Of a stretch of DNA of 38,731 nt, positions 1-38,731 are shown piece after piece. This DNA comes from Terriglobia bacterium (GTDB lineage: Bacteria; Acidobacteriota; Terriglobia; UBA7540): positions 1 to 38,731 of the forward strand of contig JAIQEZ010000033.1 in NCBI GenBank assembly GCA_020073545.1, given 5' to 3'. The position numbers and the translations under genes were made by a program. The first letter of the stretch is position 1; every line of letters begins with the position of its first letter. The notes below the pieces were generated by a model. That model saw nothing but the letters and a program-made list of their open reading frames with translations. It had not been told where the DNA came from and made no database searches.

Positions 1-101
1 ACCTGGTGGAGAAAAAAGCACAGGTGACCTTCCCCCAGCACATCCTTCACACTGGGCGGCAACAACCAGGCTTGATCTGGTTCGTAGGGCAGAAATCTCA
101 T
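1..101 (-). mobile_element. IS1182-like transposase, N-terminal fragment (runs off the left edge)
   Basis: Reading leftward from an ATG at 101, the minus strand encodes 33 residues beginning MRFLPYEPDQAWLLPPSVKD and continuing with VLGEGHLCFFLHQ. This matches the usual start of IS1182-type (DDE) transposases: a Tyr-x-Pro-Asp-Gln segment, Leu-Leu-Pro-Pro-Ser, then a Gly-Glu-x-His-Leu segment. A strong ribosome-binding site (GAGGAGG) sits 6 bases before the ATG. The rest of the gene lies outside the window, so it cannot be judged intact. The terminal inverted repeat should fall between this start and cca; the stretch around 141-165 is a candidate but cannot be confirmed without the other end. 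The family is assigned from remembered N-terminal sequence only. Confidence 0.72.
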
Positions 102-251
102 CGCGGGCCTCCTCGCCCGCGTTCCCTGCACGTGCCCAACCGAGAGTTAGCACACAGACTCCAAGGGAGAGGGCTGGCGATAGAGATATTCGCACCACGG
201 CCCTTGCCAGACCGCTTGCGGAGACGCGCTTCCTCAGGTGTAATAGGCGTG

Positions 252-1571
252 ATGGATGCCAAGCGGGAAGCCGCAACCGAGATTGTGCGCCGGCTCAGGT
301 CCGAGGGATTCCAAGCGTACTTGGTGGGCGGGTGCGTGCGCGACCTGGTGATGGGGCGCGAGCCCCAGGACTATGACGTGACCACTAACGCGACGCCGGA
401 CCAAGTGTTAACGCTCTTTCCTGACGCGCTCACGGTGGGCGCGCAGTTCGGGGTCGTCATCGTTCCCCGCGAGGCGGGAAATGTGGAGGTCGCGACGTTT
501 CGCAGTGACGGACTCTACGCGGACGGGCGGCACCCGCGGGAAGTCCGCTACGCTGAGACGCCGCAGGAAGATGTGTGCCGGCGCGACTTCACCATCAACG
601 GGCTGCTCTATGATCCGCTCAACGACCAGGTGCTGGACTTCGTGGGCGGGCAGGCCGACATCCGCGCCCGGCGCGTGCGCACGATCGGCGATCCCGTGGA
701 GCGCTTCGGTGAAGACCGCTTGCGGATGCTACGCGCCGTGCGCTTCACCGCACGTTTTGATTTCAAGCTGGAGCCCACCGTGCTCGCAGCCATCCGCAGG
801 CTGGCGGCGCAGATCCACGACGTGAGCGCGGAACGGGTGCGCGATGAGATCGTGAAGATCCTTACGGAGGGACGGGCACGGCAGGGATTTGAGCTGTTAG
901 ACGAATCGGGTTTACTTCAAGAGGTATTGCCGGAGGTGAAACGCCTGCAGGGCGTGGAGCAGCCACCGGAGTTCCACCCTGAGGGCGACGTGTGGATCCA
1001 CACGTTGCTGATGCTCGAGGGAATGCGCGAGCCGACACCCACGCTGGCCTTGGGCGTGCTGCTGCACGATGTCGGCAAGCCGCCGACGTTCAGCATCCGC
1101 GAACGTATTCGGTTCGACAACCACATGGAAGTGGGCGCCAAGATGGCGGAGGAGATCTGCAGCCGCTTGCGGCTGTCCGCACGCGAGACGGAACGCGTGG
1201 TGGAGCTGGTGCGGCAGCATCTGCGCTTCAAGGATTTTCCACGCATGCGGCGCTCAACCCAGCTCCGCTTCCTGCGCCTGGAGGGATTTGAGGAACACCT
1301 GGAACTACACCGGCTGGACTGCCTGGCGAGTCATGGCGATTTGACGAATTATGAACTGGCACGGAGGATGTTGGAAGAAACCCCCCAGGATGAGATCAAG
1401 CCCGTGCCCTTGCTTCGTGGCGACGACTTGATCGCACAGGGGTACAGTCCCGGCCCACTTTTCAAACAAATCCTCCACGCCGTGGAGGATGCTCAGTTGG
1501 AAGGCCGCATACACACCCGCGACGAGGCCTTACGGCTCGTCGAAGACCGCTTCCCTCTCGCCCGGCCGTAG
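252..1571 (+). CDS. cca: CCA tRNA nucleotidyltransferase / poly(A) polymerase family with HD domain
   Basis: Class II nucleotidyltransferase that adds or repairs the 3'-CCA end of tRNA (or, in related proteins, adds poly(A)). The product has 439 residues from the ATG at 252. An in-frame upstream extension to position 6 overlaps the transposase fragment and has no family features, so I reject it. The head domain shows VGGCVRD at about residues 25-31 and the metal-binding DYD at 40-42. RRDFTINGLLYDP and the RFGEDRLRMLRAVRF motif follow. The second half has an HD phosphohydrolase signature (LLHDVGKP, His272-Asp273), typical of bacterial Cca with phosphatase/phosphodiesterase activity. The ribosome-binding site is weak. 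The stop at 1571 is immediately followed by the stop codon of the convergent small gene. CCA addition versus poly(A) addition cannot be decided from sequence alone. Confidence 0.93.
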   Translation: MDAKREAATEIVRRLRSEGFQAYLVGGCVRDLVMGREPQDYDVTTNATPDQVLTLFPDALTVGAQFGVVIVPREAGNVEVATFRSDGLYADGRHPREVRYAETPQEDVCRRDFTINGLLYDPLNDQVLDFVGGQADIRARRVRTIGDPVERFGEDRLRMLRAVRFTARFDFKLEPTVLAAIRRLAAQIHDVSAERVRDEIVKILTEGRARQGFELLDESGLLQEVLPEVKRLQGVEQPPEFHPEGDVWIHTLLMLEGMREPTPTLALGVLLHDVGKPPTFSIRERIRFDNHMEVGAKMAEEICSRLRLSARETERVVELVRQHLRFKDFPRMRRSTQLRFLRLEGFEEHLELHRLDCLASHGDLTNYELARRMLEETPQDEIKPVPLLRGDDLIAQGYSPGPLFKQILHAVEDAQLEGRIHTRDEALRLVEDRFPLARP

Positions 1572-1715
1572 CTAGTGACTGCCCATAGAAACGAACGCAA
1601 AGAAATACACCACACCACCCAGGGCAGCCAAAGCCACGATGAACATGCCAATCTTGACCAGGAGCATCTTCCGGTCCCCAGGCTCCTCAGAAGTCTGGTT
1701 AATCATCTGGAACAC
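1572..1715 (-). CDS. small single-pass membrane protein, 47 aa, unknown function
   Basis: This unrecognised short gene is supported by its signals. A GTG start at 1715 lies 5 bases after a perfect AGGAGG; an in-frame ATG at 1706 is possible but too far from that site. The product starts with a polar stretch (VFQMINQTSEEPGDRK). A hydrophobic segment of about 22 residues follows (VKIGMFIVALAALGGVVYFF), and the C-terminus is short (AFVSMGSH). This suggests a single-span inner-membrane peptide. The stop codon directly abuts the cca stop on the opposite strand. A sigma70-like promoter lies about 180 bases upstream (1895-1922), leaving a structured leader of about 170 bases. Function unknown; a respiratory or transporter accessory subunit is only one possibility. 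Confidence 0.62.
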   Translation of the reverse strand: MFQMINQTSEEPGDRKMLLVKIGMFIVALAALGGVVYFFAFVSMGSH

Positions 1716-2082
1716 GGTAACCTCCTTTCGCGCCCACTACCTTGGGCGTGGAGGCAAACCCTTAGAGGGTTAGACAGGCCGCACGGTCGGTCACGAAGGG
1801 GGGGTCGAGGTGCCGCGAGCTGGGCGGTGCAACCGGGACGCCGCAATCCGATCTGGCCGACACTGCGGCGGAACCAATTACTTTGCCTACCAACACTCTA
1901 GACTTTATTCTTCGAATGTCAAGAGGCACTTGCAGATGAGTGAGGCGGTAGCTTGCCGCCTCAGGCTCTGCTTCCGCGCAGGGGCAGAAGGGAAGATGAT
2001 GAGCGCGTGCCGTGAGCCTGCAGGAAATGGATTCCCTAACTTCATCCGTGAGTGGACAGGTGTGGGGAGTCCAGACCACTCC
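1716..2082. other. intergenic region holding the promoter and structured leader of the small membrane gene
   Basis: This 367-base stretch has no convincing long coding region. On the minus strand it holds the promoter at 1895-1922 and a leader with two clear inverted repeats: AACCCT-TAG-AGGGTT at 1757-1771, and a longer-range pairing of CGCCGCA with TGCGGCG. Separately, TGAGGCGG-7 nt-CCGCCTCA at 1941-1963 is a perfect 8-bp hairpin between the cupin stop and the promoter. It could act as the cupin terminator, although no T-run follows. Confidence 0.5.
1895..1922 (-). promoter_or_regulatory. sigma70-like promoter for the small membrane gene
   Basis: On the minus strand a perfect -35 TTGACA (1922-1917) is followed by a 16-base spacer and TAGAGT (1900-1895), which matches four of six -10 positions. 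The predicted start near 1888 gives a 5' leader of about 170 bases before the GTG at 1715. Confidence 0.5.
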
Positions 2083-2493
2083 TCAGGGTGTCTGGGCGGG
2101 AGCGACCACATACACGTATTCCAAGAGCTCATCGCCGCTATTCGCGACGCTGTGCCGTGTCGCCGGCGGAATATAGACGAGCGCCGGCGCAGCGAAGGCG
2201 CGGGCGGGCTGGCCTTCGATGCGTGCTTCGCCGCGCCCCCGCAGCACCACCAGCGACTCTTCATTCTTTCCCGTCGTATGCCAGCCGACCGTTTCCCCGG
2301 GCTTGAGGCGCACGAACCCACTGCGCATGCCTGCCGTCTGCGGAGCACCCTGCAACAGCGGGCAATCTCCCCCTGGGCATTCGAGGGGCAGACTTAGGGG
2401 CTGGGGCTTGCCCACCTGGGATGAGAGCGGCGTCAAAGCAAGTGCGAACAGAACTCCTGCGACTGCAAGGGCCGCTGGCACAAGGCGCTTCAT
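2083..2493 (-). CDS. exported cupin-domain protein
   Basis: The product is a 136-residue protein with an N-terminal signal peptide (MKRLVPAALAVAGVLFALAL, cleavage probably near residue 25). A single cupin barrel follows. Cupin motif 1 is seen as GxTVGWHTTGKNEESLVVLRGRGEA, giving the usual metal ligands: one His, a degenerate second position, and a Glu. Motif 2 is seen as PALVYIPPATRHSVANSG, with its His. The start at 2493 has AGGAG 6-10 bases upstream. Longer in-frame versions have no such signal. It probably binds a small ligand or metal in the periplasm; the substrate cannot be named. A 23-bp palindrome lies 46 bases upstream of the start and may regulate it. It lies downstream of, and in the same direction as, the DUF4139-type gene. 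Confidence 0.78.
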   Translation of the reverse strand: MKRLVPAALAVAGVLFALALTPLSSQVGKPQPLSLPLECPGGDCPLLQGAPQTAGMRSGFVRLKPGETVGWHTTGKNEESLVVLRGRGEARIEGQPARAFAAPALVYIPPATRHSVANSGDELLEYVYVVAPAQTP

Positions 2494-2539
2494 GGTGGAT
2501 CTCCTGGGTACCTGCGCCGGGCTGGCGCAGATTCGGTGC

Positions 2540-2562
2540 CACTCTTGGCCGGGCCAAGAGTG
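2540..2562. promoter_or_regulatory. perfect 23-bp palindrome upstream of the cupin gene
   Basis: The sequence CACTCTTGGCC-G-GGCCAAGAGTG is an exact inverted repeat, 11 bp per arm about one central base. It lies between the stop of the DUF4139-type gene (2733) and the cupin start (2493). With a one-base centre it is unlikely to form an RNA hairpin with a proper loop, and no T-run follows in either direction. A dimeric repressor operator is more likely than a terminator. Confidence 0.45.
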
Positions 2563-2732
2563 CATCAGACCCCGCCCGCGAGCGTGTTGGCTCGCCGGGA
2601 GGGTGGGGTTCGCGGGTTCCGTGTAGGGGAGGGGCTTTCCGGTCCTCCTGCTCCGTTTCAAAAATGCGCGAGCCCCGTGAAGGCGCCCCCCCTTCGGTGC
2701 AAGCAAGTGCGCTTTGTTCCGCAAGCGAGGCA

Positions 2733-4844
2733 CTAGAAGCTTTCGTCCAGGCTGATCTCCGCGAGAATTTGGTCGAGTTGCTGGCTGGCCTGCAGACGCT
2801 TACCCTTCAGGTCGGCGATCTGGCTGCGCAGCGCCGTCAGACGGTCCTCCTGTTCATCCAATTGACGGGTGTAGCGTTGCAGCAAAGTTTTTTCTTCCGG
2901 GCTGCCTTTGAGCGCCTTCATGTTCTCGCGGATGCGGGCCTGGTCGCTCGAGATGCTGTCTACCTCCTGTTGGCGCGAATTCAGTTGCGCGTCGAGTCCT
3001 TCGATGACTGCTTTCTGGTCGAGGACCCTCTTGAATGCCTTCTCCATGGCAGGAGTCATTCTGTTTTGTTCGGTGAACAGATCGATGTATTCGCTTGAGA
3101 GGTTCGAGAGTTCCACCCGCGTGCTCAGAGGGTGGTATTCCTCCACCACCAGTTGCGCGCTCTTTTGGGGTTCCACTTTCACGCGGAAGCGAAGGAAGGA
3201 AGCCGAGGTCTCCTCCGGCTTGACGCCTTCCGCGAGTTTCCACTCCGGACGCGCGGGATGCTCGATGATGACGTCGCGCGGCGCGGTGTCGGAGTTCGAG
3301 ATCTTGTAGGTCTTGGTCTCGCGCTCCTCCTTGGTCATAAGCATCGTTCCCTTGATGACCCGGATCCGGCTGAAGGGCTTTTCGATGGAAAGCTCGTCCA
3401 CATGAATTCGCACGGCAGGGTCGGCCGCATAGGAGATCAGCCGCTTCTCACCGGGGCGGACGGCGTCGAGCATTCCCTCGCCGGCAAAGGTTTCGTCGTC
3501 AATTATGTTGAAGCTGCCTGCATCGAGCGTCAGGCCGCTCGTGTTGTGGAGCCAGAGGGCGCGGAGCGCTTGGTCGGAGTCCTCGTTCCAAAGTGTGACC
3601 TTGTCTGCATCGATGCGCCCCTGCAAGATCGGTACCAGCGCCGACTGGTTCTTGCCGATCGTGACCTTCTCCTTCAGGTTGTATTCGAAGAAATCACCCA
3701 CGGCCTTCGCTTCCGCCTCCACGCGCTGCGCTTTGAGAAGTCGCTCGGCGAGATCGAGTCGTTGAGATTCCGCTGCCTTACGTTGCCCCGGCGGTGGGGA
3801 TGGAGCCGCACCACTTTCACTATGACCACCTCCCAGGCCGCCAACGACCTCAGCCATTGGCGCGGGCGGCTCGGGCGCGGCCATGGGCATTACGGCCGCC
3901 TCGTGCGTCTGGGGAGTGAGCATCGCCGACTGGGGCAGCGGCACCTCCGGCCGCCGGATGTACATGGGTTGCGAGATGTTCTGCACGAAGGATTGCGGCG
4001 CGCCCGCCACGAGCGAAAGCTGCACGTCTTTCCAATCTTCGCCGACGGTGTTATCCACCACGGCCCATCCCTGCAGCAGCGGCTTTGCGGCCGCCTTCGC
4101 GTCCAGCAGGATGCGATAAGTGCTCTTCCACACCGGCACTTCGCTGATGTAGCTGACAAAGATTTCGCGCTCGCCCGTGCCCGCGGCGGAAATCGTCAGT
4201 CGCCGCAAGTCCACCGCCCTCGCGGAGCCGATCAGGTTCAGGTAACGATTGACCTCGTCAGCGAGCTCGCGGTCGACCATGCGTACGGAAGTTCCCGGCC
4301 ATAGCTCGAAGCTGCGAACTTCACCCGCGTCGGTCACCAGCGTCACTTGCGGGACTTCCTCCATCTGCTCTGCTTTCCCGGCGAACCTTTTCACTATCTC
4401 CACGCTCAGCACCTTCCCAGCCGTGGCCGCCGGGCCGCTACGCACTTCCACGCGCGTTCCGCGCAGCGCTTCCAGAAGATCCTTGCGGGAAGCATCATCG
4501 CCCAGCGGCAGGCGCATGGTTTTCAGGCGCTCCGAGAGCGGCGCCACGGAATTAAAGCGCACGCCTGTGATGCGCCCTTCGCCCAGATCCACGACGGTCA
4601 GTGACTTCAGCACGTCGTTCAACTGGGCCGAGGTGAAGTCGATATTCAGGTCCTGCGTCCCGCGCACCCGCGTCGAGTGCTCGAAGTACCCAACCCCGTT
4701 CTTGTAAAGCACCACACGCTTCACGGGCAACCGGCCCGGTGTCGCCGGCGCACCTGCCGTGGCCGGCGGTGAAGGCGGCGCCTGCTGGGCGCTGGCCAAA
4801 ACAGCGAACGACAGAATGACAACTGCTATGATGAAGTTCCGCAT
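2733..4844 (-). CDS. exported DUF4139-type protein with C-terminal coiled coil
   Basis: The 703-residue protein has a signal peptide (MRNFIIAVVILSFAVLASA, cleaved before QQAPPS). The N-terminal part carries the hallmark VKRVVLYKNGVGYFEHSTRV of proteins annotated DUF4139. A large beta-rich middle follows (DNTVGEDWKDVQLSLVAGAP; CTTWNEDS-like segments; KTYKISNSDTAPRDVIIEHP). A Pro/Ala-rich and Gly-rich linker lies near residues 325-355. The last 100 or so residues are heptad-rich and charged (LNSRQQEVDSISSDQARIRE to the end), consistent with a coiled coil. The start at 4844 follows GGGAGGA, and a perfect TATAAT lies about 70 bases upstream. No enzymatic role is known to me; an envelope-associated structural or adhesion role is inference. 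The cupin gene lies downstream in the same direction. Confidence 0.82.
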   Translation of the reverse strand: MRNFIIAVVILSFAVLASAQQAPPSPPATAGAPATPGRLPVKRVVLYKNGVGYFEHSTRVRGTQDLNIDFTSAQLNDVLKSLTVVDLGEGRITGVRFNSVAPLSERLKTMRLPLGDDASRKDLLEALRGTRVEVRSGPAATAGKVLSVEIVKRFAGKAEQMEEVPQVTLVTDAGEVRSFELWPGTSVRMVDRELADEVNRYLNLIGSARAVDLRRLTISAAGTGEREIFVSYISEVPVWKSTYRILLDAKAAAKPLLQGWAVVDNTVGEDWKDVQLSLVAGAPQSFVQNISQPMYIRRPEVPLPQSAMLTPQTHEAAVMPMAAPEPPAPMAEVVGGLGGGHSESGAAPSPPPGQRKAAESQRLDLAERLLKAQRVEAEAKAVGDFFEYNLKEKVTIGKNQSALVPILQGRIDADKVTLWNEDSDQALRALWLHNTSGLTLDAGSFNIIDDETFAGEGMLDAVRPGEKRLISYAADPAVRIHVDELSIEKPFSRIRVIKGTMLMTKEERETKTYKISNSDTAPRDVIIEHPARPEWKLAEGVKPEETSASFLRFRVKVEPQKSAQLVVEEYHPLSTRVELSNLSSEYIDLFTEQNRMTPAMEKAFKRVLDQKAVIEGLDAQLNSRQQEVDSISSDQARIRENMKALKGSPEEKTLLQRYTRQLDEQEDRLTALRSQIADLKGKRLQASQQLDQILAEISLDESF

Positions 4845-4910
4845 CTGATCCTCCCTGCTGACCCGCCGTCGGGCGAGAGACCTCCGAAGAGCGCACGGGT
4901 CTCACCGGAC

Positions 4911-4939
4911 ATTATAGGAGCAATATCCAGAAAATAAAG
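4911..4939 (-). promoter_or_regulatory. probable promoter of the DUF4139-type gene
   Basis: On the minus strand a perfect TATAAT (4916-4911) is present, with an AT-rich but weak -35 region (TTTATT-like, about 16-18 bases upstream). The predicted start near 4904 gives a leader of about 60 bases before the ATG at 4844. Confidence 0.5.
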
Positions 4940-5106
4940 GTAGCTTTGGCCCCGAGGGACAGGCTGTCCATTCGTCACTAACCGAAGGACACACGACCGG
5001 CCGCGAAAAGCATCTTCGCAGCTCGTTGATGCAGGTGTGCTCTCTGCAAGAAGCGAGCCTGCGCGCGGGACGACCGGAGCGGACCTTCACCATAAGGGGA
5101 ATTGAT

Positions 5107-5135
5107 TTGACAATTGAGGCTTCCTCTCCTATTCT
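5107..5135 (+). promoter_or_regulatory. sigma70-like promoter of the aminotransferase-serA region
   Basis: A perfect -35 TTGACA (5107-5112), a 17-base spacer and -10 TATTCT (5130-5135) form one of the best sigma70-type promoters in the window. The predicted start near 5142 leaves about 88 bases before the ATG at 5230. Confidence 0.68.
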
Positions 5136-5229
5136 GACTTGCTTCGGCTCAAACCGCCTAGGACTTTTCCCCGCAAGCTCCGCGAAGGTTTTTCCGAAGC
5201 CACATTCAAACCAAAGAGGAACCGCGTTC

Positions 5230-6390
5230 ATGCCCGGCATTATTAAAGAAAGACTCTTCACTCCCGGCCCCACTCCGCTGCTGATGGAGGCGCAGGCGCG
5301 CACGCTCACGGCAGCCAACGTTCACCATCGCACCGAAGCGTTTCGGAAGATCATGACGGAAACGCTTGAATTGCTGAAGTACTACTACGACACCAAGAAC
5401 GATGTGCTGATTTTCGCGAGCTCCGGGACCGGAGCCATGGAAGGTTCCCTGACCAACCTCGTCTCGCCCGGCGAGCGCGTCCTGGTCGGCACCGCCGGCA
5501 AGTTCGGCGAGCGCTGGCTGGGGCTCGCGCAAGCCTACCGCATCGAGGCGGTGAAGGTGGAGTCGCCCTACGGCCAGCCCGTGAACATCAAGGAGATGAA
5601 GGAAAAGCTCGCGAGCGACGGTCCGTTCCGCGCCGTGTACATCCAGGCTACGGAGACCTCCACGGCGGTGATGAACGACGTGCGCACGCTCGGCGAAGCC
5701 GTGAAGAATTATCCCGAAACTGCGCTGGTGGTCGATGCCATCACCGGGCTCGGCACCTCGAACCTGCGCATCGAGGAGTGGGGGCTCGACGTGGTGATTG
5801 GCGGCTCGCAGAAGGCCGTGATGATTCCGCCCGGCCTGGCGTTCGCAAGCTTCAGCGAAAAGGCTTGGGGCCTGATCGCCAAAGCCAAGCTTCCCCACTA
5901 CTATTTCGATTTCGCCAAGGAGCGCAAGAACCAGGCGAAAGGTGAGACGGCTTACACACCGGCCACCACGCTCATCATCAGCTTGAACGCTGCGCTCGAG
6001 TACATCAAGAAGCTCGGCCGCGAAAACCTGATTGCGAACGCCGCGCTGCTGGCGGAAGCCTCGCGCGCCGCGGCCCAGGCGCTGGGGCTGAAACTGTTTG
6101 CGGCCTCCTCACCCGCCAACGCCGCCACCGCCATCTGTGCGCCCGCCGGCATGGATTCTGGCGCGATCGTCAAGGAACTGCGCACGCGCTTTGGCGCCGT
6201 CGTCGCCAACGGCCAGGGCAGCATGAAAGGTCAGATCTTTCGCCTGGCCCACCTTGGCTACTACGACATCGCCGACCTATTCGCAGTTTTCGCGGCGCTC
6301 GAAATCGCGCTGCTGAAGCTCGGACAGAAGGTGGAGCTCGGATCCGGCGTGCGCGCCGTGGAAGAGGCTTACCTGCGGCACGCGGCGTGA
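5230..6390 (+). CDS. class V aminotransferase (serine-pyruvate / alanine-glyoxylate / phosphoserine type)
   Basis: PLP-dependent class V aminotransferase of 386 residues. The start at 5230 (MPGIIKERLFTPGPTPL) matches the conserved family N-terminus and follows AGAGGA; an in-frame extension to 5026 is rejected because it crosses the promoter. Visible features are the N-terminal TPGPTP substrate loop, FASSGTGAMEG in the cofactor region, DAITGLGTSNL with the cofactor-stacking Asp, and GGSQKAVMIPPG holding the Schiff-base lysine, Lys195. It lies directly upstream of serA in the same direction. Family members in such pairs can act as phosphoserine aminotransferase, taking 3-phosphohydroxypyruvate from SerA to phosphoserine. 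Serine-glyoxylate or alanine-glyoxylate transamination is the alternative. The 231-base gap to serA contains a repeat element, so co-transcription is uncertain. Confidence 0.88.
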   Translation: MPGIIKERLFTPGPTPLLMEAQARTLTAANVHHRTEAFRKIMTETLELLKYYYDTKNDVLIFASSGTGAMEGSLTNLVSPGERVLVGTAGKFGERWLGLAQAYRIEAVKVESPYGQPVNIKEMKEKLASDGPFRAVYIQATETSTAVMNDVRTLGEAVKNYPETALVVDAITGLGTSNLRIEEWGLDVVIGGSQKAVMIPPGLAFASFSEKAWGLIAKAKLPHYYFDFAKERKNQAKGETAYTPATTLIISLNAALEYIKKLGRENLIANAALLAEASRAAAQALGLKLFAASSPANAATAICAPAGMDSGAIVKELRTRFGAVVANGQGSMKGQIFRLAHLGYYDIADLFAVFAALEIALLKLGQKVELGSGVRAVEEAYLRHAA

Positions 6391-6416
6391 CCGGGACTCG
6401 GGGAAGCCCTGGCGCT

Positions 6417-6517
6417 TGTCATCCTGAGCGACAGCGAAGAATCTGGAGTTCGCATTTCGCTTCAAAGGAAATGCAGATTCTTCGTCGTCCCGCTAGGCGG
6501 GACTCCTCAGGATGACA
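6417..6517. repeat. dispersed palindromic element, copy A (TGTCATCCTGAG ends)
   Basis: The element is bounded by perfect 12-bp inverted ends, TGTCATCCTGAG (6417-6428) and CTCAGGATGACA (6506-6517). Inside is a second exact inverted pair, CGAAGAATCT (6435-6444) and AGATTCTTCG (6475-6484). It sits in the aminotransferase-serA gap. Diverged copies with the same ends occur at 8243-8395 and 18043-18193. Confidence 0.8.
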
Positions 6518-6621
6518 ACGAGGGTGCCTTTTGGGGGTCCTCCTAAGGTCCCCTGAGGCTGGCTGTCATCGCGTGTCGTGCCGCTGCCTACAATTCTCAA
6601 TTCACATAAGGAATCATAGCC

Positions 6622-8202
6622 ATGAAAATCCTGATTGCTGACAACGTCTCGGAACGTGCCGTAGGAGTCCTGCAAGCGGAAGCATCCTGGAACGTCGTCT
6701 TCCTGCCGAAGAAGCCGGGAGCCAACGTCGCTGAGGAGATCCGCGACGCCGACGCGCTCGTGGTGCGCAGCGCCACGAAAGCCACCGCCAAGCTCCTGGA
6801 GAGCGCCGAGCGGCTGCGCGTGATCGGCCGCGCCGGGGTGGGCGTCGATAACGTGGATTTGGACGCCGCCACGCAGAAAGGCGTCGTCGTCATGAACACG
6901 CCGGGCGGCAATGCCGTGAGTGTGGCAGAGCACACGCTGGCGTTGCTGCTGGCGCTCGCGCGGCGCATCCCGCAGGCTGACGCCTTGATGAAGAAGGGCC
7001 AATGGGAAAAGAAAAAGCTCCAGGGGATGGAGTTGCGCGGCAAGACGCTCGGCCTGGTCGGCCTGGGCCAGATCGGCTCGGAGGTTGCACGCTTGGCCAA
7101 GGCCTTTGAAATGGAAATAGTCGCTTACGACCCTTACGTCTCTTCGCTCCTGGCGGGCGACCTGGGCGTGAAGCTGGCCTCGCTTGAGGAAGTGCTGAAG
7201 GCGGCCGACTTCGTCAGCCTGCACGCTTCCGCCACCCCCGAAACTCGCCATCTGCTCAACGCCGGGACCCTGGCCCTCGCCCAGCCCGGAGTGCGCATCG
7301 TAAACTGCGCGCGGGGCGAACTGGTCGAGGAGGCCGCATTGCTGGCGGCGCTCGAAAGCGGGCAAGTGGCCGGCGCGGCGCTCGACGTTTTCGAAACCGA
7401 GCCGCCCAAGGATCTGAAGCTGGTGACCCACCCGAACGTCATCGCCACCCCGCACATCGCTGGCTCGACGGAAGAGGCTCAGGAAATCGTGGGCATCCGC
7501 ATCGCCGAGCAGGTGCGCGACTACCTACTGCTGGGCGTGGCGCGCAACGCTGTCAACATGCCGGCGATTTCCGCCGAGGAATTCAAGAAGCTCGAGCCCT
7601 ACATCCAGCTCGGAGAAAAACTGGGCGCGTTTCTGGTGCAAATTGCGGGCGAGAGAATCCGCGAGGTGCGCATCAGTTACGACGGCGGATTGGCAGAGTT
7701 GAATACCCACTTGGTGAAGAACGCGGTGCTCAAGGGAGTCCTTTCGCACGCGCTCTCCGTGCAAGTGAACCTGGTAAACGCCGCGGCGCTCGCGCAGCAG
7801 CGCGGTGTGGAAGTGGCGGAACTACGTAGCGCACGGCGCGCGGCGTTTTCCAACTCGCTCGGCGTCGCGCTGGCCACGGAAGGTGAATCCGCCACAGCTC
7901 TGGGCATGGTGGGCCTGGGCGGCGCGCTGCGCATTCTGGGCATCAACGATATCGATATCGAAGCACCGCTGCGCGGCATCATCCTGTTTATTCGCAATCA
8001 GGACGTGCCGGGCGTCATTGGGCGCGTCGGCACGATTCTCGGCGACCGCAAGATCAACATCGCCAACTTCGCGCTGGGACGTAACCCGCAAACGCAGCAA
8101 GCCATCGGCTTCGTCAACGTCGATGATCGCGTGCCTGACGAGGTGCTGAAGGAAATCCGTGCCATCCCTGCCGTACGCGCCGCCCGCGTAGTGGAAGTCT
8201 GA
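6622..8202 (+). CDS. serA: D-3-phosphoglycerate dehydrogenase (long, ACT-domain form)
   Basis: Oxidises 3-phosphoglycerate to 3-phosphohydroxypyruvate with NAD+, the first step of serine synthesis. The 526-residue length is that of the long SerA class. The N-terminal substrate domain is followed by a Rossmann fold with GLVGLGQIGSEVARLAK (near 143-160). NCARGELV carries the catalytic Arg, the FETEPPKD region the Glu, and ATPHIAGST the His. An intervening (ASB) domain follows. The C-terminal ACT domain (ILFIRNQDVPGVIGRVGTIL, near residues 453-526) is the usual serine-sensing module. The start at 6622 follows AAGGAA. A TACAAT -10-like element lies at 6589-6594, without a good -35. The upstream class V aminotransferase could supply the next pathway step. 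Confidence 0.96.
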   Translation: MKILIADNVSERAVGVLQAEASWNVVFLPKKPGANVAEEIRDADALVVRSATKATAKLLESAERLRVIGRAGVGVDNVDLDAATQKGVVVMNTPGGNAVSVAEHTLALLLALARRIPQADALMKKGQWEKKKLQGMELRGKTLGLVGLGQIGSEVARLAKAFEMEIVAYDPYVSSLLAGDLGVKLASLEEVLKAADFVSLHASATPETRHLLNAGTLALAQPGVRIVNCARGELVEEAALLAALESGQVAGAALDVFETEPPKDLKLVTHPNVIATPHIAGSTEEAQEIVGIRIAEQVRDYLLLGVARNAVNMPAISAEEFKKLEPYIQLGEKLGAFLVQIAGERIREVRISYDGGLAELNTHLVKNAVLKGVLSHALSVQVNLVNAAALAQQRGVEVAELRSARRAAFSNSLGVALATEGESATALGMVGLGGALRILGINDIDIEAPLRGIILFIRNQDVPGVIGRVGTILGDRKINIANFALGRNPQTQQAIGFVNVDDRVPDEVLKEIRAIPAVRAARVVEV

Positions 8203-8242
8203 AAAATGACGCCGCGAGTGCGCTGAAAAACGTACTAAGCAC

Positions 8243-8395
8243 GTCGTCCTGAGCCCTTCGGGCACAGCGCTCAGGGCAAGCTCCGTGGAGGATCTGTAGT
8301 TGGTTCCGGCGCGGACAGACCTGTAGATTCCTCGGTCGGTCGCCGCGGCTGGAGGTCCGCCGATCTTAATGGCGGGCGACCTCCCTCAGAATGAC
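8243..8395. repeat. dispersed palindromic element, copy B
   Basis: Diverged copy of the element at 6417-6517. It runs from GTCGTCCTGAG (8243-8253) to CTCAGAATGAC (8385-8395). The body differs, with its own inverted segments (GGAGGTCCGCC and GGCGGGCGACC). It fills most of the gap between serA and the EVE-like gene. Confidence 0.65.
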
Positions 8396-8438
8396 ATCCG
8401 CAACGAGCATTTCAGCAGACTGCTAGGATTTTCAATTC

Positions 8439-8900
8439 ATGCGCGTCTGGGTCTTCAAGATTAATACCAAGCGCGGATGGGAATTCGACGAGTATTTCCG
8501 CTCCCGGGCCCGCTGCGCCTGCGAAATGGGTGACGAAGGCTGGATTCGCAGCGCCTCGAGCCTGCGTTTGCTTCGCGAAGAAGTGAAGCGCGGCGACCTC
8601 TTTCTCTGCTACGAGGTCGATCGCAAGCAGGTGGTGGGCGTGGCCCGCGCCGCTTCCGACGGCCGTGACGTCGGCCTGGGATCGTTGATCGACTTCTGCC
8701 CGCCGCGCGCGTCCGTGCGCCTCCGGAATCCTCTCACCCGCAAGCCGGACCTTGACCACATTCTCGCCTTCAGCCCGCATCGCGGACGCGGCACGGTGCA
8801 GAAGATCGACCCCGACGAATTCCGCCGCCTGCGTCGCCTCATGTTGCAGAAAAATCCCGAGCAAAGGGAAACGTTGAAACGACTATTTCAGGAAGAGTAG
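8439..8900 (+). CDS. EVE/PUA-like domain protein
   Basis: The 153-residue protein begins MRVWVFKINTKRGWEFDEYF. A central KRGDLFLCYEVDRKQVVGVA resembles the EVE/PUA-like core, where a 'GD...Y' strand precedes a 'GVA' strand. EVE domains bind modified bases in DNA or RNA. Here the N- and C-terminal regions differ from classical EVE proteins, and the C-terminus is a basic helical tail (RRLRRLMLQKNPEQRETLKRLF). The start at 8439 has a modest AGGA upstream. It stands alone between two repeats, with no restriction or toxin partner beside it. The family call rests on a weak motif; function unproven. Confidence 0.5.
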   Translation: MRVWVFKINTKRGWEFDEYFRSRARCACEMGDEGWIRSASSLRLLREEVKRGDLFLCYEVDRKQVVGVARAASDGRDVGLGSLIDFCPPRASVRLRNPLTRKPDLDHILAFSPHRGRGTVQKIDPDEFRRLRRLMLQKNPEQRETLKRLFQEE

Positions 8901-8918
8901 ACTGCTGCCAGTTGTCCG

Positions 8919-9004
8919 TGGTCAGTCGTTTGTTGTCAGTTTTCAGTAAGGGCCAGGACTCGGCTCCTACGGGGTTTTACTGACAACTGATGACTGATGA
9001 CTGA
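8919..9004. repeat. inverted GTCAGT-rich intergenic repeat
   Basis: The left arm (8919-8950, TGGTCAGTCGTTTGTTGTCAG then TTTTCAGTAAG) and the right arm (8977-9004, TTACTGACAACTGATGACTG then ATGACTGA) are imperfect reverse complements separated by about 26 bases. Each arm is built from short CAGT/ACTG units. It ends 8 bases before the permease ATG, so it may also affect that gene's leader. Confidence 0.6.
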
Positions 9005-9012
9005 ATACTCCT

Positions 9013-10356
9013 ATGAACCGCATCGCGAAATTCTTCAAGCTGCAAGAGCACGGTACGACTATTCAGCGCGAGGTGCTGGGCGGCATCACCACCTTCCTCG
9101 CCATGTCCTACATTATCTTCGTGCAGCCCGGCGTGCTTTCACTGGCCGGAATGAATTTCCAGGCCGTGCTCACTGCCACCTGTCTATCGGCAGCCGCCGC
9201 CACGCTGCTGATGGGTCTCGCGGCGAACTACCCCGTGGCGCTGGCCCCGGGCATGGGCGAGAACTTTTTCTTCGTCTATACGCTCTGCGGCGCCGTCCCC
9301 CTGGGATTCGGCCTCACCTGGCAGCAGGCGCTCGCGGCGGTGTTGCTGGCGGGGATTTTCTTCGTCGCCATCACCCTCACCGGCCTGCGCGCCCAGATCG
9401 TGAACTCCATTCCCAACTCCCTCAAGTGCAGCATTGCGGCGGGCATCGGCCTGTTCATCACGCTGATCGGGCTCGAGTACGGCGGGCTGGTCGTCCAATC
9501 ACCCGGCACGCTTGTGCGCATGGGCGATCTGCGCCAGCCCGCTACCATCGTGAGCGTGCTGGGCCTGCTCCTGATGATCGTGCTGCTGGGGTTCAGGGTG
9601 CGCGGCGCCATCCTGATCGGTATTCTTGCCACCACCGTCATCGCTGCGCTGTTCGGCTTGGTGCATTACCAGGGAGTGTTTTCGGCCGAGCTTCACTTGG
9701 CGCCGACGTTTTGGAAATTCGATCTCCGCGGCCTGCTGGGTGTCTCACCCGCGCGCTTCGGCGCGGCGATTTTTGTGCTTTTTTACTTGGCGCTCTTCGA
9801 CACGGTGGGAACGCTGGTGGGCGTGGGCCAGCAGGCAGGCTTGGTGCGCGACGGCAAGTTGCCGCGCGTCGATCGAGCGCTCTTCTCCGACGCCGTGGGG
9901 ACAACCGTGGGCGCGGCCATGGGAACTTCCACCATCACCTGCTACATCGAATCCGCCGCGGGAGTTTCGGACGGCGCACGCACCGGCTTGGCGAGCGTCG
10001 TGACCGGCCTGCTGCTCGCGGCCTCGCTTTTCTTTAGCCCCCTCGCCTCGATGGTCGGCGGCGGCGTCAAGGTTGGCCGAGCCGTGCTTTATCCCACGCT
10101 CGCGCCGGCGCTCATCGTGGTGGGCTCCATGATGCTCAAAACCCTGCGGGAGCTCAAATGGGATGACCCCACCGAGTACCTGCCCGCCTTCCTCGTGCTG
10201 GTGGGAATTCCGCTCACCTTCAGCGTGGCGGATGGCATCGCCTTCGGGCTCATCTCCTATGCCGTCGCCAAGTTCGCCACCGGCCGCGGGCGGGAGTGCC
10301 CCACGCTCACTTACATCTTCGCCGCACTCTTCGTGGCGCAGTTCTTGATTCTCTAG
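9013..10356 (+). CDS. NCS2-family purine permease (AzgA/PbuG-like)
   Basis: Inner-membrane proton-coupled transporter for adenine, guanine or hypoxanthine. The product has 447 residues and about 12-14 hydrophobic segments. The N-terminus MNRIAKFFKLQEHGTTIQRE, the GGITTFLAMSYIIFVQPGVL segment and ALAPGMGENFFF are diagnostic of the AzgA branch of nucleobase transporters. DTVGTLVGVGQQAGL in the middle and GTSTITCYIESAAGVSDGART match the second conserved half. The start at 9013 lies immediately after an inverted repeat, and no strong ribosome-binding site is visible. No purine riboswitch was recognised upstream. The exact purine cannot be fixed from sequence. Confidence 0.92.
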   Translation: MNRIAKFFKLQEHGTTIQREVLGGITTFLAMSYIIFVQPGVLSLAGMNFQAVLTATCLSAAAATLLMGLAANYPVALAPGMGENFFFVYTLCGAVPLGFGLTWQQALAAVLLAGIFFVAITLTGLRAQIVNSIPNSLKCSIAAGIGLFITLIGLEYGGLVVQSPGTLVRMGDLRQPATIVSVLGLLLMIVLLGFRVRGAILIGILATTVIAALFGLVHYQGVFSAELHLAPTFWKFDLRGLLGVSPARFGAAIFVLFYLALFDTVGTLVGVGQQAGLVRDGKLPRVDRALFSDAVGTTVGAAMGTSTITCYIESAAGVSDGARTGLASVVTGLLLAASLFFSPLASMVGGGVKVGRAVLYPTLAPALIVVGSMMLKTLRELKWDDPTEYLPAFLVLVGIPLTFSVADGIAFGLISYAVAKFATGRGRECPTLTYIFAALFVAQFLIL

Positions 10357-10621
10357 CGCGGGCTTCCCGTCTGCAGAAGCAGCCGGCTCGCGCAGATTCC
10401 CGACTTTTGTCCGACCTGCCCCATAGGCGCCCGCGAGGGCCGTAACTTTCCCTCGACGGTCGTGAGCTCTGTCTTTTCGCCCCCGCTGCCCCAGACTTTG
10501 CGTCTCTTGCCTGGCCTTAGGTTCGGGTGTACACGGGGTGCAGGGAGGACTCTCGCGAAGGGTCCCCAAGGGCTCGCACTCGGACGCGCCGGCGTCACGG
10601 AAAGATGCAGAGGAGGCCTTT

Positions 10622-11380
10622 ATGCGTATGAGAACGATGTCAACAATTGCTGTCCTCGTTGCGATGCTTGCAGGGTCAATCGCATGTCGCAGGTCCCAGG
10701 CACCCGCTGAGGCGAAGTCTGGAGAAGCCGGATTACAGCAGGACACGAAGCTCCCGAACGGAGTACCACCTGAGGTGATAGGTGTCCTGATTGAGAGAAG
10801 CAGCCGGAAGCCCTTGCCCGGCGAAAAGGTGATGCTTTGCGCCGTCACCTTCAACAGCGAAGGTAAGAGACTCGTGGAGTTCACCGTAAACCGCGTGAAG
10901 ACCACCGATGCGCAGGGGCGCTTTCAGTTTGAGCGTGTACCTCCCGGCACATACTGCATCCGGGCGAGGGGGATAGAGGCCGAAGGCGCGGATGGAAAGG
11001 GCACAGGAACGGTTACCGTCAAGGCGGGTGACACCAGGCTGGATTATGGCCTGCTCGCCGTTGCCGGCGGGCAGGGCGGTGAGGTGAAAGGCACCCTCGT
11101 TGGGCATGACACCTTGAAGCCCATCGCAGGCCGCCAAGTGTTGCTCTGCCCGGTCACGACCGACGAGAAAGGCGTAAGATCGCTTCACATCAGTCTGGAT
11201 TTCAATAGCGACACTGATGCGCAAGGGAGCTTCCAATTCAAAGGCGTGCCCCCGGGAACCTACGGCTTGCTGTCCCAGTTTGCGGAGGTGACCACGGCAG
11301 ACGGCAAAGGCTCTGTGAACATTGTCATCAAAGGCGGCGAGAGCCTCGACCTCGGCCAGATCAAAGTAAAGAGCGATTAG
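10622..11380 (+). CDS. lipoprotein with two tandem carboxypeptidase-regulatory-like domains
   Basis: The 252-residue product starts at the ATG at 10622, which has an excellent AGAGGAGG 6 bases upstream. The N-terminus is a lipoprotein signal with lipobox LAGSIAC, so the mature protein should be lipid-anchored at Cys22. After a linker come two homologous units of about 95 residues. Unit 1 begins EVIGVLIERSSRKPLPGEKV and includes TTDAQGRFQFERVPPGTY. Unit 2 begins EVKGTLVGHDTLKPIAGRQV and includes DTDAQGSFQFKGVPPGTYGL. These have the look of carboxypeptidase-regulatory-like / B-type beta sandwiches used in surface proteins. No enzymatic motif is seen. It is convergent with aroF, 59 bases from its stop. 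Confidence 0.8.
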   Translation: MRMRTMSTIAVLVAMLAGSIACRRSQAPAEAKSGEAGLQQDTKLPNGVPPEVIGVLIERSSRKPLPGEKVMLCAVTFNSEGKRLVEFTVNRVKTTDAQGRFQFERVPPGTYCIRARGIEAEGADGKGTGTVTVKAGDTRLDYGLLAVAGGQGGEVKGTLVGHDTLKPIAGRQVLLCPVTTDEKGVRSLHISLDFNSDTDAQGSFQFKGVPPGTYGLLSQFAEVTTADGKGSVNIVIKGGESLDLGQIKVKSD

Positions 11381-11439
11381 CGCGCAGGGGCTTGCGGGCC
11401 GGGTGCAGTTCCGCCAGGGTTGCTTCCCTGCGCAGCGGG

Positions 11440-12483
<1,044 letters not shown>

Positions 12484-12506
12484 GGCTTGGCTTCCTCCCC
12501 AAAATG

Positions 12507-12533
12507 AAAAAGCCCACTCGCTGCGAGTGGGCT
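12507..12533 (-). terminator. intrinsic terminator of the aroF attenuator
   Basis: On the minus strand AGCCCACTCG-CAG-CGAGTGGGCT is a perfect 10-bp stem with a 3-base loop, followed by TTTTTC. It ends about 24 bases before the aroF start codon, and the aroF ribosome-binding site follows directly. A terminator here makes sense only if transcription is conditionally allowed through it. Confidence 0.88.
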
Positions 12534-12611
12534 GGCCTTGCTTACGATTGCTTTCTCTTAGTGCAGACCAGCGCCACTCTACCGGCTTGGAGCAAAGCTC
12601 CAATACCGGTA
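12525..12611 (-). promoter_or_regulatory. attenuator: hairpin over the leader-peptide codons plus antiterminator
   Basis: The first hairpin pairs TACCGG (12611-12606) with CCGGTA (12585-12580), and inside it TTGGAGC with GCTCCAA across a TTT loop; it overlaps codons 14-23 of the leader peptide. Immediately after it, GAGTGG-CG-CTGG (12579-12568) can pair with CCAG-C-CCACTC (12535-12525). The latter is the 5' arm of the terminator, so antiterminator and terminator exclude each other. A ribosome at the leader stop codon would mask 12579-12568 and let the terminator form. A ribosome stalled on aromatic codons would leave it free. The pairings are seen directly; the mechanism is inferred. Confidence 0.78.
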
Positions 12612-12650
12612 CGTAAAGTAGGTAAACGAGCTGGCGTTGGATCCGAACAT
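12579..12650 (-). CDS. aromatic leader peptide (23 aa) of aroF
   Basis: The ATG at 12650 opens a 23-codon frame, [20 protein letters not shown] then PSR, ending in TAG. Eight of 23 residues are aromatic (F2, F9, Y11, F12, Y14, Y16, W17, F19), seven of them within codons 9-19. This is the pattern of a translated sensor peptide in a transcription attenuator. Phe, Tyr and Trp are all represented, as would suit the common first enzyme of the pathway. No Shine-Dalgarno sequence precedes it. A -10 element TATACT ends ten bases before the ATG (12660), so the message probably starts at or just before the start codon. The frame ends exactly where the antiterminator segment begins. Confidence 0.78.
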
Positions 12651-12659
12651 CGAAGAGGC

Positions 12660-12688
12660 AGTATACAGCAACCCAGAAGGCGCCGCAA
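12660..12688 (-). promoter_or_regulatory. promoter of the aroF leader
   Basis: On the minus strand TTGCGG (12688-12683) is followed by a 17-base spacer and TATACT (12665-12660; five of six -10 matches). The predicted transcription start at 12653-12650 coincides with or just precedes the leader ATG, giving a leaderless or near-leaderless leader peptide. Confidence 0.5.
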
Positions 12689-12769
12689 GGTTTCAGCACA
12701 ACATCTTTAAGCTTTCACTGCGAAGGACGGTCCACAGGGCACGCGTGGTGGGTTAGATCAGCCCCTAAC

Positions 12770-12795
12770 AAAAAGGGCCTCCCCGCGGGAGGCCC
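12770..12795 (-). terminator. intrinsic terminator of an unassigned upstream transcript
   Basis: On the minus strand GGGCCTCCC-GCG-GGGAGGCCC forms a 9-bp stem followed by TTTTT (12774-12770). It lies upstream of the aroF leader promoter, so it does not belong to aroF. No coding gene on the minus strand leads into it. Confidence 0.82.
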
Positions 12796-12990
12796 GAGAA
12801 GTCTAGCGAGTCGACGATCCAGGTGCTGTGAGCGGGGGAGAGGAGCCCCTCATAGCTTTACCCTCACCCCGCTCACTCACACCTTGGAAACTCCAAGGTA
12901 GCATTTCCGGCGGTCGGATCAAACGTCCCGTCTGACCGGCAAGTCGGTGGGAACTGGCCAGACACTAAACTCTCCACCGGATCCGTCCCT
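12796..12990 (-). ncRNA. candidate structured small RNA ending at the 12770-12795 terminator
   Basis: No protein frame here has family features, but the minus strand is rich in hairpins leading into the terminator. They are GGTGG...CCACC, CGGTC...GACCG, the perfect ACCTTGGA-GTT-TCCAAGGT, and a long arm pairing TGAGCGGGG with CCCCGCTCA, extended inward by GAGG/CCTC. The 5' end and promoter are not clear, so the left-hand limit is a guess. I compared it by memory with 6S RNA, SRP RNA, tmRNA, RNase P and common riboswitches and found no convincing match. Confidence 0.4.
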
Positions 12991-13416
12991 GTTAATCACC
13001 GCTCCTTTCCTTTCTTCAGCAACTCACGAAGCAGCGTTGTTATTGGGGCCTGCACCTGCACCCCAGTTATGCCTGATGATAGAAACCCTCCGAACCGTGG
13101 TCAAGTGGCTCTACAGGGGGGACGGAAATAGTTCCGATGGCTATACAACGGAGTGCAGCTATGGCCATGCTCGCGCAACAGGTTGTATGGGCATGATTTC
13201 CATACCGCCGGTGGTAGTCCGAAGCCGCAGACCCTCTCTCGCACGACGCTCTTCACTTTGACTCAGCCTTAACACAGGCAGCAATATCTCCGGTCAAACG
13301 CAACTCTTTCGACTTACGGGTGTTTGAACATATTGAACGCGAACATGTTGCATGGCACGGCGTCTGGCTTCAAGAGCTCCCAGGCAGGTATTCATTGAGG
13401 TTAGCGAGGAGGAAAC
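12991..13416. other. intergenic region without a recognised gene
   Basis: The stretch has several short readings, the longest on the plus strand ending at 13261. None shows a ribosome-binding site, domain or plausible composition. The promoter of the downstream gene must lie here; a weak candidate is TTGACT at 13258-13263 with CAATAT at 13282-13287. I see no repeat or mobile element. Confidence 0.4.
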
Positions 13417-13776
13417 ATGAAGAACACCTGGCTCAGGTTCCTGACCCCCGCGGTATTGGCTGGCGCTCTAGCGCTGCCTGCCCTCGGACAGACGACCCAA
13501 AGCACGTCCCCCGATACCGCCCGTACCCCGCGCATCAACGCGCGACAGATCCGCCAGCAGCGGCGGATCGCGCGAGGAGTGCGGAGTGGGCAATTGACTC
13601 CCGCCGAAACGCGAAGGCTGGAACGGCAACAGGCAAGAGTCCAGGCCAACAAGCTGCAAGCTAAGGCAGATGGCAACGTGACGCCGCAGGAGCGCGCCAG
13701 GCTGACGCGCGAGCAGAACCGCGCCAGCCGCAATATTTACCGCCTGAAGCACAACAATCGCGTGCGAGGGCAGTAA
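13417..13776 (+). CDS. small exported basic protein, unknown function
   Basis: The 119-residue product starts at 13417 behind a very good ribosome-binding site (GAGGAGG, 5-6 bases upstream). A signal peptide (MKNTWLRFLTPAVLAGALAL then PALGQ) should be cleaved near Ala22-Gly23-Gln24. The mature part is Arg/Gln-rich and helical. It has two similar basic modules, RGVRSGQLTPAETRRLERQQ and AKADGNVTPQERARLTREQN, each with a 'G-x-[LV]-T-P-x-E-x-x-R-L' pattern. The end is ASRNIYRLKHNNR. Similar proteins exist in many Proteobacteria as periplasmic hypotheticals. The paired 'TPxE' helices resemble calcium- or nucleic-acid-binding repeats only superficially. No function can be assigned. Confidence 0.72.
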   Translation: MKNTWLRFLTPAVLAGALALPALGQTTQSTSPDTARTPRINARQIRQQRRIARGVRSGQLTPAETRRLERQQARVQANKLQAKADGNVTPQERARLTREQNRASRNIYRLKHNNRVRGQ

Positions 13777-13914
13777 CAGCCGGCCCCGAGGCGGGACTCA
13801 CGCAAGCTGCGCCGCAGGCCGTTGACACCGCCTTACACCCCGCGCTTCTGGCCAGCCTTGTTCGCCGCACCAGACAGCTGGATTGCCTGATCTCCGGCGA
13901 CAGGCATGAGGGCG

Positions 13915-14790
13915 CTAGGCGCCGAACGCGCGCGGCCCGCGCATCCTGGCCGTGACGCGCGGTCGGGGCTGGCACCGCAGGCAGAAGTGGCTGCTGCGTC
14001 CCGCAATCACTATCCGCCGGATGGCGTGGCCGCAGCGCCGGCAGGGTTCGCCGGCATGCTGGTAGACGCGCAGTTTTTTAAGGAATGCGCCGGGCCGGCC
14101 CTCGGCGTCAAGGTAATCGCTGAAGGTGGTGCCGCCCAGTCGCACGGCGCGGTCCAACACCTTGCGGATGGCCCTGTAAAGCCGGTGCGCCTTCTCAGGG
14201 GAAACGCGTCCGGGTTGCGAGAGGGGATGGATACGTGCTTCGAACAAGGCTTCGTCGGCGTAGATGTTTCCCAGGCCAGCCAGGAGGTTCTGGTTCATGA
14301 GCCAGCTTTTGATGGCGCCATGGCGGCCGCGCATTGCCGCGAGGAACTGCCGCTCCGTCATGCGCTGCGCATCCGGCCCCAGCGCACCCAGGATTGCTTC
14401 CAACTCCTCGCGCGTGCAAGAGCGCAAACGGCCGAAGCGGCGGACATCGCGGAAACGCAATTCTTCCCGGCCGTCGTCCAGAGCAAGCAGCACGTGCGTG
14501 TGCGACTCGACCGGCGCCTCACGTGGCGTGACGGTGAACTGGCCCGTCATCCCCAGGCGGACCAGCAGGAAGCGCGGCCCAGAGCCGTCCTCCGCGGCGA
14601 GTTCGAGGGCAAGCGCCTTGCCTTTGCGCGAGACGTCCACCAGCCTTCTGCCCTCGAGGGTGGAAACGAATTCTTCCGCTGCGCCCACAATGACGCCAGG
14701 GTGACGGACCTCGACGGCCGCAACGCGACGTCCCAGCGCGCGCCTTTCAAGTCCTTGCGCGACGGTTTCAACTTCCGGAAGTTCAGGCAT
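13915..14790 (-). CDS. mutM: formamidopyrimidine-DNA glycosylase (Fpg/MutM)
   Basis: Removes oxidised purines such as 8-oxoguanine from DNA and cleaves the abasic strand. The product has 291 residues. The start at 14790 gives MPELPEVETV, in which the processed N-terminal Pro2 is the catalytic nucleophile and Glu3 is essential. SRKGKALALEL carries the conserved Lys of the beta-turn, and VRLGMTGQF, LRFRDVRRFGR, QNLLAGLGNIYADEALF and H2TH-region motifs follow in order. The C-terminal zinc finger is CRRCGHAIRRIVIAGRSSHF then CLRCQ, with four Cys. After it is a 15-residue basic tail that is longer than usual. No clear Shine-Dalgarno is visible. It faces away from the upstream small basic gene and is followed on the same strand (further upstream) by the Rieske gene. 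Confidence 0.96.
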   Translation of the reverse strand: MPELPEVETVAQGLERRALGRRVAAVEVRHPGVIVGAAEEFVSTLEGRRLVDVSRKGKALALELAAEDGSGPRFLLVRLGMTGQFTVTPREAPVESHTHVLLALDDGREELRFRDVRRFGRLRSCTREELEAILGALGPDAQRMTERQFLAAMRGRHGAIKSWLMNQNLLAGLGNIYADEALFEARIHPLSQPGRVSPEKAHRLYRAIRKVLDRAVRLGGTTFSDYLDAEGRPGAFLKKLRVYQHAGEPCRRCGHAIRRIVIAGRSSHFCLRCQPRPRVTARMRGPRAFGA

Positions 14791-14833
14791 GGAGGATCAG
14801 GGTCAAGCTGGGAGAGCTAAGGGTCGCGGCCAC

Positions 14834-15139
14834 CTAGACCGCCACCTTGATATCGGTGCCGTCGACCTCGACGGGATACGTCGTCAGCTTGAGGGCGCTG
14901 GCGCCAACCTTTTCACCTGTGCAGACGTTGTACTCCCACTGGTGCCAGGGGCAGGTTACGATTTCGCCCTCCAGGATGCCTTCGCCGAGCGGCCCACCCT
15001 GATGCAGGCAGGTGTTGTCCGTGGCGTGAATCTTCCCTGCCACATTGAAGAGAGCAATGGTTTTCCCGGCGACTTCCACTGTCATCGCTGCGCCCGGCTT
15101 CAGATCCGAGGTGCTCGCGACTTTTACGAAGTTGGCCAT
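14834..15139 (-). CDS. Rieske [2Fe-2S] ferredoxin
   Basis: The 101-residue soluble electron carrier starts at 15139 (MANFVKVASTSDLKPGAAMT), with GGGGAGA 6 bases upstream. The cluster ligands are plain: CLHQGG (Cys-x-His) and, 15-17 residues on, CPWHQWEY (Cys-x-x-His). Size and spacing match the ferredoxin components of ring-hydroxylating dioxygenases and the NirD-like proteins, not membrane Rieske subunits. No signal peptide or dioxygenase genes are present. It lies 85 bases downstream of nuoB in the same direction and 43 bases upstream of mutM, so co-transcription with either is possible. The redox partner is unknown. Confidence 0.9.
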   Translation of the reverse strand: MANFVKVASTSDLKPGAAMTVEVAGKTIALFNVAGKIHATDNTCLHQGGPLGEGILEGEIVTCPWHQWEYNVCTGEKVGASALKLTTYPVEVDGTDIKVAV

Positions 15140-15224
15140 GGATGTCTCCCCGGCCGGCGACAGGATTGCGCTTCCCGTCTGGCCGTCACGATGGGTTTTC
15201 AAGTTATAGCAGGAAGATATCGGC

Positions 15225-15800
15225 TCAGCCGATCCGGACCAGTTCCGGTGTCCCCGCCTTGCCGATCCGAATGGATTTCTTGAAGTCCTCGATCATGCTC
15301 TCGTCCAGACGGACTTCCGTGGGCCGCTTCCCCACCGTCATGCTATCGATCTTCTCTTGTAGCTTGAGAAGAGCATAAAAGAGGTTCTCGGGGCGCGGCG
15401 GGCAGCCCACCACATAGACGTCCACGGGAATAATCTTGTCCACGCCTTGCAGCACCGCGTAAGTGTTGAAGGGCCCACCCACGCTGGAGCACGCGCCCAT
15501 GGAGATGCACCACTTCGGATCCGGCATCTGCTCCCAAATGCGCTTGACGACCGGCGCCATTTTCAGCGCCACGGTCCCGGCCACGATCATCAAGTCGGCC
15601 TGGCGCGGGCTGGGACGAAAAACCTCGGCGCCGAAGCGCGCCATGTCGAAACGCGAGGTCGTGGAGGCGATCATCTCAATCGCACAACACGCCAACCCGA
15701 AGGTCAGCGGCCACAGAGAGGATTTGCGCGCCCAGTTGAAAACATAGTCCACCGAGGTGATGAGGAAGTTCTTCTCGAAGCGGTTCTCAATGAATCCCAT
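15225..15800 (-). CDS. nuoB: NADH-quinone oxidoreductase subunit B
   Basis: Complex I subunit that holds cluster N2, the last iron-sulphur centre before quinone. The product has 191 residues, a normal length. All four N2 ligands are visible: the tandem Cys38-Cys39 (GLACCAIEM), Cys104 ([10 protein letters not shown]) and Cys133 ([11 protein letters not shown]). The start at 15800 has GAGG 9-12 bases upstream. Unusually, none of the other nuo genes flank it: upstream is a divergent radical SAM gene and downstream a Rieske ferredoxin. It could be a dispersed subunit of the main enzyme or part of a reduced complex. Sequence alone suggests it is functional. Confidence 0.95.
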
Positions 15801-16045
15801 GCTGCAGCCTCGTGTTCTTCCCGCCCCGCCGAATGATCGCGCTGGTAGCCCTGCGGCAACGCCCCATTATACCGCGACGCCCATGAGGGTTCGCAAGAAT
15901 TCCCTGCGACGCCACAACGGTTCATAGCGGTTCCTTGGATCTCCCCGCCCGTGCACCTGATCGTCGCAAAGTCCTGCTGGAGTCGAGCCGGGCCTCGTGA
16001 TAAAGTTGTTAGAGTCTTCACGAACCCACGCACCTGAGGCCAAGG

Positions 16046-17884
16046 ATGCAAACAAACATGGGGGCCGGACCGTGCGCGCTCACCGGAAAAGAATCCCGGG
16101 CAAGCGCGGCGCGGGGCCGCTCCTCCCGCCGTCCCAAAGTTCTCCTGACGAGTATTTGCCGTCCCATCGGGCCCGCTCACGGAGATGCTCCGAGCGCGGG
16201 CTACGAAGTGCTCCACGGACAGATCACGCGCGCGCAGGGCGTCTTCAGCCCCCGCTCCGTGAATTTCACTTTTGCGTTGGACTACATCGCGGCCAACCTG
16301 GATGCGCCCGCCGTGGTGCTCCAGTACCCGTCGCATCGTGAGTTGGTGCGCGAACTTCGGAAGGGGCCGAACTACGTCGGCGTTTCCTTCAACCTGGTTA
16401 CTTTTCACCGCATGAAGGAAGTGGTGGCGCTGGTGCGCAAGCACGCGCCCCGCGCCAAAGTCGTTCTGGGCGGTTACGGAACGGTTCTGGACGACGCGGC
16501 GCTGGCCCCTTACGGCGACTACATCTGCCGGGAAGAGGGCGTGGCCTACTTCCGGGCGCTGCTTGAGGAGCCCCCGCGGCCCATGCCTTACGATCATCCG
16601 CTCGTGACGCTCAACCTGCGGGTCTTCTCGATTCCCGTAGACCGTACGGGGATGATCTTTGCCGGGCTCGGCTGCCCGAATGGTTGCGACTTCTGCTGCA
16701 CCTCGTATTTCTTCAAGCGCCGCCACATCCGGCTGCTTCCCACCGGCGACGACATCTTTCGAGTCATCGAGCGCTACCTCGAGATCGACCCCCGCATGAG
16801 CCTGGCGATTCTCGACGAAGATTTCCTGCTTGCCAAGGACCGCGCCATCCGCCTGCGCGAGTTGGTCCTGGAGCGGGGCACGCCTCTCTCCATGTTTGCC
16901 TTCGCTTCCGTCAAGGCCTTGAGCCGGTTCACCCCACAGGAACTGCTGGAGACCGGCGTCGACGGGGTCTGGGTGGGTTATGAGGGAAAACGCTCCGGAT
17001 ACGCCAAGCAACAGGGCAAGCCCGTGGAGGAATTGATCCCGGAGTTACGCTCGCACGGCATCACCGTGCTCTCCTCGATGATGCTGGGGTTCGACTATCA
17101 CACTCCAGAGATCATCCGCGAGGAGTTGGCGGAATTTCTGGCGCTCCGGCCGACCTATGCGCAATTCCTCATCTACGGCCCCACGCCGGGCACGCCCTTC
17201 TTCGAGCGCGTGATGAAAGAAGGACGCCTCAACTGCAACCTGCCGGAGGAGTCGGAGCGCTACTACCACGCTTGCGACGGCTTCAGCGCCATGGTGCAGC
17301 ATCCCACCATGACGCCCGGCGAGATTGAGAGTTTGCAGCGCGAGGGCTTTGAGACGGACTTCCGCGTGAATGGACCGTCCATCCTGCGATCCGTGGAAGT
17401 CTGGTTCCAAGGCTGGAAGCGATACCGCAATTCCAGCTCAGCCTATCTGCGCGCCAAAGCCGAGCGCTGGGCGGAGGAGATTCGGCGCGCCTACCCGCTT
17501 TTCCGCGTGGCGGAACGCTCCGGCCCGACCCCGGAAGCCGCGGCGCGTCTCGAAACGGAGATTCGAACGTTGCTCGGTCCACCGCGCCTTGGCCCGCGTG
17601 TGCTTTCGTGGCTGGCGCCCGCGGCTGCCGCCTGGACACGCTTCACCCTGCGCCACGACTTTTTTCAACATCCCAAGCTAGTCCGCCGCGCCTACCGCAC
17701 CACTCCCTGGGCCCTGCGTCCCGGGGAGCTTGGTTCGCTGCGCGTGAGCGTGGAGCGGGCACTGCGCAGCACGCTGGTCAAAATCGAAGGAGCCCTGGAC
17801 CGAGCAAGCGCCGAGCGCCTGGCCGCCGGCATCGTCGCCCATCTGCACGGGAACGATGCGCACGTCAAGGTGGTGGTGGCATAG
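16046..17884 (+). CDS. B12-binding-type radical SAM protein
   Basis: Radical SAM enzyme of 612 residues. The N-terminal region (about 30-180) has the Rossmann-like layout of a cobalamin-binding domain (PKVLLTSICRPIGPAHGDAP; ARAKVVLGGYGTVLDDAAL-like), but the cobalamin-ligating DxHxxG motif is not evident. The radical SAM barrel starts near 200, with the cluster motif CPNGCDFC (Cys210, Cys214, Cys217). Later segments include LAILDEDFLLAKDRA, GVDGVWVGYEGKRSGYAKQQ and LMLGFDYHTPEI-like strands. After residue 430 comes an extended helical C-terminal region with a basic stretch, not typical of small methylthiotransferases. The substrate could be a lipid, hopanoid or tetrapyrrole; it cannot be named. 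It is divergent from nuoB across 245 bases. Confidence 0.85.
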   Translation: MQTNMGAGPCALTGKESRASAARGRSSRRPKVLLTSICRPIGPAHGDAPSAGYEVLHGQITRAQGVFSPRSVNFTFALDYIAANLDAPAVVLQYPSHRELVRELRKGPNYVGVSFNLVTFHRMKEVVALVRKHAPRAKVVLGGYGTVLDDAALAPYGDYICREEGVAYFRALLEEPPRPMPYDHPLVTLNLRVFSIPVDRTGMIFAGLGCPNGCDFCCTSYFFKRRHIRLLPTGDDIFRVIERYLEIDPRMSLAILDEDFLLAKDRAIRLRELVLERGTPLSMFAFASVKALSRFTPQELLETGVDGVWVGYEGKRSGYAKQQGKPVEELIPELRSHGITVLSSMMLGFDYHTPEIIREELAEFLALRPTYAQFLIYGPTPGTPFFERVMKEGRLNCNLPEESERYYHACDGFSAMVQHPTMTPGEIESLQREGFETDFRVNGPSILRSVEVWFQGWKRYRNSSSAYLRAKAERWAEEIRRAYPLFRVAERSGPTPEAAARLETEIRTLLGPPRLGPRVLSWLAPAAAAWTRFTLRHDFFQHPKLVRRAYRTTPWALRPGELGSLRVSVERALRSTLVKIEGALDRASAERLAAGIVAHLHGNDAHVKVVVA

Positions 17885-18042
17885 GGGACACACGCCGAGC
17901 CGCGGGATTTGCGGCTTCTCGCTCAGGAACTCGCGCCGCTGCGCCATCGCATTTCGATCTTGGTTCCATCCGCTCCGGAAAGTTGGACTTACTTCAAAAG
18001 CGTGTGAAGCGGCCTCTCCCGCCGAACGCCACGCCCCCGTGC

Positions 18043-18193
18043 TGTCATCCTGAGGAGGCCGCCCGTCTGTCAGGTGGACGACGAAGGATCCCGGTAGTTC
18101 ACGCGCCGTCAGCGCTCCACACCTGGGGCTGCGGTGAGCGGCAGCAGAACAACTGCGGGGATTCTTCGCCCGCACCGCGGGCTCAGAATGACA
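18043..18193. repeat. dispersed palindromic element, copy C
   Basis: Starts TGTCATCCTGAG (18043-18054) and ends CTCAGAATGACA (18182-18193). The 12-base ends are those of copy A apart from one change. The interior has CGAAGGATC and GGGGATTCTTCGCC pieces like those in copy A but is longer, 151 against 101 bases. Confidence 0.72.
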
Positions 18194-18228
18194 GGTTGGC
18201 CGGGTTGTTCCGCACACCAAGCGGGCGC

Positions 18229-18302
18229 GTAGGGGTAGGGCTTGCCCTACCCTCTTTCCGGCCCAGGCCGCTTCGAAAGGGTACGGCAAGCCGTACCCCT
18301 AC
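18229..18302. repeat. GTAGGGGTA palindromic element with compensatory changes
   Basis: The left unit (18229-18252) and the reverse complement of the right unit (18279-18302) agree over 24 bases except at two positions. Left reads GTAGGGGTAGGGCTTGCC then CTACCC; right reads GTAGGGGTACGGCTTGCC then GTACCC. The two differences are a G-C to C-G swap that keeps the small inner hairpin paired. The element therefore contains two nested hairpins and a long outer pairing. Confidence 0.72.
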
Positions 18303-18345
18303 GTCGCCCAGACCGCGTTGAACTGGCTGCTGCAGGGACGCCTCG

Positions 18346-19146
18346 CTAGACTTTGGAGTGAACGACGCGGACGGAAGGCATGCCGTCGGGCTCATCCACG
18401 AGCTCGATATCCTGGAAAATGTTCGGGGCTTCTTTCTTGAAAACGCGGCAGACCTCGATGGCCAGCAGACGAATCTCCGTATCGGCATGAGGGCTGCCGC
18501 GCAGTTCGAGGAAGTGGCGCCAGGCGCGGGAGTTTCCGGTAACGAAAATCTTGGTTTCGGTGGCGTTGGGAAGGATGGAGCGGGCCGCTTGGCGCGCCCA
18601 CTTGCGACGGTCGCGCGGGGCCATCTCCGGATGCTTCTGCTGCACGTACTGCGTGGTGACTTCCGCCAACTCCGCGTAGGTCTTGCGGATCCACTCGATG
18701 GTCTGCTGCCATTTCTGGCGGAGTTCCGGGTTTTCCTGATAGAGCGGCGGCACCACGTAACGCGCCTCGCTCTCATCCACGTAACGCTGGGAAAGCTGCG
18801 AATAGCCGAACCCGGCGCGGTGACGAACCAGTTCGTGCGTGAGCGCGCGGCTGACCCCGGTAATCAGCAGGCACCACACGGCGTGCTCGAGCACGCTGCC
18901 GTGCTTGGATGAGAGGATGTTCTCCATATACTCGCGATTGCTTTTTCGCCCCTTGCCGAACGACATGTAGCAGGTACGCCCGGCGATTTCGGTCAAGACC
19001 TCAGCCGCCGCGCCGGCATCCGTCGTAAAGGCCAGTCCCTCGTCCTCGAGGAAACGCGCCACCTCTTCGTCAGCGACGAGCTGGCGTCCGACGAGATAGA
19101 CCTTGGGTTTGGTGATGTAGGGATCGATGGGCGGAGTTGTAGCCAT
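18346..19146 (-). CDS. thyX: FAD-dependent thymidylate synthase
   Basis: Flavin-dependent methylation of dUMP to dTMP using methylenetetrahydrofolate and NAD(P)H. The product has 266 residues. Substrate- and flavin-binding residues are recognisable: SVLEHAVWCLLITGVSRALT, HELVRHRAGFGYSQLSQRYV and the C-terminal RAWRHFLELRGSPHADTEIR. The signature RHR (108-110) is followed by eight residues before Ser119, one more than the usual RHRX7S. I think this is a natural subgroup variant, but it should be noted. The start at 19146 is conventional, with no strong ribosome-binding site. No thyA is seen in the window. rpmE lies 93 bases upstream on the same strand. Confidence 0.95.
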   Translation of the reverse strand: MATTPPIDPYITKPKVYLVGRQLVADEEVARFLEDEGLAFTTDAGAAAEVLTEIAGRTCYMSFGKGRKSNREYMENILSSKHGSVLEHAVWCLLITGVSRALTHELVRHRAGFGYSQLSQRYVDESEARYVVPPLYQENPELRQKWQQTIEWIRKTYAELAEVTTQYVQQKHPEMAPRDRRKWARQAARSILPNATETKIFVTGNSRAWRHFLELRGSPHADTEIRLLAIEVCRVFKKEAPNIFQDIELVDEPDGMPSVRVVHSKV

Positions 19147-19239
19147 CAGACTCCAGTCGAGCTGGGGAGTGTAAAGCCTGGGTCTCAGACTTCGAGGCGA
19201 CTGGCAAACCGAACTTGCTGATGCTTGCGCAACCCACCG

Positions 19240-19494
19240 CTACGAGCTGGACGTGGTCTTGGTTGCGGCCGGCGCAGCTTCGGCTTTGTTCACGCCGGCG
19301 TATTTCCGCCGGAACCTCTCCACACGGCCGGCGCTGTCTATGAGCTTTTGCTTGCCCGTAAAGAAAGGATGACACTTGGAACAGATTTCTAGGTGCAGCA
19401 CGTCGTTCTTGTAGGTCGAGCGAGTCTTGAAGGTGTTACCGCACGCGCAAACCACATTAACATCGCGATAGTTGGGGTGAATGCCCGTCTTCAT
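19240..19494 (-). CDS. rpmE: 50S ribosomal protein L31 (zinc-binding form)
   Basis: Ribosomal protein of 84 residues. The start at 19494 ([20 protein letters not shown]) follows AAGGAG with an ideal gap; a longer in-frame start at 19539 lies at the promoter and is rejected. The zinc ligands are present as CAC and CSKC, so this is the C+ form. [20 protein letters not shown] is the standard family end. An Ala/Lys/Thr/Ser-rich tail of about 15 residues follows. A good sigma70-type promoter lies 33 bases upstream (19527-19555). Confidence 0.97.
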
Positions 19495-19526
19495 GGAACT
19501 CCTTTTTGGCTTCAGAGCAAATTTCC

Positions 19527-19555
19527 ATTCTAATCGCATGACTCAAAACTTTCAA
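19527..19555 (-). promoter_or_regulatory. sigma70-like promoter of rpmE
   Basis: On the minus strand TTGAAA (19555-19550) is followed by a 17-base spacer and TAGAAT (19532-19527). Each hexamer matches the consensus at five of six positions. The predicted start near 19520 leaves a 26-base leader. Confidence 0.68.
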
Positions 19556-19630
19556 TTAGCTTTGAGGGGCGGGGCCAGCCCGCGTCCTGGAGCGGCACCC
19601 CTAAGTCGAATCGGCCCACTACTCAATGCC

Positions 19631-20338
19631 TCAACCCAGCACTGGGACCACCACGGACCGGACGGCGCGCGAGTCGTCACTCAACAAAAAATGGATGACG
19701 CGCGCCACGTCTCCCGTCTTCACCCACCGGGAGAAGTCTGCCTGCGGCATGGCGTGGCGATTGGCCGCAGTGTCCATGGTTCCTGGCATGACGCAGTGAG
19801 CATGGATGTCATAGTCTTTCAGTTCGTCCCCCAGGATCTCTGTAAGCTGACGCACCGCGCCCTTCGAGATCGCGTAGGCGGCGATGCCAGCGCCGCCGCC
19901 GTTCAGAATCTCCCCACTCGAAATTGTGACGATGCGGCCAAAGTTCTGTTTGATCATCGCCGGCACGACGGCATGCAGCGAGAGGTATACGGTCCCTAGA
20001 TTGAGATCGAACATCCGGTCCCAGCTCTCCTCACTCGTCTCGTGGATCTTCCCGGCAGCGAATCCGCCGGCAATGCAAACTAGGAAGTCGATTCGCCCCC
20101 AGCGTTCGGCAACGTCTGCGACGAAACGCTCCACGGCAGGCGCTTTCGTTAGATCGACCTTCGCGCCCCACAGGCGCTCACGCGCCGAACCGGCACGATT
20201 CTGAAGCGACGCCCAATGTTCCTCAGCCGCGTAGGGCACCGCCACGCGCGCGCCACTTCCCAGCAAGTCAAATGTGACGGCGCTGCCCAGCGCGCCAGAT
20301 CCGCCGGTGACGATGGCGACTCGATTTTGAACATCCAT
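19631..20338 (-). CDS. short-chain dehydrogenase/reductase (SDR)
   Basis: NAD(P)-dependent oxidoreductase with a Rossmann fold, 235 residues. TGGSGALG near residue 11 is the cofactor-binding Gly motif. NNAG is replaced by CIAGG, TISSG carries the catalytic Ser, and YAISK supplies Tyr and Lys. The start at 20338 (MDVQNRVAIVTGG) has GCGAGG 7 bases upstream; an in-frame ATG at 20356 is less well placed. The C-terminus is short (VVPVLG). The substrate is not predictable. It is followed by rpmE, also on the minus strand, 136 bases downstream, and has no recognisable pathway neighbours. Confidence 0.88.
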   Translation of the reverse strand: MDVQNRVAIVTGGSGALGSAVTFDLLGSGARVAVPYAAEEHWASLQNRAGSARERLWGAKVDLTKAPAVERFVADVAERWGRIDFLVCIAGGFAAGKIHETSEESWDRMFDLNLGTVYLSLHAVVPAMIKQNFGRIVTISSGEILNGGGAGIAAYAISKGAVRQLTEILGDELKDYDIHAHCVMPGTMDTAANRHAMPQADFSRWVKTGDVARVIHFLLSDDSRAVRSVVVPVLG

Positions 20339-20688
20339 AAAGACACCTCGCTCCATTCAGTTTCCTGGGAAATGCAATGATATCAGATCGGAGCCGACGG
20401 GGGGTGAGCGGGCGCAGGCCCTGGGTGTGTGCGAGGCAATCTGCAGAAGCGCGGAGCCGTGTGCGGCAGCGCAGCACTCAGCGGTTCCCCCGCAGAGGTT
20501 GCGACCCGCCAGGTCGCAAGACCGATGCGACTGGTCCCCGCTGCGGGAATCCCAAGCAGAATAAGCTGCAGGGTTCCAGAACAACTCTGTGCCAGCCCAA
20601 CGTGGCCGCAACGCCTTGAACGACTCGCGATCCCGATGCTATGCTGCATGCTTCAGGGTGCATTGAATGAAACCTCAGGGAGGCCCCC
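20339..20688. other. intergenic region with one perfect hairpin
   Basis: This 350-base divergent gap lies between the SDR and the aldo/keto reductase. It holds TTGCGACC-CGCCA-GGTCGCAA (20499-20519), an exact 8-bp hairpin without a T-run. I see no gene and no strong promoter, although both flanking genes need one here. Confidence 0.45.
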
Positions 20689-21675
20689 ATGCGTTTCCGC
20701 AAGCTTGGTCACAGTCCCCTCACGGTCTCAGCCCTCGGGCTGGGCTGCATGGGGATGTCCGAATTCTACGGTTCCCGGCACGATGAGGAATCGGTCGCGA
20801 CGATTCATCGCGCCCTGGACCTGGGCATCAATTTCCTGGACACTGCCGACGCTTACGGCCGCGGTGACAACGAGGAACTGGTCGGCCGCGCCCTCAAAGA
20901 CCGCCGCAGTCAGGTCGTCCTAGCGACGAAATTCGGCAACGTGCGCGACGCCGAGGGCCGCTTCGTGGGCATCAATGGCCGCTCTGAATACGTCCGCGAA
21001 GCGTGCGAGGCCAGCCTGCGACGGCTGCAGGTCGAGACCATCGACGTCTACTATCAGCACCGCGTCGATCGCACCGTCCCGATCGAAGAGACTGTGGGCG
21101 CTATGTCGCGACTGGTCGAAGAGGGCAAGGTCCGCTTCCTGGGACTTTCCGAGGCTGCTCCCGCCACGCTTCGCCGCGCCCACCGCACGCACGCGATCAG
21201 TGCCCTGCAAACGGAATACTCACTGTGGACTCGCGACCCCGAGGAGGAGATCCTTCCCCTGTGCCGGGAGCTGGGCATCAGTTTCGTTGCTTACAGCCCG
21301 CTGGGCCGAGGTTTCCTGACGGGGCGCTTCACGCGCTATGAAGACCTGGCTCCTGACGACTGGCGCCGCAAGAATCCGCGTTTTCAGGGCGAGAATTTCG
21401 AGCGCAATCTCGAGCTGGTCCGGCGCGTCGAGCAGCTCGCCGCGGAGAAAGGCTGTCAAGCGTCGCAACTGGCGCTGGCTTGGGTGCTGGCCCAAGGTGA
21501 AGAGATCATCCCGATTCCGGGGACTACACGCCGCGCGCACCTGGAACAAAATCTTGCGGCGCTCGAAATCACCCTGACCGCGCAAGACCTGGCGCGCCTT
21601 AACCAGGTTGCGCCCAAAGGCGTCGCGGCCGGGGACCGTTACCCCGAAGGCGGCATGAAGGTCGTCAACGGGTGA
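20689..21675 (+). CDS. aldo/keto reductase
   Basis: NADPH-dependent carbonyl reductase of the AKR barrel family, 328 residues. The start at 20689 lies behind GGGAGG. The catalytic tetrad is visible: Asp51 (FLDTADAYG), Tyr56, Lys81 (LATKFGN) and His124 (VYYQHRVD). The subgroup signature [13 protein letters not shown] at the N-terminus and [16 protein letters not shown] and [16 protein letters not shown] later resemble the IolS/YghZ-like, AKR13-type enzymes. The substrate is unknown, since such enzymes reduce many aldehydes. No operon partner is evident: the upstream SDR is divergent and the downstream acyl-CoA dehydrogenase is convergent. Confidence 0.93.
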
Positions 21676-21765
21676 GGGGACCGCCCGATTGTTCATTTCT
21701 CAAAGGGGCGCCCCCCGCCACCCCTGGTCCCCTTCTCGAAGAGGAGGGGAATGGGCCTTTCCGCG

Positions 21766-22935
21766 CTACTTATAGGCCGGCATTCCGGTCACGCGCTCGC
21801 CAATGATCAGCGTGTGGATGTTGTGTGTGCCTTCGTAAGTAAACACCGATTCCAGGTTACACATATGGCGGAAAATGGGGTACTCGTCCGCGACGCCGTT
21901 CGCGCCCAGGATGTCGCGCGCCGCGCGCGCCACGTCGAGCGCTATCTTCACGTTGTTCCGCTTGAGCATAGAGACATGGGCGAAGTCAGCGCGACCTTGG
22001 TCTTTCAAGCGGCCCACCTGCAGCGCCAACAATTGTCCCTTGGTGATTTCCGTAATCATGTCGGCGAATTTCGCCTGGACGAGCTGATGGGTTGCGATAG
22101 GTTTATCGTCAAACTGCTTACGTACCTTGGCGTATTCCAGCGATTCGTTGTAGCACGCCATGGCTGCGCCGAGGGCTCCCCACCCAATACCATAGCGCGC
22201 CTGGGTCAGACAGCTCAGCGGAGCTTTCATTCCCCGCGCCTTGGGCAACACGCTGGACGCCGGCACGCGCACGTCTTGGAGTGAGAGTGTGGAAGTCACC
22301 GACGCCCGCAGCGACCATTTTCCCTTGATGTCCTGGGCCGAATATCCCGGAGTCCCTCGCTCCACCAGGAATCCGCGTACGCCTTCGTCGGTGCGCGCCC
22401 ACACCACCGCCACGTCGGCAATGGTTCCAGAGGTAATCCACGCTTTCTCACCATTCAGAATATAGTTACTGCCATCCTTCACTCCGCGGGCTCGCATGCC
22501 CGCGGGGTTGGAGCCGAAGTCGGGTTCGGTCAATCCGAAGCAACCGATGGCCTTGCCCTGCTGCAAGGCGGGCAGCCAGCGTTTTTTCTGCTCCTCGGAG
22601 CCGTACTCGTTGATAGGGTACATCACGAGCGCCCCTTGAACGCTCACGAAGCTGCGCAAGCCGCTGTCGCCGCGCTCCAGCTCCTGCATGATCAGCCCGT
22701 ACTGCACGTTCGACATGCCCGCGCAGCCGTAGCCTTCCAGGTTGGCGCCGTAGAAACCCAGCTCCGCCATGAGCGGAACCAGGTGCATCGGGAACTTGCC
22801 CGCGCGGTTCCATTCCTCGATGTGCGGAAGTACTTCTTTGTCGACAAACTCGCGTACGGTCTGGCGCACAAGCTTTTCATCGTCCGTGAGCAGGGAATCG
22901 ATCTGCAGGTAGTCAACTCCATAAAAAGCAAACAT
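21766..22935 (-). CDS. acyl-CoA dehydrogenase, glutaryl-CoA dehydrogenase-like
   Basis: FAD-dependent dehydrogenase of 389 residues, the usual length. The start at 22935 (MFAFYGVDYLQIDSLLTDDE) follows GGAGGAGG. A longer in-frame reading to 23142 is rejected because it lacks family features. GLTEPDFGSNPAGM and WITSGTIADVAVVWAR match the flavin and substrate regions. The C-terminal FTYEGTHNIHTLIIGERVTG carries the catalytic Glu of the glutaryl-/short-chain group. LRSFVSVQGALVMYPI matches the segment holding the Arg that binds the distal carboxylate in glutaryl-CoA dehydrogenase. So lysine/tryptophan degradation via glutaryl-CoA is plausible, but a non-decarboxylating or other dicarboxyl-CoA role is possible. 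No pathway neighbours are seen. Confidence 0.9.
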   Translation of the reverse strand: MFAFYGVDYLQIDSLLTDDEKLVRQTVREFVDKEVLPHIEEWNRAGKFPMHLVPLMAELGFYGANLEGYGCAGMSNVQYGLIMQELERGDSGLRSFVSVQGALVMYPINEYGSEEQKKRWLPALQQGKAIGCFGLTEPDFGSNPAGMRARGVKDGSNYILNGEKAWITSGTIADVAVVWARTDEGVRGFLVERGTPGYSAQDIKGKWSLRASVTSTLSLQDVRVPASSVLPKARGMKAPLSCLTQARYGIGWGALGAAMACYNESLEYAKVRKQFDDKPIATHQLVQAKFADMITEITKGQLLALQVGRLKDQGRADFAHVSMLKRNNVKIALDVARAARDILGANGVADEYPIFRHMCNLESVFTYEGTHNIHTLIIGERVTGMPAYK

Positions 22936-23166
22936 GAGGCCTCCTCCAGGTGTCGGCGTCAGGGGCCGGCCACCTTCCCGAACCCCGTACGCATTCTTAC
23001 CAGGGCCCGGTCGATCTGCTCGAGGGATTCGTCGAGGGCTTTCTCCGTCGTACCCACCACGAGGTCGGCAAGCCAGCATTCTAGTGGGCGGCCGGAGGCG
23101 GGTCAAGGAGCCGAACCGTGGGGCGTGTAAGTCACACGGCAAGCGGCCCTTCCGGCGCGCGGGGTT

Positions 23167-23194
23167 TTGGAATCGTGCCGCGCCAGCTTATAAT
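23167..23194 (+). promoter_or_regulatory. promoter of selD
   Basis: TTGGAA (23167-23172), a 16-base spacer and a perfect TATAAT (23189-23194). The predicted start near 23201 leaves only about four bases before the selD ATG, and no Shine-Dalgarno is visible. Confidence 0.6.
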
Positions 23195-23204
23195 CAAATC
23201 CCTT

Positions 23205-24245
23205 ATGGACGAACGCACGCGGCTGACCGCCATGGTCAAGGCAGCGGGTTGAGCGGCCAAGTTGAGTCCAAGTATTTTGGACTCGGTGCTCGCCAAGTTG
23301 CCGAAACAATTCGACCCTAATGTGCTGGTAGGCTTCGACACCTCCGACGACGCGGGAGTGTATCAACTTTCACCCGAGTTGGCGCTGGTCCAGACCGTGG
23401 ATTTCTTCACGCCTATCGTAGACGACCCCTATACGTTCGGCCAGATCGCCGCGGCCAACGCTCTCAGCGATGTGTACGCGATGGGCGGCCGGCCGATTTC
23501 CGCGCTCTCCATTGTGGGGTTTCCGAACACCGGCCGCGATGTCGAGATTCTCGAGAAGATTCTCCAGGGTGGCCTCGCCAAGATGCAGGAAGCAGGCTGC
23601 ACGGTGATTGGCGGCCATTCCATCGGCGACGATGAGATCAAATTCGGCTACGCGGTGACCGGCGTCATCAATCCGCAGCGCGTGCTGAAGAATGTGGGCG
23701 CGCGGCCGGGCGATTACATCATTCTGACCAAGCGCCTCGGCACCGGGGTGATCGGCACGGCACTGAAGAAGAACCGAGCAAATGAGGCATCGGTTGATGC
23801 GGCCATCGAATCCATGTGCACTCTGAATCGCGTGGCCAGCGAAGTGGTCTTGCAGTTTGACGTGCACGCCGCCACCGACATCACCGGCTTCGGGTTGCTG
23901 GGCCACGCGCGCGAAATGGCAGTGGCCAGCAAAGTGAGTTTCGCGATAGACTCTGCGCAGATCGACTTTCTGCCGGAAGCGACCGAATACGCGCGGCGGG
24001 GCTTTCTGCCCGGCGGTTTGAAGCGCAACATAGAATTCCTGGGCGGCTGCGTCGAGTTCGCGAACGGCGTCCGGGAGGAAATCAGGAACCTGCTCTTTGA
24101 CCCGCAGACCTCCGGTGGGTTGTTGCTTTCCATGGCTTCCAAGGACGCCACGCCGCTGCTGGAAGCCTTGCGCGCCAACGGCGTGGGCGGGCAACAGGTT
24201 GGGGAAGTCCTTGAGAAAACTCATCCCCTCATTCAAGTGCGATGA
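23205..24245 (+). CDS. selD: selenide, water dikinase, itself a selenoprotein (Sec16 encoded by UGA)
   Basis: Makes selenophosphate from selenide and ATP for selenocysteine and selenouridine synthesis. The true frame starts at 23205, giving MDERTRLTAMVKAAG, then TGA at 23250-23252, then AAKLSPSILDSVLAKLP. In SelD this position is Cys or Sec, followed by an essential Lys (here Lys19), so the TGA must be read as selenocysteine. A matching SECIS hairpin lies at 23264-23284. A conventional gene caller would start at the downstream TTG (23262) and lose the catalytic residues. With Sec the length is 346 residues. GFDTSDDAGVY, TVDFFTPIVDDPYTFGQIAA, VIGGHSIGDDEIKFGYAVTG and the ADITGFGLLGHA-like segment are family motifs. 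The stop overlaps the next start by four bases (ATGA). Confidence 0.93.
23264..23284 (+). promoter_or_regulatory. bacterial SECIS hairpin in selD
   Basis: GAGTCCAA-GTATT-TTGGACTC forms a perfect 8-bp stem. It starts 11 bases after the UGA (23250-23252), and its five-base loop begins GU, 19 bases after the codon. Stem near the UGA, a G/U-bearing apical loop and a spacing of roughly 16-37 bases are what SelB needs. The hairpin lies inside the coding region, as in all bacterial SECIS elements. Confidence 0.88.
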
Positions 24246-24679
24246 ACGCGCCTCAACAAACTGCGTCGCGATTCGGCTGGGCATGGCTGGCGCTGGCCCT
24301 GGCGCTGGCGTTGCACGTCACCGACGAGGCACTCACGGGATTTCTCAGCGTCTACAATCCCGCGGTCAAAACCCTTCGCGCCCACCTTCTCTTGCCTCTG
24401 CCTACGCTCACGTTCGGCGTATGGCTCGCTGGGCTCGTCCTGGGAATTTGCGTGCTCCTGGCACTCTCGGTACCGGCCTTTCGTGGCGCGCGGGGGATGG
24501 CGCTGCTCGCCTATCCGCTCGGGATTCTGATGTTCGCAAACGGCGTGGTGCACATCACTGGCACGGTCTATATGCGACGCCTGATGCCGGGGGTTTATTC
24601 CGCCCCGCTGCTCCTGGTCACATCCGCGTATCTGTTACTGATGGCGCGAAGGCTCCGGGCGTCGGCGCGGGACAACTGA
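24242..24679 (+). CDS. HXXEE-like small integral membrane protein
   Basis: The 145-residue protein has four predicted membrane segments (around 13-30, 52-78, 83-105 and 118-137). ALHVTDEALTGF in the first and NGVVHITGTVYMRRLMPGVY in the third resemble the His-x-x-Glu-Glu-type motif and the 'H...R.Y.PG' motif of HXXEE domain proteins. The canonical EE is DE here, so the assignment is tentative. The start overlaps the selD stop by four bases (ATGA), which implies translational coupling. A functional link to selenium metabolism is only suggested by position. Confidence 0.6.
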   Translation: MNAPQQTASRFGWAWLALALALALHVTDEALTGFLSVYNPAVKTLRAHLLLPLPTLTFGVWLAGLVLGICVLLALSVPAFRGARGMALLAYPLGILMFANGVVHITGTVYMRRLMPGVYSAPLLLVTSAYLLLMARRLRASARDN

Positions 24680-24784
24680 AAGGTCATTCCGCGCCATCTC
24701 CGCCGCCCCGCGGGCAGAAGCCGGAGCGCGCACAGTTCAAACCTGCGTTGCGCGTTTCGCTGAACACGGGTTAAGATTGCCGCG

Positions 24785-25426
24785 ATGAGAAAACAGATTC
24801 CTACGCAGCTAGTCGTCGGCTTGGCGATTCTGGTCATTGGTGGTGGATTCGTCTGGGGCGAGTACTTCCTCATGAAGTGGTATCCGGGCCACCAAGAGGT
24901 AGTGAAGAAAGAAACCTTGCAGCTCCTGCCTTATAAGAATGACAGTCTGGGGATTGAGATGCAGGTGGCGGCGGGGTTATATGAGAAGGTGGAATCCTTT
25001 GCTGGCGGCGTGCGAATTGTTGCGCCGCGTTTCTGGAGCATTGGACCTTCCGTGACGCTCACGTCGCAGCCGAATCCCGATCAAAGCGCGGAGTTCACTC
25101 CCCAGATCCTGGCCAAGTGGCAGACCCTGGGCGTCACCGAGGAAATCCCGCGCTACCACTTTGAGCGCACCCAACTCAACCATCGCGACGCGGTCTTGAT
25201 CTGGCAGTACAAGGATCGAGCAATGTTGCTTACGGCCCGAATCATTTCGCCGGACCGCATTGTGCAGGCGGATTGTACGCCGGGCCGAGCCGACGAGGAT
25301 CTCTACATGCAAGCCTGCGATGAGAGCCTACGGACAATCAAGGTGGCGGGCCCCGAATCTCCGCCACCTCTCACTCCGGGTGTGATGGAACTCACCCCGG
25401 CCGAGCAGGCGCCTCCGAAGCCTTAG
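24785..25426 (+). CDS. membrane-anchored hypothetical protein
   Basis: The product has 213 residues. A single hydrophobic segment near the N-terminus (PTQLVVGLAILVIGGGFVWG) looks like a signal anchor. The rest is a soluble extracytoplasmic domain: YEKVESFAGGVRIVAPRFWS, HFERTQLNHRDAVLIWQYKD and RIVQADCTPGRADEDLYMQA. The C-terminal 25 residues are Pro-rich. Two Cys residues (CTPGRADEDLYMQAC) might form a disulphide. No family is recognised, and no strong ribosome-binding site precedes the start. It follows the selD-HXXEE pair by 105 bases and precedes argJ in the same direction; it may be part of that transcription unit. Confidence 0.6.
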   Translation: MRKQIPTQLVVGLAILVIGGGFVWGEYFLMKWYPGHQEVVKKETLQLLPYKNDSLGIEMQVAAGLYEKVESFAGGVRIVAPRFWSIGPSVTLTSQPNPDQSAEFTPQILAKWQTLGVTEEIPRYHFERTQLNHRDAVLIWQYKDRAMLLTARIISPDRIVQADCTPGRADEDLYMQACDESLRTIKVAGPESPPPLTPGVMELTPAEQAPPKP

Positions 25427-25604
25427 CGGCGACGGACGAAAAGGCTTTTACCTGTTGCCGGTGCCGGCATGGCGACAGGATTCAACGCGACAAAGCACGG
25501 TCTTTAGTTTCTGACCGCCCGAGGGTTTGTGTCCTCAGGAACGCGGTAGTGCGGGTGAACTGGGTGGCTTTGTCGAGTGTCAAGGGAGGTCGCTGAGTCA
25601 AGCC

Positions 25605-26825
25605 ATGCCAAATTGGGAACCCATCGAAGGTGACCTGGCGACGCCGCTGGGGTTTCGCGGCGCAGCAGTCGCAGCCGGAATCAAGAAGACGCACGCCGCA
25701 CTAGACTTGGCGCTGATCTTTTCGGATGCGCCCGAAACCGCCGCGGCTGCGGTCTTCACGACCAACCGTGTAGTGGCGGCGCCGGTTTTGGTCTCGCGGC
25801 AGAACCTGATCGAGAGCCGGGGGCGTTGCCGCGCCATCGTCGTCAATTCTGGAAACGCCAACGCCTGCACAGGGCGCGACGGCCTGCGCGTTGCGCAGGA
25901 GACCGCGCGCGCCGCCGGCAAGCTGCTGGAAATCGAACCCTCCAAGGTCCTGGTGGCTTCGACGGGGGTCATCGGCGTTCCGCTCCGCGCCGAGCTGATT
26001 CTGAGGAAGCTCCCGAGACTGAAAAGGGAGCTCTCCGCCGAGAACGCCGCGGCGGCCGCCCGCGCCATCATGACGACGGACACCGTGCCGAAAACTTGTG
26101 TGATCCGGTCGGAAGCGAAAGGCAAGGCTGTACACATCGCCGGCATTGCCAAAGGTGCGGGGATGATTCATCCGCACATGGCCACCATGCTTTCGTTCCT
26201 CGCCACCGACGCGGCTATCGGCCCGCGCATGTTACAGAGCCTGCTCAGCGCGGCGGTCGAGGATTCCTTCAACCGCCTCACGGTGGATGGCGACACCTCC
26301 ACCAACGATACGGTCGTGACGCTGGCCAGCGGCCTTTCGGAGATTTCGGTGGTTCCCGGGAACGCCAGCCGTGCGTGGTTTCTGGAGGGGATTACACTCG
26401 TGTGCCAGACGCTCGCCCGCATGATCGCGCGCGACGGTGAGGGCGCAAGCAAGTTGGTCACGGTGGAGGTCCTCGGGGCGCGGACGCCGCTGGAGGCGGA
26501 CCGCGCGGCGCGCTCCATCGCCAACTCCCCACTGGTGAAGACCGCCCTGGCCGGCGCCGACCCGAATTGGGGCCGCATCATCTGCGCGGTGGGCTACTCG
26601 GGGGCAAGATTCGATCCAAACAAAGTCGACATTCTCGTGAATGACCTCTACCTTTGCCGCAAAGGCGTCGACGCCGGCTTCGACGAGGCAGCTGCTCACC
26701 GGGAACTTGACCGGAAGGAACTGGTGATTCGCGTGGATCTCCACGCAGGAGGAGCTTCCGCGCGCGTTTGGACCTGTGACTTCACGCGAGACTACGTCAC
26801 GATCAACGCGGCGTACCGCACGTGA
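25605..26825 (+). CDS. argJ: bifunctional ornithine acetyltransferase / N-acetylglutamate synthase
   Basis: Transfers the acetyl group from N-acetylornithine to glutamate in cyclic arginine synthesis. The product has 406 residues. The start at 25605 (MPNWEPIEGDLATPLGFRGA) is chosen because it aligns with the family N-terminus; the upstream extension has none of it. GMIHPHMATMLSFLATDA holds the self-cleavage site and the nucleophile, Thr194. Conserved segments TTNRVVAAPV, AIVVNSGNANACTG, STGVIGVPL, SFNRLTVDGDTSTNDT and ADPNWGRI follow in order. The end DYVTINAAYRT is complete. Whether it also has acetyl-CoA-dependent synthase activity cannot be read from sequence. A truncated isomerase gene overlaps its 3' end on the other strand. 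Confidence 0.96.
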   Translation: MPNWEPIEGDLATPLGFRGAAVAAGIKKTHAALDLALIFSDAPETAAAAVFTTNRVVAAPVLVSRQNLIESRGRCRAIVVNSGNANACTGRDGLRVAQETARAAGKLLEIEPSKVLVASTGVIGVPLRAELILRKLPRLKRELSAENAAAAARAIMTTDTVPKTCVIRSEAKGKAVHIAGIAKGAGMIHPHMATMLSFLATDAAIGPRMLQSLLSAAVEDSFNRLTVDGDTSTNDTVVTLASGLSEISVVPGNASRAWFLEGITLVCQTLARMIARDGEGASKLVTVEVLGARTPLEADRAARSIANSPLVKTALAGADPNWGRIICAVGYSGARFDPNKVDILVNDLYLCRKGVDAGFDEAAAHRELDRKELVIRVDLHAGGASARVWTCDFTRDYVTINAAYRT

Positions 26826-27027
26826 GGCGACCCGGGTTGAGGCACGGCGCGAGGGCGCCGCAAATTTTTTCCAGGTAGGCCTCGTCAAGGCTCGTCAGGA
26901 GTGCGTCGTAGAGCTCCAGGCCGTCGATGGGCAGGGCGGCGGCCGTCTCGATCCGCTCGAACAAACTCATCGAGCCGTCGCGCACCAGCTCGTCCATGAA
27001 GCATTTGGGGAAGGCAGCAGGTTTCAT
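26803..27027 (-). pseudogene. truncated sugar-phosphate isomerase/epimerase-like gene
   Basis: The 74-residue frame starts at 27027 with MKPAAFPKCFMDELVRDGSM, continues SLFERIETAAALPIDGLELY, and has LLTSLDEAYLEKICGAL. This is the N-terminal quarter of xylose-isomerase-like TIM-barrel proteins, which normally reach about 270-320 residues. After LEKICGAL the sequence loses similarity and stops at 26803, inside the argJ 3' end on the other strand. The start codon overlaps the SDR stop (ATGA), so it was once the next gene in an operon. The barrel cannot fold at this length, so it is a remnant, probably produced by a deletion that joined it to argJ. Confidence 0.72.
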
Positions 27028-27848
27028 CGCACCACGGCCCCGGGACTCTCCAGGTCGATGGGCGCACCGAAAGGGTATTGCTCGTAGTCGAGTACGGCGC
27101 CGGAGATCAGCTGGTTGGTGGCGAAAAACAGTGCCGCGTTGGCGATATCCTCGGGCAGCAGCATGCGGCCAAACGGGCGCGTCTTCAGCGCGTCCTCCAG
27201 CCAATTCTCACCTTTGCCCTCGACGACCGCCTCCACGTAGTGCTCTCCTTCCGTCAGCACCCAGCCGGGGTTGATCTGGTTCACGCGGATGCAGTATTGC
27301 GATAGGTAGTTCGCCAGATTCTTCGTGAACACCATCATCCCGCCTTTCGCGGCGGAATAGGCCAGGAGTTTCCTTAACCCGCAGTATGCGTTCACGGACC
27401 CGATGTTAACGATGCAACCGCTGCGCCGTTCCTTCATATGGCGCACCGCTTCTTGGCACAGGATAAACGGGGCGCGCAAGTCGACCGCGAAGATTTCGTC
27501 CCACAGCGCCGTGGAAGTGTCTTCAATCGTGCCCCGATGCACGACGCCGGCGTTGTTTACGAGGATGTCAAGCCGGCCGAAGCGCTCCCGGGCTTTCCCT
27601 ACGATGCTGCGGCAGTGAGCCTCGTCCCGCAAGTCGCCGGTCGTGAGCAGTGCTTGACTTCCGGCAGCTTCAATCGCCTGGACGATCTTTTCGCCACCCG
27701 CCCGCTGGCTCTGTAGCCCCTGCACCAGCACGCGCGCGCCGTGCTCGCCCAGCTTCCGAGCGATCCCCCCGCCGATGCCTTGCGTCGAACCGGTGACCAC
27801 AGCAACTTGGCCTGCCAGCGATGCCTTCTCGGCGTTTGTTTGACCCAT
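27024..27848 (-). CDS. short-chain dehydrogenase/reductase (sugar/polyol type)
   Basis: The product has 274 residues. The start at 27848 (MGQTNAEKASLAGQVAVVTG) follows AGGAGG; an in-frame ATG at 27875 is less well placed. TGSTQGIGGGIARKL is the cofactor loop, NNAG the structural motif, IGSVNAY the Ser, and YSAAKGG gives Tyr and Lys. NPGWVLTEGEHYVEAVVEGK and the C-terminal SGAVLDYEQYPFGAPIDLES are typical of sugar- or gluconate-type SDRs. The stop overlaps the start of the truncated isomerase, and an alcohol dehydrogenase remnant lies 23 bases upstream. It therefore looks like the last intact member of a lost carbohydrate operon. Confidence 0.9.
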   Translation of the reverse strand: MGQTNAEKASLAGQVAVVTGSTQGIGGGIARKLGEHGARVLVQGLQSQRAGGEKIVQAIEAAGSQALLTTGDLRDEAHCRSIVGKARERFGRLDILVNNAGVVHRGTIEDTSTALWDEIFAVDLRAPFILCQEAVRHMKERRSGCIVNIGSVNAYCGLRKLLAYSAAKGGMMVFTKNLANYLSQYCIRVNQINPGWVLTEGEHYVEAVVEGKGENWLEDALKTRPFGRMLLPEDIANAALFFATNQLISGAVLDYEQYPFGAPIDLESPGAVVR

Positions 27849-27871
27849 GGGTTCCTCCTGTGATTCACTCG

Positions 27872-28075
27872 TCACGCGCCCGTGCGCGCCGGTTTCACGA
27901 CGGCTTTCACAATTTCCCCCGCACGCGTTTCCTCGAAACAGGTGCGCCAGTTCGCGAAGTTTTCAATTCGGCCCATCATACGCAAAAGGTCGAGCTTCCC
28001 CGAGGCGAGTAGCGTGATGACCTTTTCCCAAGTCAGGAAGCTGTGGCAGAAGCTCCCCTGCAGGCACACGGCTTT
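27872..28075 (-). pseudogene. alcohol dehydrogenase remnant (C-terminal 67 residues)
   Basis: On the minus strand, residues KAVCLQGSFCHSFLTWEKVI then TLLASGKLDLLRMMGRIENF and EIVKAVVKP match the C-terminal end of zinc-type medium-chain alcohol/threonine dehydrogenases (the 'GSFCH...WEKVI.LLASG.LD' block and the terminal 'VKAVVKP'). The frame continues upstream without stops, but into sequence with no dehydrogenase features. The Rossmann domain, zinc site and start are therefore missing. The stop is 23 bases before the SDR start, an operon-like spacing. The homology limit (28075) is approximate. Confidence 0.62.
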
Positions 28076-28420
28076 GCAGGCGTGACCCGGAGCTTCTTCG
28101 AGGGAGGTCAGGTCCAAGCGAGATTTGCACGATGGGTCGAGACAAGGAAGTAATGGCATCATCGCAGAGCCAGGGCCTGGGCTCCCGGGAAGCAAGAAGG
28201 TACTCCACTTTTGCGGATACCTCAATGACCCCGCGACAGGGTTCGTGGCCATCTTTGCCAAGCTGTATGCCGTGCGAGAATTCAGTTGCCAGGGAGGCGG
28301 TCGTCCCGTAAGCTCGACCTGCCAGAAATCTCTGGTGACGAGGAGAGTGAGTTCTTGCCTCTCCTTCCGGGGCGTCGTGCACGCGATGCAGAAGAACCAG
28401 ATGGAGTCGGGGGGTGAACG
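28076..28420. other. unexplained insertion-like segment
   Basis: This 345-base stretch lies between the alcohol dehydrogenase remnant and the TIM-barrel gene. It is open in more than one frame. The plus frame 28125-28424 and the minus frame continuing the remnant both read through, but neither shows a domain or ribosome-binding site. It may be debris of a mobile element that broke the dehydrogenase. No terminal repeats were found by eye. Confidence 0.35.
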
Positions 28421-29323
28421 ATGAATCGACGGGACTTTTCGAAGACTGTTGCCGGGGCGACCCTGAGCGGGGCCGCGCTCGCCCTCGAATCCCTTGCAGC
28501 TCCTTCTACGTCCGCGGTGGACGAGGGCGCGGCGCCACCGGCGTTCAAGTTCTCTGTCATGCTCTGGACGGTCTTCCAAAAACTGCCCTTCGAGCACCGG
28601 CTTGAAAAGGTCCGAGAGGCCGGATACCACGCCGTCGAGTTGGTGGGTGAGTACGCGAAATGGTCCGAGGAGGACTTCCGTCAGGCTAACCGCAAGCGCC
28701 GCGAACTGGGAATTACCATCGATACCACCGCGGGCCTGAAGCCTCGCCTTGCCGACCCGCGTGCGCGCGAGGCTTTCCTGGCCGACGTCCGCAACGAGCT
28801 AATGATCATGGAGAAGATCGAATGCCCCGCCTTGATCATTCTGTCGGGCAACGTAATTCCCGACCTCTCGCCGCAAGCTCAGCACGAAAGTTGTGTGGAA
28901 GGCCTGAAGCGCGCGGCGGAACTGGTGGAAGGGAAGGGTGTGACGCTGCTGCTGGAAAATATCGACCTCGAGGAAAACCCACAGTACTACCTCTGGTCAG
29001 TTGCGGAGTCTTTCAAGATCATCGAGGAAGTGAATCACCCGCAAGTCAAATTCCTCTACGATTTCTACCATGCGCAGATTTCGGGCGGGAACCTGATTGC
29101 ACATCTCCAAAAGCATGTCGATAAGGTCGGACTCGTGCACATCGCGGACGTTCCCGGCCGGCACGAGCCTGGAACGGGGGAAATCAATTACGTCAACATT
29201 TACAGAAAACTCGCGGAGCTAAAGTACAGCCCCTACGTGACCATGGAATTCTTCCCCACGGGCGATCCTGTCAAAGCCCTGGCTGCCGCGCGCGAGGAAG
29301 CCCTGCGTGCTGCGCAGGCATAA
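28421..29323 (+). CDS. TAT-exported hydroxypyruvate-isomerase-like TIM-barrel protein
   Basis: The product has 300 residues. The N-terminus MNRRDFSKTVAGATLSGAAL has a twin-arginine-type motif (RRDF) followed by a hydrophobic stretch. The barrel shows FSVMLWTVFQKLPFEHRLEK, GYHAVELVGEY, the metal-ligand strand TLLLENIDLEENPQYYLWS, FLYDFYHAQISGGNL, GLVHIADVPGRHEPGTGEIN and VTMEFFP. The pattern Glu-Asp/His-His-Glu across these strands is that of xylose-isomerase-like enzymes such as Hyi. The start at 28421 is preceded by a G-rich stretch but no classical site. Export of such proteins is common in Acidobacteriota and Planctomycetes. The substrate is unknown, and the related truncated gene at 27027 belonged to the same sugar-handling neighbourhood. 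Confidence 0.86.
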   Translation: MNRRDFSKTVAGATLSGAALALESLAAPSTSAVDEGAAPPAFKFSVMLWTVFQKLPFEHRLEKVREAGYHAVELVGEYAKWSEEDFRQANRKRRELGITIDTTAGLKPRLADPRAREAFLADVRNELMIMEKIECPALIILSGNVIPDLSPQAQHESCVEGLKRAAELVEGKGVTLLLENIDLEENPQYYLWSVAESFKIIEEVNHPQVKFLYDFYHAQISGGNLIAHLQKHVDKVGLVHIADVPGRHEPGTGEINYVNIYRKLAELKYSPYVTMEFFPTGDPVKALAAAREEALRAAQA

Positions 29324-29365
29324 GGCGGTCTTCGCCGTCAGCGGAACAGACTCCAGCAGGGCAAG

Positions 29366-29390
29366 AAGTACTTTGCTACATAAAGTACTT
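29366..29390. promoter_or_regulatory. operator 1 (AAGTACTTT-N7-AAAGTACTT)
   Basis: A perfect 9-bp inverted repeat with a 7-base centre. It shares its core TACTTT-N7-AAAGTA exactly with the site at 30450-30470. It overlaps the -35 of the promoter at 29389-29417, the position for repression. Confidence 0.75.
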
Positions 29391-29417
29391 GACAAGCTTT
29401 TCGCTCTCCTGTATAGA
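29389..29417 (+). promoter_or_regulatory. promoter of the membrane protein / regulator operon
   Basis: A perfect TTGACA (29389-29394), a 17-base spacer and TATAGA (29412-29417). The ATG of the first gene at 29424 is seven bases after the -10, so the transcript should begin at or next to the start codon (leaderless). The -35 overlaps operator 1. Confidence 0.7.
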
Positions 29418-29423
29418 TACTTC

Positions 29424-30038
29424 ATGCCTTGTGCCGGCGCCGTTCGCACTCGCCGATCTCGCCCCGCCCCGCTGCACGCGCATGCCATCGAGGACCTACG
29501 CTTCATCCGCGCGACGATGGAGAACGCCGCCTCCTTTACTGCCGTCCCGGGATGGGGAGGCGTGGCGATGGGCGCGACGGCACTGGTGGCCGCGGCTCTC
29601 GCCCCTCGGCCCGCGAGCGAAAAGGCGTGGCTGATCACCTGGTCGGCTGCGGCGCTGTGCGCTTTCGCCTTAGGCGCCTTGGCCATCTGTTGGAAAGCGC
29701 GGCGAGCGGGCACTCCCGTGCTCACCCGGCCCGGCCGCAAATTCGTACTCAGCTTCTTTCCTCCGCTGTTGGCCGGCTCTGTCCTCTCTTTTGCGCTTTA
29801 TGGAGCGGGACTGCACCGCCTGCTGCCGGGCGTCTGGCTGCTTCTCTACGGCGCAGGGGTGATGTCGGCGGGAACCTTTTCCGTGCGCGTGGTTCCCGTG
29901 ATGGGGCTGTGTTTCATGCTCGCGGGCGTTGTGGCCTTGTTTTGCCCGGCGGCCTGGGACAACGCCCTGATGGCCGCCGGGTTTGGGGGACTGCACATTC
30001 TGTTCGGAACGATTATCGCCAGGAGGTACGGTGGCTAG
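29424..30038 (+). CDS. multi-span membrane protein encoded with a winged-helix regulator
   Basis: The 204-residue protein of unknown function has a cytoplasmic N-terminus (MPCAGAVRTRRSRPAPLHAH; AIEDLRFIRATMENAASFTA). About six hydrophobic segments follow. The conserved-looking signature VPGWGGVAMGATALVAAALA comes before the first, and the end is GGLHILFGTIIARRYGG. The start at 29424 was preferred over the upstream extension from 29307, because that one crosses the operator and promoter. The stop overlaps the GTG start of the next gene by eight bases, so the two proteins are translationally coupled. A membrane sensor or effector controlled by its own regulator is likely but not shown. Confidence 0.75.
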   Translation: MPCAGAVRTRRSRPAPLHAHAIEDLRFIRATMENAASFTAVPGWGGVAMGATALVAAALAPRPASEKAWLITWSAAALCAFALGALAICWKARRAGTPVLTRPGRKFVLSFFPPLLAGSVLSFALYGAGLHRLLPGVWLLLYGAGVMSAGTFSVRVVPVMGLCFMLAGVVALFCPAAWDNALMAAGFGGLHILFGTIIARRYGG

Positions 30039-30423
30039 ATCCAGCGCACTCGCTGGGCATCGACCGGCGGGAACACGACAAATGGCTCGCGGTGCGCAGA
30101 GCGAGCGCAGGGAATCACCCGCGAACGCCGCACCCGAACTCGATCGCCTGATTCACGAGCGCATCCGCTTGGGGATCGTCAGCGCGCTGGCAGCCAACGA
30201 ATCGCTCAGCTTCAACGATCTGAAGAAACTGCTCCTGACCACGGACGGCAACCTGAGCGTCCATGCGCGCAAGCTCGAGGAAGCGAAATACCTCGTTTGC
30301 GAGAAGTACTTTGAAGGCAGGCTGCCCAAAACCGTGTACCGCCTGACTACGACCGGGCGGCAGGCGCTCGGGCGCTACCTGGATCACATGGAAACGCTGA
30401 TTCACTCAATGCGTGCGCGGTAG
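30031..30423 (+). CDS. winged-helix transcriptional regulator
   Basis: The 130-residue protein has its start at the GTG at 30031, four bases after AGGAGG and inside the end of the upstream gene. Residues about 36-110 form a winged helix: LIHERIRLGIVSALAANESL, SFNDLKKLLLTTDGNLSVHA, RKLEEAKYLVCEKYFEGRLP and KTVYRLTTTGRQALGRYLDH. The layout resembles small MarR/ArsR-like 'winged helix DNA-binding' proteins with one domain. Two matching palindromes (29366-29390 and 30450-30470) flank the two-gene unit and are its natural binding sites, one of them covering its own promoter. The effector is unknown; the membrane partner may sense it. Confidence 0.83.
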   Translation: MARSSALAGHRPAGTRQMARGAQSERRESPANAAPELDRLIHERIRLGIVSALAANESLSFNDLKKLLLTTDGNLSVHARKLEEAKYLVCEKYFEGRLPKTVYRLTTTGRQALGRYLDHMETLIHSMRAR

Positions 30424-30449
30424 CCAGCGGGGCAAAAAAATTTCGCCCG

Positions 30450-30470
30450 GTACTTTGCAGCGCAAAGTAC
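30450..30470. promoter_or_regulatory. operator 2 (GTACTTTGC-AGC-GCAAAGTAC)
   Basis: A perfect 9-bp inverted repeat with a 3-base centre, 27 bases after the regulator stop and 89 bases before the uppS start. The core TACTTT-N7-AAAGTA is identical, with identical spacing, to operator 1. It probably extends the same regulon to uppS and the DUF4173 gene. Confidence 0.75.
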
Positions 30471-30558
30471 ATTGCCTGGGTGCATCACCGTCGCGGCGGG
30501 ACATTTCCAGTCGGCAGGGTGTCCCGGCAGGCGGCGGAGTTTTCCGCGGAGACACTGC

Positions 30559-31296
30559 ATGGTAAATGCCAACGGGGATGAGCAGCTGAGGCCGAAGCGT
30601 TCTGACCTGCACGTGGCGATCATCATGGACGGTAGCGGGCGTTGGGCGACAGCCCGCGGGCTGCCACGCTCAGAAGGTCACCGCGCGGGCCGCGCGGCAG
30701 TTCGCCGTGTCATCGAAGCCGCGCCGCAATGCGGCATCGGCACGCTGACCCTCTACGCCTTCTCTTCTGACAACTGGCGCCGGCCGGAAAGCGAAGTCTT
30801 TGAACTGATGCGAATCTTCGAGGGCTTTTTCCACGTGGATGCGCCAGCCCTTATCCGGCGCGGCATCCGGATGAGCGTGCTGGGGCAGCGCGACCGCCTG
30901 CCGGTTTCCCTACTGCAAGCCATCGAGAAGGTTGAGGCGTCCAGCCGGTCCGGAGGCCAACATCATGTCCGTCTGGCCATCGATTATTCCGGCCGCGAGG
31001 CGATCGTCCGTGCGGCAAGCCAATTCCGTCAAACCTGCGACACCCCCGCCGAAGTCTTTGCTCGCCTACTTGCCGAAGTGGAACAGGCGGACGAAGCGGT
31101 GCCGGATATCGACCTCTTGATCCGCACGGGCGGCGAGCAGCGCCTGAGCAATTGCCCGCTCTGGGAGATTGCCTACGCCGAGTTGTATTTTACCCCATGT
31201 CTCTGGCCGGACTTCAGCGCCGCGGACCTCGACGCCGCGGTTCGGGAGTTTCGGACGCGCGACCGACGTTTCGGCCACTTGCCAGCCCTGGTTTGA
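30559..31296 (+). CDS. uppS: isoprenyl transferase (undecaprenyl diphosphate synthase family paralogue)
   Basis: cis-Prenyltransferase adding isopentenyl units to farnesyl diphosphate to form the undecaprenyl-type lipid carrier. The product has 245 residues, a normal length. The start at 30559 follows GCGGAG. The substrate and Mg site is VAIIMDGSGRWATARGLPRS, with catalytic Asp24; the next conserved Asn of DGNGRW is Ser26 here. Other motifs are GHRAGRAAVRRVIEAAPQCG, LYAFSSDNWRRP, DIDLLIRTGGEQRLSN (RTGGEQ, usually RTSGEQ) and LYFTPCLWPDFSAADLDAAV. The Ser26 change and its placement next to a palindrome and a DUF4173 gene suggest a paralogue rather than the housekeeping copy. That would need the rest of the genome. 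Confidence 0.9.
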   Translation: MVNANGDEQLRPKRSDLHVAIIMDGSGRWATARGLPRSEGHRAGRAAVRRVIEAAPQCGIGTLTLYAFSSDNWRRPESEVFELMRIFEGFFHVDAPALIRRGIRMSVLGQRDRLPVSLLQAIEKVEASSRSGGQHHVRLAIDYSGREAIVRAASQFRQTCDTPAEVFARLLAEVEQADEAVPDIDLLIRTGGEQRLSNCPLWEIAYAELYFTPCLWPDFSAADLDAAVREFRTRDRRFGHLPALV

Positions 31297-31354
31297 CTTC
31301 CTGCGGCGCCGGCCCCGGCCACGCCCGAAGTTCCGCGGCAAAGGAGCTCGACGC

Positions 31355-32833
31355 ATGAATAACCCAGCAAAGTTGGAATTAACGGTTGTCGCAGCGGCGC
31401 TCACATTGGGAATTCTGGGCGACGTGCTCCTCAGGAGCTTCCCCTGGGGAGTGAATTTCGCGTTGTGGGCAGGCGCACTCGCGGCTGCGATCATTTTCTT
31501 GGGCCGCTCCCGACGCGCCGCTCTCGCAGGGGGCGGGTACTGGCTGCTGTTGCCGATCCTGCTCTTTCCCCTCGCTTTCCTGTGGCACGACTCGCTGGCT
31601 TTGCGCGCGCTCAACCTGCTGGGGCTGTTGACAGCTCTGTCTCTGTTGATGTTGCGAGCCCAAGGCGGCCACCTGCGGGCTTCCAGCCTGGTGGAATATG
31701 CTCTGGGCGGCCTCATCGCAGGGCTTAATGCCGCGTTCGGAATGTTCCCCCTCCTCTTTGGGAATCCCGAATGGAAGAAGTCGCTCGGCGGCGAGTCCCG
31801 ACGCGGCGCGGCAGTGCTGCGCGGCGGAGCGTTTTCCCTTCTGCCCGTGCTGATTTTCGGCGCGCTCTTCATGGCAGCGGACGCCGTCTTCCGGAACCTC
31901 GTCCACCGCGTCTTGCATATTGACTTCACCCACCTCGTGGTGATCGCGCTCATTGCCTTGTGCGTCGGTGGGTACCTGCGAGGATTGCTGTTTGGGAAGG
32001 AACTGACCATAACCACGGAGAAACGCCTCCCGTCCCTCTCCCTTGGTACCATCGAAATGGGATTGATGCTGGGCCTGCTCGATCTGCTCTTCCTGGCTTT
32101 CGTGGTCGTGCAGATTCGCTATTTCTTCGGTGGCTCAGCGTTGGTTCAGGCTACCACGGGGTTGACTTACGCGGATTACGCACGCCGCGGCTTCTTCGAA
32201 CTCGTCGCGGTGGCGACGCTGGTACTTCCATTCCTGCTCCTGATCCACTGGCTGCTGCCACGCGACGACGCCCAAGCGCAGCGCTGGTTTCGCCTGCTGG
32301 CAGGCGTGCAGATGATCCTTCTGTTCGTCATCATGGTATCGGCCCTCCAGCGCATGCGCCTGTACCAGGCGGAATATGGTCTGAGCGAGCAGCGCCTCTA
32401 TCCGACGGCCTTCATGGGCTGGCTCGCCATGGTGTTTGTTTGGTTTGGGCTCACCGTCCTGAGAGGGCGCCGCCAGCGTTTCGCCTTCGGCGCCATGGTG
32501 GCGGGCTTCCTGCTCATCGCGGTTCTTCACGCGCTCGACCCTGACGCTTTGATCGCCAGGACCAACCTCGCACGTGCCCAAGCCGGGCGAACCTTCGACG
32601 CCCGCTATGCTTCGAGTTTGAGTGCCGACGCCGTCCCGCAGCTCCTCGCGAACTTGTCGGTTTTGAACCCGCAGGACCGTTGCACGGTGGCAGCACGGCT
32701 GCTCGAACGCCGGTCGCCTCCCGAAGATCCCGACTGGCGAGCTTGGAGCTATTCGCGTTCCCGAGCCTGGCAGTTCTTGCGTGACAATGCCTCGGCCCTA
32801 CGAGCCGCTGCTTGTTCTGAATCCAAACGCTGA
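31355..32833 (+). CDS. DUF4173-type polytopic membrane protein
   Basis: The 492-residue protein has the start at 31355 behind AAAGGAG. It has roughly 11-12 hydrophobic segments and the recognisable DUF4173 block YADYARRGFFELVAVATLVL, followed by LLIHWLLPRDDAQAQRWFRL and an RMRLYQAEYGLSEQRLYPTA segment. The C-terminal 110 residues are soluble (NLARAQAGRTFDARYASSLS onward) and helical. The biochemical role is unknown. It starts 58 bases after uppS in the same direction, so it is probably co-transcribed and perhaps under operator 2. An envelope-related function is inference. Confidence 0.8.
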   Translation: MNNPAKLELTVVAAALTLGILGDVLLRSFPWGVNFALWAGALAAAIIFLGRSRRAALAGGGYWLLLPILLFPLAFLWHDSLALRALNLLGLLTALSLLMLRAQGGHLRASSLVEYALGGLIAGLNAAFGMFPLLFGNPEWKKSLGGESRRGAAVLRGGAFSLLPVLIFGALFMAADAVFRNLVHRVLHIDFTHLVVIALIALCVGGYLRGLLFGKELTITTEKRLPSLSLGTIEMGLMLGLLDLLFLAFVVVQIRYFFGGSALVQATTGLTYADYARRGFFELVAVATLVLPFLLLIHWLLPRDDAQAQRWFRLLAGVQMILLFVIMVSALQRMRLYQAEYGLSEQRLYPTAFMGWLAMVFVWFGLTVLRGRRQRFAFGAMVAGFLLIAVLHALDPDALIARTNLARAQAGRTFDARYASSLSADAVPQLLANLSVLNPQDRCTVAARLLERRSPPEDPDWRAWSYSRSRAWQFLRDNASALRAAACSESKR

Positions 32834-32938
32834 AATCTCCCACGGGCCTTCTACAACCTTCGCGTGCAGGGAGTTGCGCCTCTCGCCCCCAAGAGATTAT
32901 TCTGGTCCTTCTGCATCTTTCGTGTGGGAGGGCCTTCG

Positions 32939-33670
32939 ATGATAAACGAACTGAACGACAAGGTCGCCGTGGTCACCGGCGGGACGCGTGGCATCGGTTA
33001 CTGCATCGCGGAGGCGTTGCTTTCCGAAGGCGCAAAGGTCTTCATTTGCGGACGCGATCAGAACTTCTTGAAGATGGCCTTGGAAAAGCTTCGCGCAGTA
33101 GCGCCAGCCCGTGTGGACGGCATGGTTGCGGACGTCCGCCGCTACGAGGACTGCCGCAAGCTGGGGCACGCGGCGGCGGAACGCTTCGGCGGCCTCGACA
33201 TCCTGGTCAACAATGCGGGGGTGGGTTTCTTCAAGCCCGTCGACCAGCTCACCGTGGAAGAGTGGGACACCACGATTCAGACCAATCTCTCCGGGGTCTT
33301 CTATTGCTGCCGCGAGGCGATCCCCCTCCTGCGCAAGCGCGGTGGCGGGTATATCTTCAATATTTCGAGCCTCGCGGGCGTTAATCCCATGCCCACGGGC
33401 GCTGCTTACAATGCCTCCAAGTTCGGCCTGAACGGTTTCAGCGAGGCCATGATGCAGGACGTCCGCTACGACGGCATTCGCGTCAGCTACCTCATGCCAG
33501 GCAGCGTCGACACGGATTTCGCTGCGGCGCCCGGCTCCAAGTCGCGCGAAACCTGGAAGTTGACCGGCGAAGACGTCGCCAAAGCCGTGATCGATCTCTA
33601 CAAGTTCCCCCGGACTGCTCTTGCCAGTCGCATCGAGATGCGACCTTCACAGCCTCCGCGGAAGAAATAG
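32939..33670 (+). CDS. short-chain dehydrogenase/reductase
   Basis: The 243-residue protein starts at 32939 (MINELNDKVAVVTGGTRGIG) behind GGGAGG. TGGTRGIG is the cofactor loop, NNAG the structural motif, NISSLAG holds the Ser, and YNASKFGLNGFSEAM gives Tyr and Lys. PGSVDTDF follows the active site. The C-terminus is short and basic (RPSQPPRKK). It resembles the 3-oxoacyl-ACP-reductase-like group, but the substrate cannot be fixed. It follows the DUF4173 gene by 105 bases in the same direction and is convergent with the next gene. Confidence 0.92.
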   Translation: MINELNDKVAVVTGGTRGIGYCIAEALLSEGAKVFICGRDQNFLKMALEKLRAVAPARVDGMVADVRRYEDCRKLGHAAAERFGGLDILVNNAGVGFFKPVDQLTVEEWDTTIQTNLSGVFYCCREAIPLLRKRGGGYIFNISSLAGVNPMPTGAAYNASKFGLNGFSEAMMQDVRYDGIRVSYLMPGSVDTDFAAAPGSKSRETWKLTGEDVAKAVIDLYKFPRTALASRIEMRPSQPPRKK

Positions 33671-33700
33671 GGAGCCTCTCTGCATGTCTGTTTACTCGCC

Positions 33701-33730
33701 GGGGAGACCGCCGCTGTATCGGCGCTCCCC
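33701..33730 (+). terminator. hairpin downstream of the SDR gene
   Basis: GGGGAG-AC-CGCCG-CTGTAT-CGGCG-CTCCCC forms an 11-bp stem with a 2-base bulge, 31 bases after the SDR stop. No clear T-run follows, so intrinsic termination is uncertain. Confidence 0.42.
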
Positions 33731-33837
33731 GCCAGGGCGGGGCAGGCCCTGCACCATAGGGTACACGGCTGGCGCCGAGCCCCGATAGCTTGTTCTTTCC
33801 AAATTGATGATCGGGGCCGAGCGTCGCTCCAACAATT

Positions 33838-33863
33838 GAGCGTCACAATATTTTGTCACGCTC
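33838..33863. terminator. near-perfect 26-base palindrome at the 3' end of the small exported gene
   Basis: GAGCGT-C-ACAA-TATT-TTGT-C-ACGCTC pairs throughout except for one C-C mismatch. It ends one base before the minus-strand stop codon. It is probably a bidirectional terminator between the two convergent genes. Confidence 0.45.
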
Positions 33864-33864
33864 A

Positions 33865-34308
33865 CTAATCGAGGGGCACCTCGTTCAGAACGTCGTCCCA
33901 GTGGGCGACGGTCAGCTCCCAGCGTCGTTTTTCCTGCCGATCGTGGTCCTCTTGGTTGGGGTAAAGTTCGCGGATAATCTGCGGTTCGCGTTGATGCGCT
34001 TCCTCAAGCGCCGCCCAGTCCCGCCATACCATCACCACTTTGTAGTCCCACGCGGGCGTCTCAGCGTGGAAGCGCCGCGCATAGAGCTTTTCGCTCTTGA
34101 GCAATCCTTCTTTCATGAGCTGTTTCAGAATCGGGTTGTGGTTCTTCTTGTAGAGCGCCAGCCATTCGGAGGTGCCGCCCGGCACGAGTTTGTAGTAATA
34201 CTCGATCATTACCGGTGCGCCATCCGGCTGTCCACCTCCCGCAGCGGAAGCAAAAGCCAGCAGTGGCGTCACCCCCAAGCCCAGAATCTGCATAATCCTG
34301 TTCATCAT
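33865..34308 (-). CDS. small exported protein, possible ABM-like fold
   Basis: The protein has 147 residues from the ATG at 34308 or 146 from the adjacent ATG at 34305, the latter better spaced from AAGGAG. A signal peptide (MNRIMQILGLGVTPLLAFAS) precedes cleavage near AAGGG. The mature domain is compact: APVMIEYYYKLVPGGTSEWL, LYKKNHNPILKQLMKEGLLK, YKVVMVWRDWAALEEAH and WDDVLNEVPLD. The alternation suggests a ferredoxin-like, dimeric alpha/beta fold such as ABM-type proteins. No active-site residue is evident. It lies 9-21 bases after a run of GATCACCCGAT repeats. Function unknown. Confidence 0.68.
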   Translation of the reverse strand: MMNRIMQILGLGVTPLLAFASAAGGGQPDGAPVMIEYYYKLVPGGTSEWLALYKKNHNPILKQLMKEGLLKSEKLYARRFHAETPAWDYKVVMVWRDWAALEEAHQREPQIIRELYPNQEDHDRQEKRRWELTVAHWDDVLNEVPLD

Positions 34309-34332
34309 CTCTCCTTCCGATTCTTCAGTTTT

Positions 34333-34375
34333 CCGATCATTCAATCACCCGATGGGCCGATCACCCGATCTCCCG
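34333..34375. repeat. short tandem ATCACCCGAT units
   Basis: Two exact ATCACCCGAT units (34344-34353 and 34360-34369), with partial units around them (CCGATCATTCA, CCGATCTCCC). They fill the small gap between the GTPase stop and the exported gene start. Confidence 0.6.
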
Positions 34376-34377
34376 CT

Positions 34378-35358
34378 TCACCGGTGCAATTCCACCACGT
34401 CCTTATCCTCGAGCAGGTGGTCACGGTTCACCATCTGCCCCTCGAATTTTCCGTGCCCCCACACGCGAGCATACTTTAGGTGGATCAGGAAATCCTGGTG
34501 GACGTGCGCGGCAAGGTCGATCAGACGCGAGCCCCGCCTGAGGACATAGGGCGCCGTTCGCTCCAGTTTCTTTCCCGGAGCCTTGGTGTAAACGCGGATG
34601 ACCTCCAGCATTTCGAACACCGCTTGGCGAAGTTGCTCCAGGCCGTCGCCCGTTTCTGCGGAAACTCGCACCATGGGGAACCGCGCGCCATAGAGTTCGC
34701 TCAAGATCTCAAAATCCTCCTGGGCGCCGCTCGCGTCAATTTTGTTGGCCACCAGCAGAGTTCTCTTCCGGAGCCAACCGGGCGCGTTCGGCGGATCATC
34801 CTGGCCGAGTTGCACCTTAGCGTTAGCGAGCTGGCCCAGGGTTGTCTCGAGGTCTTCCAGCAGGTCGGGGTCGCTCAGATCAACGACCAGCAGGGTGGCA
34901 TCGGCGTTCCGAATGATCTGATAAAGCCACGATTCGGGGAAGTCCGGATGCACCGGAGGCAAGTCCACAAGCTGCACCTGCACATCTTCAAACGGCATCA
35001 TTCCCGGCAGCGGCACGCGCGTGGTGAAAGGGTAGTCGGCGACTTCCGGCGCGGCATGCGTGAGCCGTCGCACTAGCAGCGACTTGCCGCTGTTCGGTGG
35101 ACCCACCAGAGCCACCTGCCCCGTGCCCTCCTTCTCCACGCGGTGCATAATGCCGGCGCGGCTGGCGGGCCGCCGGGCCTGCTCCGCGCGCAGCTTGGAG
35201 AGCCGCCGCTTGAGGTCCGCCTGCATCTTCTCGGTGCCCTTGTGCCGGGGAATCGTGGCCAGCATTTCTTCCAGGGCCTCAACCTTGTCCTCCGTCGTCT
35301 TGACGCTCTTGAAGCGTCTCTCTGCTTCCAGGTATTGGGGAGTGAGGTTAGCAGGCAT
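34378..35358 (-). CDS. DRG/OBG-like GTPase with C-terminal TGS domain
   Basis: The GTPase has 326 residues. Residues 1-75 are a charged helical region (MPANLTPQYLEAERRFKSVK; MQADLKRRLSKLRAEQARRP). G1 is VGPPNSGKSLL (near 85-94). The G2 region is DYPFTTRVPLPGMM, G3 is DLPPVH (the usual Gly after DxP replaced), and G4 is NKID. The C-terminal 70 residues (VIRVYTKAPGKKLERTAPYV; GQMVNRDHLLEDKDVVELH) form a TGS domain. Domain order matches DRG proteins, which help ribosomes or translation factors in archaea and eukaryotes. Bacterial versions are less studied. The start at 35358 is natural, but its ribosome-binding site is weak. Confidence 0.87.
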   Translation of the reverse strand: MPANLTPQYLEAERRFKSVKTTEDKVEALEEMLATIPRHKGTEKMQADLKRRLSKLRAEQARRPASRAGIMHRVEKEGTGQVALVGPPNSGKSLLVRRLTHAAPEVADYPFTTRVPLPGMMPFEDVQVQLVDLPPVHPDFPESWLYQIIRNADATLLVVDLSDPDLLEDLETTLGQLANAKVQLGQDDPPNAPGWLRKRTLLVANKIDASGAQEDFEILSELYGARFPMVRVSAETGDGLEQLRQAVFEMLEVIRVYTKAPGKKLERTAPYVLRRGSRLIDLAAHVHQDFLIHLKYARVWGHGKFEGQMVNRDHLLEDKDVVELHR

Positions 35359-35480
35359 GGTGATCCGCCGCGAGGGAGCTATTCATTATGCGCCGAATTG
35401 CGGCTTCGAACCAAGGGGGGCTGGAAACCGGTCGTCAAATGCGCTGACCGGAATGCCGGAGCTCGCCATTCCCGTGAAAA

Positions 35481-35512
35481 GTCTGCCCTGAGCTTGCCGA
35501 AGGGTGGGAATC
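35481..35512. repeat. possible fragment of the TCCTGAG repeat family
   Basis: GTCTGCCCTGAGCTTGCCGA then AGGG resembles the core of the dispersed element (CCTGAG ... CGAAGG), but without paired ends. It lies in the 288-base gap between the GTPase and phosphoesterase genes, which otherwise shows nothing I recognise. Confidence 0.35.
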
Positions 35513-35646
35513 CAGCCTTGCCATGGTCACGCCTTTGAGCGCGGCCATTTGAGCGTGGGCCGCACGGGTTTGCTGATTCACAATTCTGTAATCTAGTCGT
35601 GCTATGATGCCCGGCGGTCGGAAATTCATCTCGGAGGGCGGAGACA

Positions 35647-38487
35647 GTGCGACCACGATTCGTCTTGCTGGTCCTTGTCGCGGTTTCCATTCTGATCGGC
35701 CAAGCCGGTTGGCTGGGGGCACGTGACGTCAAGTCGCTTTCAAACCTGGAGCTGCAAGCGCCGGCCGGGAATAGACACGTGGAGATTGATCCGAATAGAG
35801 AAAGCGTCCTGCCCAACGGGCGGCTGATTACGCCACTCGGCAGGCAGGTCAAAGTTGCGCCGCATCCTTACGGGTTGGCACTCAGCCCTGACGGCAAGAC
35901 GCTGGTCACCGTCAACAGTGGCACAAAGCCGTTTTCGGTCTCGATCCTCACGGGGCTCGACAGCCCGCAACCCCAGGTGGCGCAAATTCCACCCGGTTTC
36001 GATTCCGCCGATGCTGATCCTGAAAGCGTCTTCTTGGGCGCCGCCATTGCGTCGGATAATCGCACGCTCTACGTTTCCGAAGGCAACAACGGGAAGATTG
36101 GGATCTTCGACCTGGTGACGCACCAGCGACTCTTCTCGCTCAGCCTCGACGGGACATATCACGGTGCGACCTATAACAACAGCCTGACGAGCACCCTGCA
36201 ACTCACGCCGGACGGCCGCCACCTGCTGGCGCTCGACCTCGCGCATTTTCGGCTGCTTATCGTGGATACGCAGTCGAGGCAAATCCTGTCCAGCATTCCG
36301 GTGGGACGTATGCCGTTCGGGCTGGCGCTCTCCCCGGATGGAAGGCGCGCCTATGTATCGAATGTCGGGATGTTCCAGTACTCGCTGGTTCCCGGATACG
36401 ATCCGAAAGACCCCAAGCGCACGGGACTGGATTTTCCACCCTTCGGTTTCCCCTCCACCGAGGCGAAGCAGGGCGCAACCGTGGAGGGGAAGCAGATTCC
36501 CGGCCTGGGCGATCCCAACGTTCCCGACTCGAATTCCGTTTTCGTGATCGACCTTCGCGACCCAGCGCAGCCCAACGTGCTGGCAAAAGTCCGGACCGGG
36601 GTTCCCGTGGGCGATAAATCCGTTGGAGGGTCGAGTCCCGGGGCCGTGGTGGCTGGCAAAAAAGAGGTGTTCGTCTCGAACGCCGGCCAAGACAGCATCA
36701 CCGTCATGGACGCCCACACGAACAAGGTGAAGAAAACCATCCTGCTCGAGCCGGCGGAATCCATCAAAGGCCTGCGCGGAGTACTGCCCTTCGGTATGGC
36801 GCTCAGCGCGGATGAAAAGCGGCTTTACGTGGCATGCTCCGGAATTAACGCCGTCGCCGTGTTGGACGCGCGTAAAGGGCAAGTCCTGGAATACCTTCCC
36901 ACGGCGTGGTTCCCGGCTCGTGTAGCCGTCAGTCCCGACAACCGAACTCTTTACGTTGCGAGCGCCAAAGGATTCGGGGCGGGGCCCAACGGCGGGCCCA
37001 ATTTCCATGAGGGGCCGGAGGGAACATACATCGGGGACATCACGCATGGGATAGTTTCCATTGTCTCGCTGCCGCCGGAGCCGTTCGCCTTGTGGATTCA
37101 CACTCCTGAACAGCCAGGGGTCTGGATTGAACAGCCTCCAGTCCAGCCGCAGTTTCTGCCTAACACTGCTCGGGTCATCGTAAACAACGGTTTCTTGCCT
37201 TCACCCGAGATTGCGTTGCGCGTCCCGCGCCGCTCCGAATTCTCGATCCCGCCACCCGGCCAAGCGAGCCAGAAGATCAAGCACGTGGTCTTCATCGTGA
37301 AGGAAAATCGCACTTTCGACGAGGTCTTCGGCGACTTGTATCCCAGCGACGCATCCTTCGAGGGCCTTCTCTCGCTCGCCCGCTGGGGCGACAATGCCGA
37401 GGTGAAAGAGAAGGGTGAACCGACGATCGAGCACGCACGCGTTACCCCCAATCATCACGCGCTGGCGCGGCGGTTCGCGATCAGCGACAACTACTACGTG
37501 GATTCTGACGTGTCGGTGGACGGCCATCATTGGCTGGTGGGGAATTATCCCAACGAAGTCGTGGAGGCGGGCTGGCCAGCAGCTTATGGCAGCCATCTTG
37601 ATTTCCGGGCTGACCCCGACGCGCCCGGCCGGCTGGGCATCGGAGCCATCAATCCCTGGCCGGAGTCCTACCTCGAAGCGGGCTCATTATGGGAGCACCT
37701 GGCGCGGCATCGGATCAGCTTTCGCAACTACGGTGAGGGCATGGAGATGGCGGGGGATAACGAAGGAATCGGCCTGATGCCCACCGGGGTGCGAGAGGCC
37801 GTCAACATGCCGATGCCGCAAGTGCTGTTTGAGAACACCTCGCGCAGCTACGCGACCTTCAACACGAATATTTCCGATCAGTACCGGTTTGGACAGTTCG
37901 AGCGTGAGTTCCATATCCGCTACGCCAGCGGAAAGGAGCCGCTGCCGCGATTCATCTATATCTGGCTGCCCAACGATCACACGGCAGACCCGCGGCCCGA
38001 AGATGGGTACGCGTATCGCGCCTCTTACGTCGCAGACAACGACCTGGCGCTGGGCAAACTCGTGGAATTGTTTTCACACAGCCCCTTCTGGAAGGACATG
38101 GCGGTCTTTGTAACGGAAGACGACGCGCAGGGCGGGCGCGACCACGTGGACGCGCATCGCAGCCTGCTGATGGTGATCAGCCCCTATGCGGCGAGCGGCC
38201 ACGTCTCGCACGCGCACACCAGCATGGCCAGCATCCTGAAGACTTTTGATTTGATCTTCGGCCTGCCTTACCTTAACCAGTACGACGCAGCCGCCACCGA
38301 CCTCTCGGATTTCTTCACCGATCAGCCCGACTTCACACCTTACGACGCGCTGCCGAGCGATGTGTGCATTTTCGACCCGGCCAAAGTGCGCGAGCCGGGA
38401 CTGGATTTGAAGGCGCGGCCGGGCACGCCGTTCGATGACCCCGCAACGATTCGCCGCGAGATGCGGGAGCAGAACGACGACGATTGA
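35647..38487 (+). CDS. exported YVTN beta-propeller / phosphoesterase fusion
   Basis: The 946-residue protein starts at the GTG at 35647, 8 bases after GGAGG. It has a signal peptide (MRPRFVLLVLVAVSILIGQA then GWLGA). Residues about 60-480 have repeated propeller strands: HPYGLALSPDGKTLVTVNSG, MPFGLALSPDGRRAYVSNVG, LPFGMALSADEKRLYVACSG and WFPARVAVSPDNRTLYVASA. A linker leads to a phosphoesterase domain of the alkaline-phosphatase superfamily (PF04185 type) from about 540. That domain shows KHVVFIVKENRTFDEVFGDL (metal-binding Glu-Asn and Thr), YVDSDVSVDGHHWLVGNYPN, YIWLPNDHTADPR and VFVTEDDAQGGRDHVDAHRS (metal-binding Asp and His). The relatives include phospholipase C and acid phosphatase. 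It probably acts outside the cell; the substrate is unknown. Confidence 0.92.
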   Translation: MRPRFVLLVLVAVSILIGQAGWLGARDVKSLSNLELQAPAGNRHVEIDPNRESVLPNGRLITPLGRQVKVAPHPYGLALSPDGKTLVTVNSGTKPFSVSILTGLDSPQPQVAQIPPGFDSADADPESVFLGAAIASDNRTLYVSEGNNGKIGIFDLVTHQRLFSLSLDGTYHGATYNNSLTSTLQLTPDGRHLLALDLAHFRLLIVDTQSRQILSSIPVGRMPFGLALSPDGRRAYVSNVGMFQYSLVPGYDPKDPKRTGLDFPPFGFPSTEAKQGATVEGKQIPGLGDPNVPDSNSVFVIDLRDPAQPNVLAKVRTGVPVGDKSVGGSSPGAVVAGKKEVFVSNAGQDSITVMDAHTNKVKKTILLEPAESIKGLRGVLPFGMALSADEKRLYVACSGINAVAVLDARKGQVLEYLPTAWFPARVAVSPDNRTLYVASAKGFGAGPNGGPNFHEGPEGTYIGDITHGIVSIVSLPPEPFALWIHTPEQPGVWIEQPPVQPQFLPNTARVIVNNGFLPSPEIALRVPRRSEFSIPPPGQASQKIKHVVFIVKENRTFDEVFGDLYPSDASFEGLLSLARWGDNAEVKEKGEPTIEHARVTPNHHALARRFAISDNYYVDSDVSVDGHHWLVGNYPNEVVEAGWPAAYGSHLDFRADPDAPGRLGIGAINPWPESYLEAGSLWEHLARHRISFRNYGEGMEMAGDNEGIGLMPTGVREAVNMPMPQVLFENTSRSYATFNTNISDQYRFGQFEREFHIRYASGKEPLPRFIYIWLPNDHTADPRPEDGYAYRASYVADNDLALGKLVELFSHSPFWKDMAVFVTEDDAQGGRDHVDAHRSLLMVISPYAASGHVSHAHTSMASILKTFDLIFGLPYLNQYDAAATDLSDFFTDQPDFTPYDALPSDVCIFDPAKVREPGLDLKARPGTPFDDPATIRREMREQNDDD

Positions 38488-38528
38488 CGGGGCGCGGCGG
38501 GTCGTTTCCGCCGCCCGCGCATTCGGGT

Positions 38529-38731
38529 TCAATCTGGAGCAGCCTGCATCAATTCCTGCAGCGCCTGGCAGACTTCGTCAATCTCTGCTTGCCTTGCGGC
38601 AACAGCGTCACGCCATAGCCGTTCGCCACCATCTGCATCACGGTGGCAAGCGAGGTGGCGCCGAGGCCCGCCGGCGCATCGCGCCGTGCGCCGCCGCAAA
38701 AGGCGAGCGCCTGGTCGCGCAGGCAATGGCC
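38529..38731 (-). pseudogene. OxyR-type LysR regulator, broken C-terminal fragment (runs off the right edge)
   Basis: From the right edge the minus strand reads GHCLRDQALAFCGGARRDAP, then GATSLATVMQMVANGYGVTL and LPQ. This is the ligand/redox domain of OxyR-like LysR regulators, including the Cys of the 'GHCLRDQ' and the 'ATSL.T...MVA.G.G.TLLP' block. Just after LLPQ the frame is lost and ends at 38549. In another frame the end RQAEIDEVCQALQELMQAAP then D, stopping at 38529, looks like the true C-terminus. About 40 residues expected between the two blocks are absent. I read this as an internal deletion plus frameshift. A sequencing error alone would not explain the missing segment. Confidence 0.68.

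Follow-up and report, generated by a model that had tools for sequence, protein, structure and literature searches.

How is the first enzyme of the common aromatic pathway turned on in a soil-type Acidobacterium whose gene for it follows a short open reading frame (ORF) rich in aromatic codons? The locus in question belongs to contig G000:C19 (minus strand), which was analyzed as a single stretch of 38,731 nt (the window), and the nearest named relatives are MAGs labelled Acidobacteriota, Terriglobia and Bryobacterales. The gene, aroF (11440–12483, ATG at 12483), encodes a protein matching the DAHP synthase families TIGR01361 (395.8 bits, cut-off 267.75) and PRK08673 (491.8 bits, cut-off 335), from which we take it to be an enzyme of type I-beta. 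An earlier note on this sequence had proposed that a promoter, a leader ORF, a hairpin, an antiterminator and a terminator are arranged before aroF as a ribosome-sensed attenuator. Our analysis points to a trp-type ribosome-mediated transcription attenuator that would read charged tRNA-Phe, tRNA-Tyr and tRNA-Trp, a reading to which we give a probability of about 0.9. If it is true, the ribosome checks whether Phe, Tyr or Trp is scarce before the pathway is turned on, and the aroF leader gains a likely function together with a mechanism and an input that can be tested.

Organization of the aroF leader

All five elements named in the earlier note were found on the minus strand upstream of aroF. 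The sigma-70-like promoter (12660–12688) consists of a -35 element TTGCGG (12688–12683) and a -10 element TATACT (12665–12660) separated by 17 nt. A consensus scan of the window listed the terminator described below and not this promoter, which we call because it is conserved across loci. The leader peptide ORF extends over 23 codons from an ATG at 12650 to a TAG ending at 12579, and homologous peptides are found before aroF in other genomes; as had been noted, eight of its 23 residues are aromatic, with Phe, Tyr and Trp all represented. Within the ORF, codons 2–8 (12628–12645) form region 1, which is predicted by folding to pair with region 2 when the ribosome is absent from region 1. It is followed by the aromatic codon cluster F9-Y11-F12-Y14-Y16-W17-F19 (12594–12626), and a predicted nested hairpin (12580–12611), the codon hairpin of the earlier note, covers the last aromatic codons. 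Region 2, the 5' arm of the antiterminator (GAGTGG-C-GCTGGTC, 12566–12579), has its first base in common with the last one of the stop codon; the two elements had previously been said to abut. Region 3 (GGCCAGCCCACTC, 12525–12537) is common to the antiterminator and to the intrinsic terminator formed by regions 3 and 4 (AGCCCACTCG-CAG-CGAGTGGGCT-TTTT, 12507–12533), the latter being supported by a terminator scan and by conserved pairing. A Shine-Dalgarno-like GGGGAGG (12494–12500) precedes aroF.

The leader RNA is more stable than its shuffled versions (fold z -4.76), none of 200 shuffles being equally stable. The leader is also the sole ORF on either strand of the window that passes a filter for aromatic ORFs (14–40 aa, at least six F/Y/W residues, at least 30% aromatic, all three types present), although the filter listing begins it at an in-frame TTG (12671) located upstream of the -10 element. 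When the filter was applied to 517,940 strand-bases from 43 loci (L005–L047), 31 of the 33 ORFs that passed were located no more than 300 nt upstream of aroF.

Conservation among aroF orthologues

For 66 aroF orthologues with at least 73% identity (the window, L085–L106 and L005–L047), the upstream regions were compared; five of these duplicate another, leaving 61 distinct regions. Except for L036, which is filed as Patescibacteria, the distinct orthologues belong to Acidobacteriota or to the window's own order. The counts leave aside two truncated orthologues without upstream sequence (L082 and L107); in the relatives L071, L079 and L080 the true start was not located. L100, which has just 248 nt upstream, was mis-indexed in the -10 and Shine-Dalgarno spacing, the region 1:2 clusters and the peptide and codon counts given below, which introduces an error of at most one locus.

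The full set of a terminator, a predicted antiterminator arm and a leader ORF containing aromatic residues occurs in 57 of the 61 distinct regions; at least five aromatic residues occur in 52 of these 57 leaders and at least four in 56, and all three aromatic amino acids are present in 55 of 58 leaders. One locus (L036) shows an equal plan with unrelated sequence. Together with L036, the loci L009, L027, L102, L100 and L035 count against the proposal of the earlier note. The cassette is absent from L009 and L027, both of which have a TATACT element approximately 7 nt before the aroF ATG; therefore, aroF itself would be leaderless there, and these two loci serve as natural comparisons. L102 has kept the terminator with a degenerate ORF, a stop replaces the otherwise conserved Trp codon in L100, and the leader of L035 lacks Trp, while that of L103 has four aromatics among 22 residues. 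The plan extends to L048, whose aroF is 65% identical, and to L050. No convincing aromatic leader was found at the more distant Acidobacteria loci L051, L052, L053 and L054; the remaining loci of L051–L084 were covered by a script screen only. The alignment of related upstream regions, proposed in the earlier note as a check, thus favours it with respect to the aromatic codons, and the aroF leader is real and conserved.

The same regions bear on where the transcript begins. In 52 of 58 loci, the best -10 hexamer ends at a distance of 7–10 nt from the start codon of the leader, compared with 13% of shuffles; as the start codons were chosen partly by the position of the -10 element, they were also chosen by aromatic content alone, which left 53 of 58 unchanged and kept the 7–10 nt spacing in 48 of 58. 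A Shine-Dalgarno-like motif precedes the leader in one of 58 loci and aroF in 46 of 58. Because of the -10 spacing, the transcript would start at the leader AUG or a few bases from it, which makes a leaderless start of the ORF probable.

Mutually exclusive terminator and antiterminator

Several features expected of an attenuator are found together at this locus: an ORF enriched in codons for the products of the pathway lies upstream of the gene, an intrinsic terminator is placed between this ORF and aroF, and an antiterminator that uses the 5' arm of the terminator excludes it. The earlier note had described this shared arm, and the overlap between the 2:3 and 3:4 pairings is preserved across the homologues. 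In an alignment of 60 leaders (A1), 97.2% of the terminator cells are paired, as against at most 55.0% when the arms are slid, and six of nine pairs have changed on both sides, a number reached by none of 500 shuffles. For the antiterminator, 87.1% of cells are paired (at most 47.1% slid) and the covariation score is 0.190, which is reached by none of 500 shuffles and compares with at most 0.082 in slid versions. Seven of its 13 pairs have changed on both sides; this count carries less weight, as seven is also reached by 13 of 500 shuffles and one slid version gives eight. In L034, all three strands have changed together (GAGCGG / CCGCTC / GAGCGGG), as an exclusive switch needs, and the relocated terminator of L094 and L106 still leaves a CCAC core available to region 2.

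The earlier note had asked for compensatory changes in three stems, and they were seen in the terminator and the antiterminator; for the codon hairpin, the share of paired cells is 62.2% (56.5% in shuffles, at most 54.0% slid). The zone of this hairpin folds more stably than expected from dinucleotide shuffles, with a mean z of -3.2 in 58 loci, values below -1 in 50 of them and -6.8 in the window. What did not hold is its role as the helix that competes with the antiterminator. The two lie next to each other and the minimum-energy fold contains both, for which reason the hairpin was rejected as a competitor.

A likely longer-range helix between regions 1 and 2

That role would fall to a helix of longer range, in which codons 2–8 (CGCCAGCTC) are complementary to region 2 (GAGTGGCG). 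This pairing has an energy of -20.4 kcal/mol in the window, which is stronger than expected from shuffles of synonymous codons (p 0.003). In transcripts cut after region 2, its probability is 0.91 for the window, with a median of 0.79 and values above 0.4 in 55 of 58 loci. Region 1 binds more strongly than random synonymous codons would (mean z -1.15 in 56 loci, 19 of them below p 0.05), the means of clusters at 70% identity are negative in 24 of 27 cases (p 1.3e-5), and a decoy with the region reversed gives p 0.40. Moreover, 78.7% of the cells are paired, compared with at most 55.1% in slid versions. Five pairs have changed on both sides, against 4.6 in shuffles and five to seven in slid versions, and RNAalifold found no consensus pairs in alignment A2. 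Because the covariation is weak and the RNAalifold result empty, we regard it as likely rather than proven that the codon hairpin is nested inside this 1:2 helix. Pairing of codons 2–8 with region 2 would give the leader the four-region logic of trp, and a role for region 1 would account for the conserved, non-aromatic A-S/N-S stretch of the peptide. The model of the earlier note would require two changes, the likely 1:2 helix and the probable leaderless start of the ORF.

Codon geometry and simulated ribosome positions

The distance from the last aromatic codon to region 2 has a median of 17 nt (interquartile range 17–18, range 5–26), and that from the stop codon has a median of 2 (interquartile range 2–8.75, range -22 to 23). 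Across 55 loci, aromatic codons account for 42–65% of the sense codons located 12–41 nt before region 2 and for two of 120 at 0–11 nt. A ribosome whose front edge is assumed to reach approximately 12 nt beyond the first A-site base would leave region 2 just uncovered when it occupies the last aromatic codon. This placement of the codons is the one that attenuation demands, since region 2 would be spared by a stalled ribosome and covered by one at the stop codon, and we read the border 12 nt before region 2 as a clean genomic footprint of the stalled ribosome.

Ribosome positions were simulated in 55 loci on transcripts in which region 4 had not yet been made. The median probability of 2:3 pairing was 0.93 with the ribosome at Phe codons, 0.96 at Tyr, 0.83 at Trp, 0.00 at the stop codon and 0.19 in the absence of a ribosome (the means being 0.74, 0.73, 0.63, 0.13 and 0.39, respectively). 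Other sense codons open 2:3 equally (median 0.85), so the specificity would reside in the codons and not in the folding; the simulation supports the geometry, not the specificity. In the complete RNA of the window, the predicted terminator probability is 1.00 at the stop codon and averages 0.08 at aromatic codons. At equilibrium, however, the mean terminator probability at aromatic stalls of the complete RNA falls below 0.5 in just 10 of 55 loci. As the terminator wins at equilibrium in most homologues, switching would have to be co-transcriptional. The trpL leader of E. coli (L114), simulated with an assumed transcription start site, behaved similarly: in the cut transcript, region 3 pairing reached its peak of 0.52–0.59 on the second Trp codon and immediately after it, against 0.07 at the stop codon, whereas in the complete RNA the terminator was favoured at every ribosome position. 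Folding of complete RNA at equilibrium was rejected as a test of switching, being uninformative for most homologues and for E. coli trpL.

A model of attenuation at aroF

Taken together, the comparative evidence supports the ribosome-sensed attenuation of aroF proposed in the earlier note, and we suggest the following sequence of events. The RNA would begin with the leader AUG or no more than a few bases away from it, so that a ribosome would load on a leaderless RNA. With all three aromatic aminoacyl-tRNAs in ample supply, the ribosome would reach the stop codon and cover region 2, region 3 would pair with region 4, and RNA polymerase would terminate. If one of the aminoacyl-tRNAs were short, the ribosome would stall in the aromatic cluster and disrupt region 1 or the nested hairpin; region 2 would then be free, 2:3 would form ahead of the synthesis of region 4, and aroF would be transcribed. 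The leader would act as an OR gate, in which a shortage of Phe, Tyr or Trp suffices. Without a ribosome, region 1 could hold region 2 in the 1:2 helix, which would make termination more likely. We are least certain of this part of the model, especially in the window, because region 3 gains an upstream partner there when the ribosome is absent: once transcribed, it is predicted to pair upstream with a probability of 1.00, and termination of untranslated RNA would depend on kinetics.

Codon content and alternative explanations

Phe and Tyr interchange across the leader peptides with the aromatic character kept. In the conserved core [YF]R[FY]W, Trp, the most conserved position of the leader, is found in 56 of 57 peptides and Arg in 42 of 58, and the flanking positions carry 31 Tyr and 21 Phe, and 34 Phe and 20 Tyr, respectively. 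The codons used for Phe differ between the leaders (139 TTT and 51 TTC) and the aroF genes of L005–L047 (86 TTT and 316 TTC), while those for Tyr are unshifted (26:92 in leaders, 55:196 in aroF genes). The TTT bias may reflect slower wobble decoding at the sensor or a structural need.

This bias, confined to Phe, raises the possibility that one or two of the aromatics matter, most likely Phe; in favour of such a narrower form of the three-aromatic attenuator, with which it overlaps, the aroR leader of Corynebacterium glutamicum is reported to be Phe-responsive (PMC11802643). We consider it possible but rather doubtful, given that all three residues are kept in 55 of 58 leaders with Trp as the most conserved position, and that the TTT bias could stem from the nested hairpin.

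The conservation of Trp and Arg in the core could instead belong to an arrest peptide. In that model, exemplified by TnaC, the nascent chain senses a free amino acid in the exit tunnel; here, the nascent [YF]R[FY]W would respond to free aromatic amino acids and not to tRNA charging. We judge this very unlikely: Tyr and Phe replace each other at the flanking positions, the nested hairpin, into which the motif extends, could account for the conservation of the motif, and with the present geometry arrest by a plentiful amino acid within the cluster would raise expression.

Still less probable is a metabolite-binding riboswitch or a T-box with an incidental ORF, for which the unusual conservation of GAGTGG-C-GYTGG...CCCACTC might speak. 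Rfam-curated leaders include Trp_leader and T-box, but none of 4227 Rfam families reached its gathering score anywhere in the window. A riboswitch, a T-box or a known leader was rejected on this ground, and a permissive scan gave sub-threshold matches only (among them PyrG_leader over the terminator, 28.2 bits against 65); such a regulator would also have to accommodate the aromatic-for-aromatic swaps and the abrupt end of the aromatic codons 12 nt from region 2. A plain leader terminator that fixes the basal level of aroF, with the ORF unused for sensing, would suit the cassette-free L009 and L027 and the kept terminator with a degenerate ORF in L102, yet it is just as improbable, since it would explain neither the conserved antiterminator nor the codon geometry nor the aromatic content.

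Putative related switches in other genomes

Besides the single exact-pattern copy of the switch in the window's own genome, relatives of the three-aromatic attenuator were searched for in 396 genomes of the phylum using a covariance model built from A1 (E 0.001, with stricter filters that lose weak matches). It matched 19 genomes and missed 377. Of the 19 matches, 16 lie before aroF-type or trpE genes, partly in other families. Seven are before aroF-type genes (the window, L123–L127 and L140), identified by Pfam in L123, L125 and L140 and by resemblance in the others. Nine precede trpE in other Acidobacteriota families, the gene being identified by Pfam in L128, L129, L133, L134 and L138 and by resemblance in L131, L132, L136 and L139. 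An aromatic leader was listed for seven of these nine, and five of the seven leaders contain WW or WWW; the script listed none for L133 and L136. The matches in L130, L135 and L137 were counted as false, since they have neither an aromatic leader nor a recognised aromatic-pathway gene downstream. On balance, we lean slightly towards a widespread family of such leaderless attenuators in Acidobacteriota, with a three-aromatic OR gate, codons hairpinned within the 1:2 loop and Trp-rich sisters at trpE. This suggests that the classic trp logic, slightly altered, is used both for the shared first aromatic step and for trpE.

By the ORF filter, no comparable leader was found before the second aroF, trpE or pheA of the window's genome. 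A second DAHP synthase gene in this genome (L121, G000:C200), 53% identical, is located behind a chorismate-mutase-like ORF and a stretch that, as we read the sequence, is presumably the end of trpA. Aromatic leader ORFs with terminators were also observed before DAHP synthase genes in L055, L057, L058, L059, L062 and L067 (gp11 Acidobacteria, Deltaproteobacteria/Syntrophaceae-like and Calditrichota), where the plan is similar and the leaders are unlike that of the window. Finally, the aroF leaders of L036 and L049, whose records are named Patescibacteria and 'bacterium', share a distinct leader, FTQ[ST]AETGNFEL, and a terminator, CTCAGC-GCAA-GCTGAG.

Comparison with known systems

The trpL leader of E. 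coli has a four-region logic, codons for the product in its leader peptide and a terminator that includes region 3, and the last two features are common to the aroF leader, for which a four-region logic is likely. The aroF leader differs from it in the gene that follows, the use of three amino acids, the extra hairpin in the likely 1:2 loop, the probable leaderless start and switch arms that are conserved in primary sequence, with no gathering match to Rfam in the window. Canestrari et al. (2020) reportedly described leaderless polycysteine short ORFs in mycobacteria, which are leaderless regulatory attenuators that concern cysteine and other genes. An attenuator at aroR-aroF of C. glutamicum is said to have been described by Neshat et al. 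(2014). There, an aromatic leader peptide precedes a DAHP synthase gene and its stalling is reported to enhance transcription (excerpts of PMC11802643 and PMC4046766); the leader contains Phe-Tyr-Phe and is said to respond to Phe and not to Tyr (excerpt of PMC11802643). It belongs to Actinobacteria, Trp is not mentioned in these excerpts, and the comparison with the aroF leader is by description only. Acholeplasma uORFC-13-1, a uORF with a terminator found exclusively upstream of aroF, is predicted to act by attenuation (excerpt of PMC8632094); according to the same excerpt, it is based on at least one Phe, has an RBS and comes from another lineage, unlike the leader in the window. For aroF of E. 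coli and Shewanella, attenuation sensing tyrosyl-tRNA was once hypothesised (excerpts of PMC2659441 and PMC8632094); this gene encodes a tyrosine-sensitive enzyme of Gammaproteobacteria and is likened to the window aroF by description only. The attenuator RNA of Sinorhizobium meliloti (rnTrpL/peTrpL) starts with the ATG of its leader ORF (excerpt of PMC7298713), and it concerns trpE and Trp only, with peptide and RNA acting in trans as well.

Because of the precedents in C. glutamicum, Acholeplasma and E. coli, attenuation by aromatic leaders is already known as a kind, which weakens the earlier note's suggestion that a composite aromatic leader before a type I-beta DAHP synthase is undescribed in this lineage. 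What is added here is this lineage, a leader of three amino acids including Trp, the nested layout and the sister switches at trpE. No description of the Acidobacteria aroF switch was recognised in the literature searched, a set outside which most subscription journals fall, and one study that counts leader genes in Acidobacteria has neither 'aroF' nor 'DAHP' in its main text, the part considered (PMC4833913). Such switches have hardly been described in this group so far.

A candidate small RNA upstream of the leader

Just upstream of the aroF leader, on the minus strand, lies a structured non-coding stretch of approximately 310 nt (12770–13110), which has promoter-like elements TTGACC/TATCAT (13104–13076) and a strong terminator (12795–12775). 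Its fold z is -3.43, none of 100 shuffles being as stable, and it has no Rfam match at the gathering score. No homologous stretch was seen in the 440 nt examined at L085 and L089. Homologous stretches occupy the equivalent place in L142, L087, L088, L090 and, partly, L086, and another aroF leader begins at the end of L142; partial matches were found on other contigs in G002 and G009. We propose this stretch, in which a GAGGGGCTCCTCTC hairpin is conserved, as a candidate for a small RNA that is so far unlisted.
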